Assembly (NCBI RefSeq): GCF_900099685.1
Contig: NZ_FNDW01000002.1
Coordinates: 186,001 to 250,000, forward strand
Reading direction: 5' to 3'
DNA length: 64,000 nt
DNA from: Chryseobacterium taeanense
Lineage (GTDB): Bacteria; Bacteroidota; Bacteroidia; Flavobacteriales; Weeksellaceae
Below are positions 1-64,000 of this stretch, one piece after another; within the stretch, counting starts at the first letter, position 1; each line of letters starts with the position of its first letter. The notes under the pieces were generated by a model. It was not told where the DNA came from and made no database searches. It worked only from the letters and a program-made list of their open reading frames with translations. The translations under genes were made by a program, and so were the position numbers.

Positions 1-384
1 TACAAAAGATGTTTCTATCTTTTAAAAGAAATAAAAAGGGTAGAGCAGGCCGCAAAAGCTTTGTCTGAAAACAATATGGAAAATCTTGGTAAGCTTCTTA
101 TCGAAACACATTCAGGACTCTCCGAAGAATTTGAGGTAAGCTGCGATGAGCTTGATTTTTTAGTAGAACAGACCTTAAAAGAAAATGGCGTTCTCGGCGC
201 AAGAATGATGGGCGGAGGATTTGGCGGCTGCAGCATCAATCTTATTAAAGAAGATTGCGTAGATAAGATCATTAAAACAATAAGTGAAAAATATCAGGCT
301 GAATTTAATATTCAGATGAAAATATATCAGGTTAAAATTTCCGAAGGAATAAAAGAATATACAACTAATGAGTTCAGCATTTGA
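1..384 (+). CDS. galK: Galactokinase, C-terminal part (cut by window edge)
   Basis: Galactokinase phosphorylates galactose to galactose-1-phosphate in the cytoplasm, the first Leloir step. Only about 127 C-terminal residues are present; the frame is open from base 1, so the gene starts outside the window. The visible part carries the glycine-rich GHMP-kinase motif GARMMGGGFGG followed by the usual C-terminal alpha/beta segment. The last 17 bases overlap the start of galT, which indicates translational coupling and a gal operon. The identity rests on the GHMP motif plus the adjacent galT; other GHMP kinases are possible in principle but unlikely here. Confidence 0.88.
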   Translation, partial: YKRCFYLLKEIKRVEQAAKALSENNMENLGKLLIETHSGLSEEFEVSCDELDFLVEQTLKENGVLGARMMGGGFGGCSINLIKEDCVDKIIKTISEKYQAEFNIQMKIYQVKISEGIKEYTTNEFSI

Positions 385-1420
385 CAGTAAACAGCATCCT
401 CACAGAAGGTATAATCCGCTTTTGGACGAATGGATTTTGGTTTCTCCCCAACGCGCAAAAAGGCCTTGGCAGGGACAGACTGAAAAGTCCTTAGAAGAAA
501 AACTTCCGCATTATGATCCTGAATGTTACCTGTGCTCTGGGAATGTTCGCGTGAATGGTCAGAGGAATCCGGATTATAAAGGAGTGTACGTTTTCGATAA
601 TGATTTTGGGTCTTTGCTCAACGAACAAGTTGAATTCTCTGAAGATCATTCAGATTTTTTCACCATCAGACCGGAACGTGGAATTAACCGGGTAATCTGT
701 TTCTCGGAAAACCATAGTCTTACACTACCGGAAATGGAAGTAAAAGATATAGAAAAGGTTGTGGATACGTGGCAACAACAATACGAGGAACTCGGAAGTC
801 AAGATTTTATCAACCATGTTCAGATATTTGAAAATAAAGGGCAGGTTATGGGTTGCAGCAATCCTCACCCGCACGGGCAGATCTGGGCGCAGTCATCTAT
901 TCCTTCTGCTGTGGTAAGAACGCAGGAAAACCTTAGATTTTATTTTGAGAAAACCGGAAGATCACTTTTAGAAGATTACCTAAAAAAAGAGTTGGAGGCA
1001 GATGAAAGGATTATTCTTGAAAACGAAAATTTTGCAGCATTGGTTCCTTTCTGGGCAGTGTGGCCATATGAAACGATGATTATCAGTAAAAGAAAAATAG
1101 GTAATATACTTCAGTTTTCGGAAGGAGAAAAAAGATGGTTTGCAGAGATTATAAAAGATCTTACAACGAAGTATGATAATCTTTTTGAAACATCATTTCC
1201 TTATTCCGCAGGCATTCACCAGACTCCGACAGATGGTCTGGCACATCCCGAATGGCATTTTCATATGCATTTTTATCCGCCGCTGCTGCGAAGTGCCGAA
1301 GTGAAAAAATTTATGGTAGGCTATGAAATGCTTGCCGAAGCACAGAGAGACATTACTCCAGAACAGAGTGCAGAAATTCTGAAGAATCTTTCAACGGTAC
1401 ATTATAAAAGTAGAAACTAA
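368..1420 (+). CDS. galT: UDP-glucose--hexose-1-phosphate uridylyltransferase
   Basis: This enzyme exchanges UMP between UDP-glucose and galactose-1-phosphate, the second Leloir step. The 350 residues match the usual family length. The active-site HPH motif is at residues 167-169 within NPHPHGQ, with His169 as the expected uridylylated nucleophile. A CxxC pair (Cys53, Cys56) and a C-terminal HPEWHFHMH cluster (293-301) fit the metal sites of the family. The ATG lies inside the end of galK. No epimerase gene follows in the window; the next plus-strand gene is unrelated. Confidence 0.95.
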   Translation: MSSAFDSKQHPHRRYNPLLDEWILVSPQRAKRPWQGQTEKSLEEKLPHYDPECYLCSGNVRVNGQRNPDYKGVYVFDNDFGSLLNEQVEFSEDHSDFFTIRPERGINRVICFSENHSLTLPEMEVKDIEKVVDTWQQQYEELGSQDFINHVQIFENKGQVMGCSNPHPHGQIWAQSSIPSAVVRTQENLRFYFEKTGRSLLEDYLKKELEADERIILENENFAALVPFWAVWPYETMIISKRKIGNILQFSEGEKRWFAEIIKDLTTKYDNLFETSFPYSAGIHQTPTDGLAHPEWHFHMHFYPPLLRSAEVKKFMVGYEMLAEAQRDITPEQSAEILKNLSTVHYKSRN

Positions 1421-1529
1421 ATTTTTATTAGTAAGAAGTTAAGATTTAGAAATATAACTTAATAGTCTTCATAAAATCAATATCTTGATTCTTCACTTTA
1501 AAAGCTTTATTAAACATTAAAACAAAAAA

Positions 1530-1560
1530 ATAAGAGAACCCTTGTAAAGAGTTCTCTTAT
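1530..1560 (-). terminator. Rho-independent terminator
   Basis: A 10-bp perfect stem (1530-1539 with 1551-1560) has an 11-nt loop. Read on the minus strand it is followed by a run of eight T, so it ends the DUF2383 transcript. On the plus strand there is no T-run, so it would serve galT only weakly. Confidence 0.75.
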
Positions 1561-1587
1561 TCCTAATACTATTTGAAACAATTTGTA

Positions 1588-2037
1588 TTAATTCAATTCG
1601 TCCAGATTTTCAAATCTTGCGTAAGAAGATTTCAGGTGATGAAGATGGTCAGAAACAACCTGTGCGCTTTGCGGTGTTAGATCTCCGCTATCCAGCGCAT
1701 CCTGATAAGCATCAATAGCTGCTTTTTCTCCGAAGACAACATTTCCCAATGTAGATTCGTCTTTATCGCCGCTTAATGAATTTTTTACATCGATCCACGC
1801 TCTGTGTAATGCTCCCGCAGTACTTGTTGTATTATCTGCATTTCCTCCACATTCATTGATTAACCTGATAAGATCAGATTTCATAGTCTGAGATTGGGAA
1901 ACCATTTGGTCATAATCAGCTTTCAAAGTAGAATGTGTATCCCATACTTTGTCCTCAACTTTAGAAAATCCTTCAATTCTGTCATTCGTAATGTTTAGCA
2001 AATCATTAAGTACTGATACTGTTTTTTCGTTGTTCAT
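1588..2037 (-). CDS. PA2169-family four-helix-bundle protein (DUF2383)
   Basis: The 149-residue soluble helical protein has the pattern of DUF2383/PA2169-type proteins: an N-terminal helix NEKTVSVLNDLLNITNDRI, a central LHRAWIDVK segment and a C-terminal helix with DHLHHLKSSYARFE. These proteins are ferritin-like bundles often linked to stress or stationary phase; no biochemical role is established. It has no signal peptide or membrane segment. It stands alone between galT and the carotenoid operon and has its own terminator. Confidence 0.75.
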   Translation of the reverse strand: MNNEKTVSVLNDLLNITNDRIEGFSKVEDKVWDTHSTLKADYDQMVSQSQTMKSDLIRLINECGGNADNTTSTAGALHRAWIDVKNSLSGDKDESTLGNVVFGEKAAIDAYQDALDSGDLTPQSAQVVSDHLHHLKSSYARFENLDELN

Positions 2038-2202
2038 ATTAAATTTTTTTTAGTGATGTGCTTTGTAAGTTACAATAAGCATGCCTTGTCACATTAATTT
2101 TGTTTAAAATTTAAAATGAAAGTTTGGCATAAAAAATGATGTTGGTTTATAATTATACTATTTTTTTTATTATTAGTGTATTTATAAATTAAATTCAACA
2201 TC

Positions 2203-2871
2203 ATGAATTACAAAATGACAAAAGAAGTCATTGATCTTCTTGAACAGTTTGAAATCGAAAATACTAATGGTCATTATCAGGCCAGCATGAATGGTTTTAA
2301 AGACTGGCTTTGTGATAAATCCTCATTTGAAAACAAACAAAAACAAGAGCCTTACTGGGAAGGAAAAGAAACCGGGAGAAGTCCCGAAAGTGCTATAAGC
2401 ACATTATTGGTTCATGTAAACCGATATGCAAAAACATATTCGAAGTCAGCTATTTCAGAATCTGATTTTACTACACAGGAAGATTTCATTTATCTCATTA
2501 ATCTTAAAGCCTTCGGCAAAATGACGAAAATGGAACTTATCAAAAAAAATATTCATGATAAGCCTGTAGGAATGCTCATTATCACAAGACTTTTAAAGCA
2601 AGGTTGGATTGAACAGACTGAATCTGATGTCGATAAAAGAAATAAAATCATATTTATCTCTGAAAAAGGTAAGCAGGCTCTTGAAAAGCAGATGAAAAAA
2701 ATAAGGGAAGCAACAGACATTGTTGCCGGAAACCTTTCTTATCATGAAAAAATGGAACTTATAAGAATTCTGAATAAACTCGATCGCTTTCATTACCCGA
2801 TTTTCTCAAGAAATATCGACAGCAAAGATCTGATTAAAACTGTTTACGAAGAATATTCATTTAAAAATTAA
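2203..2871 (+). CDS. MarR-family transcriptional regulator of the carotenoid operon
   Basis: The 222-residue protein has a winged-helix core at about 85-195: helices with MTKMELIKKNIHDKPVG, recognition region MLIITRLLKQGWIEQ and wing DKRNKIIFISEKG, which is the MarR pattern. It is two bases upstream of crtI on the same strand, so it is very likely cotranscribed with the crt genes and probably controls them. MarR proteins usually bind as dimers and respond to small ligands; the ligand here is unknown. The N-terminal 80 residues are longer than in a minimal MarR protein. Confidence 0.82.
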   Translation: MNYKMTKEVIDLLEQFEIENTNGHYQASMNGFKDWLCDKSSFENKQKQEPYWEGKETGRSPESAISTLLVHVNRYAKTYSKSAISESDFTTQEDFIYLINLKAFGKMTKMELIKKNIHDKPVGMLIITRLLKQGWIEQTESDVDKRNKIIFISEKGKQALEKQMKKIREATDIVAGNLSYHEKMELIRILNKLDRFHYPIFSRNIDSKDLIKTVYEEYSFKN

Positions 2872-2873
2872 CT

Positions 2874-4343
2874 ATGAAAAAGAAAATTGCAGTAATAGGA
2901 TCAGGATTTTCCGGGCTTTCTGCTGCGGCATATGCTTCTAAGCATGGTCATGAAGTTCATCTTTTTGAAAAGAATAATGACATAGGAGGCAGAGCCAGAC
3001 AATTCAAAACTGAAAACGGTTATACTTTTGATATGGGGCCAAGCTGGTATTGGATGCCGGATATCATTGAATCTTTTTTTAATGATTTTGGAAGTAAAGC
3101 ATCAGATTTCTATACACTCGTTCCTTTAGACCCGCAATTTGAAATGGTTTTTTCCGACGGAACAATGAACATTCCGCATAGTTACGAAGAGATGAAAGAT
3201 CTTTTTGAAAAAACAGAAACCGGAGCCGGAAAAAAACTCGACGAATTCATGAAAGATGCCCAATACAAATATGAAGTGGGAATGCAGGATTTCGTCAACA
3301 AACCCTGCCATTCATGGTTTGAATTTGTATCCCCTAAAATTGCTAAAAGCGCTTTAAAACTTGATCTTCTCACGAATTTTCAGCGCTTTGTACGAAAATA
3401 TTTTAAAAATCCTAAACTGATTGTTTTAATGGAGTTCCCTGTTATTTTTCTGGGTGCTGCACCAAAGGATATTCCTGCGTTGTACAGCTTAATGAACTAC
3501 GGAGGATACAAGTTAGGGACATGGTATCCGATGGGCGGTTTCTCGAAAATTATTGATGCAATGAAAAATATTGCGGAAAAACAGGGAACCCGTTTTTACG
3601 TAAATGCTGATGTTAAAAAGATCAATGTAAAAGACAAAAAAGCCTCATCATTGACCGTAAATCAGGAAGAAATAGACTTTGATGTTGTGATTGCCGCTTC
3701 AGATTATCACCACACAGAATCTAAACTTTTGCCTGAAGAATTCAGGAATTACAATGAGGAATACTGGGAGAAAAGAATTTTCGCGCCTTCATGTCTTATC
3801 TTTTATCTTGGGTTTAAGGAAAAAATTCCTAACTTAAAGCATCATACTTTATTTTTTGAAAACGATCTGGATCTTCATACCGAAGAAATTTATAAAGATA
3901 AAAAATGGCCTACGAAACCTCTGTTTTATTTATGTTGTCCGTCAAAAACAGATCCTTCCGTAGCTCCCGAAAACTGTGAAAATGTGTTTCTTCTGATGCC
4001 TGTAGCACCGGGAATTGAAGATTCTGATGAAATAAGGGAAAAGTATTTCAATGAAATGATCCTCAGACTTGAAAAACATACCGGAACATCGGGTCTACTG
4101 CAGAACTTAGAGTATAAAAGAAGCTATTGCGTAAGAGATTTTAAAGAAGATTACAATGCTTATCAGGGAAATGCCTACGGTCTTGCCAATACATTGTCCC
4201 AGACGGCAGTCCTGAAACCGTCACTGAGAAACAAAAAAATAAAAAATCTCTTCTATACGGGGCAGCTTACCGTACCGGGTCCGGGTGTGCCACCATCCAT
4301 CATCTCTGGAAAAATAGCTGCAAACGAAGCCAACAAAAATTAA
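2874..4343 (+). CDS. crtI: Phytoene desaturase (CrtI type)
   Basis: The FAD-dependent enzyme introduces double bonds into phytoene, normally giving lycopene. The 489-residue protein begins with a Rossmann FAD motif (GSGFSGLSAA, residues 9-18) and DIGGRARQF. Its C-terminus has FYTGQLTVPGPGVPPSIISG, the signature of bacterial CrtI/amino-oxidase carotenoid desaturases. It is the second gene of the crt operon and is followed five bases later by crtB. Other CrtI-like enzymes (CrtN, CrtD, CrtO) look similar; placement next to crtB, crtZ and crtY favours phytoene desaturase. Confidence 0.93.
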   Translation: MKKKIAVIGSGFSGLSAAAYASKHGHEVHLFEKNNDIGGRARQFKTENGYTFDMGPSWYWMPDIIESFFNDFGSKASDFYTLVPLDPQFEMVFSDGTMNIPHSYEEMKDLFEKTETGAGKKLDEFMKDAQYKYEVGMQDFVNKPCHSWFEFVSPKIAKSALKLDLLTNFQRFVRKYFKNPKLIVLMEFPVIFLGAAPKDIPALYSLMNYGGYKLGTWYPMGGFSKIIDAMKNIAEKQGTRFYVNADVKKINVKDKKASSLTVNQEEIDFDVVIAASDYHHTESKLLPEEFRNYNEEYWEKRIFAPSCLIFYLGFKEKIPNLKHHTLFFENDLDLHTEEIYKDKKWPTKPLFYLCCPSKTDPSVAPENCENVFLLMPVAPGIEDSDEIREKYFNEMILRLEKHTGTSGLLQNLEYKRSYCVRDFKEDYNAYQGNAYGLANTLSQTAVLKPSLRNKKIKNLFYTGQLTVPGPGVPPSIISGKIAANEANKN

Positions 4344-4348
4344 TTGCT

Positions 4349-5185
4349 ATGAAAAAACTATTCGACGAACTTTCTTACAAAGTCAGTAAAGAGACTACCA
4401 AACAATACAGCACAAGTTTTTCCCTTGGAATTTTAGCTTTGTCCAGTACGATAAGAAATCCTATCTATGCCATTTATGGTTATGTACGACTGGCCGACGA
4501 AATTGTAGACAGCTTTCATGATTTTAACAAAGAAAAACTACTGAAAAAATTTAAAGAAGAAACTTTTCAGGCGCTGGAAGATCGGATTTCACTAAACCCG
4601 ATTCTTCAGTCTTTTCAGGAAACGGTGCATGAATACAACATCGATCAGAACCTTATTCATCAGTTTCTGAAAAGTATGGAAATGGATCTTCAAAAAATAG
4701 ACTATAATTCTGACCTCTACAAAGAATATATTCTGGGTTCAGCAGAAGTGGTAGGTCTTATGTGTCTGCATATCTTCGTGAATGGCGACAGAAATCAATT
4801 TGAAAACCTTAAACCTTATGCCATGATTTTAGGTTCTGCCTTTCAGAAAGTCAATTTTTTAAGAGATATGAAAGATGATTATTACACATTGGGAAGAAGC
4901 TATTTTCCCAATCTTGACATGACTTTATTTGATAATAATATAAAAAGTTCCATTGAAAAAGAAATAGAAGAAGAGTTCAGACAGGCGCTCATCGGGATTA
5001 AAATGCTTCCTCCATCCTCAAGATTTGGGGTTTATCTTGCTTACAGATATTATGTTTCTTTATTTAAAAAGATCAAAAGAAAATCTGCCCAGACGATTAT
5101 GAGTGAAAGAATCAGAATATCCAACGGTGCTAAAATTTCCCTGATGATGAGCTGTTACGTTCAGTACAAAACCTCTTTTTTATAA
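4349..5185 (+). CDS. crtB: Phytoene synthase
   Basis: This enzyme condenses two geranylgeranyl-diphosphate molecules head to head into phytoene. The 278-residue protein has both Mg-binding Asp-rich motifs of squalene/phytoene synthases: DEIVD at residues 50-54 and DMKDD at 173-177 (within NFLRDMKDDYY). Length and motif spacing are normal. It lies between crtI and crtZ with short gaps. No crtE (GGPP synthase) is in the window, so the substrate must come from a prenyltransferase encoded elsewhere. Confidence 0.94.
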   Translation: MKKLFDELSYKVSKETTKQYSTSFSLGILALSSTIRNPIYAIYGYVRLADEIVDSFHDFNKEKLLKKFKEETFQALEDRISLNPILQSFQETVHEYNIDQNLIHQFLKSMEMDLQKIDYNSDLYKEYILGSAEVVGLMCLHIFVNGDRNQFENLKPYAMILGSAFQKVNFLRDMKDDYYTLGRSYFPNLDMTLFDNNIKSSIEKEIEEEFRQALIGIKMLPPSSRFGVYLAYRYYVSLFKKIKRKSAQTIMSERIRISNGAKISLMMSCYVQYKTSFL

Positions 5186-5203
5186 TCATTTATACCATTA
5201 ATA

Positions 5204-5659
5204 ATGAACTTTCTAATTGTAGTAACAACTTTTTTCGTGATGGAAGGCATGACATGGCTTATTCATAAATACATCATGCACGGTCTGCTCTGGGTATTGC
5301 ACAAAGATCATCATGACCATAGCAACGAAGGACATATGGAAAAGAATGATTACTTCTTCGTCATATTTGCAGTTCCTACCATTATTCTTATGTATTACGG
5401 AACAATGAATGGATTTAATCACTGGTTTTATATTGGATTAGGAATTGCCCTTTACGGAATGGCGTATTTCTTTGTACACGATATTTTTATTCATCAGCGG
5501 ATAAAATTGCTTCGTGACACCCAAAACCCATATCTTTTAGCCATAAGACGAGCGCACAAGCAACATCACAAACATACCGGAAAAGAAGAAGGGGAGTGCT
5601 TCGGATTTCTGTGGGTTCCTGTAAAATACTTTAAAATGTACTTTAATAAAAATAAATAA
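5204..5659 (+). CDS. crtZ: Beta-carotene hydroxylase
   Basis: This di-iron membrane enzyme hydroxylates the beta-ionone rings of beta-carotene to give zeaxanthin. The 151-residue protein has the four His clusters of the fatty-acid hydroxylase/CrtZ family: HKYIMH (21-26), HKDHHDH (33-39), HDIFIH, and HKQHHKH near the C-terminus, interleaved with hydrophobic membrane helices. Its stop codon overlaps the crtY ATG by one base. No crtW ketolase is present, so the predicted end product of this operon is zeaxanthin, not astaxanthin. Confidence 0.93.
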   Translation: MNFLIVVTTFFVMEGMTWLIHKYIMHGLLWVLHKDHHDHSNEGHMEKNDYFFVIFAVPTIILMYYGTMNGFNHWFYIGLGIALYGMAYFFVHDIFIHQRIKLLRDTQNPYLLAIRRAHKQHHKHTGKEEGECFGFLWVPVKYFKMYFNKNK

Positions 5660-6372
5660 TGGAACATTACCTATATCTCCTTATCAACTTTTTTACCGTC
5701 ATCGTCTGCTTTATTTTTTCTTTTCATCCGAAGATACAATTCAGCAGATATTTCAAAGAATTTCTATGGGCTTCACTGCTTGTAGGAATTGTTTTTATTG
5801 CCTGGGATGCCTGGTTCACAAAAATAGGAGTCTGGTGGTTCAACGATAAATATCTGTTGGGAATAAGACTCTTCGGATTACCCATAGAAGAACTGCTCTT
5901 TTTTATCTGCATTCCTTTTTCCTGTGTATTTACTTACTTCTGTCTTACTACATTTTTTAAACTCGACTGGAAACCTTTGCCCCAAAATATCTTTGTGATC
6001 GTATGCATTGCAGCATCTTTAGTCATCAGCTATTTTTTCCGTGAAAGAATCTACACTTTAATGACATTTTTATCAACAGCAGGCAGCCTTTTCATCCTTC
6101 ATTATATACTTAAAGTAAAATGGATCGGTAAAGTTTCGTTCATCTATCTTCTTCTTATGCCGGGCTTTCTGATGGTTAACGGAATATTGACAGGTACAGG
6201 ACTCGAATCTCCCATCGTCAATTATAACCCTGATGAATTTATCGGATTGAGAATCTTAACAATCCCTGTTGAGGATACAGTCTATGGCTATGAGCTTATT
6301 CTGTGGAACATCTTTTTCTTTGAGTTGTTCAGAAAAACAGAAAAACAACCTGTTGTCGAAGTTGAAGCTTGA
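5659..6372 (+). CDS. crtY: Lycopene cyclase (CrtYcd-type membrane protein)
   Basis: The 237-residue polytopic protein belongs to the lycopene cyclase domain family related to CrtYc/CrtYd and fungal CarRA, not to the FAD-containing CrtY of proteobacteria. It has about seven hydrophobic helices and two copies of the characteristic acidic motif: LPIEELLFF in the N-terminal half and IPVEDTVYGY in the C-terminal half. This shows a fused Yc plus Yd arrangement, as is usual in Bacteroidota. It cyclises lycopene to beta-carotene. It is the last gene of the operon and is followed by a hairpin terminator. Confidence 0.9.
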   Translation: MEHYLYLLINFFTVIVCFIFSFHPKIQFSRYFKEFLWASLLVGIVFIAWDAWFTKIGVWWFNDKYLLGIRLFGLPIEELLFFICIPFSCVFTYFCLTTFFKLDWKPLPQNIFVIVCIAASLVISYFFRERIYTLMTFLSTAGSLFILHYILKVKWIGKVSFIYLLLMPGFLMVNGILTGTGLESPIVNYNPDEFIGLRILTIPVEDTVYGYELILWNIFFFELFRKTEKQPVVEVEA

Positions 6373-6418
6373 TTTCATCTGCAAGGCAAAACAAAACTTC
6401 ATTGATATTTTACATATT

Positions 6419-6452
6419 TAAAAAGCTATCCGTAAGTTGGATAGCCTTTTGA
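6419..6452. terminator. Bidirectional terminator between crtY and the DUF6261-like gene
   Basis: A seven-base GC-containing stem GCTATCC/GGATAGC (6425-6431 with 6439-6445) is flanked by A-run and T-run. It can end both the crt operon and the converging minus-strand gene. Confidence 0.7.
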
Positions 6453-6458
6453 TTAATA

Positions 6459-7151
6459 CTATTTCTTTTCTTCTTTAGCCGCTTTCGAGTTTTTCGCCGC
6501 TTTTACCACTTCATTGATGTCTGCATACAACAGTTCCCAACCTGTGATATCTTTCATTACCGTGATGAAATTGAGATAAGATCTTAAGGCTTTTTCCAGA
6601 TCTTTACGGATCGAAGAGGCACTTTTCATGTTTCGGAGGTTTGCATTTGCTCCTGCCTGTTCGGCAAATATCTGTTCAAATGCGTTCTGCTTAGACTTCA
6701 TATCATCGAAAGCCGGAAATAAAGAAAGAGCATTGAGCTTTTGAGTGTTTTCCGGTTTCTCAAGGTCTTCGATCAATTTTTTCATTTGGGCGGTTTGAGA
6801 AGAGTAGCTCATTTTGTCCAGACTTAAATCATACAGTTTAAAGATCTGGTACAGATCTTCTGCAAACTGATAATTGGACAACGAGGGCATTTTTCTGTAT
6901 CCGTTCAGGAAATTCTTTAATGCTCGGAAACTAATGTCCCTATCCCTGTCTGAGCTTGCTACGTCATTTCCTTTACCACTGAAAGCAGATTTTGTATAAA
7001 CAGCATCATACTCTGTATAAATTGTTTTAAGTTCAGAAAATAGGGGGTGATTGGATATTACTGCATATTTTCCCGAATCGGAAGCTGTAATCGTTCTCTG
7101 TACCAAGGTGGCCAGGTCTTTTGTATTTAAATCTGACAATGTGATTTTCAT
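6459..7151 (-). CDS. Uncharacterised helical protein, DUF6261-like
   Basis: The 230-residue protein has no signal peptide and is predicted largely helical, with an alanine/lysine-rich C-terminal tail (VVKAAKNSKAAKEEKK). The order LSDLNTKDLATLVQRTI, YTEYDAVYTKSAFSGK, DRDRDISFRALKNFLNGY and YAD resembles a lineage-specific Flavobacteriia family that I recall as DUF6261; this label is from memory. No enzymatic motif is visible. The gene is monocistronic, and its upstream region is occupied by a 41-bp tandem repeat array. Confidence 0.6.
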   Translation of the reverse strand: MKITLSDLNTKDLATLVQRTITASDSGKYAVISNHPLFSELKTIYTEYDAVYTKSAFSGKGNDVASSDRDRDISFRALKNFLNGYRKMPSLSNYQFAEDLYQIFKLYDLSLDKMSYSSQTAQMKKLIEDLEKPENTQKLNALSLFPAFDDMKSKQNAFEQIFAEQAGANANLRNMKSASSIRKDLEKALRSYLNFITVMKDITGWELLYADINEVVKAAKNSKAAKEEKK

Positions 7152-7180
7152 AACATCTGCGTTTTTAATTGTGAATACTT

Positions 7181-7414
7181 ATTAAATTTTAAGGTTTAAA
7201 TATAAATAAATTGCCATTTCAAACCAAATCTGTTGGTTTAAACTAAAACAGTTTGCCGTTTCTTTCTATTCTGGCAGATTAGACTTTCCCGGATTGCTGT
7301 TTTAATTTAATCTGTCAGTTTGGACTCTCACGGTTTCCTGTTTTTCTTTAATCTGGCGGTTTAGACTAAAACGGAGTTCTGATTTTGTTTAAACTGATGG
7401 TTTAAAAAGAAATG
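7181..7414. repeat. Degenerate 41-bp tandem repeat array, about 5.5 units
   Basis: A motif of the form AATCTGGCGGTTTAGAC recurs with an exact 41-base period; its reference C is at 7230, 7271, 7312, 7353 and 7394. A more eroded copy lies 42 bases upstream (GGTTTAAA at 7193). Units are 50-75 percent alike by eye. Several contain a TTTAG-A-CTAAA-like palindromic core followed by a CGG/CAG and a T-rich end. The array fills the gap between the DUF6261-like gene and the RAYT remnant. There is no reading frame across it because 41 is not a multiple of three. Confidence 0.8.
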
Positions 7415-7542
7415 GAAAGTGGGGAAGATGGAAAATGATTGTTTTTGAATATTCAAAATAATTTATGAGAAAGTCCAGAGTTTAATTAAAGAAGTTATTT
7501 AAACTTTTAATTTTTTATTGGCCTTAAAGAAAATTCAAAAAA

Positions 7543-7836
7543 ATGCTAAATGCCATTAAGGGAAATCTTCGGGAAAGCAGGAGAGAATGGATGTTATGGA
7601 TGTTTAAAAAGGCGGGAAGCAGAAGATCTAATGTGACGGAATATCAATTCTGGCAACAGCATAATCATCCTATAGAAATATGGTCACTTAAAGTATTTGA
7701 GCAGGAGCTTATGTATACACAAAAAAACCCTGTAAAAGCCGGTTTTGTTATGGAGCCGTGGAAATGGAAATACAGTAGTGCTCGCAATTATTGTGATGAT
7801 TATGATGGAGTTTTAAAGATTGATGTTAATTTATAA
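7543..7836 (+). pseudogene. REP-associated tyrosine transposase remnant (RAYT, IS200-like), N-terminus missing
   Basis: The 97 residues match the C-terminal half of RAYT transposases: ESRREWMLWMFKKAG, FWQQHNHPIEIWS and YTQKNPVKAGFVMEPWKWKYSSARNY. The HUH nuclease part that precedes this in intact proteins is absent. In-frame TAA is at 7525-7527 and no matching coding sequence is visible in other frames upstream to 7440. The retained Tyr (YTQKNPVKAG) would have been the catalytic tyrosine region. The piece lies next to a REP-like palindrome, as expected for this family. It should be inactive. Confidence 0.85.
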
Positions 7837-7859
7837 TATTAAAATCTTAAATTTCCTTT

Positions 7860-7939
7860 GCTGGCGCGAGCGTACCGCTCGTGTTCAATATAAAATATCA
7901 TTATTATAGCATAAGCACGAGCGGGACGCTCGCGCTAGC
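7860..7939. repeat. REP/BIME-like inverted repeat
   Basis: Two 24-base arms (7860-7883 and 7916-7939) are inverted copies with 22 of 24 positions matching, separated by 32 A/T-rich bases. Each arm itself contains a CGAGCG/CGCTCG imperfect hairpin. The arms are far richer in GC than the surroundings. The position 23 bases after the RAYT remnant fits a bacterial interspersed mosaic element mobilised by RAYTs. Confidence 0.85.
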
Positions 7940-8002
7940 GGTAATTATTTATAATACCAAAACAAAAACAGTTTCGATATAATTTTATTAAATATAAAAA
8001 AC

Positions 8003-8027
8003 AAAACCTGCCAGACGGCAGGTTTTT
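8003..8027. terminator. Rho-independent terminator of the sugar transporter gene
   Basis: A 10-bp stem AAAACCTGCC/GGCAGGTTTT (8003-8012 with 8017-8026) has loop AGAC and T-runs on both sides. It ends the minus-strand glycan locus. Confidence 0.85.
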
Positions 8028-8047
8028 CCCTATATAAAAAATAATAT

Positions 8048-9478
8048 TTAATGTCCTGATTTCGCATCGGCATCTTGCTTTACATGCCCCAGATATTTGG
8101 TACAGTAAGCTCCGAAAATCAGAATTACGACATAGCAGAATACCGGAATGATAAACGAATGCTGTACTCCGAAAACATCAGCCAGATATCCCTGGAAGAT
8201 AGGTACGATAGCTCCTCCCAAGATAGCCATTACGACTAATGAAGAACCCTGACTCGTATATTTACCTAATCCTGAAATGGCTAACGTGTAAATATTCGAG
8301 AACATAATGGAATTGAATATTCCGATTCCCAGAATACTGTACATTGCCATTTCACCATGATTTAACATAGCAGAAATTAACAGAACGACATTCACTGCCG
8401 CAAAGATAGATAGTGTTCTTGCCGGAGCTGCTTTCCCGATGAAGAACGCCACAAAATTCAAAGCAATAAATACAAGGAAGAAGCTGATTTGTGCAAAAGT
8501 AAGATCTACAATACTGAAGATCACCAAAAACACAGCCGCCGCTGCTCCCAGCATATACAACGCTTTTTTACCCTGACTGAGAGAATGGTTCAATGAAATA
8601 GCCCCTAAGAAACGGCCGATCATCGCCCCGCCCCAATACAGGGAAAGATAGTTTTTACTTACCACTTCGGATAGATTCATCACTTGTGGCTGCTCAAGGA
8701 AACTGATGATGAAACTTCCCACGGCTACTTCTCCGCCCACATAGCAGAACATGGCTACCACTCCAAAGATGAGATGATTATGTTTCAGGGCTCCAAAACC
8801 CTTGACAATTTCTTCACCTTTTACCTGAAAGTCAGGAAGCTTCACTCTTGAAATCAATAAAGCTACCAGTAAAAGGATTCCTGCAAAGATCAGATAAGGA
8901 ATCTTGGTGGCTGCTGCAGAGAAAGAACCGTCCGGTGCAGAAAATAATTCAAAAATAAGATGTCCGCCCAAAACCGGTGCGATCGTTGTTCCGAACGCAT
9001 TAAAAGCCTGGGTCATATTCAGTCTGCTGGACGCCGAATCTTCCGGACCAAGCAGGGAAACATAGGCATTCGCAGTGATCTGAAGGACTGTAAATCCTAA
9101 TCCTAAAATGAACAGTGCCCCTAAAAATAATCCGTAAGAAGCAAAGCTTGCCGCAGGATAAAAGAGTACGCAGCCTAATGCCGCAAGAAAGATCCCGAAA
9201 AGGATTCCTTTTTTATAGCCCACTTTATCAATCGGGTCGCCCTGTGTGGTCGATATTAAAAAATAGATCAGCGAGCCGATAAAATAAGCTCCAAAGAAAC
9301 AGAACTGTACCAGCATCGATTCGAAGAACGACAGGCTGAAGAGCTGTTTCAGATAAGGAATAAGGATATCATTCATGCAGGTGATAAATCCCCACATGAA
9401 AAATAAAAGGGTGATGGTAACAAGAGGAACTGTATAATTCCTGCTTTTAGCCTTTACATCATTGCTCATAACATTCAT
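8048..9478 (-). CDS. Sugar:proton symporter, FucP/GluP-type MFS transporter
   Basis: The 476-residue protein has about 12 membrane helices. It starts with the FucP-family pattern LLFFMWGFITCMNDILIPYLKQLFSLS and contains FIGSLIYFLIS and GPEDSASSRLNMTQAFNAFGTTIAP, typical of glucose/galactose and fucose MFS symporters. It would import a monosaccharide across the inner membrane. It is the last gene of the glycan locus and probably takes up the sugar released by the two GH3 enzymes. The exact sugar cannot be told from sequence; glucose or galactose is the likely guess. Confidence 0.88.
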   Translation of the reverse strand: MNVMSNDVKAKSRNYTVPLVTITLLFFMWGFITCMNDILIPYLKQLFSLSFFESMLVQFCFFGAYFIGSLIYFLISTTQGDPIDKVGYKKGILFGIFLAALGCVLFYPAASFASYGLFLGALFILGLGFTVLQITANAYVSLLGPEDSASSRLNMTQAFNAFGTTIAPVLGGHLIFELFSAPDGSFSAAATKIPYLIFAGILLLVALLISRVKLPDFQVKGEEIVKGFGALKHNHLIFGVVAMFCYVGGEVAVGSFIISFLEQPQVMNLSEVVSKNYLSLYWGGAMIGRFLGAISLNHSLSQGKKALYMLGAAAAVFLVIFSIVDLTFAQISFFLVFIALNFVAFFIGKAAPARTLSIFAAVNVVLLISAMLNHGEMAMYSILGIGIFNSIMFSNIYTLAISGLGKYTSQGSSLVVMAILGGAIVPIFQGYLADVFGVQHSFIIPVFCYVVILIFGAYCTKYLGHVKQDADAKSGH

Positions 9479-9683
9479 TTATTTAAAAAAGTGGTTAAAG
9501 ATACCTATTTTACGGATAAAATCTTAATCTGAGACATTAAACTTATCATGAAAATAGTACTTTGTATTAAAAATTAAGAAGCTGAGTAATTAAATTCAAA
9601 AAAGTTTATGGGGTTTTGTATAAAGCATTGAATTAAATAAGATCTAAACTCAAAAACTACAGCTTCTCTAATGTTACAATGAT

Positions 9684-12140
9684 TTAAGGTTTCAAATCTT
9701 TAAATTCTGTATCGGCAGCAAATACATGCTGAACTTTCTCTACCGTGATTTCTTTAGGAACTGAAAAATCAATTGTCTGTCTGATATCCAGAGAAGAGGC
9801 TCCTATAGAAATTTTGTAATTTCCTGGTTCGGCAATCCATGCGCTTTTTGATGGTACGAATGATGCAAGATCTTTTGGTTCTAAAGTCAGAGTAATAGTT
9901 TGTGATTCTCCCGGCTTTAAATCTTTGGTTTTAGCATACGCTTTCAGCTCAGATGTTGGCTTGTCAATACTTTTGTTGGGTGCGGAAAGGTATAATTCTA
10001 CCACTTCTTTTCCGTTTACTTTTCCGGTATTTTTAACATCAACACTAACTTCCAGCTTATTATTAAAAGTTTTTGAATTTGTTTTAATATTGGAATAAGC
10101 AAAATCGGTGTAAGATTTTCCATAACCGAATTCATACGAAGGTTTTACTCCAAATGTATTGAAATAACGGTATCCGACGTAAATGCCTTCCTGATAGGTC
10201 ACATCTTTCGGATTATCAGCAGGTACCCCCGGGAAATTCTTTGCTGAAGCATGATCTGTGTAGTTCACCGGGAAAGTCATCGTCAGTTTTCCGGAAGGAT
10301 TTACTTTACCTGAAACCACATCTGCCACGGAATGCCCACCTTCCTGACCCGGTTGCCATGCCAGTAAAATAGCATCTGCCTTATCCTTCCATGAAGCAGT
10401 TTCTATAACGCCACCAATATTTAAAATAACAACAACTTTTTTCCCTTTAGCATGGAATGCTTTGGAGATCTTGTCCAGCATTTCGATTTCTTCTGTTGCG
10501 AGATTAAAATCATTATCAACAACTCTGTCTCCACCTTCCCCGGAATTTCTTCCCAGCGTAACGAATGCAATCTCGGAAGTTTCAGCTTTTTTAGCATAGA
10601 AAGCATCGTCTAATTTCATTTCAGGAAGTCTTTCGGGCAAAGCTAGAATTCCTCTTGCTTTTCTCCGTTCTTTTTCGGCGGCAACCTCTTTTTCAGCGTG
10701 AGGTTTGTATAGATCGACTAATTCTTTGTCTAATTTGTAACCGGCAGCATTTAAACCTTCCAGAAGAGAAACGGTATGTTTGTTATTCACGCTTCCGCTT
10801 CCTGTTCCTCCGGTAATCCATGCATAGGAAGTTACCCCGAATAATGAAACTTCTTTTTGTTTATCGGCAAAAGGCAAAGCATTATTTTCATTTTTAAGTA
10901 AAACCATTCCTTCTGTCGCGGCATTTCTTGTAACTGCAGCATGGTCGTTCAGATTTGGCTTGTCGCTGTATTTATATTGTGTGAAAGTCGGTGTCTTAAA
11001 AATGTATTCTAAAATTCTTTTTACATTTAAATCAGCCACCTGCTGTGACAGTTTACCTGAATTAAGAGCTTCCAGCAATACTTTTTTCTGTGCAGGAATT
11101 CCCGGCATTAAAAGGTCATTCCCGGCATTCATCTGTTTTACAACATCAGAAATTCCACCACTCCGGATAGATTCAAATCCCGGGAAACCTCCGAACCAGT
11201 CGGTCATCACAATTCCTTTGAAGCCCCATTCATTTCTTAGGACTTGAGTTAATAAATCTTTTGAATCTGATGTATAAACCCCATTCACTTTGTTATAAGA
11301 TGACATTACTGTCCAGGGTTGGGATTCTTTAACGGCGATTTCGAAATTTCTCAGGTATAATTCTCTCATTGCCCTTTCTGAAACGTGGGCGTTGATCGTC
11401 AAACGATTCGTTTCTTCATTATTTGCAGCAAAATGTTTGATGGAAGTTCCTACACCCTGAGATTGAATTCCATTAACGATTGCCGCGGCAGTTTTCCCTG
11501 AAATTAAAGGATCTTCGCTATAATACTCAAAGTTTCTTCCGTTAAGAGGATTTCTGTGGATATTAAGGGCTGGGGCGAGCAATACATCAACGCCGTATTC
11601 CTTTACTTCATTTCCCATGGCTTTTCCTACCTGCTCAAGAAGCGTTTTGTTCCATGTCGAAGCCAAAGCGGTCCCTACCGGGAATGCAGTAGCATAATAA
11701 GTTTTGGAATCATTTGCTCTGGTCGGTGCAATTCTAAGTCCTGCAGGCCCGTCTGCTACTACCGTTGCCGGAATTCCGAATCTTGTCAATTCCGCAGTTC
11801 CTCCCGCAGCACCGGGAACAAGTCCTTGCTTAGAATCTCCTACAGGCCCGGTAAGGACTTCAATTCCAGGCATTCCTGTTCCTACCAACAGATCGACCTT
11901 TTCTGCATTGGTCATTTGTTTTATAATCGCATCAATCCTTTTATCGTCTGAAAGTCTTGTATCTTCCCAAACATCAAGCTTTCCGTTTTTGTTGAGGTCT
12001 TTAAATATTTTTCCGTTAACCGTTATTGTCGGATTATTCTGGGCTTTGGCAAGAGGTGAGGCTGCTAATAAAGCAAGGAACAATCCTGTGTATTTTGCTT
12101 TCTGAGAAAGTGTTATTAATGTTGATATATTCTTCTTCAT
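9684..12140 (-). CDS. Glycoside hydrolase family 3, beta-glucosidase-like, exported
   Basis: The 818-residue GH3 enzyme has a signal peptide ending near AKAQ and an N-terminal Ca-loop-like motif (DLNKNGKLDVWED). The GH3 (beta/alpha)8 domain includes KHFAANNEET and the nucleophile Asp314 in MTDWFGG. The second domain carries Glu535 in SGEGGD as likely acid/base. A fibronectin type III-like domain forms the C-terminal ~150 residues. It releases beta-linked terminal sugars in the periplasm or at the surface. A 217-base gap separates it from the hydrolase gene upstream. Specificity (glucoside or xyloside) is not decided by these motifs. Confidence 0.93.
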   Translation of the reverse strand: MKKNISTLITLSQKAKYTGLFLALLAASPLAKAQNNPTITVNGKIFKDLNKNGKLDVWEDTRLSDDKRIDAIIKQMTNAEKVDLLVGTGMPGIEVLTGPVGDSKQGLVPGAAGGTAELTRFGIPATVVADGPAGLRIAPTRANDSKTYYATAFPVGTALASTWNKTLLEQVGKAMGNEVKEYGVDVLLAPALNIHRNPLNGRNFEYYSEDPLISGKTAAAIVNGIQSQGVGTSIKHFAANNEETNRLTINAHVSERAMRELYLRNFEIAVKESQPWTVMSSYNKVNGVYTSDSKDLLTQVLRNEWGFKGIVMTDWFGGFPGFESIRSGGISDVVKQMNAGNDLLMPGIPAQKKVLLEALNSGKLSQQVADLNVKRILEYIFKTPTFTQYKYSDKPNLNDHAAVTRNAATEGMVLLKNENNALPFADKQKEVSLFGVTSYAWITGGTGSGSVNNKHTVSLLEGLNAAGYKLDKELVDLYKPHAEKEVAAEKERRKARGILALPERLPEMKLDDAFYAKKAETSEIAFVTLGRNSGEGGDRVVDNDFNLATEEIEMLDKISKAFHAKGKKVVVILNIGGVIETASWKDKADAILLAWQPGQEGGHSVADVVSGKVNPSGKLTMTFPVNYTDHASAKNFPGVPADNPKDVTYQEGIYVGYRYFNTFGVKPSYEFGYGKSYTDFAYSNIKTNSKTFNNKLEVSVDVKNTGKVNGKEVVELYLSAPNKSIDKPTSELKAYAKTKDLKPGESQTITLTLEPKDLASFVPSKSAWIAEPGNYKISIGASSLDIRQTIDFSVPKEITVEKVQHVFAADTEFKDLKP

Positions 12141-12289
12141 AATTCTTTTTTTTATTGATTACATTCTAAAATCACGGCAACAAACTGTTCAGATATAGTC
12201 ATTGCCGCAAAAAAAGAAACTATATATTAAAATTGATTTTGTTGTTTAATTTTAACCACAAAAGTTTTGTTGACTTTATGATTAGTAGC

Positions 12290-12350
12290 TCTCGCAAATC
12301 TTGCAAATTTTGCAGATGAATAATCTGCTTAATCTTTTATATCTGCGGAA
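12290..12350. repeat. Putative dispersed intergenic repeat (TCTGC-type)
   Basis: The short spacer holds an imperfect palindromic string with repeated GCAAAT/GCAGAT and ATCTGC words. It resembles short intergenic repeats that I recall as frequent in Chryseobacterium. No second copy is in this window, so the call is weak. Confidence 0.3.
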
Positions 12351-12357
12351 ATAAAAA

Positions 12358-13236
12358 CTATAAGAACTTGTGGAATTTCAACCAATCCAGATAGATATCC
12401 GACCATTTATCAACCGGTAAATTCTGTTTTGCCATTCCGAAGCCGTGGCCTCCTTTTTCATAAATGTGCAGTTCTACCGGTTGCCTCGCTTGTAGCCATT
12501 TACTGTAAAGCAAAACTGATTTTGGAGCGAGCTTCAGCTGGTCATCGCTGGCTGCACAGATAAACAGCGGTAGCGTAGTGTTCGGTATTTCTGTATTTAA
12601 AATTTCTTCACTTGGTCCTCCGTAAATGGAAGCGGCAAAGTTGGGTAACGTGGAAGCATCTTTGCTGTGAAGCACACTTTCCAAAATAACACTCGCTCCG
12701 GCAGAAAAGCCGATAACGCCCAGTTTTTCTGTATTAATATTTAATTCTTTTGCATGGGTTCTAATGTAAGAAATTGCAGTTTTGATGTCTTCACCAGCCA
12801 TTACTTTGATCGGTGCTGTTTTTGCGTCAAAAGCTTTTCTGTCTTTGATGTTTTCCATCATTTCGCGAGCCGGGTCACCAGTTTTGGTTTCAAGCAAACG
12901 ATATTTTAAAACGACTGCTGTAATTCCTTTTTCCTGAAGAATTTTTGCTAAATCTCTTCCTTCTTTATTAATAGAAAGACTTTGAAAACCACCTCCGGGA
13001 GCGATAACAATTACAGTTCCGTTGGCTTTTGCCTTTGGTGCTTCGAATATTTCTATTGCGGGAGCGGCAACGTTGTAAACCAAATGGGTTTTGAATAAAT
13101 CAGAATCCATTTCTTTTTCAGAATACGTCCAGTTTTCTGAGCCTGGTGCTTTTCCTTGGTATAATGGAATTGATTTTTGAGCATTGATGGTATTTAATCC
13201 GAAAAGGAAGATACTTGCTAGGATTAATTTTTTCAT
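12358..13236 (-). CDS. Alpha/beta hydrolase, xylan esterase-like, exported
   Basis: The 292-residue protein has a signal peptide (MKKLILASIFLFGLNTINAQ) and an alpha/beta-hydrolase fold. The HGG-like oxyanion segment is IAPGGGFQSLS, the nucleophile elbow is GFSAGAS and the C-terminal His is in KGGHGFG. This combination matches secreted carbohydrate esterases and acetylxylan-type enzymes of the BD-FAE/COG0657 group. It likely removes acetyl or other acyl groups from the glycan before the GH3 enzymes act. The assignment as carbohydrate esterase is an inference from the locus. Confidence 0.82.
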   Translation of the reverse strand: MKKLILASIFLFGLNTINAQKSIPLYQGKAPGSENWTYSEKEMDSDLFKTHLVYNVAAPAIEIFEAPKAKANGTVIVIAPGGGFQSLSINKEGRDLAKILQEKGITAVVLKYRLLETKTGDPAREMMENIKDRKAFDAKTAPIKVMAGEDIKTAISYIRTHAKELNINTEKLGVIGFSAGASVILESVLHSKDASTLPNFAASIYGGPSEEILNTEIPNTTLPLFICAASDDQLKLAPKSVLLYSKWLQARQPVELHIYEKGGHGFGMAKQNLPVDKWSDIYLDWLKFHKFL

Positions 13237-13256
13237 TTTGATTTGATTTTAAATTT

Positions 13257-13335
13257 TAACGCAAAGAGCACTAAGATTTTTTTGATATTGTTATGCAAAT
13301 TTTTCGTTCGCAAAGGCGTTTCACTCAGCGAAGGC
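13257..13335 (+). repeat. Dispersed intergenic repeat, copy A
   Basis: The stretch with CTAAGATTTTTTTGATATTG, GTTATG and CAAAGGCGTTTCAC closely resembles the reverse complement of 34092-34160 elsewhere in the window. Both copies are in gaps between genes. No reading frame is evident, and a longer A/T-rich tail runs to the next gene. Confidence 0.6.
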
Positions 13336-13444
13336 CGCACTAAACTGACAGTATTGACAAACATTGTGTTGATTTTAAAGTCAATTTTAACAGCGAATCT
13401 CACGCAGTCCGACTTGAGCGGAAATAGCTGTCCAAATACTTATT

Positions 13445-14626
<1,182 letters not shown>

Positions 14627-14805
14627 TTAAAATTTTAAACATTAAGAAATTAAGTTTTAAATAATAAGTTGCTTAATGTATCTTAATAAAAATCAATGTA
14701 TTGATTTCTTAATTTTTCATCGTTAATATTTTTCTTAAAGCCTTAATGTTGAATTTTTAAGAATAACTCCGTTTATTTTGATTAAGAAAAATAAGTTTGA
14801 ATCAG

Positions 14806-14833
14806 AAAAACCGGACAAAAAATGCCCGGTTTT
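14806..14833 (-). terminator. Hairpin downstream of the second GH3 gene
   Basis: The stem AAAACCGG/CCGGTTTT (14807-14814 with 14826-14833) lies 32 bases after the GH3 stop on the minus strand, with a T-rich end in that direction. It probably reduces or ends transcription between the receptor-GH3 pair and the esterase gene. Confidence 0.6.
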
Positions 14834-14864
14834 AGACATCAATTACGAATCAATTTATGATGAA

Positions 14865-17156
14865 TCATTTTTTATACTTCTCTGTTCTGGCATCTTTGAT
14901 TACACCGGACCAGTTCATTCCGTATCCGAAATCATAGTTATGACCTTCAGAATCTTTATGAGTTTCCATGTCGTAAGGAACATCTTCTTTCTGCTTTTCA
15001 ATAGTCACCATATTTGCAGGCATCTGAAGAGGAAGCAGTCCAGAAGGCTCGTATTTTCCTGTAACAATGTCTAAAACGGCCTGATTTGAAACATTAAAAT
15101 TCATTAAAATTGCATCAGCATGTTTTTCAAATTCATTGAAAATCATCGGTTTTGAGGCCGTTACAGAAACAATAACAGGTTTTCCGTTCATTGCTTTGTA
15201 AGTGTTCTGGATTGTTAATAAATCTGTGAAATTGGTTGCTGTTGAGGTTTTATTTTTATAGGTTCTGTCGTGTACATTTGGGGCAACGACTGGATCGCCG
15301 GCTGCAATGCTTTTCTCACGAGCCTCTGTTGCGGTATAAGTCTGGTACTGAAGCGAGATCGGCAGATACCCGTTTCCGCCCTCTGCGGCATCAATATCGC
15401 TGTAACCGCCTTCTTCACTGTGTGGGCTTTTCACGAAAACCAATGCAAAATCTGCTTTTGAGGGGTCTTCAGTGACATTATAATGTTTCTTTACTTTTTC
15501 AATGTCAATAGGATAATCTAAAGACGGAGCGGTGTAAATTCCCCACCAGTTGAACGTTGCCGGAGAATATCTTTTCGGAATGTAAACCGTTTTTCTTTCT
15601 TTAATCGGAAGAATGTTGGCTTTGTTTTTCAGCATCACGATGGATTTTACCTGAGCTTCATAACCCGCTTTCATAAATTCAGGATTTCCAACGATTTTCT
15701 TGGTTTCTTCAATGTTGACGTATGGATTTTCAAACAATCCGGTTCTGAAGAAATTTCTCAGCAAACGAACCGCAGACTGCTCAAATTTAGCACGATACGC
15801 TTTTTCGCCGTGTTCTTTTACGCCCATCTGATAGGCTTCCAAAACAGGCCCTTTATCATTATTTCCTCCAAATTGGTCAACTCCGGCTTCCAACACCTTA
15901 TAATGGCGTTCCGCAATGGAAAGTTTTTCAGCGCCCCAAGGTTTTCCGGCAAATCCGCCTGGCGTTTTTGGTTCGTCAGCTGTAATCAACCAGTCGGTAC
16001 AGACTACACCGTCATATTTATATTTTCCACGAAGTAAATCTGTGATTAAATATTTACTGTATCCGTTTCCGACATTTTCTCCGTTTTTGGTATCCTGGTT
16101 AAAGCTAATTGTGTAATATGGCATTACCGCAGCAGCTTCTTTCGTTCCTCCATTAAGTTTAAATGCTCCTTCTGTAAAAGGTTTTACGTGGTTTTGAAAA
16201 TTATTTCCAGGATAAACCGCAAATTTTCCCATCGCCCAGTGACCATCACGACCGCCTTCTTCAGGTCCGCCTCCCGGCCAGTGTTTTACCATTGCATTTA
16301 CGCTTTTGTTTCCCCAACCGTTTTTGCTCCCGGTTGTTGTCTGGAAACCGTCAATATAGCCTCTGGCCATGTCTGCTGTCAATTCTGGACTTTCAGAAAA
16401 AACATAAGCAATTCTGTACCAACGAGGTTCTGTTCCTAAGTCGATTTGAGGTGATAAAGCCGTTGAAATTCCTAATGCTCTGTATTCCTGAGCGGCTATA
16501 TTTCCGAATTTTTTAACTAATTCCGGGTCAAAAGTTGCGCCCATTGCTAAACCGTCCGGCCAAAGAGAGATTTGTCCGCCAGCACCTTCATTAAATTCCG
16601 CCGTTACCGTTGCTGAATGTCTCGGGTCTGTACTGTTATTAGCTGGAATTCCCAATCCCAAACCTTCAATATAAGCTTGAATATTATTGCTCCATTGTGC
16701 TGCAATTGCAGGAGATTCAACCGTCGTTACCAAAACGTGACGAAGATTGTCTTCCTTTAAAAATTTCTTTTGCTGGTCTGTTAAATCAGAGGCTTTTGCA
16801 CCGCTTTCCTTATAAAATTTCCCGTTATATTTTCCTGCTCTAATGCCATCTGGTGGCGCCGGAACCGATTGGTGACCGCTATAAAGCATCAAGCCTGCAA
16901 TCTGTTCGATAGACATTTTTGAAGCTAAATCTTTTGCACGCTCATCAACAGGAAGTCTCCAATCTTCATATTTGTCGAGTTTTCCGTTTTTGTTTAAATC
17001 TTTGAATTTATTTCCGCCAATCGTAAGGATTTTTACGCCTGAATCTGCGGAATATCCTAAAACCGGGCCTTTTGAATTCGTAACCGTCTGAATATTCTGT
17101 GAAAATGCTGTTATTCCTAAAAATAATGCGGCAACATTTAAAACCGTTCTTTTCAT
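14865..17156 (-). CDS. Glycoside hydrolase family 3, exported
   Basis: The 763-residue GH3 enzyme has a signal peptide (to about AFSQ), the same Ca-loop-like DLNKNGKLDKYEDWR element as its neighbour, KHWPGGGPEEGGRDGHWAMG and nucleophile Asp388 in VVCTDWL. It differs from the 818-residue enzyme: it lacks the fibronectin-like C-terminal domain and has an EGGRDGHW loop, so the two are not recent duplicates. It ends in a Lys-rich tail. It lies 12 bases after the TonB receptor gene, so the two are probably cotranscribed. Confidence 0.92.
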   Translation of the reverse strand: MKRTVLNVAALFLGITAFSQNIQTVTNSKGPVLGYSADSGVKILTIGGNKFKDLNKNGKLDKYEDWRLPVDERAKDLASKMSIEQIAGLMLYSGHQSVPAPPDGIRAGKYNGKFYKESGAKASDLTDQQKKFLKEDNLRHVLVTTVESPAIAAQWSNNIQAYIEGLGLGIPANNSTDPRHSATVTAEFNEGAGGQISLWPDGLAMGATFDPELVKKFGNIAAQEYRALGISTALSPQIDLGTEPRWYRIAYVFSESPELTADMARGYIDGFQTTTGSKNGWGNKSVNAMVKHWPGGGPEEGGRDGHWAMGKFAVYPGNNFQNHVKPFTEGAFKLNGGTKEAAAVMPYYTISFNQDTKNGENVGNGYSKYLITDLLRGKYKYDGVVCTDWLITADEPKTPGGFAGKPWGAEKLSIAERHYKVLEAGVDQFGGNNDKGPVLEAYQMGVKEHGEKAYRAKFEQSAVRLLRNFFRTGLFENPYVNIEETKKIVGNPEFMKAGYEAQVKSIVMLKNKANILPIKERKTVYIPKRYSPATFNWWGIYTAPSLDYPIDIEKVKKHYNVTEDPSKADFALVFVKSPHSEEGGYSDIDAAEGGNGYLPISLQYQTYTATEAREKSIAAGDPVVAPNVHDRTYKNKTSTATNFTDLLTIQNTYKAMNGKPVIVSVTASKPMIFNEFEKHADAILMNFNVSNQAVLDIVTGKYEPSGLLPLQMPANMVTIEKQKEDVPYDMETHKDSEGHNYDFGYGMNWSGVIKDARTEKYKK

Positions 17157-17167
17157 TGTTTTACATT

Positions 17168-19432
17168 TTAGAAATTAAAGTTTACTGATAGCTGACCTGT
17201 TAAAGGCATAATGTAGGTTCCTGTCAACAGTTTTCCGTAGTAAGGGCTTGCATCGGTAATGAGTTCAGCACCGTTGATGGTTCCACTTGCTCCTCTTTGA
17301 TTGAGGAAGTTGATAACCGTTGCGCCAACATTGATGTTTTTGTTAACTGTATAACTCACACCTCCGAAAGTTTCCCATCTTGGAGCAAAGTACAAGGCAT
17401 TCGTAAGGTTCGCATATTGTTTTGAGAAATATCTGAAACTCGCCCAAAATCTCCATTTGTCAATGGTATAGCTAGGATCGATTTCCATCAAAACTTTAGC
17501 AACACCTAACACATTATTGTCGCTGTAATTGTAATCTTTTCCGAAAGCATTGAAATTAAATTTTTTATACACCGGATTTTGGAACGTCACTAAGTAATGT
17601 AAATTAAATCCTTTGAAAGGTTTCAACACGAAATCGGTTGTCCATCCCAACGTTTGAATATCGTAATAAACCGTTGTCGTTTGAGCCTGAGAGCTATTCG
17701 CCGGGTTTACAAGGTTGTATCTGTTCAGGTTGTTGTTCTTTTTAAGATAAGTCGCCTGAGAAATCAGCTGAATCCAGTTGGTGTTCCAGAAGACTCCGAA
17801 TGCTCCCAACGGGCTTTTAATTTTATTGGTATTTGGTTCGAAAGCCTGAGAATAACTTTCCAGTCTTCTGTTTTCTTCTGTGTATAAGAAGTTGGCTAAA
17901 ACTCCGAAGTTTTTGGTAATGTTATAAGTCGCGTTTAAACTTCCTGCAATCTGGAAGAAACTTTGGCTGATATGATCGAACTGCGCAGGATCTGTAAAAT
18001 TAAAACCAACCGTTCTTGGTGTCAAAGAATATTCTCCGTCAAGGATGTGGTTTCTCAAATGTAAGCCGTAGCTTAGATTAAAGTTATCGCTAACTTTCCA
18101 CTCATCCGTTCCATAGACTGAAAGTTTGTTTTCTGTTCCGCTATGGTATTCTCCACCTGCATTGTAGTTGTAGAATCCGTCAGCATCCGTATTTGGACCA
18201 ATCAGTCTCTGAGGCTGTGGTTCAACAGTCTGGAAGAAGAAAGTACGATCGGATGTGAATTTGTTAACGTGATAATATTGTTCCAATACTCCGAATGTCA
18301 CATTATGATTTCCAAGCTGTTTATTTAAAGAAAAACGACCGGCAACGCTGGTAATTGGAGTTTCCGGAGTGTACATTCCCAGAATTGTTCCTACCTGTCC
18401 TGAATAAGGCTGACCAGTGGAAGCTAAAGTATATCCTGCTGAAGAATCTGCATTGAAAATACTTAAAGGAATCATATTTGCCATTTTCACCTTGGAAAAA
18501 TGCGCTCTTGTGGAGAATTTAAAATTCCAGCCGTTGTCTAAAAGATAATTACCAAAAATGTCGATATTATGCGATTTTGACCTGTTATCATTTCCACTCA
18601 TTGAGCGCCATGAATATTCACCGGTAAGAATATCTTTTACTTTCATCAGTCCGTCTCTCACCACATAAGAATCTCTACCAATTTTGAAATTATCCAGCTC
18701 GGTTACTTTTCCTTCTGCACCATATTGGAAAACGGCATAATTGGTAATGCTGTAAGAATCTGCATATTTGTATAAAAGAGAGATTTTACCTTTATCATTA
18801 TTAAAATATTTGGTAATACCTGCTCTGAAAATTTTGGTTTCATCGGCATTTCTGGCAAAGCCTAATTTGTATGTACTCGGGTCAAAGTTGGTAAAAGCAC
18901 CTACGGTATAAGTCCAGCCGTTTTTTGAAATCGGTCCGGAAGCATTTACGTCACCTTGCAGCCAACCAAAAGTACTCGTTGTTAATTTTCCTTTTAGCTT
19001 AAAATCCTTTGTTCCCGTTTGAGAATAAGAATTCACTGCAAATCCCAAGTCACCCATTGTGTTGGCTAATTGGTCCATTTTCAAAAGTCCTGTTTTTTCC
19101 AGGCCTACACTTTGTCTCCATGTTTTGTTGGGAAGCTCCGGCCAGAAGAAATAGACTGCCGGAAGGTCGTTTTCAAGAATTGTGATTCCACCCACTGTTG
19201 ATGGCAAACCGATATTTACGTCTCTCGGACTTGTATTGTTGGCTGCATTCAACATTACGTTTCTGTTGTTGTCTTCTTTTGACGAAGTGGTAACGGTTTT
19301 TACGCCTTCTTCATTTTTAACCACTGCTTTTACTGCTGTTTTCACTGAAGCACTGTCGGTTTCCTGTCCAAAAACGGTTGTGAAGGAAAGCACCAATGCC
19401 AATGCTGAAATCTTAAGAGTTGATTTTTTCAT
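17168..19432 (-). CDS. TonB-dependent outer-membrane receptor without a SusD partner
   Basis: The 754-residue protein has a signal peptide ending near VFGQ, a plug domain (about 50-150, with SPRDVNIGLPSTVGGITILEN) and a beta-barrel whose strands alternate aromatic residues up to the terminal QLSVNFNF. It imports oligosaccharides or glycosides across the outer membrane using TonB energy. No carboxypeptidase-like N-terminal extension and no SusD gene are nearby, so it is not a SusC/D pair. As the first gene of the minus-strand locus it sets the entry point for the substrate of the GH3 enzymes. Confidence 0.88.
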   Translation of the reverse strand: MKKSTLKISALALVLSFTTVFGQETDSASVKTAVKAVVKNEEGVKTVTTSSKEDNNRNVMLNAANNTSPRDVNIGLPSTVGGITILENDLPAVYFFWPELPNKTWRQSVGLEKTGLLKMDQLANTMGDLGFAVNSYSQTGTKDFKLKGKLTTSTFGWLQGDVNASGPISKNGWTYTVGAFTNFDPSTYKLGFARNADETKIFRAGITKYFNNDKGKISLLYKYADSYSITNYAVFQYGAEGKVTELDNFKIGRDSYVVRDGLMKVKDILTGEYSWRSMSGNDNRSKSHNIDIFGNYLLDNGWNFKFSTRAHFSKVKMANMIPLSIFNADSSAGYTLASTGQPYSGQVGTILGMYTPETPITSVAGRFSLNKQLGNHNVTFGVLEQYYHVNKFTSDRTFFFQTVEPQPQRLIGPNTDADGFYNYNAGGEYHSGTENKLSVYGTDEWKVSDNFNLSYGLHLRNHILDGEYSLTPRTVGFNFTDPAQFDHISQSFFQIAGSLNATYNITKNFGVLANFLYTEENRRLESYSQAFEPNTNKIKSPLGAFGVFWNTNWIQLISQATYLKKNNNLNRYNLVNPANSSQAQTTTVYYDIQTLGWTTDFVLKPFKGFNLHYLVTFQNPVYKKFNFNAFGKDYNYSDNNVLGVAKVLMEIDPSYTIDKWRFWASFRYFSKQYANLTNALYFAPRWETFGGVSYTVNKNINVGATVINFLNQRGASGTINGAELITDASPYYGKLLTGTYIMPLTGQLSVNFNF

Positions 19433-19981
19433 TGCTTAGTTTTCTAAATTTTATATAGTTGTTATCGTACATGTTTAAAGGCATAGCTTATCCTGCATCC
19501 AAAAAATGTATGGATGAAACTTTATTTCAGCACCGGGTTGTTTTTAAAGCCGGTTTTCCTCAGCATCAGGTTTCTCGAAATGGGTCAGCAGCTTTTGCTT
19601 GTACTGATCTGCTTTCGATTCAGTGTAAAAGACGTTTGTCTTTTCGATTCATTTCTTTATTCCAAGAAATTGTAATCGTCGAAGCAATTTCGTTCAGATT
19701 AGTGTTTAAATTCATTGCTTCCTCATGAAGCAATACAATACTACATTCTTTTGTCCAATTATCCAAAAAAAATGTTAATAAAATTTAATAATTAGATTTA
19801 ATAATTTGATAATTAGTGTTTTGTATTTTTATTTTTAAAATCATTTTTAATGTTTCTTATTGAAACAATGGCTATGATTAACCAAATTTTTCCCCAAAAA
19901 CGATCACAATATGTCCCTTTTTAAGTTTTTTCAAAATTTTTACTAGATTTGTTTAAATAAAATTCTCCCTAATTTTTCCAA
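19433..19981. other. Divergent regulatory region of the glycan locus
   Basis: This 549-base gap separates the TonB receptor from the Nudix regulator. It holds a perfect 8-bp hairpin ATTGCTTC/GAAGCAAT (19714-19721 with 19727-19734). Two direct copies of ATTTAATAATT (from 19783 and 19796) could be operator half-sites. No credible gene is seen; the longest frames in it lack a start context and family features. Confidence 0.5.
19944..19951 (+). promoter_or_regulatory. Bacteroidota -7 element for the Nudix regulator
   Basis: TAGATTTG matches the TAnnTTTG consensus of the primary sigma factor and lies 30 bases before the ATG at 19982. A clear TTTG at -33 is not seen, so expression may need an activator. 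Confidence 0.55.
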
Positions 19982-20731
19982 ATGGATTCCAAACAAAAGA
20001 TTTTAGACAAGTCGAATGAACATAAAGAGTTTTTCTTACCCCATCTTTCTGCAGATCCTGTTATTTTCGGATTTGATCAGAATGAGTTGAAGGTTCTGCT
20101 TCTTAAAATGAATTACCGTAAACAATGGCTTTTACCCGGCGGGTACATCCGCAAAGATGAAGATCTTGATGAAGCGGTGGTAAGAATTTTAAAAGAAAGG
20201 GCCGGAATTACCGATGTTTACCTTGAAGAATTCGGTGTTTTTGGAAAAAAGAACAGGAGCGAGTTTTATTTCGAAGATTTTGATGAAACGCTCTTTCACA
20301 AACAAAGATTTGTTACAATAGGCTATTATGCGCTTTATAATCCGGACCGTTTTAAACTCATTGCGGATGAATACAGTGAAACCTGCGAATGGATCTATCT
20401 GAGCGAACTGTCTGAGATAGAACTGGCAATGGATCACAGAGATATTATTGAAAAAGCTTTATTGACATTACGAGAAAAGATTTCGCATAAGCCGATAGGA
20501 TATAATTTATTGCCTGAAAAATTCACACTTTCTGAGCTTCAGAAATTATATGAAGTGATACTAGGAAAAGAGCTTAACAGAGGAAATTTCTACCGAAAAA
20601 TTAAAAATCTTGGGATTCTGAAAAAATTGGATGAAAGACGAAAAGGAGGCGCGCATAAAGCACCAGATCTGTATTCATTTGATGAAGAAAATTATGCAAA
20701 AGCGCTGGAAAACGGATTAAGCAGCTGGTAA
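19982..20731 (+). CDS. Nudix-fold transcriptional regulator (NrtR/AraR-like) with degenerate Nudix box
   Basis: The 249-residue protein has an N-terminal Nudix fold and a C-terminal winged helix (about 165-249, LPEKFTLSELQKLYEVILGKE and NFYRKIKNLGILKKL). The Nudix box from Gly54 is degenerate: where active enzymes have REUxEExGU, this has RILKERAGI (68-76), so two metal-binding Glu are Ile69 and Arg73. That fits a sensor, not a hydrolase. Nudix-fold regulators in Bacteroidota control sugar catabolism (for example arabinose and xylose genes). It is divergent from the GH3 locus and probably controls it. Confidence 0.85.
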   Translation: MDSKQKILDKSNEHKEFFLPHLSADPVIFGFDQNELKVLLLKMNYRKQWLLPGGYIRKDEDLDEAVVRILKERAGITDVYLEEFGVFGKKNRSEFYFEDFDETLFHKQRFVTIGYYALYNPDRFKLIADEYSETCEWIYLSELSEIELAMDHRDIIEKALLTLREKISHKPIGYNLLPEKFTLSELQKLYEVILGKELNRGNFYRKIKNLGILKKLDERRKGGAHKAPDLYSFDEENYAKALENGLSSW

Positions 20732-20735
20732 TTTC

Positions 20736-21200
20736 ATGAAGACAAGTGCCGGAATTCTATTATTTAAAAGAGAAGAAGGAAATTTCTTTTACTTTCTTGT
20801 GCATCCCGGAGGTCCTTTCTGGAAAAATAAAGATCTGGGAGCGTGGTCTATACCTAAAGGAGAAGTTTCTGAAGGTGAAAATTTGTTGGAACGAGCCAAA
20901 ATAGAATTCGAGGAAGAGACAGGAAAAGGTGTTGATGGAGATTTTATTGAACTAAAACCCATCAGACAAAAAGCAGGAAAAACTGTTTTTGCATGGGCTG
21001 TGGAGGGAGATATTGAAACTTATGATATGAAAAGCAATGTCATAACGATAGACTGGCCACCAAAATCTGGCAAGACAATAGAGATTCCTGAACTAAACCG
21101 TTGGGAATGGTTTTCTTCTGATGAGGCAAAAAAAAGAATAAATCCCGCACAGGCAGGATTTATTTTGCAATTGGAAGAACTTCTTTCGGCTCAAAAATAA
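20736..21200 (+). CDS. Nudix hydrolase
   Basis: The 154-residue single-domain protein has an almost complete Nudix box from Gly42: Glu48, then IEFEEETG (56-63). Only the consensus Arg is replaced by Ile56; the metal-binding glutamates are kept, so it should be an active hydrolase of a nucleoside-diphosphate-X compound. The opening SAGILLFKREEGNFFYFLVHPGGP resembles diadenosine-polyphosphate hydrolase-like proteins, but substrates cannot be predicted. It follows the Nudix regulator by four bases and is probably cotranscribed with it, which gives an inactive and an active Nudix protein side by side. Confidence 0.85.
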   Translation: MKTSAGILLFKREEGNFFYFLVHPGGPFWKNKDLGAWSIPKGEVSEGENLLERAKIEFEEETGKGVDGDFIELKPIRQKAGKTVFAWAVEGDIETYDMKSNVITIDWPPKSGKTIEIPELNRWEWFSSDEAKKRINPAQAGFILQLEELLSAQK

Positions 21201-21202
21201 TT

Positions 21203-21436
21203 TTATCGATCGTTTTCTTCTTTTTTAAAGCTAACGACTTCATAGTTTTCGTCTGAGCAGTATTGTTGACAGCTTTCATCATTGAAGGATTCCGGAGATT
21301 TCAGAAAATCTTCAATAAATTTGGCGCTTTCATCGGTTTTGGATGGAGTTATAATCACATGAAAAAGGTTTAATACAGATTCATCAGCATTTTTCAGTGA
21401 TTCTTTTTTATGTTGCAGAGCTTCTTTAAAATTCAT
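21203..21436 (-). CDS. Small acidic hypothetical protein
   Basis: The 77-residue protein is soluble and acidic, with helices NFKEALQHKKESLKNADESVLNLF, a short strand HVIITPSKTDESAKF and a Cys pair (CQQYC). I recognise no family. It converges on the Nudix gene with a gap of two bases. Codon use and helical periodicity look real, but support is limited to this. Confidence 0.5.
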   Translation of the reverse strand: MNFKEALQHKKESLKNADESVLNLFHVIITPSKTDESAKFIEDFLKSPESFNDESCQQYCSDENYEVVSFKKEENDR

Positions 21437-21609
21437 AATAAAATATTTAAGTTTTTTGGCTAATGAATAAATTATGCCATCCTAAATAATCATTAATAAT
21501 GAGTAAATCTTTGTGGTATTGATTTTAAGAATGAATTCATCGATGGCTTAATTTTAGATGCAGGTTTTCACACTCAAACTAATTAAATTTAATACAATAA
21601 ACATGTGTT

Positions 21610-22224
21610 ATGAGCCAATTAAATCTGTTCGATGCGAGTGAATATTACAGGTTTCCTGAAGAACTGCTGGAATATACTGAAGATTTTTTAAGTGATAAAG
21701 AAGCATCTGAGCTTAAGGAAAAACTTCTTCTTGTAACACCCTGGAAGCAGAATACGCAGAAAATGTACGACAAAACGGTACTAACTCCGCGTTTAACGGC
21801 ATGGTATGGCGACAGTAGCAAAATGTATAATTTGGGAAATAATGATTTTACCGTGAATGAATGGTCGCCGGAATTACTTGCGTTGAAAGAAAAAATTGAA
21901 ACATATTCGGAGTATAAATTTAATTCTGTCCTGCTCAATTTGTATCGCGACGGAAATGATTCGGTAGCATGGCATCGGGATAAGGATAGTGAATTGGAAG
22001 AAAGGCCTGCAATTGCCTCGTTAAGCCTGGGGCAAGTGAGAAATTTTGATTTCAGAAAAGTTGATAACCATCAGCAAAAATACAGTCTTGCTTTGGGACA
22101 TGGCTCACTGTTGATTATGAAAGGTGATTTGCAGAAAGGTTGGGAACACCGTATTGCAAAATCATCCAGGCTAATGAAGCCCCGGATCAATCTTACGTTT
22201 AGATTTATTAAGGAAATATCATGA
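21610..22224 (+). CDS. AlkB-type Fe(II)/2-oxoglutarate dioxygenase, DNA alkylation repair
   Basis: The 204-residue protein belongs to the ALKBH2/3-like branch of AlkB enzymes, which demethylate 1-methyladenine and 3-methylcytosine in DNA. Iron ligands are visible as His122 and Asp124 in WHRDKD and His180 in GWEHRI. The 2-oxoglutarate-binding arginines are in RINLTFRF near the C-terminus, and the nucleotide-flip loop is likely PRLTAWYGD. It is monocistronic by spacing. No Ada-like regulator is next to it. Confidence 0.9.
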   Translation: MSQLNLFDASEYYRFPEELLEYTEDFLSDKEASELKEKLLLVTPWKQNTQKMYDKTVLTPRLTAWYGDSSKMYNLGNNDFTVNEWSPELLALKEKIETYSEYKFNSVLLNLYRDGNDSVAWHRDKDSELEERPAIASLSLGQVRNFDFRKVDNHQQKYSLALGHGSLLIMKGDLQKGWEHRIAKSSRLMKPRINLTFRFIKEIS

Positions 22225-22313
22225 AAAGAATTATTTTTTTAATTAAATGATATCGGCAATGTAATTTGGCAAAGAAATTGTCTATTGATACACAAAGCAT
22301 TAAAACATCAGCT

Positions 22314-22532
22314 ATGAATATTTCTTATTACGATTTTAAAAATATGCCTAATCAGGATCAATTCAGTTTAGTGATGAATGAAGGACGTATTATGAATGAA
22401 AGAACCGTTAATACGCTTAGATATGTTCTCTATGAAATTTCGCATTTTACCGTTGAAATGATTTATAATACCCAGAAAAATAAAGTGGAAGGGATTAACG
22501 TATTTCAAAATAAAGGAGCGTATTCAGTTTAA
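22314..22532 (+). CDS. Small hypothetical protein
   Basis: From the ATG at 22314 the product is 72 residues (MNISYYDFKNMPNQDQFSLVMNEG...). The frame stays open upstream to a TTG at 22266, but the ATG gives the MNISYYDFKNMP start that I recall for a small Flavobacteriia family. It is predicted alpha/beta with a C-terminal strand pair. No function is known. A strong terminator follows. Confidence 0.6.
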   Translation: MNISYYDFKNMPNQDQFSLVMNEGRIMNERTVNTLRYVLYEISHFTVEMIYNTQKNKVEGINVFQNKGAYSV

Positions 22533-22560
22533 TTACTATTAACAAATCAACATATACATG

Positions 22561-22583
22561 AGCAGCTTTTGGCTGCTTTTTTT
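22561..22583 (+). terminator. Rho-independent terminator
   Basis: The stem AGCAGC/GCTGCT (22561-22566 with 22572-22577) is followed by a T-run and ends the small hypothetical gene. Confidence 0.85.
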
Positions 22584-22988
22584 ATTGCATTAAAATTAAT
22601 ATTCAGAGGAATTTATTATCCATATAATTAATTTAGAAGGCAATTTTATGAAATTAATATGTAATTATTATTAAAAACAAAAAATCCTCAGAAAACTGAG
22701 GATAAAAACTAATAACCATGAAAACTCAAATTAAACATGAGTACTAGAATACATTAAAATATTATGCCAAATGATTTTCTTCAACGAAATTTTTAGTATT
22801 GTTTAACATAATTTAAGAAAAAATAATAATCTGATTAATTTGAAAAGGAAACAATTTTATCCAGAGTAAACTTTTACTTAATATTCAGATACTTTTATTT
22901 TATAATTTGAACATTAATCATGAAAATTTTAATTGTTTATGGCATAATAATAGGTGGTTTATAGACAACTAACCAAACCAATCACAAA
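22584..22988. other. Long spacer with an orphan hairpin and a nine-codon frame
   Basis: The spacer contains a perfect hairpin ATCCTCAG-AAAA-CTGAGGAT (about 22684-22703). About 20 bases later an ATG opens a nine-codon frame (MKTQIKHEY, from about 22719). The rest is A/T-rich with no gene I can support. The hairpin and mini-frame look like the leader of a small peptide gene that has decayed. Confidence 0.4.
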
Positions 22989-23984
22989 ATGGAATCTAAT
23001 AAAGAAATTCAACAAAGCCTTAGAGGGAAAACAGTGGTCATTACCGGAGGAAGCAGTGGAGTAGGCAGAGCAGCAGCAGAAGCCTTCGCTTTAGAGGGGT
23101 GTAATATCGTTGTAGCAGCAAGAGGAAAGGAAGCGCTGGACGAGACGATGTCTTTATGCAGAGATTTGGGAGTCGCTGCCTTAGGAGTACCGACGGATGT
23201 CTCTGTGGCTGCTGATGTGCAGAATCTTGCCAACAAAGCATTACAATTCAACGGAAGAATAGACATATGGCTCAATAATGCAGGGGTAATGGCAAGTGGA
23301 AAATTTGAAGAAATACCGATGGATATTAACGAGCAGGTTATAAAAACCAATCTTTTCGGATATATGCATGGCGCTTATAGTGTTTTACCTGTTTTTAAAA
23401 GGCAGAATGAAGGAATATTAATTAATAATGTTTCAATCGGAGGTTTTATGCCGGCACCTTACAGTGCGGTGTATTCTTCTACAAAATTCGGAATCCGTGG
23501 TATGATGGAATGTCTTCATGGTGAAATTTCTGATTTTCCAAATGTACATATCTGCAATCTTTATCCCCAAATCCAACGTTCTACGGGTAATATGCACTCT
23601 GCAAAATTTTCAGGACTGGATTTTAAAATTCCGCCATTTGCTTCAGATCCCAGAGATACGGCAGCTAAATTTGTAGAATTGGCAAAAAATCCCCAAAAGG
23701 AAATGTTTCCGGATATTACTTCGAGAATTCTCACCGGATTATATGGACTGTTCCCCAAACCGATTATCAATACAGCTTCGGCATGGATGAGACTTATGAT
23801 GAAACTAAAAAATGCACCCTCCGATTCAGGAAATGTTTTGGAACCTTCTTCAGAACCACACAGAATTTACGGTGAAACAATATTGCCGGTGCCATCAAAG
23901 AAAACACGTTTAGCGCTTATGGCAGGGCTTGGTCTCGGGCTTGCATTTATGTTTCTTAAAGTAAAATCTTCAAGCAAGGAGTAA
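22989..23984 (+). CDS. Short-chain dehydrogenase/reductase with C-terminal membrane anchor
   Basis: The 331-residue protein is a classical SDR: NAD(P)-binding TGGSSGVG (about 20-27), NNAGVM, and the catalytic YSSTK after an upstream Ser (NNVSIGG). The substrate is unknown. Beyond the usual 250 residues it has a Pro-rich linker and a single hydrophobic helix near the C-terminus (LALMAGLGLGLAFMFL), so it is probably tethered to the inner membrane. It stands alone, with a hairpin terminator after it. Confidence 0.87.
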   Translation: MESNKEIQQSLRGKTVVITGGSSGVGRAAAEAFALEGCNIVVAARGKEALDETMSLCRDLGVAALGVPTDVSVAADVQNLANKALQFNGRIDIWLNNAGVMASGKFEEIPMDINEQVIKTNLFGYMHGAYSVLPVFKRQNEGILINNVSIGGFMPAPYSAVYSSTKFGIRGMMECLHGEISDFPNVHICNLYPQIQRSTGNMHSAKFSGLDFKIPPFASDPRDTAAKFVELAKNPQKEMFPDITSRILTGLYGLFPKPIINTASAWMRLMMKLKNAPSDSGNVLEPSSEPHRIYGETILPVPSKKTRLALMAGLGLGLAFMFLKVKSSSKE

Positions 23985-24021
23985 AAAAAATAATTTAAAG
24001 TTTTATAACAAATAAAAATTA

Positions 24022-24054
24022 ATTCGGATAGACAGTAGATTTATCCGATTTTTT
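24022..24054 (+). terminator. Rho-independent terminator of the SDR gene
   Basis: The stem CGGATA/TATCCG (24025-24030 with 24042-24047) is extended by A-T pairs and followed by seven T. Confidence 0.75.
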
Positions 24055-24137
24055 TATCAAAAAGCCTCAATAATTTGATTTTAAAAATAATGTGTTAAAT
24101 TAACGTGTTATTGTATGCATAATTAATATTAAACTGG

Positions 24138-24145
24138 TATTTTTG
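24138..24145 (+). promoter_or_regulatory. Bacteroidota -7 element for the 599-residue gene
   Basis: TATTTTTG fits TAnnTTTG and lies 57 bases before the ATG at 24203. A TTG at 24111-24113 is 24 bases upstream, slightly longer than the usual spacer. Confidence 0.5.
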
Positions 24146-24202
24146 CACTAGTGAATGAGTTGATGGGAATTTAGGCATAAAATTATTTTAATCAATATCG
24201 AA

Positions 24203-26002
24203 ATGATCAAAAAGCCTTTACACAATTTCCATATTCCCGTAATGGGATTAGCGTACACCATAGACAGCCCTGTTCGTGTAGCGCAATACGGTATTTCATC
24301 CGTAGTGTCTATAATTGATGATGAGATTATAGAAAAAATGAAAAATTTTTACAGTACTAAATTCAACCTGAATTATGCAAGTATTTCTACAAGGGTTGAA
24401 GATTACCGTGCCAAAAGGATCACCGCTTATCTTGATATGCTGGATGACATCGTTAATGAAAAATTTGAAGCCTTTAAAGAAGAAATCTCAAAAAATAAAA
24501 CGGCTCTGATGAATTTTGTGGAAATGCTTCCCAACACATCAGAACTTACAGCAGGTTTACAGAATCTTCTAAACCAAAAAGAAGGAATTGCCTCATCGAT
24601 AAAAAGCTTTGTCGAAAAACATCTTTCCCCAGGAAGTATCGATGTCAATATCATGACAAAAGTCGATAAGGATAATTTTAAAAATCATCATCAGCTGCCA
24701 ACAATGTATAATGATGCTCATGCCTCGCTGCGCGGATTTGCGAAAAGCAGGCTCTCATCATCAATGGTTCTTTCTGCAGGAATGAATCCACGTTTATACA
24801 GCTATATTGAAGAATTTGATGACTTCTATCCGGATGAAAACGGAAATATTAAAAAGAAAATCATTCTTAAAGTCAGCGATTTCCGTTCGGCGATGGTTCA
24901 GGGGAATTTTTTAGCCAAAAAAGGACTTTGGGTTTCAGAATACAGGATAGAATCAGGATTAAATTGTGGAGGACATGCTTTTGCTACGGAAGGGCTTTTG
25001 CTTGGGCCAATTCTTGAAGAGTTTAAACAGAAAAAGCATGAGCTTGTAGAATCTGCACATGTGATGATGAATAAAATTCTCGAACAGAAAGGAAGATGTA
25101 CTGTAAACGAACTACTGGAAATGAAAATAACCGTACAGGGTGGAGTAGGAACTGCCGAAGAACATGAATTCCTTTTAAAGACTTATGATGTTGACAGTAT
25201 CGGTTGGGGATCACCTTTTCTGCTTGTTCCTGAAGCAACATCTATGGACAACGAAACCAGACAGCTTCTCACACAGGCAAAAGAAAATGATTTTTACATC
25301 AGTAATCTTTCGCCGCTTGGTGTTCCGTTTAATACCGTTAAAGGATCTTCCAATGAGGTTCTCAGACATGAAAAACAGGCCAGACACCGTTATGGAAGTT
25401 CCTGCCCCAAAAAGCTTCTTGCTTTAAGTAAAGAATATTCGCCGGAGGGAACTTGTACAGCATCAAAAAAATATCAGGATTTGAAACTCCATGAACTGGA
25501 GTCTGAAAGACAGGAAATATCACCAGAAATCTATCAAAAGAAAAAAGAAAATATCACTGAAAAAGCCTGTCTTTGTGTAGGGTTGGTAAATGCTGCCTAC
25601 ATTGAAAACGGGATTGAAATAAAAGGTGAAAAACAAGGGGTTGTTGTTTGTCCCGGGCCAAACCTGGCGTATTTCGATAAGGAAATTTCATTATCCGAAA
25701 TGGTAAAGCATATTTATGGAAAAACAAATGTTATTTCCCATAAAGCCAGGCCAAATATGTTTATTAACGAGATGAAAATGTACATCGATCATCTAAAGAA
25801 TGACATTAATAATTTCACGGGAAGCATCACGGCAGGTCAGATTAAAAAATGGAAAAATTTCAAAGAAAACCTGTTGAGTGGAATTAATTATTACGAAAAT
25901 CTTTTGGTAATTTCTGATTATTTCAAAGCAGATTTGAATATCAGATGTCATTTACAACACTATAAATTAATAGTATCCCAAATTATAATCCCTGAAAATT
26001 AA
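24203..26002 (+). CDS. Nitronate monooxygenase/FabK-like TIM-barrel protein with Cys-rich C-terminal region, uncharacterised
   Basis: The 599-residue soluble protein has no signal peptide. Pieces recall the FMN-binding enoyl-reductase/nitronate-monooxygenase barrel: IPVMGLAYTIDSPVRVAQYGISSVV at the N-terminus, NCGGHAF (Cys255, His258) and QGGVGTAEEHEF at about 311-322, followed by DSIGWGSPFLLVPEA. The C-terminal part has five spaced cysteines (401, 418, 456, 458, 483, the last in VVCPGPN), which could hold an iron-sulphur cluster. The family link is my reading of motifs and needs a profile search. The gene has its own promoter and no partner. Confidence 0.6.
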   Translation: MIKKPLHNFHIPVMGLAYTIDSPVRVAQYGISSVVSIIDDEIIEKMKNFYSTKFNLNYASISTRVEDYRAKRITAYLDMLDDIVNEKFEAFKEEISKNKTALMNFVEMLPNTSELTAGLQNLLNQKEGIASSIKSFVEKHLSPGSIDVNIMTKVDKDNFKNHHQLPTMYNDAHASLRGFAKSRLSSSMVLSAGMNPRLYSYIEEFDDFYPDENGNIKKKIILKVSDFRSAMVQGNFLAKKGLWVSEYRIESGLNCGGHAFATEGLLLGPILEEFKQKKHELVESAHVMMNKILEQKGRCTVNELLEMKITVQGGVGTAEEHEFLLKTYDVDSIGWGSPFLLVPEATSMDNETRQLLTQAKENDFYISNLSPLGVPFNTVKGSSNEVLRHEKQARHRYGSSCPKKLLALSKEYSPEGTCTASKKYQDLKLHELESERQEISPEIYQKKKENITEKACLCVGLVNAAYIENGIEIKGEKQGVVVCPGPNLAYFDKEISLSEMVKHIYGKTNVISHKARPNMFINEMKMYIDHLKNDINNFTGSITAGQIKKWKNFKENLLSGINYYENLLVISDYFKADLNIRCHLQHYKLIVSQIIIPEN

Positions 26003-26082
26003 AATAATACAAGCCTTCATATACATTTGAGGGTTTGTATTTCATTCATTTTTAAAGGTTGATAATGGACTATTAAAAATGT

Positions 26083-26113
26083 TTTGGCAATATTAAAATT
26101 TTTTTTATATTTG
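26083..26113 (+). promoter_or_regulatory. Consensus Bacteroidota promoter of tRNA-Ser
   Basis: TTTG (26083-26086), an exact 19-base spacer and TATATTTG (26106-26113) match the primary sigma-factor promoter of this phylum. The predicted start site is about 28 bases upstream of the tRNA. Confidence 0.88.
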
Positions 26114-26147
26114 CACCACTGAAAACGACGATATCATCGGAGTTTAA

Positions 26148-26235
26148 GGAGAGTTGGCAGAGTGGTCGATTGCGGCAGTCTTGAAAACTGTTGACTGTAA
26201 CAGGTCCGGGGGTTCGAATCCCTCACTCTCCGCCA
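26148..26235 (+). tRNA. tRNA-Ser (anticodon TGA)
   Basis: The acceptor arm GGAGAGT pairs with ACTCTCC and is followed by discriminator G and an encoded CCA (26233-26235). The anticodon stem GCAGT/ACTGT encloses the loop CTTGAAA, so the anticodon is TGA (reads UCA). A long variable arm and the GGTTCGAATCC T-loop confirm a class II serine tRNA of 88 bases. Confidence 0.96.
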
Positions 26236-26256
26236 GTTGGGAAACCAAAATAAGCT

Positions 26257-26293
26257 AAAACGCTGTAAACATCAATGTTTACAGCGTTTTTTG
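26257..26293 (+). terminator. Strong terminator of tRNA-Ser
   Basis: A perfect 14-bp stem (26257-26270 with 26277-26290), loop ATCAAT and a T-run directly after the tRNA. Confidence 0.92.
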
Positions 26294-26319
26294 TTTTAGT
26301 GCAGTATCAAAAAAAACCA

Positions 26320-26384
26320 AAATAGGTCACGATTTATATGACCTATTTCGTGTCCCATTCAAAAAATTACAAAAATGGGTCACG
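26320..26384. repeat. Two adjacent inverted repeats downstream of tRNA-Ser
   Basis: AAATAGGTCA pairs with TGACCTATTT (26320-26329 with 26339-26348). The directly adjoining CGTGTCCCATT pairs with AATGGGTCACG (26349-26359 with 26374-26384, one mismatch). The word GGTCACGA occurs in both. Position just behind a tRNA suggests recombinase-binding sites left by an integrated element, but no integrase and no duplicate of the tRNA end are in the window. The remaining bases up to 26578 hold nothing I recognise. Confidence 0.5.
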
Positions 26385-26578
26385 AAAAATCAAGGAAAAC
26401 CCGATCAATAGGTAAACGATATTGAGTGAAGTATAACTTATGATTTAAAATTAGTTTTATAAAATTATAAATGTAAGATTACAGAATTTAAATTTAATTT
26501 TGAAAGGTGATACTGTAATTTAGATTTTTCGGTATTGGCATTAGAAATATTGATTCTTTGAAATAATTTTTTGAAAAA

Positions 26579-26605
26579 TGTCCTCATTCCGGAAAATCAA
26601 TCGTC
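26579..26605 (+). promoter_or_regulatory. Candidate ECF42-type promoter of the DGPF-sigma operon
   Basis: TGTC (26579-26582) and CGTC (26602-26605) are 19 bases apart, 29 bases before the DGPF gene start. ECF42 sigma factors are reported to use TGTC-type -35 and CGTC-like -10 boxes ahead of DGPF genes. The match here is by eye and suggests autoregulation. Confidence 0.5.
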
Positions 26606-26633
26606 ATTAGAATGAACTTTAAATTTTTATAAA

Positions 26634-26990
26634 ATGAAAGAATTTGTTTTAATTTTCAGAAACAGCGAAAACGGCGGTGCTAAGCCATCCCCTGAGCAAA
26701 TGCAGAAATTATTAACCGACTGGATGGATTGGATGGGCAGCATCGCTGCACAGGATAAACTGGCGGATAAAGGTAATCGCCTTTCTATGAGCGAAAGCAA
26801 AACCGTAAAACCAGGTAATATTATCACAGATGGTCCTTATACGGAGGTTAAAGAATTTATTAACGGTTACATTATTGTGAGAACAGAAACCATTGATAAA
26901 GCTGTTGAGATTGCATCTGCTTGTCCGATTCTCAACATCGGAGGTAATGTGGAAGTGAGAAAAGTGGTAACGCCAGATGACCATAGCTAA
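26634..26990 (+). CDS. YCII-related (DGPF) protein
   Basis: The 118-residue protein belongs to the YCII/DGPF family: MKEFVLIFRNSE at the N-terminus, LTDWMDWMGSIAAQDKLADKGNRLS in the middle and the family motif as TDGPYTEVKE (DGPY instead of DGPF), then INGYIIVRTET and a C-terminal VEVRKV. The biochemical role is unknown; such proteins nearly always occur with an ECF42 sigma factor. Its last 14 bases overlap that sigma gene. Confidence 0.9.
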   Translation: MKEFVLIFRNSENGGAKPSPEQMQKLLTDWMDWMGSIAAQDKLADKGNRLSMSESKTVKPGNIITDGPYTEVKEFINGYIIVRTETIDKAVEIASACPILNIGGNVEVRKVVTPDDHS

Positions 26991-28218
26991 CGGACAAAAC
27001 AATAGGCTTTTGCAGCATCTTTTTCGACAGGAATATGCTAAAATGACGGCCGTTTTGTGCCGTCATTTCGGCCTACAACATATTGAAGTTGCAGAAGATG
27101 TAGCCAGTGAAACTTTTTTGAAGGCCACGGAATACTGGATGCAGAAAGGTATTCCGGAAAATCCTGTGGGATGGTTGTACACAGTTGCCAAAAATAAAGC
27201 AAAAGACCATCTCAGACGGAACTCGATTTTTGAATCTAAGATAAAGAACCATCTTTCTTCCGAAAAGTCTGATATTGAGCTGGATTTCACAGAAAAAATA
27301 ATAGAAGACAGTCAGTTGGCGATGATTTTTGCGGTTTGTAATATCTCTCATTCTGAAGAAACGCAGATTTGCCTGGCGCTACAGATTCTTTGTGGTTTCA
27401 GTGTGCAGGAAATTGCGGATGCATTTCTTTCTAAACCTGAAACGATAAAAAAACGTCTTCAACGTGGCAGAAATAAGCTTCGTGAAGAGAAATTTCAGAT
27501 ATGTAGAGTAGATAAAGAAGTAATAGAAAACGGACTTTCAATGGTTCTGAAAACATTGTATCTTTTCTTTAACGAAGGTTATTTTTCCAGATCAAATAAT
27601 GAAATGATAAGAAAAGAACTTTGTTCAGAGGCGCTTCGATTGACTTTGGAACTTACAAAGAATTCATTTACCAATATTCCTGAGACCAACGCATTGATTG
27701 CCTTGATGTGTTTTCAGAGTTCGCGTCTGGAGGCTAGGATCAATATTAATGGAGAAGCCGTTCTTTTTGAAGAACAAGACAAAGGTCTTTGGGACAGTTT
27801 TCTTATTGAAAAAGGTAATTTGTATCTGATTAAAGCTTTTGAAGAAAGAGAAAAATCTAAATATCATTTTGAAGCGGCTATTGCGTATTGGCACATTTCA
27901 GCAGCCGATGAAAACTTGAAATGGACATCCATTCTACAGCTTTACAATCAGTTGCTCATTAAAGAATATTCTCCCTTAGCTGCATTGAACAGAGCCTTTG
28001 CTTTCGCAAAAGTATATGGTTGTGCAATGGGTATTTCCGAAACGGAAAAGCTTAACCTTAACGATGGAATCAATTATCACAGCCTGCTCGGATATTTGTA
28101 CGAGAAAGAAAATATAAAAACATCATTGGCGCATTATCACGAAGCTTTTAAACTTTCAAAATCAAAGATTGAAAAACAGACTTTGAAAAGGAAAATTTCA
28201 GAATTGGGAGGAAGTTGA
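26977..28218 (+). CDS. ECF-type RNA polymerase sigma factor, ECF42 group with TPR-like C-terminal extension
   Basis: The 413-residue protein is far longer than a standard ECF factor (about 180). Sigma2 covers about 10-80 (EDVASETFLKATEYW, NPVGWLYTVAKNKAKDHLRR) and sigma4 about 115-170 (CLALQILCGFSVQEIADAFLSKPETIKKRLQRGR). A helical repeat extension of about 230 residues follows (SPLAALNRAFAFAKVYG and LLGYLYEKENIKTSLAHYHEAFKLS look TPR-like). No anti-sigma gene is adjacent, as is typical for ECF42, where the extension is thought to control activity. The start overlaps the DGPF gene. Confidence 0.9.
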   Translation: MTIANGQNNRLLQHLFRQEYAKMTAVLCRHFGLQHIEVAEDVASETFLKATEYWMQKGIPENPVGWLYTVAKNKAKDHLRRNSIFESKIKNHLSSEKSDIELDFTEKIIEDSQLAMIFAVCNISHSEETQICLALQILCGFSVQEIADAFLSKPETIKKRLQRGRNKLREEKFQICRVDKEVIENGLSMVLKTLYLFFNEGYFSRSNNEMIRKELCSEALRLTLELTKNSFTNIPETNALIALMCFQSSRLEARININGEAVLFEEQDKGLWDSFLIEKGNLYLIKAFEEREKSKYHFEAAIAYWHISAADENLKWTSILQLYNQLLIKEYSPLAALNRAFAFAKVYGCAMGISETEKLNLNDGINYHSLLGYLYEKENIKTSLAHYHEAFKLSKSKIEKQTLKRKISELGGS

Positions 28219-28318
28219 TTATTAAGTTCACTGCCGAAAATTTTCATTTTGGCTACTTTCGTTATCAAATCAAAAAATACTTGATTAAGTTCTGTCCAGT
28301 CCAAATAAGAATGTGTGA

Positions 28319-29212
28319 TTAATCCGGCTGAATAATAACAAATCGAACCAAAGGAAACTCTTTTTTTATATTTTCGCGAATACGCTGAACAGCCATAGTA
28401 ATTTCTTCTGTATCCAGATGATCTTGAAAGTCTATAATAAGCATCAATACGATCTCTTCAGGTGATTGATAGGTGGATAATATATTTTTAGTTCTTAGTA
28501 CTGCGGTATCCTGTTCGGCTAATTTTGCGATTTTTTCTCTTGTATCAGGCGATATTCCTTCCCCCATTAGTAAGCTTCTGCTTTCCCGAGCCAGAATTAA
28601 GGACACAAAAACAAGTATTAATCCCACGAGTATAGACGCAATTCCATCCAATTCCGGAATTTGAAAAGAATAGCTTATACTCATCAAAATCATGACAATA
28701 ATCAAACCCGCTACTGCCGCACCATCTTCAAAGACAACAAGGAAGCTGGAAGGATCTTTACTCTTGATAATAGAATCCCACCATCCTGCACCGTTACGCG
28801 TTTTATTAAATTCTTTTAAGGATATAAGCAAAGATGTTCCCTCAAAAATTAGAGAAAGAACCAATACTATATAATTCCAGAATGGATTTTTCATCACTTC
28901 TGGTTCGATAATGTGTAAAATTCCCTGATAAATTGATAGGGCACCACCTAAACCAAAAATGAGAATAGAAACGATAAAAGACCAGAAATACAATTCTTTA
29001 CCATATCCGAAAGGGTGCGATTCGTCTGGCGCTTTTTTACTTCTTTTTATTCCGTACAGAAGTAGCAGCTGGTTGGTGGAGTCAACGGTTGAGTGTATGC
29101 CTTCCGAGATCATTGATGAGCTGTTTGTAAATGCTCCTGCTATAAACTTTGTTACAGCTATCAGCAGATTAGCAGCAAGTGCACTGTAAATTGATTTACG
29201 ATTGTTGGCCAT
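28319..29212 (-). CDS. Cation diffusion facilitator family transporter
   Basis: The 297-residue inner-membrane protein has about six helices and a cytosolic C-terminal domain. The CDF metal site is partly visible: HSTVD (HxxxD) in helix 2 within SEGIHSTVDS, and FEDGAAVAGL in helix 5 where typical Zn exporters have HxxxD. HPFGYGKELYFWSF is the usual CDF loop. The altered helix-5 site and LARESRSLLMGEGI resemble the SLC30A9-like branch, so the exported metal (Zn, Mn or Fe) is uncertain. It is convergent with the sigma-factor operon. Confidence 0.88.
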   Translation of the reverse strand: MANNRKSIYSALAANLLIAVTKFIAGAFTNSSSMISEGIHSTVDSTNQLLLLYGIKRSKKAPDESHPFGYGKELYFWSFIVSILIFGLGGALSIYQGILHIIEPEVMKNPFWNYIVLVLSLIFEGTSLLISLKEFNKTRNGAGWWDSIIKSKDPSSFLVVFEDGAAVAGLIIVMILMSISYSFQIPELDGIASILVGLILVFVSLILARESRSLLMGEGISPDTREKIAKLAEQDTAVLRTKNILSTYQSPEEIVLMLIIDFQDHLDTEEITMAVQRIRENIKKEFPLVRFVIIQPD

Positions 29213-29317
29213 TTAATTCTAGTATAAATATGAAAAAGAAGAATGAATTTTTAATACAATTTACCATTTTCAGTATGATTTGAATATTGTAAATAATATT
29301 TTATAAAATCACTATGA

Positions 29318-29689
29318 TTACAAATTATTAAAAAAATAGGCTATAAGAAAGATACTGATACATACAATAAGAACCGTTACGGTTAGTATTAAAGAATTGT
29401 TTCCGACAAAAATGTTTTCCGTGATCTTTTTTTGAGTCTTTCTGTAATTAAGATAGGATAAAATAAGGATCACAACTCCTGTAGCAACAAGGATAAGACC
29501 TGTAAGATCGGAGTATTCTTTCTGTGAGTGAATGATATGCTTTTCTGCATTAAGCAGTGAAATCTGTTTTAGAAATACGGAAAATTTCACCAGTATAAAT
29601 CCGAAACCCATTAATGCTACTGATGTCCTTAGCCAGGCAAGAAATGTGCGCTCATTAGCGAGATGGTCGCTTGTCTTATTTTTTTTCAT
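29318..29689 (-). CDS. DUF202/YidH-family membrane protein
   Basis: The 123-residue protein has the DUF202 signature at the N-terminus (LANERTFLAWLRTSVALMGFGFILVKF) and three membrane helices. Function is unknown across the family; it occurs near ion and stress genes. It lies 105 bases downstream of no other minus-strand gene start and upstream of the CDF gene, so the two may be cotranscribed. Confidence 0.86.
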   Translation of the reverse strand: MKKNKTSDHLANERTFLAWLRTSVALMGFGFILVKFSVFLKQISLLNAEKHIIHSQKEYSDLTGLILVATGVVILILSYLNYRKTQKKITENIFVGNNSLILTVTVLIVCISIFLIAYFFNNL

Positions 29690-30123
29690 TATTCATAATC
29701 CTATTCACGTTAGTCTAAAATTCAGTGATGCAATATGAATGCAAACCATAATCCAACATCAGAATTTTTAATAGATAATTTATGATTTTCTGACGGCTAA
29801 GTTTAAAGATCAGGCAAAATTCAAATCAAATTTTAAATAGTTATTGATATTATGATTATTTGTAGAATAATTTTCAAAATTTCAGATTATCTCATTATAG
29901 ATTCTACAGGCATGGTAATTGTATAAAAAAGATTATTGGATTTTTAGACCATATTATTCCGATTGAGGATTTAAGTAAAATTAAAACATGAATAATGGCC
30001 TGATATTTAGCGTTTAATACAATTCATTTACAGAAAAGCTTTATTGAAGAGGTATCTTTTTTATAGAAATTAATCCTCTTCATTTCTACTATCATAATTA
30101 CATAATAATTAAATATTATCATT
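29690..30123. other. Intergenic spacer, no gene seen
   Basis: 434 A/T-rich bases between divergent DUF202 and AI-2E-family genes. The only structure noted is an 8-bp inverted repeat TGAAGAGG/CCTCTTCA (30045-30052 with 30075-30082) in the presumed leader of the AI-2E-family gene. No convincing TAnnTTTG element was found. Confidence 0.4.
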
Positions 30124-31155
30124 TTGAGTTTTAAAATTTTTGTACAGCGTTCTATAATTATAATTTCTCTTATTGTTGCGACGCTTTTATTAGCGTTCGG
30201 AATTGATTTCTTTTTTATGCTGTTCGCCTCCGTTGTTTTAGCCGTATTACTGATCTCTATAACGGTAAAAATCAAAAAGTGGCTTACCATAAAATATGCA
30301 GGAGCATTAGCCATCACTGTATTATTAATCACTATTGTTATTACAGGAATCGGCCTGTTGATGTATCCTTCACTGGACGAACAGGTTTCGCAATTGCAAA
30401 AAGATATACCACAATCAATAAGCAAACTTCAGGAGAATTTATCTCATACCTCTTGGGGAAAAGACCTTCTGAAAAATATTAAAAACCCGAAAGAACTCGT
30501 AAAAGACAATAAAGAAGATATTGTAAACAGTACAACTGCAATATTTTCTACTACTTTGTCATCATTGGCAAACACATTCGTTGTTATCGTGATTGCATTA
30601 TTTTTTGCCGTAGATCCGAAACTTTACAAAAAAGGATTTCTTTGTCTGCTGCCGGATAAAGTTGTTCCGAAAGCTGATAAATTGATTTATAAATGCTACG
30701 AAACACTGGCCAACTGGCTAAAAGGTAAATTTTTATCAATGCTGGTCGTAGGAATACTTACTTATATAGGATTGATTTTGCTGGATTTTCCCATTCCTCT
30801 AGTACTTTCGCTTATTGCAATGATTCTTACATTTATTCCTAATATAGGGCCGATCATTGCGATGATTCCGGCAATGCTTATAGGAATGGTAAATGGCCCC
30901 GAGCAAGCACTTTACGCTGCTGCACTTTACATTATTGTTCAAACCCTGGAAAGTTATCTTATCACACCATACATCAATAAAAAGGCAGTTGATCTTCCCC
31001 CTGCATTAACATTAGCCTGGCAGGTTTTTCTAGGAATATTTTTAGGCGGCCTTGGATTATTTATGGCCACACCGCTGCTGGCTGTTATCTTTGTACTCGT
31101 TAACGACCTGTATGTAAAAGGTTACCTGAAAAAGGAAAACTCTTGTGCCTTATAA
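30124..31155 (+). CDS. AI-2E family transporter (PerM/YdiK-like)
   Basis: The 343-residue polytopic protein has two N-terminal helices, a soluble helical segment (about 80-140) and a C-terminal helical block. The motifs FIPNIGPIIAMIPAMLIG, QTLESYLITPYI and GGLGLFMATPLLAV are typical of the family. Members export small molecules or act as antiporters; the AI-2 label does not prove quorum-sensing function. No in-frame ATG precedes the TTG used here as start, and the first residues (MSFKIFVQRSIIIISLIV) fit the family. Confidence 0.88.
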   Translation: MSFKIFVQRSIIIISLIVATLLLAFGIDFFFMLFASVVLAVLLISITVKIKKWLTIKYAGALAITVLLITIVITGIGLLMYPSLDEQVSQLQKDIPQSISKLQENLSHTSWGKDLLKNIKNPKELVKDNKEDIVNSTTAIFSTTLSSLANTFVVIVIALFFAVDPKLYKKGFLCLLPDKVVPKADKLIYKCYETLANWLKGKFLSMLVVGILTYIGLILLDFPIPLVLSLIAMILTFIPNIGPIIAMIPAMLIGMVNGPEQALYAAALYIIVQTLESYLITPYINKKAVDLPPALTLAWQVFLGIFLGGLGLFMATPLLAVIFVLVNDLYVKGYLKKENSCAL

Positions 31156-31214
31156 ACTAAAACTTAAAGAATTGGTTGAAGTAGCCCTAAGGAAAAGCTT
31201 AAAAGATACAGCTA

Positions 31215-31655
31215 TTAGTCAAGTCTTTTCAATATATTATTCATTTGCCGGATTTCTCTTTCTTGCGATTTGATGATACTGTCTGCCAGCTGTCGTACTT
31301 CAGGATCTTTGATTGATGCGTTTTTGCTCGTCATTATAGCTGAAGAATGATGAGGAATCATTGCTCTTAAATATTGAACATCGCCCACAGGTGTCTGTGA
31401 TCTTAAACCGATAAGGGCTATAATAAACACAAAGGTTGCCACGGTAATAATTCCGGTATTTATCCTTTTATTTGTATACATTTTTCTCATCATCAGAATC
31501 ATAATAATTGCCATGGGAGCAACCATTAATAAGGTCATGTATATTCTCGTGATACTGGTGTAGTAGTCTTCGATTTTATCCATATTCAGAAACATTATCA
31601 CATACATAATGATCGACGATAAAAGAATCGTAAGACTGAATTTTTTATATTCCAT
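31215..31655 (-). CDS. DUF305-family membrane protein
   Basis: The 146-residue protein has three hydrophobic helices followed by a DUF305/ferritin-like segment on the outer side: YLRAMIPHHSSAIMTSKNASIKDPEVRQLADSII. The paired His in MIPHHSSAI is the family hallmark and suggests metal binding, often copper. No catalytic role is proven. It lies among ion-transport genes. Confidence 0.88.
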   Translation of the reverse strand: MEYKKFSLTILLSSIIMYVIMFLNMDKIEDYYTSITRIYMTLLMVAPMAIIMILMMRKMYTNKRINTGIITVATFVFIIALIGLRSQTPVGDVQYLRAMIPHHSSAIMTSKNASIKDPEVRQLADSIIKSQEREIRQMNNILKRLD

Positions 31656-31773
31656 AATTTAAATATTTTAAGTTATTGATAAACATCCAAAAATCAAACC
31701 TTTAATTTCTTATTTCTAAATCATCTGAAAAAACGATAGGGCATTTCCTTCAAAAAACAAATTATATTTTTTG

Positions 31774-32829
31774 TCAGCTTGCAATAAAGAAAAGGCCGGC
31801 TATACTCAGCAGATAGATTAGAAAGACAGCTAGCGAATCCATACCCATGCGCAGGCACTGTTTCTTTGACCGGAAAATCAAACCTATACAATAAATTAAA
31901 GTCAGCAGTATAGCGACTCCTGTAAGATAAATATCTGCAGGTTGAGCTTCGGGTAATGCCGATTTTTTTGCAATAACAGAAGCGACAAGAAAGAGTACCG
32001 GTAAAAAGGCATTGCCCCCGAGAATATCGCTTATTGCAAGCTCATAATCTCCGAGTTTGATAGCCGCTGCACCAGTAGAAATTTCCGGGAGTGAAGTCGC
32101 CAGTGCCAGAACGGTTGCGCCAAAAATCAATCCATTCATATGAAAATGTTGGGCGATCGCATCGCCGCTCGATTCAAGCGTTACACCGGCGAATAAAGTA
32201 AACAACGAACAAAGCACGAAAATAAATACTGTTTTACCAATATGCTTTCCTGCTTTTTTATTTTGAGAGGATTGTTTGTCTTTAGCAGAACCATTTTGTG
32301 AAAGATTTTCTTTCTTCCAGGGAAGTCCCTTTCCAGCTTTATCAACAAGGATAAGACTGAAGATCCATACCAGAAGAATCGCAAAACTTGCCGGTGAGAT
32401 ATGAAAGACCGATAAAGAGTCGGGCAGCTGATGGCCAATTACCACAAGGATAAGAATCATGACCAGTACAATAGATTCCAATATGAGTGACATTGATGAA
32501 GCCATGAAAGTTAGCGCGCCTTTCTTTCCAAGTACAAAGGCATCAAGAAACATAAGAACGACGGTTTGCAGGGCTATTCCTCCCAAGATATTACCAACAG
32601 CCATATCCAGATTTCCTTTCAGTGCTGCACTTACGGTAATGGCGATCTCGGGTAAATTCGTTACCACTGCCAGCAGGATAACCCCGCCTAGTGCCTGGCC
32701 CAAATGAAAATGCCTGGATAAAATGTCAACTGATTTCGAGAGGTGTACTCCCGCCACCCAGATTACCGCCGCCGCAACGGTAAAGACGAGAAGAAGCACG
32801 GGTAAAGATAAAGTATTGAGTTCCATCAT
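31774..32829 (-). CDS. Ca2+/cation antiporter (CaCA superfamily)
   Basis: The 351-residue membrane protein shows the two inverted alpha repeats of sodium/calcium exchangers. The first is VVTNLPEIAITVSAAL with GNLDMAVGNILGG; the second is LATSLPEISTGAAAI with GDYELAISDILGGNAF. About ten helices flank a central charged loop (about 165-195). It exchanges Ca2+ or another cation for H+ or Na+ across the inner membrane. Its upstream region carries a minus-strand promoter and hairpins about 330 bases away, which may form a long leader. Confidence 0.88.
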   Translation of the reverse strand: MMELNTLSLPVLLLVFTVAAAVIWVAGVHLSKSVDILSRHFHLGQALGGVILLAVVTNLPEIAITVSAALKGNLDMAVGNILGGIALQTVVLMFLDAFVLGKKGALTFMASSMSLILESIVLVMILILVVIGHQLPDSLSVFHISPASFAILLVWIFSLILVDKAGKGLPWKKENLSQNGSAKDKQSSQNKKAGKHIGKTVFIFVLCSLFTLFAGVTLESSGDAIAQHFHMNGLIFGATVLALATSLPEISTGAAAIKLGDYELAISDILGGNAFLPVLFLVASVIAKKSALPEAQPADIYLTGVAILLTLIYCIGLIFRSKKQCLRMGMDSLAVFLIYLLSIAGLFFIAS

Positions 32830-33127
32830 AAACTTAGTAATTATACATTATAGCTTGTATTCTGAATGATACTAAACTTTTTAAACACTTATCTTCAAAA
32901 TTAAGACCATGATTATTGATATTGCTGTAAACTCACCAAATATTTTGCTTCTTTATTATTGTAAAATATCTTTCGTTTCGTTTTTGCTGTTTCGGAAAGA
33001 AAATGCTGTACAATTATATTCTAAGTCGCTGAGAGCAGAAAAGGATTGCTATCGAAAATTAGTGTAAAAGATTAAATGAAATAGAGTAGGGATTACCCGT
33101 AATTGCCCATGAAAACGGCAATACCCC
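32830..33127 (-). other. Probable long leader of the CaCA antiporter gene
   Basis: No gene is seen here. On the minus strand this segment lies between the promoter at 33162-33192 and the antiporter ATG at 32829. It contains a second hairpin, ATTGCC/GGCAAT (33102-33107 with 33117-33122), close to GGGTAAT/ATTACCC-like words. Whether one transcript spans it is not shown by sequence. Confidence 0.35.
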
Positions 33128-33154
33128 AAAAGTAGTCTTGGTTGGACTACTTTT
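33128..33154 (-). promoter_or_regulatory. 27-nt leader hairpin, minus-strand copy
   Basis: AAAAGTAGTC and GACTACTTTT form a perfect 10-bp stem around a 7-base loop. Read on the minus strand, stem and loop are identical to the hairpin at 33316-33342. It starts eight bases after the -7 box at 33162-33169. Confidence 0.8.
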
Positions 33155-33161
33155 ACAGCTA

Positions 33162-33192
33162 CAAATGTAAACAAAATATTTTCACTTCCAAA
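33162..33192 (-). promoter_or_regulatory. Consensus Bacteroidota promoter, minus strand
   Basis: On the minus strand TTTG (33192-33189) is followed by an exact 19-base spacer and TACATTTG (33169-33162). The start site should lie just before the hairpin at 33154-33128. The nearest minus-strand gene is the CaCA antiporter. Confidence 0.82.
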
Positions 33193-33284
33193 CACTAACC
33201 TTTTATTTTCTAATTTCTTACATTTTGACAACAAAAACCACAAGATCGCACAAACTTACAATACAGTTTTCCTGATTTATTTTA

Positions 33285-33292
33285 TATATTTG
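33285..33292 (+). promoter_or_regulatory. Bacteroidota -7 element of the small exported-protein gene
   Basis: TATATTTG matches the consensus. The expected start site (about seven bases on) coincides with the first base of the 33298-33307 segment, which can pair with the start codon. A clean TTTG at -33 is not seen. Confidence 0.7.
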
Positions 33293-33297
33293 TGATG

Positions 33298-33366
33298 TAG
33301 TGTTCATTACCTAGGAAAAGTAGTCCAACCAAGACTACTTTTTACTATAGCACGGAATGAACACTA
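33298..33366 (+). promoter_or_regulatory. Structured leader that can mask the start codon
   Basis: TAGTGTTCAT (33298-33307) is the exact reverse complement of ATGAACACTA (33357-33366), which contains the ATG start. Nested between them is the perfect hairpin AAAAGTAGTC-CAACCAA-GACTACTTTT (33316-33342), followed by a short T-run. The predicted mRNA 5' end can therefore close over its own start codon. Candidate cis-regulatory RNA or attenuator; it matches no riboswitch class known to me. Confidence 0.6.
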
Positions 33367-33911
33367 TGATGAAATATTTTAGATCTTTTCCATTACTACG
33401 TTTTTGCGTAGTATGGTGGTATATTTTCATTCCTTCAAAAGCATATTCCGGTTCGTTTGTACCGGGAGATTCCATTATTTTCGTAGCTGAAGACTCGTAT
33501 GTCTATTCAGAAACGTCTGTATTTATTGCAGGTTCTGAACAGAATAAAGGTTTTACATCAGCTAAAAAGTCCAGAGATTTTCTTAAGAGATCATCTTTAC
33601 CATTTTCTACTCAAAAATCAGTCATTATTGCAGCTAATAAGGCTTGCTATACAGGAAGTCCGGGGAGTCATCATGACCCCGGACGCATTTCTCGTACCTC
33701 AATGTTGGGGATTATAGGAAGCGCTTCTGTGAAGCTTCTTGATAAAACAATAAAACCTTTATTTCTCGCACTTGAAGAAATAGGTAGGGATAGAAATAAG
33801 TTTATAGATAGTGCTTTTTATCCATTTCAAATTACAAATATCATCATCAATCACTTCGTTCGTCCTCCGCCTGCACTTCCACTTGAAGGCACAAAGATTT
33901 TTAACACATAA
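33357..33911 (+). CDS. Hypothetical exported protein
   Basis: The 184-residue protein has an N-terminal hydrophobic segment (FCVVWWYIFIPSKAYSG) after a basic start, consistent with a signal peptide or anchor. It is followed by FVPGDSIIFVAEDSYVYSE, predicted beta. A basic, Ser-rich middle and a C-terminus ending RPPPALPLEGTKIFNT give no family I recognise; the last 25 residues may be translated repeat-like DNA. It starts at ATG 33357 (33366 and 33369 are alternatives) and precedes the surface-protein gene. The expression signals are better supported than the function. Confidence 0.5.
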   Translation: MNTMMKYFRSFPLLRFCVVWWYIFIPSKAYSGSFVPGDSIIFVAEDSYVYSETSVFIAGSEQNKGFTSAKKSRDFLKRSSLPFSTQKSVIIAANKACYTGSPGSHHDPGRISRTSMLGIIGSASVKLLDKTIKPLFLALEEIGRDRNKFIDSAFYPFQITNIIINHFVRPPPALPLEGTKIFNT

Positions 33912-33929
33912 GTCATATTGGATTCGTCG

Positions 33930-34045
33930 TCAATTCGAGTGTTTTTTCGTAACAAGGTGAAGAAAAAATGTATCGAGAATGACATTGATCCTCAAACTCA
34001 TAAACTTCTCGATACGACTTCTATAAAGTCTACTCGAAGTGACGG
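33930..34045. repeat. Interspersed palindromic element
   Basis: Nested inverted pairs GTATCGAGAA/TTCTCGATAC (33970-33979 with 34006-34015) and TCGAGT/ACTCGA (33935-33940 with 34032-34037) form a long cruciform-like structure in a non-coding spacer. The sequence resembles a repeat type I recall between genes in Flavobacteriia; no other copy lies in this window. Confidence 0.6.
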
Positions 34046-34091
34046 GGTGAATCAAAATGAATAACGAATAATAATCTTAGCTAGCTCTTAT

Positions 34092-34160
34092 AAGTGTAAC
34101 GCCTTTGTGAAACTTAAAAACATAACATATTAAAAAAATCTTTGTGGGCTTCGTGTTCAC
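34092..34160 (-). repeat. Dispersed intergenic repeat, copy B (inverted relative to copy A)
   Basis: The reverse complement contains CACAAAGATTTTTTTAATAT, GTTATG and CACAAAGGCGTTACAC. It aligns with 13257-13335 with small gaps. Two such copies in opposite orientation, both intergenic, indicate a dispersed repeat family. Confidence 0.6.
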
Positions 34161-34195
34161 AATGAAGAATATAATAATAACATAAATACAAAACA

Positions 34196-35641
34196 ATGAA
34201 ACATTTATTTACAGCCGCCGCAATGCTGCTCAGCATGACAGCATTCGCTCAGGTGGGGATTAATAACACTTCCCCAAAAGCAACCCTCGATATTACCGCC
34301 AAAACAACCGACGGCAGCAAACCGGAAGGACTCATCATCCCTCAATTATCCGGTAGTAATATCCATTCCGCGACAGTAGCAGGAGTCTACGGATCAAACC
34401 AGAAAGGACTTATCATCTATGCAACCTCTGCTGACTCTTCTCCTACAAGTGCAACAGCTAATATTACCGCTGCGGGATATTATTATTTCGATGGAAGTGT
34501 ATGGCAGAAAATGGCAGGTGCAGCAGCGGGTGATACCACCAACGATGCGTGGATCAATGACACCACCAACAGTATGGTAAAATTAGGAACCAAAGCAGAT
34601 GGAACAACAAGAGCAGCAGGAACCGATTTTGTCGCCAAAGATAATGGACAGATCGGAATCGGAACAAGCAGCCCGGATGCAAGTGCAGCATTAGAAGTTG
34701 CTTCAACCAACAAAGGAATGTTAATTCCAAGAGTATCGTTGACAGGTTCTACCGACCAAACCACGATACCTTCTCCTGCTACCGGATTAATGGCATATAA
34801 CACAGGAGCAGCAGGTCTGGTCTTTAAAGGTTTCGTATTCTGGAATGGTACAGAATGGAGGTCAGTGAATAATAACCCTACGATCTCTCCTGCCATTACG
34901 AGCCTTAAATGTACGGATGCCTATCTTGAGCCCAATACATTTTCAGCAGGGGTAGCCTACACAGGAGTGCTTAAAGTACCTTATACAGGTGGAAATGCAG
35001 GTTTATTTTCCGGAGGAACAGTCATAAACTCAACAGTTAATACAGGATTAACGGCAACCTTGAATAGTGGAGAACTTGAAAGCGGTTCGGGGGTATTGAG
35101 CTATACAGTAAGCGGAACACCATTACAAAATAGCCCGATTGCAGCAAGCTTCAATTTAGGATCAACAGTTTTTGGAGTTACAGGTTGTACAGCATCGGTA
35201 GGAGATGGAGTGGGGACGAATGTAACGACAAAGAAAATAATCTATAATTCTGCAAATTCAAATTTTTCATATAGTATAAAAATTGACGACTTAGAGTTTT
35301 CTATTTACAATGAACAAGTTTATTTCAGATTTCAACAAGATCCTTCTTTATCCACAAATTTTAACAGCTTAACAAAGTGGTATTATTCCACTAATAACTA
35401 TTTAGCCCAATCTGTTACTATTACACCATCTGCTGCAACTAATTCAGTAACTGCAAATGGTTCAAATATAGCTAATTGGATAAGATTAGGGAGTGTGGGA
35501 GCCGCTTTTAATAACTTTCAAGATCTTGAATATAATGCAGAATTGATTATTCCAAATAGAAATACTTTATATAGGATATATGCTACTCGATTTGCTGCGG
35601 GAAGTTCTGGAACATATGTTCTCGTAATTACTAAATATTAA
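34196..35641 (+). CDS. Exported surface protein with composition break (mosaic C-terminal part)
   Basis: The 481-residue protein has a signal peptide ending at AFAQ, followed by VGINNTSPKATLDI. A second such segment is at about 150 (IGIGTSSPDASAALEVASTNKGM). These VGIGT-type repeats occur in large Bacteroidota surface proteins that resemble phage tail fibres. Residues 240-340 look like Ig/beta repeats with a Cys pair. After about residue 342 (base 35220) the DNA becomes markedly A/T-richer and the protein turns Asn/Tyr/Phe-rich, unlike the first part and the next gene. No T9SS C-terminal domain is obvious. It is probably cell-surface exposed. Confidence 0.7.
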   Translation: MKHLFTAAAMLLSMTAFAQVGINNTSPKATLDITAKTTDGSKPEGLIIPQLSGSNIHSATVAGVYGSNQKGLIIYATSADSSPTSATANITAAGYYYFDGSVWQKMAGAAAGDTTNDAWINDTTNSMVKLGTKADGTTRAAGTDFVAKDNGQIGIGTSSPDASAALEVASTNKGMLIPRVSLTGSTDQTTIPSPATGLMAYNTGAAGLVFKGFVFWNGTEWRSVNNNPTISPAITSLKCTDAYLEPNTFSAGVAYTGVLKVPYTGGNAGLFSGGTVINSTVNTGLTATLNSGELESGSGVLSYTVSGTPLQNSPIAASFNLGSTVFGVTGCTASVGDGVGTNVTTKKIIYNSANSNFSYSIKIDDLEFSIYNEQVYFRFQQDPSLSTNFNSLTKWYYSTNNYLAQSVTITPSAATNSVTANGSNIANWIRLGSVGAAFNNFQDLEYNAELIIPNRNTLYRIYATRFAAGSSGTYVLVITKY

Positions 35642-35682
35642 GTGTATATAAAAAATAATAACAATCAATATTTTATAAAGTA

Positions 35683-36417
35683 ATGTCAAACATCTTACAC
35701 AAAATCAAAGCGTATCTCTACGATAACGTTTTAACCAAAGACAATCCCAATGATTTCACGGCACGTACAACCAGTGAGCGAAGCCTTAATGTCCAGCAGA
35801 TCTGTCAGTCAGCCGTTACTCGTGGTGGTGCAGATATCTCTGCTTCTTCGATGGAACATGCGACCGAACTCTTCCTCAAAGAAATGGCGTATCAGCTTTG
35901 CGATGGCTTTTCGGTCAATACCGGGTATTTTACGGCGAGTACGACGATTCGAGGGGTATTCGATAGTCCATCGGAGACTTTTAACAAAGACAAGCACAGC
36001 ATCATTTTCCAGTTTAACCAGGGAGAAAAGTTGCGGGCAGAGGTTCCAAACATTGAAGTCGAAATCCTGGGCGTGGCAGAAGCTTCTTCGGTTATTCTTC
36101 AGGTAACGGATGTGAAGAGTGGTTCAGTGAATGATCTGCTCACTCCAGGCAGAAACCTGAAGATCGTGGGCAACAAGATTAAGGTAGCAGGTGAAGATGC
36201 TTCGGTAGGGGTATTCTTCGTGAACATGGCAACCGATGCCAGAATTATGGTAGAAGAAAATGATCTGGTGACAAATAACCCCTCAGAGGTTATCGTAGTG
36301 ATTCCTGCATTACCCGCAGGAGCGTATCGATTGGAGATTGCCACACAGTTCACCGGCAGCTATCTGCTGAAAGAACCCCGCACGGCAGTTTTCGAGCGTG
36401 AGCTGACGGTTCAGTAA
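35683..36417 (+). CDS. HU/IHF-like domain protein with C-terminal DUF4469-like domain
   Basis: The 244-residue protein has an N-terminal segment (about 1-125) resembling the HU-related DNA-binding domain of Bacteroidota: ARTTSERSLNVQQICQSAVTRGG, ELFLKEMAYQLCDGFSVNTGYF and a beta arm with VFDSPSETFNKDKHSIIFQF. A C-terminal beta-sandwich (about 130-240) carries the DUF4469-type motifs DLLTPGRNLKIVGNKIKV and EVIVVIPALPAGAYRLEIATQFTGS. No signal peptide is seen. Its role is unknown. It is 41 bases after the surface-protein gene, and a 23-bp tandem array begins at its stop codon. Confidence 0.75.
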   Translation: MSNILHKIKAYLYDNVLTKDNPNDFTARTTSERSLNVQQICQSAVTRGGADISASSMEHATELFLKEMAYQLCDGFSVNTGYFTASTTIRGVFDSPSETFNKDKHSIIFQFNQGEKLRAEVPNIEVEILGVAEASSVILQVTDVKSGSVNDLLTPGRNLKIVGNKIKVAGEDASVGVFFVNMATDARIMVEENDLVTNNPSEVIVVIPALPAGAYRLEIATQFTGSYLLKEPRTAVFERELTVQ

Positions 36418-36515
36418 AGCGACTGCTTCCCTCGTACCTAAGCGGAGGACACTTAGGTAGCTAAGTGACATGCCCTTACGGTGCTAAGTGACTCCCACTT
36501 ACGAGGCTAAGGGGG
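36414..36515. repeat. 23-bp tandem repeat array, 4.4 units
   Basis: Units start at 36414, 36437, 36460 and 36483, with a partial unit at 36506, all exactly 23 bases apart. The clearest two share GCTAAGTGAC, a variable triplet and a CTTACG end. The first, most diverged unit contains the stop codon of the DUF4469-like gene. The units can pair with one another (CACTTAG/CTAAGTG at 36450-36467; CCCTTA with TAAGGGG). The array is more GC-rich than the flanks. Confidence 0.75.
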
Positions 36516-36575
36516 TGTATATAACGGTTCCGTTAGAAATTAATAGTGTACAGCATTGGTGTAAGAGCCAATCAT

Positions 36576-36607
36576 AAAAGCCGCTCCCTTTGTTGGGGCG
36601 GCTTTGC
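36576..36607. terminator. Bidirectional terminator
   Basis: The stem AAAGCCGCTCC/GGGGCGGCTTT (36577-36587 with 36595-36605) lies between the plus-strand DUF4469-like gene and the converging M28 peptidase gene. Confidence 0.75.
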
Positions 36608-36610
36608 TAT

Positions 36611-37966
36611 TTACCAGTTTTTATCGATCATGTAGATGAGCTGCGTCATGGCAACGGCACCTAGCAACAGTTCTCTCCGGTTTACTTTTTCAAAAGTATC
36701 TTCTTCCGTGTGGTGAATATCGAAATACCGTTGCGAATCGGGAACGAGTTCTGCGGTTGGAATTCCCATATCATGAAGCGGGTAGAGGTCGGTTCCGGAA
36801 TAGGTATTTTTAAAATCATAAATCCCGTAAGGAAGGAAAATACCCGACCAGCTTTGGATCTGTTTTCTTTTTTCCTCATTCATATCCAGGGAAATTCCTC
36901 TCGGGGTAAAACCTCCGGCATCTGTTTCGATAGCAAAAATATGTTTTTCCTTGTTCTCCTTGGCTGTTTTACCGTATTGAACACCGCCTTTCACCCCGTT
37001 TTCTTCATTGGCAAAACAGACTACCCGAATTGTATGGTTATTTTTAATTCCTAAATTCTTAAATGTTCGTAATACTTCAATACTCTGCACGATTCCTGCT
37101 CCGTCATCGTGAGCACCTTCGCCTACATCCCACGAATCCAGATGTCCGCCAACAACGATTACGCTTTGGTCTTTCTTACCAGTAATTTCTCCAATCACAG
37201 AGTGGGAGAGTTTTTCGCCTTTCATTCCACAATTGGAATTGAGTTTGGCAATGATCTTTTGAGACTTTAAAAGCCCGGCCATCTCGTCGGCAGTACTGCT
37301 TCCGATGGCTACCGCAGGTATTTTCTTATCATTTGCGTAGCGCATCGCTCCGGTATGCGGAACATCATCGAAAGCAGATGAAAGTGAGCGGATGATGGCA
37401 AATTTCCCTCCTTTTTTTGCCGTTAAAGAAGCAGCCGTGGATCTGTATTTCGCAGCGTCACTGTATCCTCTGAACGTTTCAATATATGACTGGCTAAACG
37501 GATAATTAAAGAAAACGATCTTGTCTTTCACCTGATCCGGTGTAAGTTTTTCATATTCTTCCATTGAGCGTACCATGATGATTTCTCCTGAAATGTCTTT
37601 CCCGCCCGTACCTTCAGAGTTCCCGAGGGAAAGCATTTTAAGATTTTTCCATTTTCCGTTGGAGGCTTTTATCTGTAACGATTCTTTTCCTCTCACCCAG
37701 ACTGGAACCATCACTTCCTGCAGCCATACTTTGTCGGCTCCTGCATCACGAAGTTTTTGTTCTGCCCATTTTACTGCTTTTTCGTAAGATTCAGAACCGC
37801 TGAGACGATGGCCGATGTTTTTGGTTAAATCTCTTAATTCGGTATAGGCTTTTCCTTTATTTAATATCTCTGTAGAAATTTCTGCAAACCGTACAGAATC
37901 TTGTTTTTCCTGTGCGGAAATAGCCATACTTCCAAGCAACAGAGCAGCGGTTATTATATGTTTCAT
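36611..37966 (-). CDS. M28-family zinc aminopeptidase/carboxypeptidase, exported
   Basis: The 451-residue protein has a signal peptide ending near AISA and a PA-type insert domain (about 115-250). The peptidase core has complete M28 ligands: His275 in GGHLDSW, Asp of HDDGAG, Glu321-Glu322 in NEENG (catalytic base and ligand), Asp in ETDAGG and His in DIHHTEED. It resembles plasma glutamate carboxypeptidase-like enzymes and should be an active di-zinc exopeptidase in the periplasm. A diverged paralogue lies 570 bases upstream on the same strand. Confidence 0.92.
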   Translation of the reverse strand: MKHIITAALLLGSMAISAQEKQDSVRFAEISTEILNKGKAYTELRDLTKNIGHRLSGSESYEKAVKWAEQKLRDAGADKVWLQEVMVPVWVRGKESLQIKASNGKWKNLKMLSLGNSEGTGGKDISGEIIMVRSMEEYEKLTPDQVKDKIVFFNYPFSQSYIETFRGYSDAAKYRSTAASLTAKKGGKFAIIRSLSSAFDDVPHTGAMRYANDKKIPAVAIGSSTADEMAGLLKSQKIIAKLNSNCGMKGEKLSHSVIGEITGKKDQSVIVVGGHLDSWDVGEGAHDDGAGIVQSIEVLRTFKNLGIKNNHTIRVVCFANEENGVKGGVQYGKTAKENKEKHIFAIETDAGGFTPRGISLDMNEEKRKQIQSWSGIFLPYGIYDFKNTYSGTDLYPLHDMGIPTAELVPDSQRYFDIHHTEEDTFEKVNRRELLLGAVAMTQLIYMIDKNW

Positions 37967-37990
37967 TGTAAAGGTATTCAGTAAATTAAC

Positions 37991-38458
37991 TTAGTGGTTT
38001 TTGATTTCAATATTCAGTTGCCTTCCTTCTGTTTCTGCTTTTTTATCCATGGAAGACCCGATGCCTATTCCGATGGCCATTCCGATCGGTAATCCAATAC
38101 TGAGGAGTGCGATGTTTCCCATGAGCAGGCCAAATGCAACTCCAATTGGCAATCCGAATGCACCCATTCCTGCAGCCAGCCACAAATTGCGGTAGTAATT
38201 TTTAGGTGCGATTTTATGTTCTTTTTCCAGAAGTTTAATAATGTTGTTTTGCTTTTGTTTCAGCATTTTGTGTAAATCTTTGCCACGCAATGTAGTGGAA
38301 TTGATTATTGCCGTCTCGCTGTTAATCTTCGCAACGGTTTCTGCTGAAACTTTCTTTTGCTCCAGTTCACTCAGGATTTGTTGCAACTGTTCATAAAGCG
38401 CATTGGTTTTTGTATCGGTAAGGAGTTCGGGTTCCAGATCTGGTTTAATAATTTCCAT
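37991..38458 (-). CDS. Hypothetical membrane protein with glycine-rich hairpin helices
   Basis: The 155-residue protein has a helical N-terminal half predicted to form a coiled coil (LYEQLQQILSELEQKK, LHKMLKQKQNNIIKLLEKEHK). Two adjacent glycine-rich membrane helices follow (WLAAGMGAFGLPIGVAFGLLMG and LSIGLPIGMAIGIGIGSSM), then a short basic tail. I know no function. It lies between the two M28 peptidase genes, close to both, and may be cotranscribed with them. Confidence 0.65.
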   Translation of the reverse strand: MEIIKPDLEPELLTDTKTNALYEQLQQILSELEQKKVSAETVAKINSETAIINSTTLRGKDLHKMLKQKQNNIIKLLEKEHKIAPKNYYRNLWLAAGMGAFGLPIGVAFGLLMGNIALLSIGLPIGMAIGIGIGSSMDKKAETEGRQLNIEIKNH

Positions 38459-38533
38459 GTATTTGTTTTATGGTGTTTGAATTTTGCTATATCTGGTTTT
38501 ATTTAAACGCAAATTGAATATTGGCTGTATATA

Positions 38534-39940
38534 CTACCAGTTTTTATCGATCATAAAGATCATCTGTGTCATGACAACGGCTCCGAGCAGAAGTTCTCTT
38601 TTATTCACCTTGTCAAAAGTATCTTCTACCGAATGATGGTAATCGAAATATCTTTGGGTATCTACGACCAGTTCAGCCAGAGGGACATTGATCTTTTTTA
38701 ACGGAGAAATATCCTGAATGGCTTCCGTCTGGTCAAAATCATAAACTCCATAAGGAAGGAAATAGTTTTTCCATTCAAAGATCTGTCTTCTTCGTTGGGG
38801 AGACATATCTAATGAAAATCCTCTCGGAGAATACCCTCCTGCATCGGTTCCCAGTGCAAAAACATGCTTTTCATCTTTATTTTTTACATATGCAGCATAC
38901 ATTTCACGGCCTTGCCCACCGTTTTCACTATTGGCATATAACACAACCCGGATCGTATGATTGTTGTCGATGCCGAGAGATTTTATAGTTCTCAAAACTT
39001 CTATACATTGTACCACTCCGGTTCCGTCATCGATGGCACCTTCCCCGAAGTCCCAGGAGTCTAATTGCGCGCCGAGTACGATCACTTTATCGTCTTTCTT
39101 TCCCGGTATTTCGGCAATGATGTTTGGGTTGGTTGTTTCCCCTTTTGCTTCGGCGGTCATATTGATTTTAGCGGTTACTTTTTGTTTTTTGAGCAGTTTC
39201 TCAAGCTCATCCGCAGATTTTGCCCCGATGGTCATGGCAGGGATTTTTACTTTATCATCCGGTTCATAGTAGATCATTTTGGCGTGTGGGATATCATCGT
39301 TCGCCGTAGTTAATGACCGTATGATTAAAGCTTTTGCGCCTGTAGTTGCAATGACGGAAGGGGAAATGAGTTTTGATTTTGCAGTAATCAGGTAAGAATC
39401 GCTGGTATTGATAATTCTCGGATCCAGGGGAAGATTTACAAATACTATTTTGTCTTTGAGCTGTCCCCAGGACATTTCGTTAAAGTCAGAAGTCGTGTTA
39501 ATGAGTACGATTTCTCCGGTAAGGTCTTTTCCCTGTGTACCTTCGGAATTTCCGAAAGACAGCATCCTGATATTTTTCCATGTTCCGTTCTCTGTCTTTA
39601 TCTGTAGTGATTCTTTTCCTCTTATCCATACCGGAACTTTGGCTTCCTGTCTCCAGATCTTTTCCACACCAATTTCTCTGAGCTTTCTTTCTGCCCATTG
39701 CACGGCTTTCGTATAACCGGGAGTAGCGCTGAATCGTGGCCCGATCCCTTTTGTAAGTTCGCCCAAGTTATTATAGGCGGTTCCGTTCATCATGATTTCA
39801 TCCGAGATCTTTTTAAACTCATCATGATAGTTAAACTTTTCCGTAATGCCGGTTTTCTTTACCGGTCTCCTCAGTGGTTTTTTTTGAGAAAATAAAAATC
39901 CACTCAAAAAGAGTGGAATGATAATGAAGATCTTTTTCAT
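38534..39940 (-). CDS. M28-family paralogue with altered active site, probable pseudo-peptidase
   Basis: The 468-residue exported protein aligns along its whole length with the M28 enzyme at 36611-37966. At the zinc site GGHLDSW is GAQLDSW (Gln292 for the His ligand). The catalytic Glu of NEENG is Ser338 in NSENG, and ETDAGG has become GTDAGG. DDGTG, the second Glu (339) and YHHSVED are kept. By M28 chemistry it should be inactive or have changed activity, perhaps a binding or regulatory partner of its neighbour. The reading frame is intact, so this is not simple decay. Confidence 0.88.
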   Translation of the reverse strand: MKKIFIIIPLFLSGFLFSQKKPLRRPVKKTGITEKFNYHDEFKKISDEIMMNGTAYNNLGELTKGIGPRFSATPGYTKAVQWAERKLREIGVEKIWRQEAKVPVWIRGKESLQIKTENGTWKNIRMLSFGNSEGTQGKDLTGEIVLINTTSDFNEMSWGQLKDKIVFVNLPLDPRIINTSDSYLITAKSKLISPSVIATTGAKALIIRSLTTANDDIPHAKMIYYEPDDKVKIPAMTIGAKSADELEKLLKKQKVTAKINMTAEAKGETTNPNIIAEIPGKKDDKVIVLGAQLDSWDFGEGAIDDGTGVVQCIEVLRTIKSLGIDNNHTIRVVLYANSENGGQGREMYAAYVKNKDEKHVFALGTDAGGYSPRGFSLDMSPQRRRQIFEWKNYFLPYGVYDFDQTEAIQDISPLKKINVPLAELVVDTQRYFDYHHSVEDTFDKVNKRELLLGAVVMTQMIFMIDKNW

Positions 39941-39993
39941 TTATTTTTTACCTTTCTTTTTCCATGCTAAAAGTATGAAAAATTGGTCAGTTT

Positions 39994-41238
39994 TTACTGT
40001 TTCATATCGTACATTAAAAGAGCTGTAACGAGTTTAGGCTCTATAAAGGTACATTTGGGCGGCATGATAAGCTTGAGATCAGAAATTTTAATCATATCAT
40101 TAAAGCTTACGGGATACACCCCGAATCCTGCTTTTCCTCCTCCGTTATCTATTCTTTCTTTAAGATAGCTGATGCCTTCAATGGTTGAAGTTCCTTTTAT
40201 GTAATCTATTTTCTCAGAACTGTCGGGATCTTCAATTTGTAAGATATTTTTAAAAATATACTTGTCGAGAAGGTGATGATCGAGATTATCCAGAGACATT
40301 TCCTGTGAGCGGAGATCATGCTTTACGTGAAGGGAATAAAATTTACCATCCATATACATTGATATGTGGAATTTTTGTGAAGGGAAATATGCCGTTTCTC
40401 CTTTTTCGTGAATAAGGAAGTATTTTTCCAGTTCACTTAAAAACTCTTCATTGGAAAGTCCGTTAAGGTCAGTCACAATCCTGTTGTAATCATGAATTTT
40501 AATGGACTGGTTGGATACGATAAAGCTGTAGACGAAATTGTAAAGCTCGGTTCCGTTATGTCTTTTGTTTTTATCTTTCTGATGTTTGGCATTCAGGGCC
40601 GTCGACCCGATTCTGTGGTGACCGTCGGCAATATAAAATGCATCAATCTGATCGATTACTTCTTTAAACTGCTGTAGCTTAAGACGGTTATCTATTCTCC
40701 ATATCTTATGCCTGATCCCTTTGGTATCTACATGATTGAAGATCGGAACATTCTTCTCTTCATGGTTCATTAAAAGCTCAATCTTTGAATTGGCAGGGTA
40801 GGTGAGTAACACAGGTTCTGCCTGAAGATTAACTTTTTCAAGATAATGAGCCAGCTTTTCTTTTTTCTGCGGAATGGTACTTTCGTGCCTTTTGATCTTT
40901 CCGTTCCAGAAATCTTCAATGCTGGCAAGCCCTAAAAGCCCCCTGAAAACCTGTTTGTCGGGATAGATCTGCTCATAAAGATAATATGCCGAATTGTCCT
41001 GAACGAGTTTATGCTCATCCATCAATTCTTCAAACGTCGACCTGATTTTTCTCAGATTCCGGTCGATATCTTTAGATTTACTTACTACATAGGGTTTTAT
41101 CATATTGATGTAAGTATCTTCAACTTGAGCTTTTTCCGCTATCTCTTCCTGTGTAAAATTGTCCAAAGGATGAGTAGGGAAAGTACTCTCATAGTCTTTA
41201 TGAGGTCTTATTCCGCGAAAAGGTTTAAAAACAGGCAT
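39994..41238 (-). CDS. DUF1015-family protein
   Basis: The 414-residue soluble protein shows the DUF1015 pattern: MPVFKPFRGIRPHKDY at the start, YYLYEQIYPDKQVFRGLLGLASIEDF in the middle and YIADGHHRIGSTALNAK, the conserved His-rich motif. Function is not established, though its constant association with serine biosynthesis genes hints at a role there. It starts three bases after serA and is the last gene of a serC-serA-DUF1015 operon. Confidence 0.9.
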   Translation of the reverse strand: MPVFKPFRGIRPHKDYESTFPTHPLDNFTQEEIAEKAQVEDTYINMIKPYVVSKSKDIDRNLRKIRSTFEELMDEHKLVQDNSAYYLYEQIYPDKQVFRGLLGLASIEDFWNGKIKRHESTIPQKKEKLAHYLEKVNLQAEPVLLTYPANSKIELLMNHEEKNVPIFNHVDTKGIRHKIWRIDNRLKLQQFKEVIDQIDAFYIADGHHRIGSTALNAKHQKDKNKRHNGTELYNFVYSFIVSNQSIKIHDYNRIVTDLNGLSNEEFLSELEKYFLIHEKGETAYFPSQKFHISMYMDGKFYSLHVKHDLRSQEMSLDNLDHHLLDKYIFKNILQIEDPDSSEKIDYIKGTSTIEGISYLKERIDNGGGKAGFGVYPVSFNDMIKISDLKLIMPPKCTFIEPKLVTALLMYDMKQ

Positions 41239-41241
41239 ATT

Positions 41242-42204
41242 TTATTGTATAGTTTCTTTTATCTTGATAATCTGTTCTGCAAGCTCTACTCCGATTTTTT
41301 CCTGAGCATCCACCGTGTTTCCTCCTACGTGCGGTGAGAGCGAGAGGGCTGGGTTCATGAGCAGTAGTACTTCCGGGTTGGGTTCTTTTTCAAAAACATC
41401 CAGTGCAGCGCCGGCCACTTTTCCCGATTCAATAAAATCGATGAGTGCCACTTCATTTATCACGCCGCCTCTTGCAGTATTTACAATATAGACTCCGTCT
41501 TTCATTTTTTCAAACTGTGGCGTGTCTATGATATATTCATTTGTTTTTGGGGTATTGATGCTAATGAAGTCTGCTTCTTTTAAAAAAGCATCCATATCAT
41601 TGGTGGAAGTAATCTCAAACTGTACCGACTGTCCGTCGAAAAATTCAAGCGTAAGAACTTTTGTCTGAGGTTTTCTGGTAAGAACAATGACTTTCATTCC
41701 CAGAGAAATTCCCATTTTTGCGACTTCCTGACCGATGCTTCCAAAGCCGATAACCCCTAATGTTTTCCCTGAAAGTTCGTATGCTTTGCTGAAGGATTTC
41801 TTCATGGCATCAAAATGAGTTTCTCCTTCCAGCGGCATTAGTCTGTTGGATTCGTGAAGAAACCGGGCTAAAGAAAAGAAATGTCCGAACACCAGCTCTG
41901 CAACAGATTTTGATGATGCTGTAGGTGTATTGATGACATATAATCCTTTTTCGATAGCGTATTCGACATCAATATTGTCCATTCCGATACCGCCTCTTCC
42001 GACGATTTTAAGCCCGGGGCAGGCATCAATAAGATCCTGTCTTACTTTAGTGGCGCTTCTTACCAGCAGAACATCAACCTTATTGTCGTTGATGAATTTA
42101 ATGACATGATCCTGAGCAACCCTGTTGTCCAAAACTTCAATCCCGGCATCTTTCAATACCTGTTCGCCTGCTTTTGAAATACCGTCGTTAGCTAAAACTT
42201 TCAT
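41242..42204 (-). CDS. serA: D-3-phosphoglycerate dehydrogenase (short form)
   Basis: This enzyme oxidises 3-phosphoglycerate to phosphohydroxypyruvate, the first step of serine synthesis. The 320-residue protein is a D-2-hydroxyacid dehydrogenase: Rossmann motif GVIGFGSIGQEVAK (about 148-161), NTARGGVINE with the catalytic Arg, and SPHVGGNT with the catalytic His. It lacks the C-terminal ACT domain of the long form, so serine feedback through ACT is not expected. The neighbouring serC supports the assignment over other hydroxyacid dehydrogenases. Confidence 0.9.
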   Translation of the reverse strand: MKVLANDGISKAGEQVLKDAGIEVLDNRVAQDHVIKFINDNKVDVLLVRSATKVRQDLIDACPGLKIVGRGGIGMDNIDVEYAIEKGLYVINTPTASSKSVAELVFGHFFSLARFLHESNRLMPLEGETHFDAMKKSFSKAYELSGKTLGVIGFGSIGQEVAKMGISLGMKVIVLTRKPQTKVLTLEFFDGQSVQFEITSTNDMDAFLKEADFISINTPKTNEYIIDTPQFEKMKDGVYIVNTARGGVINEVALIDFIESGKVAGAALDVFEKEPNPEVLLLMNPALSLSPHVGGNTVDAQEKIGVELAEQIIKIKETIQ

Positions 42205-42315
42205 GGATTTTTTATTTAATTTAAAAATTCAATGATTAAATTTTAAATAGTTGCGCAAATTAAGAAATTTTATAATAATGCTCAATAATCTGCTGAAATT
42301 TGGTTTAATAATTAC

Positions 42316-43380
42316 TTACTTAAAAGATTTCATTACGTCTACCAAAACCTGAACGCTCTCGATCGGTAAGGCATTGTAAAGGCTTGCGCGGTATCCTCCA
42401 AGGCTTCTGTGGCCGTTCAGTCCGCTGATACCTGCTGCTTTCCATGCATTGTCGAATTCTTCTTTTTTACTCTCATCGGTAATTTTGAAGGAAACATTCA
42501 TTAAAGAACGGTCTTCTTTTACGCAGAACGTCTCAAATAGGGGATTACTGTCGATTTCATCATACAGAAGTTTTGCTTTGGCTTCATTTCTTGCTTCAGC
42601 ACCAGCAATTCCTCCATTGTTTTCCAGATGCTGCAGTGTCAGTAAAGAAGCATAAACAGGGAAAACCGGTGGTGTGTTGTACATCGATTCTTTGGCAATA
42701 TGCTGTGAATAATCAAGAATAGAGAACATATTTTCTCTTCCTGTTTTACCCAGAATTTCTTTTTTAATAACAACCAACGTTACTCCTGCAGGTCCCATAT
42801 TCTTCTGAGCTCCGGCATAGATCAAATCAAATTTTGAGAAATCAAGCTGTCTTGAAAAAATATCGGAACTCATGTCGCAAACCATTAAAGTATCCACTTC
42901 AGGGAATGACTTCATCTGCGTTCCATAAATCGTATTATTGGAAGTACAGTGGAAATAATCGTATTCAGCACCTACTTTATAGTCTTTAGGAATAAATGAA
43001 TAATTTTCTTCTTTTGAAGATCCTACAACATCTACCGTTCCTACTTTTTTTGCTTCTTTAATAGCTCCGGCAGCCCAGGTTCCCGTATCAAGATAAGCGG
43101 CTTTTCCACCAACTTTCATTAAATTGTATGGAACCATGGCAAACTGCAAGCTTGCTCCACCGCCTAAATATAGAACTTCGTAATCATCACCTAAGTTCAT
43201 CAGTCTTTTTACGATGGCGCGGGCTTCATCCATTACGGCCACAAAATCTTTACTTCTGTGTGAAATTTCAAGAAGTGACAAACCGATTCCGTTAAAATCT
43301 AAAATGGCCTGTGCCGATTTTTCGAAAACTTCCTGAGGTAAGATACATGGCCCTGCGCTAAAGTTGTGCTTTTTGCTCAT
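42316..43380 (-). CDS. serC: Phosphoserine aminotransferase
   Basis: The 354-residue PLP enzyme converts phosphohydroxypyruvate plus glutamate to phosphoserine and also serves pyridoxine synthesis. It has the family start KHNFSAGPCILPQEVFE, the Schiff-base lysine in YAGAQKNMGPAG and the C-terminal NGHRSLGGYRASLYNA. It is the first gene of the serC-serA-DUF1015 operon; serB is not in the window. Confidence 0.95.
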   Translation of the reverse strand: MSKKHNFSAGPCILPQEVFEKSAQAILDFNGIGLSLLEISHRSKDFVAVMDEARAIVKRLMNLGDDYEVLYLGGGASLQFAMVPYNLMKVGGKAAYLDTGTWAAGAIKEAKKVGTVDVVGSSKEENYSFIPKDYKVGAEYDYFHCTSNNTIYGTQMKSFPEVDTLMVCDMSSDIFSRQLDFSKFDLIYAGAQKNMGPAGVTLVVIKKEILGKTGRENMFSILDYSQHIAKESMYNTPPVFPVYASLLTLQHLENNGGIAGAEARNEAKAKLLYDEIDSNPLFETFCVKEDRSLMNVSFKITDESKKEEFDNAWKAAGISGLNGHRSLGGYRASLYNALPIESVQVLVDVMKSFK

Positions 43381-43465
43381 ATTTTTATTTTTTTTGATTG
43401 ACCGTAGGATAAACTTACGGCCTCATTTATAGTTGTTGGTAATAATTACAGATTTCAGTATATAA

Positions 43466-43499
43466 AAAACCGTCTCATGCTGTATGAGACGGCAGTTTT
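43466..43499 (-). terminator. Terminator of the ferredoxin gene
   Basis: A perfect 9-bp stem CCGTCTCAT/ATGAGACGG (43470-43478 with 43484-43492). On the minus strand it is followed by a T-run of six. Confidence 0.9.
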
Positions 43500-43849
43500 T
43501 ATTCTCCGTGTAAGAATGCTTTTTTATTTAGCAGTGTTTCTTCAGATTCTACATGATCTTCATCCGGAACACAGCAGTCTACCGGACATACTGCGGCACA
43601 TTGAGGCTCTTCATGAAATCCTTTACACTCTGTACATTTATCTGTTACAATGAAATAAACATCATCACTTACAGGTTCCTGTGGTGCATCTGCATCAACT
43701 GTAAGACCTGATGGCAATGTTACGGTACCTTTCAATTCGGTACCCTCTGAAGCTTTCCAATCTACTGCTCCTTCATAAATTGCATTATTCGGACATTCTG
43801 GTTCGCATGCCCCGCAATTAATGCATTCATCAGTTATTTTAATAGCCAT
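43499..43849 (-). CDS. 2[4Fe-4S] ferredoxin-like protein
   Basis: The 116-residue protein has two cluster-binding regions: CINCGACEPECPNNA near the N-terminus and CTECKGFHEEPQCAAVCPVDCC near the C-terminus. The second contains an insertion between the Cys pairs, as in this Bacteroidota ferredoxin type, and a 45-residue insert separates the two. It transfers electrons in the cytoplasm; the partner is unknown. It is divergent from an acyl-CoA reductase gene. Confidence 0.92.
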   Translation of the reverse strand: MAIKITDECINCGACEPECPNNAIYEGAVDWKASEGTELKGTVTLPSGLTVDADAPQEPVSDDVYFIVTDKCTECKGFHEEPQCAAVCPVDCCVPDEDHVESEETLLNKKAFLHGE

Positions 43850-43862
43850 CGCTAATTTTTTT

Positions 43863-43870
43863 TAAATTTG
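43863..43870 (+). promoter_or_regulatory. Bacteroidota -7 element for the acyl-CoA reductase gene
   Basis: TAAATTTG fits the consensus and lies 38 bases before the ATG at 43909, overlapping the upstream region of the divergent ferredoxin gene. Confidence 0.6.
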
Positions 43871-43908
43871 CACAAAATTACAAAATATTCCCCAATTTTA
43901 CAGTACTT

Positions 43909-44943
43909 ATGAATATTGAAAATAAAGTTTTAGGACTTATAGAACTTAGCCGTTATATATCGGAATTTTTAGCAAAAAAAAACGAGGATTATAATGAAAA
44001 TGATGTTGATTTTGAACTTTTAATAAAAAAGTCTGAAATTGAGAATCCGTGGTTTACAGCTGAAAATCAGAAATTTGCTTTGAGACAGTGGTCAGATCTG
44101 CTTACGGAGCAAAATATAAATAACTGGCTTAAAGAGTATTCTATCTCAAAAACATCAAAAAGAGTAGGGCTTATTTTGGCGGGTAACATTCCTTTGGTTG
44201 GATTTCATGATGTGATTTCAGTCATTTTAAGCAATCATATTCCGGTGATTAAATTATCATCAAAAGACCGATACATGATCCCATTTCTTCTTAAAAAGTG
44301 GAATGAATTTTCCGATGGAAATGTGAAGTTTGAATTTGTTGAAAAGCTTGAAAACTTTGACGCAGTTATTGCTACAGGCAGTAATAATACCGCTAGATAT
44401 CTGGAATATTACTTTAAAAATCATCTGAACATTATCAGAAAAAACAGAACTTCAATAGCTGTTTTAAAAGGAGACGAAACCGAAGAGGAACTGAGACTTC
44501 TCGCAGAGGATATTTTCAGGTATTTCGGATTGGGATGCCGTAATGTTACGAGACTTTTTATTCCTCAGGATTATGTAATCGACAGATTATTTGAAAGTTT
44601 CCTGGATTTCCAGGATATTATTAACCATAATAAATACGCCAATAATTACGACTATAACAGAGCTGTCTATCTTTTAAATCAGGAAAAATTCTGGGATAAT
44701 AATTTTGTCATGCTGAAAGAAGATGAAAAGCTTTTCAGTCCGCTTTCGGTGATTAATTTCAGCAGATATTCTTCTTTGGATGAAGTAAAGAATTTTATTG
44801 CTGAAAATGAAGAAAATATTCAGTGTATTGTGGCAAAAAAAGAGCTTGGATTAGGTTCTGTAGCTCTTGGTGAAGCTCAAAATCCGGGACTAGACACGTA
44901 TGCTGACAATGTTGATACCATGAAATTTTTATCCGTAATATAA
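43909..44943 (+). CDS. Acyl-CoA reductase, LuxC-like
   Basis: The 344-residue protein matches the LuxC/acyl-CoA reductase family, which reduces activated acyl groups to aldehydes with NADPH. Visible parts are KRVGLILAGNIPLVGFHDVISV, ATGSNNTARYLEYYF and FGLGCRNVTRLFIP, whose Cys is the likely acyl-carrying nucleophile. No LuxD or LuxE partner is adjacent. It is divergent from a ferredoxin gene; the physiological substrate in Flavobacteriia is not known to me. Confidence 0.85.
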   Translation: MNIENKVLGLIELSRYISEFLAKKNEDYNENDVDFELLIKKSEIENPWFTAENQKFALRQWSDLLTEQNINNWLKEYSISKTSKRVGLILAGNIPLVGFHDVISVILSNHIPVIKLSSKDRYMIPFLLKKWNEFSDGNVKFEFVEKLENFDAVIATGSNNTARYLEYYFKNHLNIIRKNRTSIAVLKGDETEEELRLLAEDIFRYFGLGCRNVTRLFIPQDYVIDRLFESFLDFQDIINHNKYANNYDYNRAVYLLNQEKFWDNNFVMLKEDEKLFSPLSVINFSRYSSLDEVKNFIAENEENIQCIVAKKELGLGSVALGEAQNPGLDTYADNVDTMKFLSVI

Positions 44944-44970
44944 TTCTTCGTATCTTGCTATCAACCAATC

Positions 44971-45426
44971 ATGATTTATATGAAAAAAATATTTTTGATC
45001 TGTACGATTTTCGCTTTTTACTCGGCATTTTCTCAGCAGAGTAAAATAAAAGTAATTGAGAGCAAGAAAATTGAACTTACTTCTGAACTGAGCAAGGATA
45101 AAATTGATTTGTATCATCAGTTTTTCCTGAAATTTGTAGATGCATTGAAAGCTTCCGATAAAGAAAAACTCAAAATGCTTATATCTGACAAGATAAAATA
45201 TTATGTGTCTGACGATATTATCAGAAATTTAGTCGGAGGAATAAGCTTTGACAGAAAATTTGAAGTTTATAAGTCAGGGTACCAACAGCTGGATAAAAAT
45301 GAAACGTATCCTGCGATTCAATATAAATACGCTGATGATAAACAGGAGCCTCCGAGAGATATCATTACCGTAATCTTTGAAGAGGATGGAAAAATTCTTG
45401 GAGTAAAGCCAGATTACAGCAAATAA
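44971..45426 (+). CDS. Hypothetical exported protein
   Basis: The 151-residue protein has a signal peptide (MKKIFLICTIFAFYSAFSQ); the second ATG at 44980 gives the better start. The mature part is charged and mixed alpha/beta (LYHQFFLKFVDALKASDKEKLKMLISDKIKYY, then strands ending in ILGVKPDYSK), which resembles the cone of NTF2-like proteins. I do not recognise a named family. It probably is cotranscribed with the acyl-CoA reductase gene 27 bases upstream. Confidence 0.65.
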   Translation: MIYMKKIFLICTIFAFYSAFSQQSKIKVIESKKIELTSELSKDKIDLYHQFFLKFVDALKASDKEKLKMLISDKIKYYVSDDIIRNLVGGISFDRKFEVYKSGYQQLDKNETYPAIQYKYADDKQEPPRDIITVIFEEDGKILGVKPDYSK

Positions 45427-45474
45427 TGACTACTAATTTTAATAAAAGAATAATTATAAAAATATAATAAATAA

Positions 45475-46170
45475 ATGAAAACTATGATGACAGATGTTTT
45501 AGTTGCGCATTCTTCCGATGTAGAGAAAGCCGACTTTTACAAGAAAACGTATTTGCACGTTGCATTGGCAATTCTTGCCTTTATTGGAGTGGAAGCTGTT
45601 TTATTACAAATAGTTCCGGATCAGCTGATCTTTGCCATGTTTGCTCAAAGATACATCTGGTTACTGATTATCGGAGTGTTTTGGCTGGCGTCTATTTTGG
45701 CGACGAAATGGTCTCTATCACTCGATAAATCAACCCAGTATTTTGGTTTAGGATTTTATGTTGTATTGGAAGCTGTTATTTTTCTTCCCTTGGTTAAAAT
45801 AGCAACACTATATGCGGGGCCTCAAGTTATTTATCAGGCGGCCATGCTTACGATTGCAATGTTTTCAGGGATTTCATTTATTGCTTTTACTTCAAAAAGA
45901 GATTTTTCTTTCCTTAGAAATATTATTGTTATCGGAGGATTTATCTCTCTTGGATTGATCGTGGGAGGAATGTTATTCGCATTCAATCTGGGGCTTTGGT
46001 TCTCTGTAGGGATGGTAATTCTTGCTTCTGCAACAATTCTTTATCAGACAAGCAAATTGAAAGATTCTTACAGTACCAATCAGTATGTTGGAGCATCTTT
46101 ACAGTTGTTTGCTTCGATTATGCTTTTGTTCTGGTATATTTTAAGCATTTTGATGAGCAGAAGAAGCTAG
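45475..46170 (+). CDS. Bax inhibitor-1/YccA-family membrane protein
   Basis: The 231-residue protein has about seven membrane helices. Its N-terminal segment FYKKTYLHVALAILAFIGVEAVLL and the aromatic-rich middle (YQAAMLTIAMFSGISFIAF) match the BI-1/YccA family, whose bacterial members act as calcium-leak channels or modulators of membrane proteases. The C-terminal helix ends in a basic SRRS. It is followed by a terminator. Confidence 0.85.
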   Translation: MKTMMTDVLVAHSSDVEKADFYKKTYLHVALAILAFIGVEAVLLQIVPDQLIFAMFAQRYIWLLIIGVFWLASILATKWSLSLDKSTQYFGLGFYVVLEAVIFLPLVKIATLYAGPQVIYQAAMLTIAMFSGISFIAFTSKRDFSFLRNIIVIGGFISLGLIVGGMLFAFNLGLWFSVGMVILASATILYQTSKLKDSYSTNQYVGASLQLFASIMLLFWYILSILMSRRS

Positions 46171-46230
46171 TTTTTTAGTGATGAATTATAAACTATAATT
46201 AATGATTTTTATAATTCATTTTATAAACCC

Positions 46231-46264
46231 AAAAAATCCTGATGTTTTTTCATCGGGATTTTTC
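46231..46264 (+). terminator. Rho-independent terminator
   Basis: The stem AAAAATCCTGATG/CATCGGGATTTTT around a T6 loop, followed by more T, ends the BI-1 family gene. Confidence 0.85.
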
Positions 46265-46460
46265 TTTGGAAATTTACAGGGAAACTTCGCAAGATTTATA
46301 TTAAATATTCATTGAAATTTTTAGGTAATGTGGTCAAAAATAGTTGGTGTTTTTCAGAAAAATAATTCGTAATATTTAGGTCTTGGTGGGAAGAGGAAAT
46401 GAGCAATGCTGAGGAGCAACTCATCAGCAATACCATCAACGCTGTAAACAATAGTTTAGA

Positions 46461-46485
46461 GGATGGCTTTTGCCATCCTTTTTTT
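46461..46485. terminator. Hairpin inside the left end of the insertion sequence
   Basis: GGATGGC/GCCATCC (46461-46467 with 46472-46478) with a T4 loop and a following T-run on the plus strand. It would block outside transcription from entering the transposase region antisense. Confidence 0.65.
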
Positions 46486-46523
46486 GCAAATTATTGGAAC
46501 AGCCCTATGGCTTAAAAAACCTT

Positions 46524-47503
46524 TTACGACTTTAGATTTTTATAAAAAAGATACCATTGGATAAACTTTTTTCTCCGGCTTTTGGTAAGTCCCCGATGAA
46601 TATTGAGATTACCTTTCAGATGACCGAAAAAAGACTCTATGCCGTTGGTTGTTTTCGGAATTTTAGGATTTTGCAGGAAGATAAACATATTGGGTAGAGC
46701 CTTTCTGACAACTGAAAAACATCTTCTTACCATCTTGTGCGTGTACCAATATCTTCCGGTTTCCTGGCTGTATGATTTTTCATTCAAAAAATCTTTATGC
46801 TTCTCAGACCAATCCAAAAATTCTTTGATCCAATACTGCTTTTTAATTTCATTGTCAATAAAATGAATCTTGCAGACAATTTCACGCAACTCAAAACCCG
46901 CTACAGACTTTGGATAAGCCTAAAGCCATATTTTGCACATCCTTTGAATATGTACCAGACATCTCTGAACAGGAACTTTGGGACAGACTTTTCGGATAGC
47001 TTTCAGTAGAGATTTGTCTCCATCGCAGGTTATCCCGCCAATTTTTATTCCTAAATTCAAGATGTTTTCCAGATCCTCTTTCAATTCTTCGTAATGCTCT
47101 CCGTCAGTAATTCTGTAAAGTTGGGTTTGCTTAAAAACATTGTCTCTGTACACCACCAAACAGATTTCATTGGAGAAGTAAGTCCCGTCAATTAACAAAT
47201 AAACCTCTTTGTTCTGGCTGTAACTGAGTTTTGGTGCTTTGCTAAGCATCACATTAAAATACCGCTGAAGAGTACTTACCGAATATCCTGATTCTGCTGA
47301 AATCTGCTCATAAGTCTGTTTCCCGACAATCCATTTTTTGAACCAAATTTCTTTGTTTTTAAGGCTCACCGATTTATTTTCGGAAGTAAAATAAATGCCG
47401 CAATTTTTACATTTAAAACGATGCTTACCGTTTTGCTTTCCCCAGGAAATCACATCCAGACTTTTGCAACTCCAACAACGATTTTTTTTGATTTTTCAGC
47501 CAT
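46524..47503 (-). pseudogene. Transposase, IS256-family variant, broken
   Basis: Two reading frames on the same minus-strand phase join across an in-frame TAG at 46920-46922: RMCKIWL, stop, then AYPKSVAGFELREIVCKIHF. The first part has the Zn-ribbon rest (HRFKCKNCGIYF), DDE-like regions LLIDGTYFS and GITCDGDKSLLKA, and RCLVHIQRMC. The second ends with TTNGIESFFGHLKGNLNIHRG. The start MAEKSKK at 47503 is one base out of phase at an A8 run; one extra A would give NRCWSCKSLD, completing the Zn ribbon. Two lesions make it very likely inactive. Confidence 0.85.
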
Positions 47504-47627
47504 AAAAAAAGTTTATTGAAACAAAGTTCAATAAACTTTCTATATCATCAGTAACAATCGGCAATACAAAGAATTTTACCAACTATTTTTGACTATTAAA
47601 CCAATTTTTAAATCTTTCAATTGAATT

Positions 47628-47876
47628 TTACTTGTCAATAGATCCTAAAACCTTTTGAGCAAAAGAATTTAAGGCATCTTTTTCACTCATTCCGTTTTGT
47701 ACGTTGGCGTGAACTTCAAGTGCTCCACAGATATTGGTGATTAATTCTCCGGCAACATTTAAGTCTTCCTCAGTTGTTCCTCTAAACTCGCAAAAACTTT
47801 CCAGCACTTCCAATGTTTTTTCTAAGTTTTCAGGACTCTGATTCTGATAAAACTGTCTGATAATCGGTAACTTCAT
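47628..47876 (-). CDS. Small conserved helical protein next to thioredoxin
   Basis: The 82-residue helical protein (MKLPIIRQFYQNQSPENLEKTLEVLESFCEF...) has no known domain that I can name with certainty; I recall it as a DUF6952-type family in Bacteroidota. Its ATG overlaps the thioredoxin stop codon by one base, so the two are translationally coupled and probably linked in function. Confidence 0.7.
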   Translation of the reverse strand: MKLPIIRQFYQNQSPENLEKTLEVLESFCEFRGTTEEDLNVAGELITNICGALEVHANVQNGMSEKDALNSFAQKVLGSIDK

Positions 47877-48181
47877 TATAATTCATTAAATAATTCGGTT
47901 AAACTTTCTGCCTTATTGCTCTGAACCTGATTTACTAATTCGCCGTTTCTGAAAATCGCGAAAGTAGGCAGATTATCAACTTTAGCCAGTTTTCTGCTTT
48001 CCGGTAATTTTTCTGCATCTACATAAAGAAAAGGAATATTTTCATTTTCAGAAGCTAATTTTTTAAATTTCGGCTTCATAATTCTGCAGTTTCCGCACCA
48101 TGTTGCGCCATACTGTACGACTACTTTTTCATTTTCGCTTACAATATTCTGCAGCGTATCTTCTGTTAATTCTGTGTACAT
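47876..48181 (-). CDS. Thioredoxin-family protein
   Basis: The 101-residue protein has the thioredoxin fold with active site WCGNC (in YGATWCGNCRIMKPKF), the conserved cis-Pro in DNLPTFAIFRNG, and no signal peptide, so it works in the cytoplasm. CGNC differs from the classical CGPC and suggests a shifted redox potential. The gene lies 106 bases downstream of a peroxiredoxin gene on the same strand, so it may reduce that enzyme. Confidence 0.9.
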   Translation of the reverse strand: MYTELTEDTLQNIVSENEKVVVQYGATWCGNCRIMKPKFKKLASENENIPFLYVDAEKLPESRKLAKVDNLPTFAIFRNGELVNQVQSNKAESLTELFNEL

Positions 48182-48287
48182 TTTAATTTGAAAATTTGAA
48201 AATGTTAATAAATAGAAAATGAGATAACTTTTAAATAATCATGTGATTAATTTTCAAATTATCTCATTTTCAAATTAGCACATTATA
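48182..48287. repeat. Inverted repeat in the peroxiredoxin-thioredoxin gap
   Basis: GAAAATGAGATAA (48215-48227) is repeated inverted as TTATCTCATTTTC (48259-48271), flanked by AATTTGAAAATTTGAAAAT-like words on the left and TTTCAAATTAG on the right. The perfect 13-bp arms with A/T-rich loop probably act as a weak terminator or form part of a dispersed repeat. Confidence 0.55.
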
Positions 48288-48920
48288 TTAATTTTTCGCT
48301 AAATATTCAGCGGTAGAATTTCTGTCTGCTTTCATCGCTTCTTTTCCTTCTTCCCAGTTTGCAGGGCAAACTTCACCGTGTTTCTGAACGTGCGTATAAG
48401 CATCAATTAATCTTAAATATTCTTTTACGTTTCTTCCCAAAGGCATATCATTTACAGACTCATGGAAAATTTTTCCTGTTTCGTCGATAAGATAAGTTGC
48501 TCTGTAAGTTACATTTGAACCTGTAAAAACTTCTTCACCTTCGTCATTGTATTCAAAGTCCTGATCAACAATCCCTAAAAGATTGGCAAGCTGTCTGTGT
48601 GTATCAGCCAAAAGCGGATAAGTAACTCCTTCGATACCTCCGTTATCTTTTGAAACATTTAACCATGCAAAATGAACTTCATTTGTGTCACAAGAAGCAC
48701 CGATAACTTTAGTGTTTCTTTTTTCAAATTCTCCTAAAGCTTCCTGAAAAGCATGAAGTTCAGTAGGGCAAACAAAAGTGAAATCTTTTGGATACCAGAA
48801 TAAAAGAACTTTCTGCTGATTGGCTGTAGCTTCTTCAAAAACGTTGATTCTAAGATCATCACCCATTTCAGACATTGCGTCGATGGTTACATTCGGGAAT
48901 TTTTTTCCTACTAAAGACAT
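48288..48920 (-). CDS. Peroxiredoxin, typical 2-Cys (AhpC/Prx1 type)
   Basis: The 210-residue protein reduces hydrogen peroxide and organic peroxides. The peroxidatic Cys is in FTFVCPTELHAF (about residue 52) with the conserved Thr and Pro. The resolving Cys is in GEVCPANW near the C-terminus. The length fits the typical 2-Cys class. No ahpF gene is adjacent; the downstream thioredoxin is a candidate reductant. Confidence 0.94.
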   Translation of the reverse strand: MSLVGKKFPNVTIDAMSEMGDDLRINVFEEATANQQKVLLFWYPKDFTFVCPTELHAFQEALGEFEKRNTKVIGASCDTNEVHFAWLNVSKDNGGIEGVTYPLLADTHRQLANLLGIVDQDFEYNDEGEEVFTGSNVTYRATYLIDETGKIFHESVNDMPLGRNVKEYLRLIDAYTHVQKHGEVCPANWEEGKEAMKADRNSTAEYLAKN

Positions 48921-48955
48921 AATTTCTTGTTTTTTTATTTAAATTTTTTGTAATG

Positions 48956-48986
48956 CAAATATAGAAATATTTCATCTATCGAACAA
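48956..48986 (-). promoter_or_regulatory. Promoter of the peroxiredoxin gene
   Basis: On the minus strand TTG (48986-48984), a 20-base spacer and TATATTTG (48963-48956) match the Bacteroidota consensus. The -7 box lies 35 bases before the ATG. Confidence 0.78.
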
Positions 48987-49034
48987 TTTGATATTGATAA
49001 ATAAAATCTATAATCATTTTTGATCTGATAGAAA

Positions 49035-49064
49035 TAAAAAAAGCCCTGAATTCAGGACTTTTTT
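49035..49064 (-). terminator. Terminator of the M16 protease gene
   Basis: A perfect palindrome CCTGAATTCAGG (49045-49056) within a longer AAG/CTT-flanked stem. The minus strand continues into a T-run, just after the protease stop codon. Confidence 0.78.
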
Positions 49065-49069
49065 GTTTA

Positions 49070-52009
49070 TTAATAACCAAATATTTCAGTTAAGTTTAAT
49101 TTTTTTACTTCACCGAGTTTCTGCATATCCGCTTCACTTACTTTATCCTGTGAAGCTACTAGGCAATAGGTGTAGTTTTTGTTTTTCATTTCCTTGTCGT
49201 GGAAATTATTGATATCAGCAAAAGTGAGTTTCGGAGCCTGCTCGTAAACATTTTTACGAATATCTGTATTATTACCAAGTTTTTGTGCTCTCAGATATGT
49301 GAAGATAATTCCGTCCTGGGTAATTCTTTCTGCAGCAATAGATTTTTTCAATCCGCTTTTCGCTGTTTCAAACAACTGGTCAGATTTTGGAAGAGTTGTT
49401 AAAAGCTCGTTCATCGCAGTAGTCGATTCGTTGAATTTATCTGCCTGAGTTCCTACATACGCCATAATCATGTCTTTATCTTCTTTTTTACCTGGAAGTG
49501 AAAAATAAGAATACGTAGAGTAGGCTAAAGCCTTAGATTCTCTGATCGTCTGGAACACCACAGAACCCATTCCGCCTCCGAAGTAGTTATTAAATAAATT
49601 GACGGTCGGTGTGATGCTCACATTATAAGGATCGCTATTTCTTACCCAGAAGATCTCTGCCTGAACCATATCATAATGAGCAAACAAAACTTTATTTTTA
49701 TCGGTAGCAATCTGCGTGAAAGTTTTGGATTTCGGCATTTCTTTCAGCGAATTCGGAACTTTATGAATCAATGTTAAAGATGAAGCGACTTCATTTGCAG
49801 ATTTTGGCCCGTAGTGAAGTATTTTATGTTTAAAATTGAATAAATCATGAAGCATATTCACCAAATCTTCTGCTTTTAAAGCATCCAATTCTGCATCACT
49901 TAATACGTTATTGAAAGGATTCTGCGGACCGTACAGAGCATAGCTTCTCAAACCGCTCATAATTGCTCCTTTGTTTTGTTTGGCATTTGCTCTGGATTTT
50001 TTCACTCTTGCTTTGTAAGCGTCCAATGCCTTCTGATCTGGCTGACAGTTTTTAATTAAATCTTCAAATAAAGCGGCAGTTTTATCAAAATTTTCGTTTA
50101 AACCTTCCAGCGTGATATAGGTTTCTTCATTTCCTGCACTTACATTAAAGCTTGAAGCCAACTTATAAAATTCTTTGCTGATGTCTTCCGAAGATTTATT
50201 TTTTGTTCCTAAATACTGCAAATATTCAGCTGCAAAAGGAAGTATTTTATTATTCCATTTTCCGGAATCAAAGTAATAATATAATCTGAATAGTTGATTA
50301 TCTGTATTTTTTACAGAAAGGACATCTACACTTTTTACTTTACTTTTAGCAATATCTTTATCAAAATTCACCCAAACCGGTGAGATCGGAGCTTCCGGCA
50401 TCTCATCGATCTTTTTCAAGAATGGCGACTGGTCTTCTCTGTTCACGGAAACAGGCGTAATGGTAGGTTTATCTACTTTTACAATGTTTTTATCTTCATC
50501 TTTTCTTTTGTAAACCGCTACATAACTGTTGTCTTTAAGATATTTGGAAGCGAAATCCATGATATCTTTTTTCGTCAGTTTTGAAATCTCTTCAATATAC
50601 TCCAGTTGAGCTTTATGATCGACTTCTGAGGTGAATTCATCCATCAGAGATTCTGCTCTTGAAGTATATTTTTCATATTTCTGAATAACATTTTTCTTTT
50701 CGTTATTAACGATGGACTGCATTAAATCTTCAGAAAATTCCCCTTTTTTTAATTTGTCGATTTCCTGAAGCAACAGGCTTTTTACATCATCCAGCGACTG
50801 ACCTTCTATCGGATTTCCCTGTAGCAAAAGAACAGAGTAATCTTTCAGTACATACGGATATGCATAAGCTGCTAATAATTTCTGTTTTTTTATAAGATCA
50901 AGGTCGATTAAACCGGCCTGTCCATTAGTCAGCATGCTTCCTATAAAGTTCAGCATTCTTGCATCCTTCGTTGTAGCGCCCGGAAATCTGAATCCGATCA
51001 TGATGTTTTCAGGATTAGGGCCGTAAACTTCTCTTGTAATTGGCGCTGTGATTGGGGTTTCCTGACCTACTTTGTACTCAGGAACTGTTTTAGGCTTCAT
51101 ATAAGAGAATGCCTTATCGATTTTGGCAATCATTTCATCGGGATTAAAATCTCCGGACATGATGATTCCCATGTTGTTAGGAACATAATAATTACTATAA
51201 TATTCACGAATGGCTTTTAACGAAGGGTTTTTCAGATGCTCAATCGTCCCGATCGTAGTTTGCTTTCCGTAATTGTTATTCGGGAAAATGGCCGCAAACA
51301 TTGCTTCGTAAACTTTTCTTCCATCGTTATCCAAACCTCTGTTTTTTTCTTCATAAACTGCTTCAAGCTCGGTATGGAAAAGCCTTAAAATAGGTTCTCT
51401 GAATCTTTCTGCCTGAACCGCCAGAAACTTATCCGTTACATTAGCCGGAATGTCTTCTGTATAAACCGTCTGTTCGTAGGATGTGAAGGCATTTGTTCCG
51501 TCAGCACCCATTCCCGCCATCATTTTGTCGTATTCGTTGGCAATGGCATATTTTGCAGCCTCACCGGAAACTTTATCGATTTCCTTATAAATTTCTTTTC
51601 TTTTGGCTTCGTCCTTCGTTGAATTGTATTTTTCATAAAGAGCATCAATCTGATCCAGAAGAGGCTTTTCTTTTGCCCAGTCTTTAGAACCAAACTTGTC
51701 TGTACCTTTAAAAAGCATATGCTCAAGATAGTGAGCCAGACCTGTGTGATCTGCCGGATCGGTTTTACTTCCAGCTTTGGTAGCAATGAAAACCTGAATT
51801 CTCGGATCTTTTTTTGTAGGACTTAAAATTACAGTTAAACCATTTTTTAACGTATAATATCTTGCAGAAGTAGGATCATTGGTTACATACTTATAAGTGT
51901 ATCCGTTTGATTTTGCTTCTTTCCACTGGAAATCTTGTCCATAAGCATATCCGCAGTAACTTGCAGCAGCGATGGATGTTACAATTGTGATTCTCTTTAA
52001 AAAGTTCAT
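49070..52009 (-). CDS. M16-family zinc metalloprotease (insulinase-like), exported
   Basis: The 979-residue protein has a signal peptide ending near AYGQ and two M16 homology halves. The first half has the inverted zinc motif HYLEH (93-97, in GLAHYLEHMLFKGT) and the distal Glu in EAVYEEKNRG. The second half (from about 530) lacks the motif, as is normal for the inactive partner domain. It degrades peptides in the periplasm. The gene lies 22 bases downstream of the aminotransferase gene and may be cotranscribed with it. Confidence 0.92.
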   Translation of the reverse strand: MNFLKRITIVTSIAAASYCGYAYGQDFQWKEAKSNGYTYKYVTNDPTSARYYTLKNGLTVILSPTKKDPRIQVFIATKAGSKTDPADHTGLAHYLEHMLFKGTDKFGSKDWAKEKPLLDQIDALYEKYNSTKDEAKRKEIYKEIDKVSGEAAKYAIANEYDKMMAGMGADGTNAFTSYEQTVYTEDIPANVTDKFLAVQAERFREPILRLFHTELEAVYEEKNRGLDNDGRKVYEAMFAAIFPNNNYGKQTTIGTIEHLKNPSLKAIREYYSNYYVPNNMGIIMSGDFNPDEMIAKIDKAFSYMKPKTVPEYKVGQETPITAPITREVYGPNPENIMIGFRFPGATTKDARMLNFIGSMLTNGQAGLIDLDLIKKQKLLAAYAYPYVLKDYSVLLLQGNPIEGQSLDDVKSLLLQEIDKLKKGEFSEDLMQSIVNNEKKNVIQKYEKYTSRAESLMDEFTSEVDHKAQLEYIEEISKLTKKDIMDFASKYLKDNSYVAVYKRKDEDKNIVKVDKPTITPVSVNREDQSPFLKKIDEMPEAPISPVWVNFDKDIAKSKVKSVDVLSVKNTDNQLFRLYYYFDSGKWNNKILPFAAEYLQYLGTKNKSSEDISKEFYKLASSFNVSAGNEETYITLEGLNENFDKTAALFEDLIKNCQPDQKALDAYKARVKKSRANAKQNKGAIMSGLRSYALYGPQNPFNNVLSDAELDALKAEDLVNMLHDLFNFKHKILHYGPKSANEVASSLTLIHKVPNSLKEMPKSKTFTQIATDKNKVLFAHYDMVQAEIFWVRNSDPYNVSITPTVNLFNNYFGGGMGSVVFQTIRESKALAYSTYSYFSLPGKKEDKDMIMAYVGTQADKFNESTTAMNELLTTLPKSDQLFETAKSGLKKSIAAERITQDGIIFTYLRAQKLGNNTDIRKNVYEQAPKLTFADINNFHDKEMKNKNYTYCLVASQDKVSEADMQKLGEVKKLNLTEIFGY

Positions 52010-52031
52010 TGGTAAATAGGTGTTTTTTTAT

Positions 52032-53225
52032 TTAGTTAAATTGATCTAAAAGATTTTTGATTCTTCTCATTGCTTCTTTTAATTCTTCTTCCGAAGCAGC
52101 ATATGAAAATCTGATGCATTCTGGACTTCCGAAAGATACACCGCCTACACATCCGACATGGGCATTTTCGAGTAAGAACATGGCGAAATCATCAGAATCT
52201 TTAATTTCTGTTCCATTCAGGGTTTTGCCGATATAATGCGATACATCAGGAAAGAAATAGAAAGCTGCTTTTGGTAACAATACCTTGAAGCCCGGAACTT
52301 CTTTGATTAAATCATACACCAGATCTCTTCTTGTTTTGAAAGCATCAATCATGTATTTATATTCTGAAGGGTCAGCCTGTAAAGCAACTATAGAAGCTCT
52401 TTGCGCTACCGTATTGGCACCGCTTGTCATTTGTCCCTGAACTTTTTCGCAGGCCTTGGCCAGCCATTCCGGGCATGCAGAATAACCTATTCTCCATCCT
52501 GTCATTGCAAAAGCTTTAGACATCCCATTGATTACGGCTGTCTGTTCATAAATTTCAGGAAACTGCGCAATTGAAGTTGTTTTTGTTTCATAGTTGATGT
52601 ATTCGTAAATCTCGTCAGAAATTACCGTTACGTGAGGATATTTGGCAATAACTTTAGCCAGGGATTTTAATTCATCATATGTGTAATATCCGCCAGAAGG
52701 GTTACACGGTGAACTGAATAATACTGCTTTGGTTTTATCGGTAATAGCATTTTCCAACTGTTCTGCCGTAATCTTAAAATCAGTTACATACGAAGTCGGA
52801 AGCATCACGGAAACTCCCCCCATCATTTTTACCATTTCATCATAACTTACCCAGTAAGGATTCGGAAGAATTACTTCATCTCCGTCATTCAGAAGTGCTG
52901 CCAGAACATTTATAATAGCCTGTTTTGCACCGTTGGAAACACAGATCTGTGAAGGTTTATACTCTAAATTATTGTCTCTTTTTAGTTTGTGGGCAATTGC
53001 CTGACGAAGTTCCAGGAATCCCGGGACAGGAGAGTAGTGACTGTAGTTCTCATTAATAGCGTCAAAAGCAGCCTGCTTAATATTATCAGGAACATCAAAA
53101 TCAGGTTCGCCCAAGGTAAGACTAATGACATCTATCCCGTTGGCCTTCATTTCTCTAGCCTTATTCGACATTACAAAAGTCTGCGAGTAACCAAGTCTAT
53201 TTACTCTGTCTGAAAGTTTCTCCAT
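52032..53225 (-). CDS. PLP-dependent aminotransferase, class I (aspartate aminotransferase-like)
   Basis: From ATG 53225 the product is 397 residues. It has the fold-type I aminotransferase motifs: SNGAKQAI, SPCNPSGG, ISDEIYEYI, the PLP-lysine in NGMSKAFAMTGWRIGY, and FRFSYAASEEEL-like C-terminus (IRFSYAASEE). It resembles bacterial AspC/AspB of the I-gamma group, which uses aspartate or related amino acids. The frame stays open to a TTG at 53246, but that codon overlaps the TATATTTG promoter box, so the ATG is the real start. Confidence 0.9.
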   Translation of the reverse strand: MEKLSDRVNRLGYSQTFVMSNKAREMKANGIDVISLTLGEPDFDVPDNIKQAAFDAINENYSHYSPVPGFLELRQAIAHKLKRDNNLEYKPSQICVSNGAKQAIINVLAALLNDGDEVILPNPYWVSYDEMVKMMGGVSVMLPTSYVTDFKITAEQLENAITDKTKAVLFSSPCNPSGGYYTYDELKSLAKVIAKYPHVTVISDEIYEYINYETKTTSIAQFPEIYEQTAVINGMSKAFAMTGWRIGYSACPEWLAKACEKVQGQMTSGANTVAQRASIVALQADPSEYKYMIDAFKTRRDLVYDLIKEVPGFKVLLPKAAFYFFPDVSHYIGKTLNGTEIKDSDDFAMFLLENAHVGCVGGVSFGSPECIRFSYAASEEELKEAMRRIKNLLDQFN

Positions 53226-53243
53226 GTAATTTTCAAATTTTAA

Positions 53244-53251
53244 CAAATATA
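53244..53251 (-). promoter_or_regulatory. Bacteroidota -7 element of the aminotransferase gene
   Basis: TATATTTG on the minus strand ends 19 bases before the ATG at 53225, which implies a very short leader and excludes an upstream TTG start. Confidence 0.7.
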
Positions 53252-53404
53252 TGAAAAAACAAGTCTTTGAGAAATCCCGGGAGAACGTTATTTTTAATAA
53301 AAACTTAAAAGCTGAAGAGTACGAATATTTTTTGTTGATGAAGTCTGTACGTCTTTTTAGGTTCGATCTTCAGGCTTTATACTTCAAAAATTGAAATAAA
53401 AACT

Positions 53405-53412
53405 TACTTTTG
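53405..53412 (+). promoter_or_regulatory. Bacteroidota -7 element of rsmG
   Basis: TACTTTTG fits TAnnTTTG. It lies 18 bases before ATG 53431 and overlaps a possible upstream TTG codon (53410), which is therefore not the start. Confidence 0.62.
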
Positions 53413-53430
53413 CGTTTTATAATATTTCAT

Positions 53431-54066
53431 ATGTCTACAACGTTACTACTAAAATACTTTCCGGATCTTACTGAAAAACAGCTCGAACAGTTTAATAAAC
53501 TGGAAGATCTGTATAAAGATTGGAACGAAAAAATTAATGTGATTTCGAGAAAGGATATGGAATCTCTCTATGAAAAGCATATTCTGCACTCTCTGGGAAT
53601 TGCCAAAGTGATGGAGTTTGCTCCAGGAACCAAGGTTTTAGATATCGGAACCGGCGGTGGTTTTCCGGGAATTCCTTTAGCTATTTTATTTCCTGAAACA
53701 GAATTCACGCTTATTGATTCTATCGGAAAGAAAATAACTGTGGTAAATGCTGTCTCTGAGGGTGTTGGATTGAAAAATATAACAGCAATTCATGGAAGAG
53801 CGGAAAAGCTGAAAGAAAAATTTCATTTTGTGGTGAGCCGCGCGGTGACACAAATGCCGGAATTTTTGAAATGGCTGAAAGGTAAATTTGAAAAAGAACA
53901 GTTTAACCCTAAGCATAACGGTATTTTATATTTAAAAGGTGGAGATCTTGCAGAGGAGCTTGCCGGACTCAAATGTGAAATTTTTAACCTTAAAAGTTAT
54001 TTTGATGAAGAATTTTTTGATACAAAAAAAGTGGTTTATGTATCAAAAGGCAATTTTAATTCTTAA
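53431..54066 (+). CDS. rsmG: 16S rRNA (guanine527-N7)-methyltransferase
   Basis: The 211-residue enzyme methylates G527 of 16S rRNA using SAM. It has the GidB/RsmG pattern: LYKDWNEKINVISRKD, HILHSLGI, the SAM-binding VLDIGTGGGFPGIPLA (about 68-83) and VVSRAVTQMPEFLKW. The start is taken as ATG 53431 because the -7 promoter box overlaps the upstream TTG. It is divergent from the aminotransferase gene. Confidence 0.94.
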   Translation: MSTTLLLKYFPDLTEKQLEQFNKLEDLYKDWNEKINVISRKDMESLYEKHILHSLGIAKVMEFAPGTKVLDIGTGGGFPGIPLAILFPETEFTLIDSIGKKITVVNAVSEGVGLKNITAIHGRAEKLKEKFHFVVSRAVTQMPEFLKWLKGKFEKEQFNPKHNGILYLKGGDLAEELAGLKCEIFNLKSYFDEEFFDTKKVVYVSKGNFNS

Positions 54067-54124
54067 TTTAGCATTAAAGAATATTATTTGATGAAAATAT
54101 AATGATAATCAAAAATTTGTAGCT

Positions 54125-54532
54125 ATGAAAAATTTTCTCCACTTTGGTTTTTCTTTATTTTTTTTAGGATTATTTTTTATTTCTTGTGACGATAACGACA
54201 ATTATGATACGATAGAATCTGTTGAAAAAATAAAAATCGACAGTGTGAAGGTTATTAATGATACCATGGACGTATTCAGTGTTCAGAGTATTAAAACATA
54301 TTCAACTTATTCATCTCATTGTGAGGGATTTTACGGATATGATTATGTGCACAGTGACAATTTAATAAGAACAGTTACGGCCTACAAATATACCACCAGC
54401 GGACCTTGTACACAGTCAACTTATACATCGGCCAATCAAATTAATTTTAGTCCGCAACAGGTTGGTACATATACTTTTAAATTTTGGAATGGTGGCAATA
54501 ACTGGATCACCAGGACAATTGTAGTTCAATAG
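54125..54532 (+). CDS. Hypothetical lipoprotein
   Basis: The 135-residue protein has a signal peptide with lipobox FISC, Cys21 being the lipidated residue; the following DDNDN is rich in acidic residues, similar to surface-export signals for Bacteroidota lipoproteins. The rest is predicted beta-rich with two further Cys (CEGFYGYDY, GPCTQSTY) and looks Ig-like (FSPQQVGTYTFKFWNG). The function is unknown. The DUF922 gene follows three bases later. Confidence 0.7.
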   Translation: MKNFLHFGFSLFFLGLFFISCDDNDNYDTIESVEKIKIDSVKVINDTMDVFSVQSIKTYSTYSSHCEGFYGYDYVHSDNLIRTVTAYKYTTSGPCTQSTYTSANQINFSPQQVGTYTFKFWNGGNNWITRTIVVQ

Positions 54533-54535
54533 AAA

Positions 54536-55072
54536 ATGAAATGGATTTTTTTAGCCTGTTTTCTGATTTCCAATGCAGTATTCGGTCAGAAGATATACTG
54601 GTCAGAAAATGTGAAGTTAAACTGGAGTAACTTTAAAAGCAAAATAAATAATCAGCGGGGTGATAATGTTGTAGCTTATACAAACTGTGGCTGGATATAT
54701 TCTTATGTAAAATCCTCGAATCCGAAAGTGCCGGTAAAAATTGAAATCCGTACCGTTTTTAATGAAGATAAATCCTGGAAAGACGTAAAAAGAATCAATG
54801 ATTATGTGCTTCTTCACGAGCAGAAGCATTTTGATGTGGCTGAAGTATATGCAAGAAAACTTCGCAAAGAGATTTCGGAGAAAATAAAGACCTCGTCAGA
54901 TTTTGATAAATATTTTAAAACAATTTATAACAGAATTCTTAATGAATATCAGGACTTTCAGAGGAAATATGACGGTGAAACGAGAAACGGGATGCTGGAA
55001 GATAAACAGTCGGAATATAATCGTATTATTGCTGAAGAATTGGAAAATTATAAAAGCTATACATCGTCTTGA
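54536..55072 (+). CDS. DUF922-family exported protein with HExxH-like motif
   Basis: The 178-residue protein has a signal peptide (to about VFGQ) and the DUF922 pattern: WSENVKLNWSNFK, AYTNCGWIYSY and LLHEQKHFDVAEVYARKLR, where His94-Glu95 and His98 form an HExxH metal motif. DUF922 proteins are thought to be periplasmic zinc proteases; activity is not shown. It lies between a lipoprotein gene and an AddB-like gene, whose TTG start overlaps its stop codon. Confidence 0.82.
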   Translation: MKWIFLACFLISNAVFGQKIYWSENVKLNWSNFKSKINNQRGDNVVAYTNCGWIYSYVKSSNPKVPVKIEIRTVFNEDKSWKDVKRINDYVLLHEQKHFDVAEVYARKLRKEISEKIKTSSDFDKYFKTIYNRILNEYQDFQRKYDGETRNGMLEDKQSEYNRIIAEELENYKSYTSS

Positions 55073-57762
55073 AATTTCTAAACAAAGTCGTTAATGAATT
55101 GCTCGCGCAAAATCCTGATTTATCTGAGTTTAACATTATTTTACCCGGAAAAAGACCTGTTGTATTTATCCGTGAAATTCTGAAAGAAAAAGAATACTCC
55201 GGATTTCTTCCGAATTTTTTTACCATTGAAGAATTAATCAACCGTATTGCTGATAAACAGCTTATTGATGGTATTTCTTTATGGCTCTTTTCCTTTGATG
55301 TCTATAAAAGCCTTAATTTGATTCCTAATGATGATTTTTCAGACTTCCTGAAATGGTTTCCCACGCTTCAGAAAGACTGGGACGATATGATGAAATTCTC
55401 AGAAAGCGATCAGGCAGTTCTTCATTATATGTTTGATGAAGAAAGGATAAAAGACTGGGCACAAAATCTTGGGGAAGACGATGATGTTCCCAGGAAAAAA
55501 TTTCTTAATTTCTGGAAAAATATGAATGTTTTCCTTCCTGTATTGAAGCAGAAACTGCAGGAAAAAAACTGGGCAACTTCCGGAATGATTCATGAAAAAG
55601 CGAAAGCTAAGCTTAATGATTTTGCCAAAAATACTGAAGAACAGTTCGTTTTTTGCGGCTTTAATGCTTTTACGCCTGTAGAAGAAAAACTGGTAAGAAA
55701 TCTATTGCAATGGAATAAAGGACAGTGTTTTTTTCAGGCAGATCATTATTATTTTGACGATGAAAGACAAGAGGCCGGAAAATTCCTCAGAAATCATAAA
55801 ACATGGAAAGAATTCAATGATAGCAGGGTTTTTAATTGGATTGAAGATGATTTTAATCAGCCTAAAAATATAAAAGTTTACGAAGTTTCAGGAAATATCA
55901 CCCAAACCAAAATTTTACCGGAAATTTTCAAAGAAATAGATGATAAAACTTATTCTGATACCGCTGTGGTTTTATTGGATGAAAATCTTCTGCCTGCAAG
56001 CTTAGACGTAATGTATGGTGTTCAGAATCTAAACATTACGATGGGATTTCCCCTAAAGAATCTGTCCTTTTCAAATGCGGTTAAGCAACTTTTTTATCTT
56101 CAGAAACAATTGGAGAAAAATAAATCGTCTTATTATTATCGCGACATTTTTCCAATTCTTGAAGAACTTCCGAAATCTACTGAAGATGAGTTGATTATCA
56201 ATAATTTTAAAACCAATATTGAAGAAAGAAATATAGTTTACATCTCTAAAAAGCTTATGAATGAGCTTTTGTCGAATCTTTCTTACTTTAATCTGCTTCA
56301 GAAAGCTAATTCTACCGGCGAATATCTTGATGCCCTGATTGCGTTTTGCAGACAGATAAAATGGCTCGAAATCGATGATATTCAATATGAAAATGTATCT
56401 CACTTTGAAAATGCATTCAGGATTATTAAAAACCAGCTGGCTCCGTATCGGTTTGAGATCAAAATGGAAACACTGGAGATTCTTATTAATCAACATATTA
56501 ATTCCGAAAGTATCGATTTTCAGGGAGAACCGTTGAGAGGCCTACAAATTATGGGACTCTTGGAAACAAGGTTGCTGAATTTTAAAAATGTTATTTTACT
56601 TTCGGTAAATGAAGGTAAACTTCCTCTTGGAAATTCACAGAATACGTATATTCCTTTTGATGTAAGAAAATTCTTTGATCTTCATACTTTTCTGGAAAAC
56701 GACAGTATTTATGCATACCATTTTTATCGATTAATTCAGGATTCAAAGAATGTTCATTTATTATTCAATGCGTTGAGTTCAGGAGTTAATACGGGCGAAA
56801 AAAGCAGGTTTATCACCCAGATCGAGATGGAAAGCTCACATCAGATTGAGCATTTGATTATTGAAAATTCGTCTGAGCCAATTATTACTCAACCTATAGA
56901 AATTAAAAAAACAGAAATCGTTTTAGAAAGACTTGAAAAATGGAAATCAAAAGTTTCTGCTTCTCATCTTACAAGCTATCTCTACAATCCAATTGATTTT
57001 TATCTTTCCAAAATTCTGAATACCTCTGAAGCAGATGAAATTGAAGAAGAATTGTCAGTGAAAAATTATGGAAACCTTGTTCACTTTTCACTTCAAGAAG
57101 TGTATGAAGTTTTAAAAGGTAAAATATTAAAAGAAAATGATTTAAAAAATTCAATTAAAGCTATAGATCAATATATAAATATAGCTATTGAGAAGTTGAA
57201 ACACCAGCCTGAGTTTTACGAAAAAGGAATGAATTTTATACATAAAGCAATTGCTAAAAAAGTAATAGAAACCATCCTTAATCGTGACCTTGAACTTGTG
57301 AAAAATGGAAATACACTGGAAATTATTGATATCGAAAAACGTTTTGAAAATGTTGATTTTTATCTTAATGAAAATGATAAAATCTCCTTTTTTGGTTTTA
57401 TTGATAGAATCGACAGATTAAACGGAACGCTGAGAATCATAGATTATAAAACGGCCAAAATAAAGAATCTTATTGTAAAGATTGACGAAGATAAAATCGA
57501 CGAATATTTTCATAATAACGATAGAAAACAGGCATTACAGCTTTGTATTTACCAATATGTTGTGGAAAATCTCCCTGAATTCTGGGGTATGCCTGTTGAG
57601 ACGGGAATATGGAGCTTTGCAGAGGCAAAAAAAGGCGTTGTTTCTTTACAATTTGAAAAAGGAAATATCGAGGATGCTATGAAATCTATCAAAAGTCTGA
57701 TTGAGGAAATCCTTAATCCTGATATTAATTTTATTGAAGAGATTAAAGTATATTCCAATTAA
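55069..57762 (+). CDS. AddB-like PD-(D/E)XK nuclease-family protein
   Basis: The 897-residue protein resembles the AddB/RexB group: an inactivated helicase-like N-terminal part and a RecB-type nuclease domain at the C-terminus, with GFIDRIDRL and the catalytic DYKT (Asp792, Lys794). It would act on double-strand ends during recombinational repair. The start is a TTG that overlaps the TGA stop of the DUF922 gene (TTGA), which suggests translational coupling. The expected helicase partner (AddA-like) is not next to it. Confidence 0.82.
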   Translation: MKFLNKVVNELLAQNPDLSEFNIILPGKRPVVFIREILKEKEYSGFLPNFFTIEELINRIADKQLIDGISLWLFSFDVYKSLNLIPNDDFSDFLKWFPTLQKDWDDMMKFSESDQAVLHYMFDEERIKDWAQNLGEDDDVPRKKFLNFWKNMNVFLPVLKQKLQEKNWATSGMIHEKAKAKLNDFAKNTEEQFVFCGFNAFTPVEEKLVRNLLQWNKGQCFFQADHYYFDDERQEAGKFLRNHKTWKEFNDSRVFNWIEDDFNQPKNIKVYEVSGNITQTKILPEIFKEIDDKTYSDTAVVLLDENLLPASLDVMYGVQNLNITMGFPLKNLSFSNAVKQLFYLQKQLEKNKSSYYYRDIFPILEELPKSTEDELIINNFKTNIEERNIVYISKKLMNELLSNLSYFNLLQKANSTGEYLDALIAFCRQIKWLEIDDIQYENVSHFENAFRIIKNQLAPYRFEIKMETLEILINQHINSESIDFQGEPLRGLQIMGLLETRLLNFKNVILLSVNEGKLPLGNSQNTYIPFDVRKFFDLHTFLENDSIYAYHFYRLIQDSKNVHLLFNALSSGVNTGEKSRFITQIEMESSHQIEHLIIENSSEPIITQPIEIKKTEIVLERLEKWKSKVSASHLTSYLYNPIDFYLSKILNTSEADEIEEELSVKNYGNLVHFSLQEVYEVLKGKILKENDLKNSIKAIDQYINIAIEKLKHQPEFYEKGMNFIHKAIAKKVIETILNRDLELVKNGNTLEIIDIEKRFENVDFYLNENDKISFFGFIDRIDRLNGTLRIIDYKTAKIKNLIVKIDEDKIDEYFHNNDRKQALQLCIYQYVVENLPEFWGMPVETGIWSFAEAKKGVVSLQFEKGNIEDAMKSIKSLIEEILNPDINFIEEIKVYSN

Positions 57763-57791
57763 AAAGTGGCTAAGTTTCCAAAGCCACTTTT
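57762..57791. terminator. Bidirectional terminator
   Basis: A perfect 10-bp stem AAAAGTGGCT/AGCCACTTTT (57762-57771 with 57782-57791) between the converging AddB-like gene and glutaryl-CoA dehydrogenase gene. Confidence 0.85.
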
Positions 57792-57860
57792 CTGTAATTT
57801 TTTCATACACATATATATTTAAATGGCAATTAACGTTCTCGAAATCACCATTATTTTATA

Positions 57861-59039
57861 TTAAAATGCGTTTATTCCGGTAATATCTAAACCGGTAATC
57901 AATAAATGAACATCGTGTGTTCCTTCGTAAGTAATCACAGATTCAAGGTTTGCAGCGTGGCGCATCATCGGGAATTCACCCATAATTCCCATTCCACCAA
58001 GGATTTGACGAGATTCTCTCGCAATATCAATCGCCATTTTCACATTGTTCCTTTTAGCCATAGAAATTTGCGCAGGTGTTGCTTTATGTGCATTTTTAAG
58101 GTTACCTAACTGTAAGCAAAGTAATTGAGCTTTAGTGATTTCAGTTAAAAATTCTGCCAGTTTTTTCTGTTGAAGTTGATAAGATCCGATCGGTTTTCCG
58201 AATTGCTTTCTTTCTTTAGCATATTGAACCGCAGTGCAATAACAGTCAATTGCAGCTCCGATTACTCCCCAAGAAATTCCGTATCTGGCTGAATTTAAAC
58301 AAGATAAAGGTCCTTTTAATCCTGTAACACCAGGAAGCAGATTTTCCTTAGGAACTTTCACATCATTAAATACCAATTCTCCTGTTTTTGAGGCTCTTAA
58401 GCTCCATTTGTTATGAGTTTCAGGAGTGGTAAAACCATCCATCCCTCTTTCAACAATTAATCCCTGAACTTTTCCTTCCTCATTTTTAGCCCAAACTACC
58501 GCAATATCGCAAAGCGGAGAGTTTGTAATCCACATTTTGGCACCATTCAGAAGATAATGATCTCCCATATCCTTGAAATTGGTTTCCATAGATCCGGGAT
58601 CTGATCCGTGGTTAGGTTCAGTTAAGCCAAAAGATCCGATCATTTCTCCGGCAGCGAGTTTCGGTAAGTATTTTCTTTTCTGTTCTTCAGAACCAAATTC
58701 ATTGATAGGAAACATTACCAGAGAACTCTGTACAGAAGCGGCAGAACGAACTGCAGAATCACCTCTTTCCAGTTCCTGCATGATGAGTCCGTAAGAGATC
58801 TGATCCAGCCCTGAGCCTCCGTATTCAACAGGAATATAAGGACCTAAAGCTCCGATCTGTCCTAATTCTTTCATTAAATTAGGAATATCGGTATGGTTTT
58901 GTGCTGCATGATCTATCTGTGGCATCACAAAACTTTCTACCCAATCTCTTACAGACTGACGGATAAGTTTATGTTCTTCGGTGAGTAAGGAATCAATCCC
59001 GTAATAATCGGGAATGCTTGTAAGGGAATAATATGACAT
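57861..59039 (-). CDS. gcdH: Acyl-CoA dehydrogenase, glutaryl-CoA dehydrogenase type
   Basis: The 392-residue flavoenzyme has FGLTEPNHGSDPGSMET, KMWITNSPLCDIAVVWAK and the catalytic Glu372 in VITYEGTHDVH. The YEGTHDVHLLITGLDITGINAF end is typical of glutaryl-CoA dehydrogenase, which oxidises and decarboxylates glutaryl-CoA to crotonyl-CoA in lysine and tryptophan breakdown. It is monocistronic. Other short-chain acyl-CoA dehydrogenases are less likely because of this C-terminal motif and the Arg in NKWSLRASKTGELVF. Confidence 0.9.
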   Translation of the reverse strand: MSYYSLTSIPDYYGIDSLLTEEHKLIRQSVRDWVESFVMPQIDHAAQNHTDIPNLMKELGQIGALGPYIPVEYGGSGLDQISYGLIMQELERGDSAVRSAASVQSSLVMFPINEFGSEEQKRKYLPKLAAGEMIGSFGLTEPNHGSDPGSMETNFKDMGDHYLLNGAKMWITNSPLCDIAVVWAKNEEGKVQGLIVERGMDGFTTPETHNKWSLRASKTGELVFNDVKVPKENLLPGVTGLKGPLSCLNSARYGISWGVIGAAIDCYCTAVQYAKERKQFGKPIGSYQLQQKKLAEFLTEITKAQLLCLQLGNLKNAHKATPAQISMAKRNNVKMAIDIARESRQILGGMGIMGEFPMMRHAANLESVITYEGTHDVHLLITGLDITGINAF

Positions 59040-59159
59040 TATATTTTAATTTTTCTAAAAATAAGACTTTTAAAGTATTTCAGAGAAATTTTTTTGAATG
59101 TCTTTTTATCTGCTGATTTCTAATATTTTAAATAAAATCTAAAAGACAAAACAACAAAA

Positions 59160-59951
59160 TCAGTTTTCATTGTCTTCGCTTGAAATAGGGTATTGATTGG
59201 TTGGATTGTACATTCTGTTTTTAAACTTATATAAGTACGGCGCTTTATTGGCAGATCCGTCATACAGTTTTTCTAGTCTGTCTAAAATATTTAAGCTTAA
59301 TATTTTGCGCTGAAAATTATTTCTCCTGAATTTTTCTCCTAAAATCGTCTCGTAGAGACACTGAAGGTCTTTCATTGTAAATTTTTCCGGAAGAAGATTA
59401 CTGGCTGCAACTTCTGTATTGATGTTCATTCTCAAATACTCCAAACCGGTTTCAATAATTCTGTCGTGATCGAAAGCCATATTCGGTAATTTGTTGACTT
59501 CAACCCATTCACAGGTTTCATTAAAAGCATCAGGAAAAGTATTGGCAATTGAAAAATCGATGAGACTACAGTATCCCACTGTAATGAATCGCTGAAATAT
59601 CCAGTGATCTTTGGGAACTTCAATGCCTTTATTTTTTAGTAGAATCTGGTGAACATTATTTTCTGTTCTGTCAATTCTTCCAAAAGTATGAAACTGCTTA
59701 AGAAAAATATCTTTAAGATGGGTTCTTTCGTATAAAACGCGTGCGGCAGCTTCACGCAGATCTTCATCGTTGAATACAAAACCTCCCGGAAGAGACCATA
59801 AATTCAGGTCATGGTACTTTAAAAGCAGAACTTTCAGGATATTGTCATGAAAACCAAATATGGTGCAGTCAACAGATACGTGCGCTACAAAGTCTTTTGT
59901 ATCAATGAGTTCCTGTAGTGTTCCCTTATTTTTATCGGTATTGATTTTCAT
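59160..59951 (-). CDS. Nudix-fold transcriptional regulator (NrtR/AraR-like), degenerate Nudix box
   Basis: From ATG 59951 the product has 263 residues. It has the same layout as the regulator at 19982: a Nudix fold, then a winged helix (LPEKFTMKDLQCLYETILGEKFRRNNFQRKILSLNIL). The Nudix box from Gly57 reads RVLYERTHL (71-79) where REUxEExGU is expected, so both metal-binding Glu and the Gly are gone. It probably senses a sugar metabolite and controls the adjacent MFS and SusC genes. The frame extends to a TTG at 59993 inside the MFS gene, an unlikely start. Confidence 0.85.
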   Translation of the reverse strand: MKINTDKNKGTLQELIDTKDFVAHVSVDCTIFGFHDNILKVLLLKYHDLNLWSLPGGFVFNDEDLREAAARVLYERTHLKDIFLKQFHTFGRIDRTENNVHQILLKNKGIEVPKDHWIFQRFITVGYCSLIDFSIANTFPDAFNETCEWVEVNKLPNMAFDHDRIIETGLEYLRMNINTEVAASNLLPEKFTMKDLQCLYETILGEKFRRNNFQRKILSLNILDRLEKLYDGSANKAPYLYKFKNRMYNPTNQYPISSEDNEN

Positions 59952-59967
59952 GGCAGTAAAAATAAAA

Positions 59968-61179
59968 TTATTTTCTAAATTTTTTATCGGCAAATTTAAA
60001 ATAAATTAAACTTATTGTAAACATCACAATAACAGCACATAAAATGTAGACTGGATAAAAACTTAAAAGTTGTTTTCCGAATATGATTGCCATAAGAATT
60101 GAACTTACAGAACTGCCCAGTGAAGAGAAAATAACAATAAGTGATGTAAAAAGGTTTGCTTTTGCCTTATCAATCTTGGCAATCATTTTTGAATTGATGA
60201 CAGGGTAAAGTGGCGACAGAAATAAACCGATCACCGGGAATAAAAACAACAGTGATTTGGAGTCGTCGGTATCAAAAAACTGAATTCCAATGATGATCGC
60301 CAACGCCAATACAATGAGCGACAGACAGAATATATAGTATTTCGATAATGAAAACCGATGAATCACGTTTGCTGTAATTGTTCTTCCAACATATGAAAAT
60401 AGGGCTAAAAATGAAGATGCCTGCAATGCAAAAAATGAATTAACCTTTAAATGATTTTTATAAAAAGAAGGTAACCATGAATTGAAACTTTGTTCTACAA
60501 AAACAATTGAGAAAATGATGGCTAAAAAAATGATTAACAAAGGATTAAAAAGAATTGATAAATCTTTTAAAATATTTTCATCATTATTTTTTACCGGTTC
60601 TGAAATGACAAGCTTTGAGAACAGAAAAATTGTTATTGCCGACAAAACTGTAATTGATAGAAATCCAAATTTCCAGAATTCAGAGAATTGGCTTGAGATC
60701 AGCCATCCAAAACCTATATTCACAACGAAAATTCCTATCATGAAAGAGGCTTCTACACTATTCATGGTTTTTGCCAATGCTTTTTCGTCGGAAATATTAT
60801 TTCTGATAATTCCAAAAACACAAATTTTCCCTATGGCGAAACACGTTCCGATAATAGCAAACCATAATTTGTAAAACCAGAAAACTTTAACGAATGGTAA
60901 AATAAGTGAACAAATCCCAACAATTGTTAAAGCCAGAATTAGTGATTTTTTTGTTCCGAATCTGCTAATAAAATTCACCGCAAAAAGTGAAATAAATGCA
61001 ATCGGAATATCCTTAAATGATTCTAAAAAACCAAGCTTTTCATAAGTGATTTTTGCCTCCGAAAGTTGAAGGATTACAATGCCCATGCAATTTAAGACCA
61101 TTGAGAAAATAAGAAAAGTAAGTTTTAGGGGAAGTGATATTTTTGAAAGTTTGGTTGTCATTTCGGGGACTCTTATCAT
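59968..61179 (-). CDS. MFS transporter of the second sugar locus
   Basis: The 403-residue protein has about 12 membrane helices and an MFS-type loop (NFISRFGTKKS). Its helices and the ESFKDIPIAFISLFAVNF segment resemble MFS proteins found beside SusC/SusD genes of Bacteroidota. It likely imports the mono- or disaccharide delivered by the outer-membrane receptor. The start may be ATG 61179 or the internal MTTKLSK. It is 16 bases upstream of the Nudix regulator and probably cotranscribed with it. Confidence 0.82.
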   Translation of the reverse strand: MIRVPEMTTKLSKISLPLKLTFLIFSMVLNCMGIVILQLSEAKITYEKLGFLESFKDIPIAFISLFAVNFISRFGTKKSLILALTIVGICSLILPFVKVFWFYKLWFAIIGTCFAIGKICVFGIIRNNISDEKALAKTMNSVEASFMIGIFVVNIGFGWLISSQFSEFWKFGFLSITVLSAITIFLFSKLVISEPVKNNDENILKDLSILFNPLLIIFLAIIFSIVFVEQSFNSWLPSFYKNHLKVNSFFALQASSFLALFSYVGRTITANVIHRFSLSKYYIFCLSLIVLALAIIIGIQFFDTDDSKSLLFLFPVIGLFLSPLYPVINSKMIAKIDKAKANLFTSLIVIFSSLGSSVSSILMAIIFGKQLLSFYPVYILCAVIVMFTISLIYFKFADKKFRK

Positions 61180-61306
61180 TAAATTTTGAGGAAAAATAGC
61201 CGTTATAAAGATAAAAAATATGCCTTTAAACCCCCAAAAATAAACGAAAAATTAAAATAATTATTAATAAAATGTTAAATAAAAGAAAAAAAATATATTT
61301 TTATTG

Positions 61307-61319
61307 TCTCAATTTGAGA
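61307..61319. promoter_or_regulatory. 13-bp perfect palindrome in the SusC promoter region, candidate operator
   Basis: TCTCAA-T-TTGAGA is a perfect inverted repeat located six bases after a TATATTTT sequence (61294-61301) that resembles the -7 box, and 20 bases before the susC ATG. It would cover the transcription start. The adjacent Nudix regulator is the obvious candidate binder. Confidence 0.5.
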
Positions 61320-61338
61320 ATTAAAAAACTAACTGTAT

Positions 61339-64000
61339 ATGAATGTAAGAATATCTAGAAGTTTGGGTATGGTTGCAGTACTTTATTTTACTGCAAACTT
61401 CAATGCCCAGAACACAAAGAGTGACACCCTTCCGAAAGAGCAAAAAATCGAGGAAGTGGTAATGATCGGCTACGGTACTCAGAAGAAGAGTAATGTGACG
61501 GGAGCTATTTCAAGTATTAAAGCCAGTGACATCGAAGCGATACCAGCCGGAAAACCGGAACAGGTATTACAAGGTAGAGCTGCCGGTGTCAATGTTATTT
61601 CGAATTCGGGACAACCTGGATCAAACGCAACTATTAGGGTAAGAGGTGTTACCAGTTATTCATCAAACAATGATCCACTTTGGGTAGTTGATGGTATCGT
61701 AGTTGATGGTATCGGTTGGTTAAGCCAAAGTGATATTGAAAGCATTGAAGTTTTGAAAGATGGTGCTTCTTCTGCTATTTATGGAGTTTCCGCAGCACGA
61801 GGGGTTATTTTGGTAACTACTAAAAAAGGTAAAAGGGGAAAACTTAGTTTATCCTACAACGGTTTCTTCGGGGTGAGTAATGCTGCGAGAAAATTAGATC
61901 TTCTTGATGCTACAGAATATGCTACCGTTATCAATGAAGGTTTTGCAAATGACGGACAAGCTATAAGATTTCAAAATCCTGCATCGTTTGGAAAAGGAAC
62001 TGATTGGCAGGATGAAATTTTCGGAACAGGAGAAAGACAGAACCATGAGATCAGTATACAAGGTGGAAACGAAAAATCTACTTATTTTGCTTCATTTGGA
62101 TATTACGATCAGACAGGTATTGTAATGAGTGATATTTCTTATTATAAAAGATTAACAGGGCGTTTAAATTCAACTCATAAAGTGACGGACTGGTTGACTG
62201 TAGGACAAACTTTTGCGTATACCCATCAAAAAAATCAGGGGATTAATGCTAATGGTGAGTTTGGCGGTCCGTTAAGCTCTGCCGTGAATTTGGATCCTAT
62301 TACCCCTGTTGTCGTAACAGATTGGTCACAGGTAAATCCTGCCTTATATACCAATGAGCATATTGTAAGAGATGAAAATGGAAATCCATATGGAATTTCA
62401 CCTTATGTAAATCAGGAAATGTCTAATCCAAGAGCTTTTAGATATACACAGTTAGGAAACTCTAACTGGTCAGACGATTTTATTGGCAATGTTTTTGCGG
62501 AAGTGAAATTTTTAGATCATTTTACGTTTAAATCTTCACTAAATGGTAAAAAAGCATATTGGGGAAACCAAAATTTCACTCCACTTTTCTATTTAAGTGC
62601 TACGTACAGCAATTTACTTCTAAACAGTTTGAGCCGCACTACTCAAAACAAATTTGAATGGAGTTTTGAAAACACGTTGAATTATCAAAATAAATTTGGA
62701 GATCACAGCTTGAATGTGCTTTTAGGAACAGGATACTATGATTACAATATTGGAGATGGGCAAAGTGTTACACATAAAGGGCTACCAATCAGTAATTATG
62801 AAGATGCATCTTTTAACTTCGAAGTTCCTTTGGCCAACCAAACTTCCTCAGCGTGGGATAATCAGGAATGGAATAAAGCTTCTTATTTTGGGCGTTTAAT
62901 TTATGATTTTAAAAATAAATACTTATTTACAGGAACCTTAAGATATGATGGATCATCATTGTTCGGAGCAGATAATCATTGGGGGATATTCCCATCATTC
63001 TCTTTAGGGTGGAATGTAGATAAAGAAAACTTCTGGCCGGAAAATAATGTTATAAATAGTTTAAAATTTCGTGGAGGTTACGGAACTTTAGGAAATGATG
63101 GTATTGAAGCTTATAAATTTTCAAAATTCTATATTTCTGGAGCCAACTATACTAGTGGATCAGGAGGTGTATTAATTGGGTATTTGCAAAATGGTCTGGA
63201 AAATAAAGATTTGAAATGGGAAACGACAACACAAACCAATATTGCAGCAGATTTAAGACTTTTCAAAAATTTTACTTTAACGGTTGATGTTTATGACAAA
63301 AAAACATCAGATATTCTACGACCTGTTCAAATTCCGGGTTATGTAGGAGTTACAGGATCTTATATAGCCAATATTGGAGATATGAGCAATAAGGGGATAG
63401 AAGTAGAATTAGGCTATAAAAAAACATGGAATGATTTCACATTTTCTGTAAATACTAATTTTGCTTACAATAAAAACGAAGTTTTATCACTTGAGCAAGG
63501 AACGAAGTACTTGGATGGAGCTGGCTTCCAATCTATGGGACCAATACAGAGAATCGTAGTAGGTGATTCTTATAATTCTTTCTATGGCTTTAAAACTTTG
63601 GGTGTTTTCCAAAATCAAGCGCAGATTAATGCTTATGTAAATTCTAAGGGGCAAATGCTTCAAACAGATGCAAAACCGGGGGATTTTATCTGGGCAGACT
63701 CTAATGGTGATGGTGTGATTGATGATTTAGATAAAGTGAATTTGGGAAGTTCAATTCCTAAATATAATTTCGGAGCTACACTAAACTTAAGCTATAAAAA
63801 CTGGGATTTTATGGTATTTGGACAAGGTGCTGGAGGAAATAAAATCTTCCAAGGTTTAAGAAGACTAGATATGTTAGATGCTAATTATCAAACTAAAATC
63901 TTAGACAGGTGGACGGGAGAAGGTTCTACTAACGAAAATCCAAGATTAACAAGGGCAGACGGAAACAAAAATTATTCAAGGTTATCTGACTGGTATCTAC
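61339..64000 (+). CDS. SusC/RagA-type TonB-linked outer-membrane receptor (cut by window edge)
   Basis: The first 887 residues are present and the frame is open to the window end. A signal peptide (to about NFNAQ) is followed directly by the TonB box and plug: EEVVMIGYGTQKKSNVTGAIS, IRVRGVTSYSSNNDPLWVVDG and IESIEVLKDGASSAIYGVSAARGVILVTTKKG, all SusC hallmarks. A beta-barrel follows. The N-terminal carboxypeptidase-D-like domain present in most SusC proteins is absent. It imports an oligosaccharide; a susD gene is expected just beyond the window. Confidence 0.93.
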   Translation, partial: MNVRISRSLGMVAVLYFTANFNAQNTKSDTLPKEQKIEEVVMIGYGTQKKSNVTGAISSIKASDIEAIPAGKPEQVLQGRAAGVNVISNSGQPGSNATIRVRGVTSYSSNNDPLWVVDGIVVDGIGWLSQSDIESIEVLKDGASSAIYGVSAARGVILVTTKKGKRGKLSLSYNGFFGVSNAARKLDLLDATEYATVINEGFANDGQAIRFQNPASFGKGTDWQDEIFGTGERQNHEISIQGGNEKSTYFASFGYYDQTGIVMSDISYYKRLTGRLNSTHKVTDWLTVGQTFAYTHQKNQGINANGEFGGPLSSAVNLDPITPVVVTDWSQVNPALYTNEHIVRDENGNPYGISPYVNQEMSNPRAFRYTQLGNSNWSDDFIGNVFAEVKFLDHFTFKSSLNGKKAYWGNQNFTPLFYLSATYSNLLLNSLSRTTQNKFEWSFENTLNYQNKFGDHSLNVLLGTGYYDYNIGDGQSVTHKGLPISNYEDASFNFEVPLANQTSSAWDNQEWNKASYFGRLIYDFKNKYLFTGTLRYDGSSLFGADNHWGIFPSFSLGWNVDKENFWPENNVINSLKFRGGYGTLGNDGIEAYKFSKFYISGANYTSGSGGVLIGYLQNGLENKDLKWETTTQTNIAADLRLFKNFTLTVDVYDKKTSDILRPVQIPGYVGVTGSYIANIGDMSNKGIEVELGYKKTWNDFTFSVNTNFAYNKNEVLSLEQGTKYLDGAGFQSMGPIQRIVVGDSYNSFYGFKTLGVFQNQAQINAYVNSKGQMLQTDAKPGDFIWADSNGDGVIDDLDKVNLGSSIPKYNFGATLNLSYKNWDFMVFGQGAGGNKIFQGLRRLDMLDANYQTKILDRWTGEGSTNENPRLTRADGNKNYSRLSDWYL

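Follow-up and report, generated by a model that had tools for sequence, protein, structure and literature searches.

The window, a stretch of 64,000 nucleotides from the genome of Chryseobacterium taeanense, contains a cassette of three genes (ORF1, ORF2, and ORF3) that is preceded by two inverted 27-bp sites, a promoter between these sites, and a sequence that can pair with the start region of ORF1 (Table 1). ORF1 showed a dN/dS ratio of approximately 0.44. When ORF2 was compared across paralogous cassettes, the N-terminus was found to be conserved and the C-terminus divergent. Pfam and NCBIfam searches with ORF1 and ORF2 yielded no family and no informative match, while ORF3 was assigned by Pfam as listed in the table. 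The search of the window against Rfam 15 returned one tRNA only and no described cis-regulatory RNA family. Inspection of the translations by eye suggested carotenoid-pathway-like genes (desaturase, phytoene synthase, hydroxylase, and cyclase-like) at positions 2874-6372 of the window.

Table 1. Features at the ORF1-ORF2-ORF3 locus (window positions)
Feature	Position	Strand	Remarks
Left recombination site, AAAAGTAGTC-TTGGTTG-GACTACTTTT	33128..33154	+	Exact inverted copy of 33316-33342; pair recurs in paralogous loci
Invertible segment (putative), 161 bp	33155..33315	.	Bracketed by the inverted sites; nine genomic copies at 188-bp spacing; equivalent flipped in L070
Consensus promoter, TTTG-N19-TACATTTG	33162..33192	-	7 bp inside the left site; points away from ORF1 (OFF)
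TATATTTG box	33285..33292	+	No -33 TTTG; confined to the nine paralogs of this genome
Upstream arm of the start-codon stem	33298..33308	+	Inside the invertible segment
Right recombination site, AAAAGTAGTC-CAACCAA-GACTACTTTT	33316..33342	+	Nested hairpin of the first-pass annotation
Downstream arm of the start-codon stem	33356..33366	+	ATG at 33357; A of ATG at 33366
ORF1, 184 aa, hydrophobic N-terminus	33357..33911	+	First cassette gene; ten genomic copies; translation possibly starts at 33366 or 33369 instead
ORF2, variable surface-type protein, AQVGINNTSPKATLDI N-terminus	34196..35641	+	Second cassette gene; same position in paralogous cassettes
ORF3, HU-DNA_bdg + DUF4469 protein	35683..36417	+	Third cassette gene; Pfam; behind ORF2 in most other cassettes

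The first-pass annotation had described the region upstream of ORF1 as an mRNA leader whose 5′ end pairs with its own start codon around a nested hairpin. The pairing was confirmed, since TAGTGTTCAT at 33298-33307 matches the reverse complement of 33357-33366 at every base, and the stem was even longer than described, comprising 11 bp. The nested 10-bp hairpin is likewise exact, and the proposed folding check of the leader (33298-33400) with RNAfold formed both helices, with a minimum free energy of -27.3 kcal/mol compared to a shuffle mean of -12.35 (z = -5.3; none of 200 shuffles was as good). The window contains 16 inverted 10-bp pairs whose loop does not exceed 50 bases, compared to 3 to 8 per shuffle. 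Such a pair somewhere in the window is not rare; what is rare is that one falls on a start codon and encloses a second perfect hairpin. The leader matched no Rfam 15 family; the first-pass annotation had likewise recognized no known riboswitch or attenuator class. The RNA 5′ end had been placed according to the TATATTTG box. This box is present; however, TACA instead of TTTG is found 19 nt upstream of it, and a search at N18 to N21 upstream of the box revealed no TTTG. The assigned 5′ end is therefore doubtful. Scans of the region for sigma-70 promoters and terminators gave nothing above chance.

The 27-bp hairpin sequence has a second, exactly inverted copy to its left, which had been overlooked and which changes the interpretation of the hairpin. 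The shuffle expectation for such site matches in the window was 0.01. Both sites are composed of 10-bp arms around a 7-bp asymmetric spacer, which is the layout of a tyrosine-recombinase core site. They are spaced by 188 bp, and their spacers are identical at 7/7 positions in inverted orientation. In Chryseobacterium and Empedobacter, we collected 60 distinct inverted pairs with a spacing of 184 to 229 bp. The 7-bp spacers were perfect inverted copies of each other in 59 of these pairs, despite mismatches in the arms and variation of the spacer between loci, and the spacers had played no part in the selection of the pairs. Such a pattern would be expected of strand-exchange partners that recombine with each other, but not of mere operators or RNA hairpins. 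As judged from the sequence, the nested hairpin is primarily a recombination site and not an RNA regulatory element. Sequences identical to the site that turned up in Cyanobacteria, Clostridia, Bacilli, and other groups were dismissed as chance palindromes; a promoter of the same pattern was absent there, and a partner site was mostly absent as well.

By its sequence, the TTTG-N19-TACATTTG element within the segment is a textbook Bacteroidetes promoter. Apart from the TATATTTG boxes of this species (23 nt), every counted pair had a TAnnTTTG box at a distance of 1 to 8 nt from its promoter-proximal site, and TTTG was present 17 to 21 nt upstream of the TAnnTTTG box at 47 of 68 counted sites. 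Nearly all scorable switches have their promoter directed away from the surface gene; where a recombinase gene is present, the promoter faces it. This near-uniform OFF orientation indicates that inversion is rare or that the OFF state is strongly favored in culture. In L070 alone (G066:C9, pair at locus 2771), the full promoter faced the surface gene instead of the recombinase. Its segment aligned only in reversed orientation with the segments of both L074 (scores of 119 reversed and 66 direct; shuffle maximum, 86) and L071 (108 and 54; shuffle maximum, 78). We read L070 as a natural ON state. The orientation at the window locus itself is represented by one genome of the species, assembled in the OFF state, and the flipped example comes from the relative L070. 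Two further elements were observed near the sites. A potential hairpin (GTAATTGCCC..GGCAATAC) is located just outside the left site (33098-33125), is near-identical in other loci of this genome, and may act as a terminator for leftward transcripts of the OFF promoter. Many Chryseobacterium and Empedobacter switches (L022, L079, L094, and others) carry, next to the promoter-distal site, a partly palindromic motif resembling TTGATTtgtAAATCAATG; in the window, it is found around 33293-33310, at the gene-proximal end of the segment, and it perhaps constitutes a site for an accessory protein.

In the C. taeanense genome, the spacing of the sites is exactly 188 bp in nine pairs and 207 bp in a tenth, and all ten pairs precede an ORF1 paralog. 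In the cassettes examined, ORF1 was generally followed by a variable ORF2 and then by an HU/DUF4469 ORF3 (the C28 and C15b cassettes were followed in part only). Eleven such switches with the same layout before surface-protein cassettes were found in Chryseobacterium taichungense. Several switches, some of them in tandem with neighboring surface-protein genes (MKKHLIILMSLFS...SQVG), were observed at the Empedobacter loci L094, L096, L104, L107, L110, and L119. The tenth site pair of C. taeanense adjoins a tyrosine-recombinase gene, P0001 (contig C10, 31900-33135). Its product matches Pfam Phage_int_SAM_5 and Phage_integrase, and the genome encodes no second recombinase of this type at E≤1e-20; the PDB sequence search with this recombinase and with ORF2 gave no informative match. 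Homologues of P0001 were detected in 88 of 173 genomes (E≤1e-20), and approximately 28 of the 30 closest homologue loci carried an inverted site pair beside the recombinase gene, mostly within 40 to 140 bp of the gene start. The same sites were present in C. taichungense (G161), C. cheonjiense (G019), Chryseobacterium sp. MYb7, sp. ON_d1, and Empedobacter. The recombinase-linked site contains the spacer CAGCATA, whereas the nine distant switches contain TTGGTTG; action of the recombinase in trans would therefore depend solely on the shared arms. In switches beside recombinase genes (for example, L058, L060, and L061), the consensus promoter of the assembled state faces the recombinase gene. 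Flipping would possibly lower the recombinase and raise the surface gene, resulting in a self-limiting circuit.

The paired sites, the matched spacers, the placement of the promoter, the gene order, the paralogs, the linkage to a recombinase, and the one flipped relative can all be read from the DNA itself. We consider it very probable that positions 33128-33342 constitute a phase-variable invertible promoter, which is OFF as assembled and precedes the ORF1-ORF2-ORF3 cassette. The recombinase encoded on C10, a member of the XerC/D-like superfamily, would exchange strands at both 10-7-10 sites and thereby flip the 161-bp segment. In the assembled state, the consensus promoter is directed away from the cassette (OFF). 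After inversion, TTTG-N19-TACATTTG would stand directly before the right site, the mRNA would start within a few bases of this site, and the cassette would be transcribed (ON). In the OFF state, the segment end beside the gene is complementary to the start region, and RNA produced by read-through or weak initiation would hide the start codon. We infer that this copy is able to flip, that P0001 is the flipping enzyme, and that expression follows the orientation.

Two readings would dispense with inversion. If the paired sites served only as operators for a DNA-binding recombinase-like protein, the almost uniform orientation would be expected; however, operators need no exactly matching 7-bp spacers within a pair, and the flipped state of L070 argues against a fixed segment as well, which renders this reading most improbable. 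According to the other reading, put forward in the first-pass annotation, the leader starting at 33298 is a stand-alone RNA regulator, masking the start codon until temperature, a ligand, or an alternative fold exposes it. The stability of the fold (z = -5.3) is in line with this proposal, and so is the predicted accessibility of the start region, which rose when the inner arm was shuffled, both in this species and in C. taichungense; to this extent, the claim that the leader can hide the start codon holds. On the other hand, the nested hairpin is accounted for as a recombination site, the TATATTTG promoter lacks its -33 box, and no Rfam family was matched. Because one arm of the stem resides within the invertible segment, the pairing depends on the orientation of the DNA rather than on temperature or a ligand. 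Homologous leaders that lose the pairing without compensation had been named as counterevidence. By this measure, the 10-bp stem is not kept: the other eight paralogs of this genome retain a 7-bp core, with stems down to 7 to 8 bp and the remainder uncompensated, and the pairing is absent in Empedobacter and most other relatives; C. taichungense shows a related, shifted pairing with some compensatory changes. We therefore regard a stand-alone RNA regulator as very unlikely.

Promoter inversion could, however, be supplemented by an RNA lock, in which only OFF transcripts carry the anti-start-codon arm and stay untranslated while ON transcripts start beyond it. In such a two-layer switch, inversion would both turn the promoter away and place the anti-start-codon arm upstream of the gene, and at least two Chryseobacterium species would share the lock, though in shifted registers. 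The start-codon stem exists only in the OFF orientation, with one arm inside the segment and the other outside. The predicted accessibility of the start region was 0.34 in the OFF state compared to 0.60 to 0.65 in the ON state, with the same sign in 18 of 18 cassettes of both species, although the shorter ON leader by itself raises accessibility. Shuffling of the inner arm lifted the OFF value to 0.50 to 0.55 in both species. In C. taichungense, the start codon lies within a related stem whose register is shifted. There, native arms paired better than swapped arms (P = 0.0001, eleven loci; P = 0.0006 after removal of two outliers; P = 0.68 for the left-site control), but the paralogs are related, and these permutation values overstate the support. 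The covariation seen in the C. taichungense sequences was modest (score of 0.097 versus 0.054 ± 0.011, reached by 0 of 500 shuffles); three of the pairs showed changes in both partners. In C. taeanense, the core TGTTCAT/ATGAACA was invariant among the nine 188-bp loci, and most of the other eight keep 8 bp. The longer stem of the window is unique among them, and its extra pairs are uncompensated elsewhere; the six distinct paralog rows provide no power for covariation and displayed no compensatory change. In addition, a TTGATT..AATCAnTG-like motif is conserved family-wide at the segment end and brings TTCAT or TCATTG to this position for other reasons; where it meets the common ATGAA starts, part of the complementarity arises from it. 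Start-codon pairing was rejected as a general feature of the family, as it is absent in Empedobacter and at most single loci. In Flavobacterium, structure at the start modulates translation (PMC6847099); thus, occlusion of the start codon could matter. Because the kinship of the paralogs inflates the tests, the end motif is conserved, and Empedobacter lacks the pairing, the two-layer switch with its RNA lock is put forward as a tentative and rather doubtful extension of promoter inversion. The start-codon hairpin is possibly a side effect of the OFF position or an extra lock for it.

The transposons IS10 and IS50 are protected against read-through, as only transcripts entering from outside fold to hide the start codon. 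The putative lock would resemble these elements in hiding the start codon only in RNAs that originate outside; however, IS10 and IS50 represent transposon ends and not phase switches. In cwpV of Clostridioides difficile, inversion mediated by RecV swaps the 5′ leader, and the OFF RNA takes an inhibitory structure (PMC5386303). This exchange of the leader by DNA inversion is similar to the arrangement described here, but the OFF RNA of cwpV forms a transcription terminator and the switch is promoterless, whereas here the segment itself contains the promoter, and a lock, if there is one, would act by hiding the start codon. The layout was also compared to that of Bacteroides fragilis Tsr19, a tyrosine recombinase whose gene adjoins a local invertible promoter and which also acts on a distant one, thereby controlling surface products. 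The systems differ in that ten switches (eleven in C. taichungense) precede paralogous protein cassettes here and in that the promoter of the local switch faces the recombinase gene. The local promoter of Tsr19 is mostly OFF in laboratory culture (PMC4747536), and the OFF bias is therefore not disqualifying. For the B. fragilis capsule promoters controlled by Mpi, 13 regions are given in a citing passage of PMC4747536. Mpi likewise is a single master invertase of many scattered promoter switches but is a serine recombinase, in contrast to the tyrosine recombinase found here.

Invertible promoters of tyrosine recombinases are known as a kind; what is new is this instance. In the literature collection searched, no relevant paper on promoter inversion or inversion-based phase variation in Chryseobacterium or Weeksellaceae was found. 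The results point to genome-wide phase variation in Chryseobacterium and Empedobacter, with at least ten switches in C. taeanense and eleven in C. taichungense, every one of which precedes a cassette that includes a variable surface-type protein, and with the linked recombinase in dozens of species. If correct, this would explain how a single clone of these bacteria, which are environmental and opportunistic, could come to display diverse surfaces.
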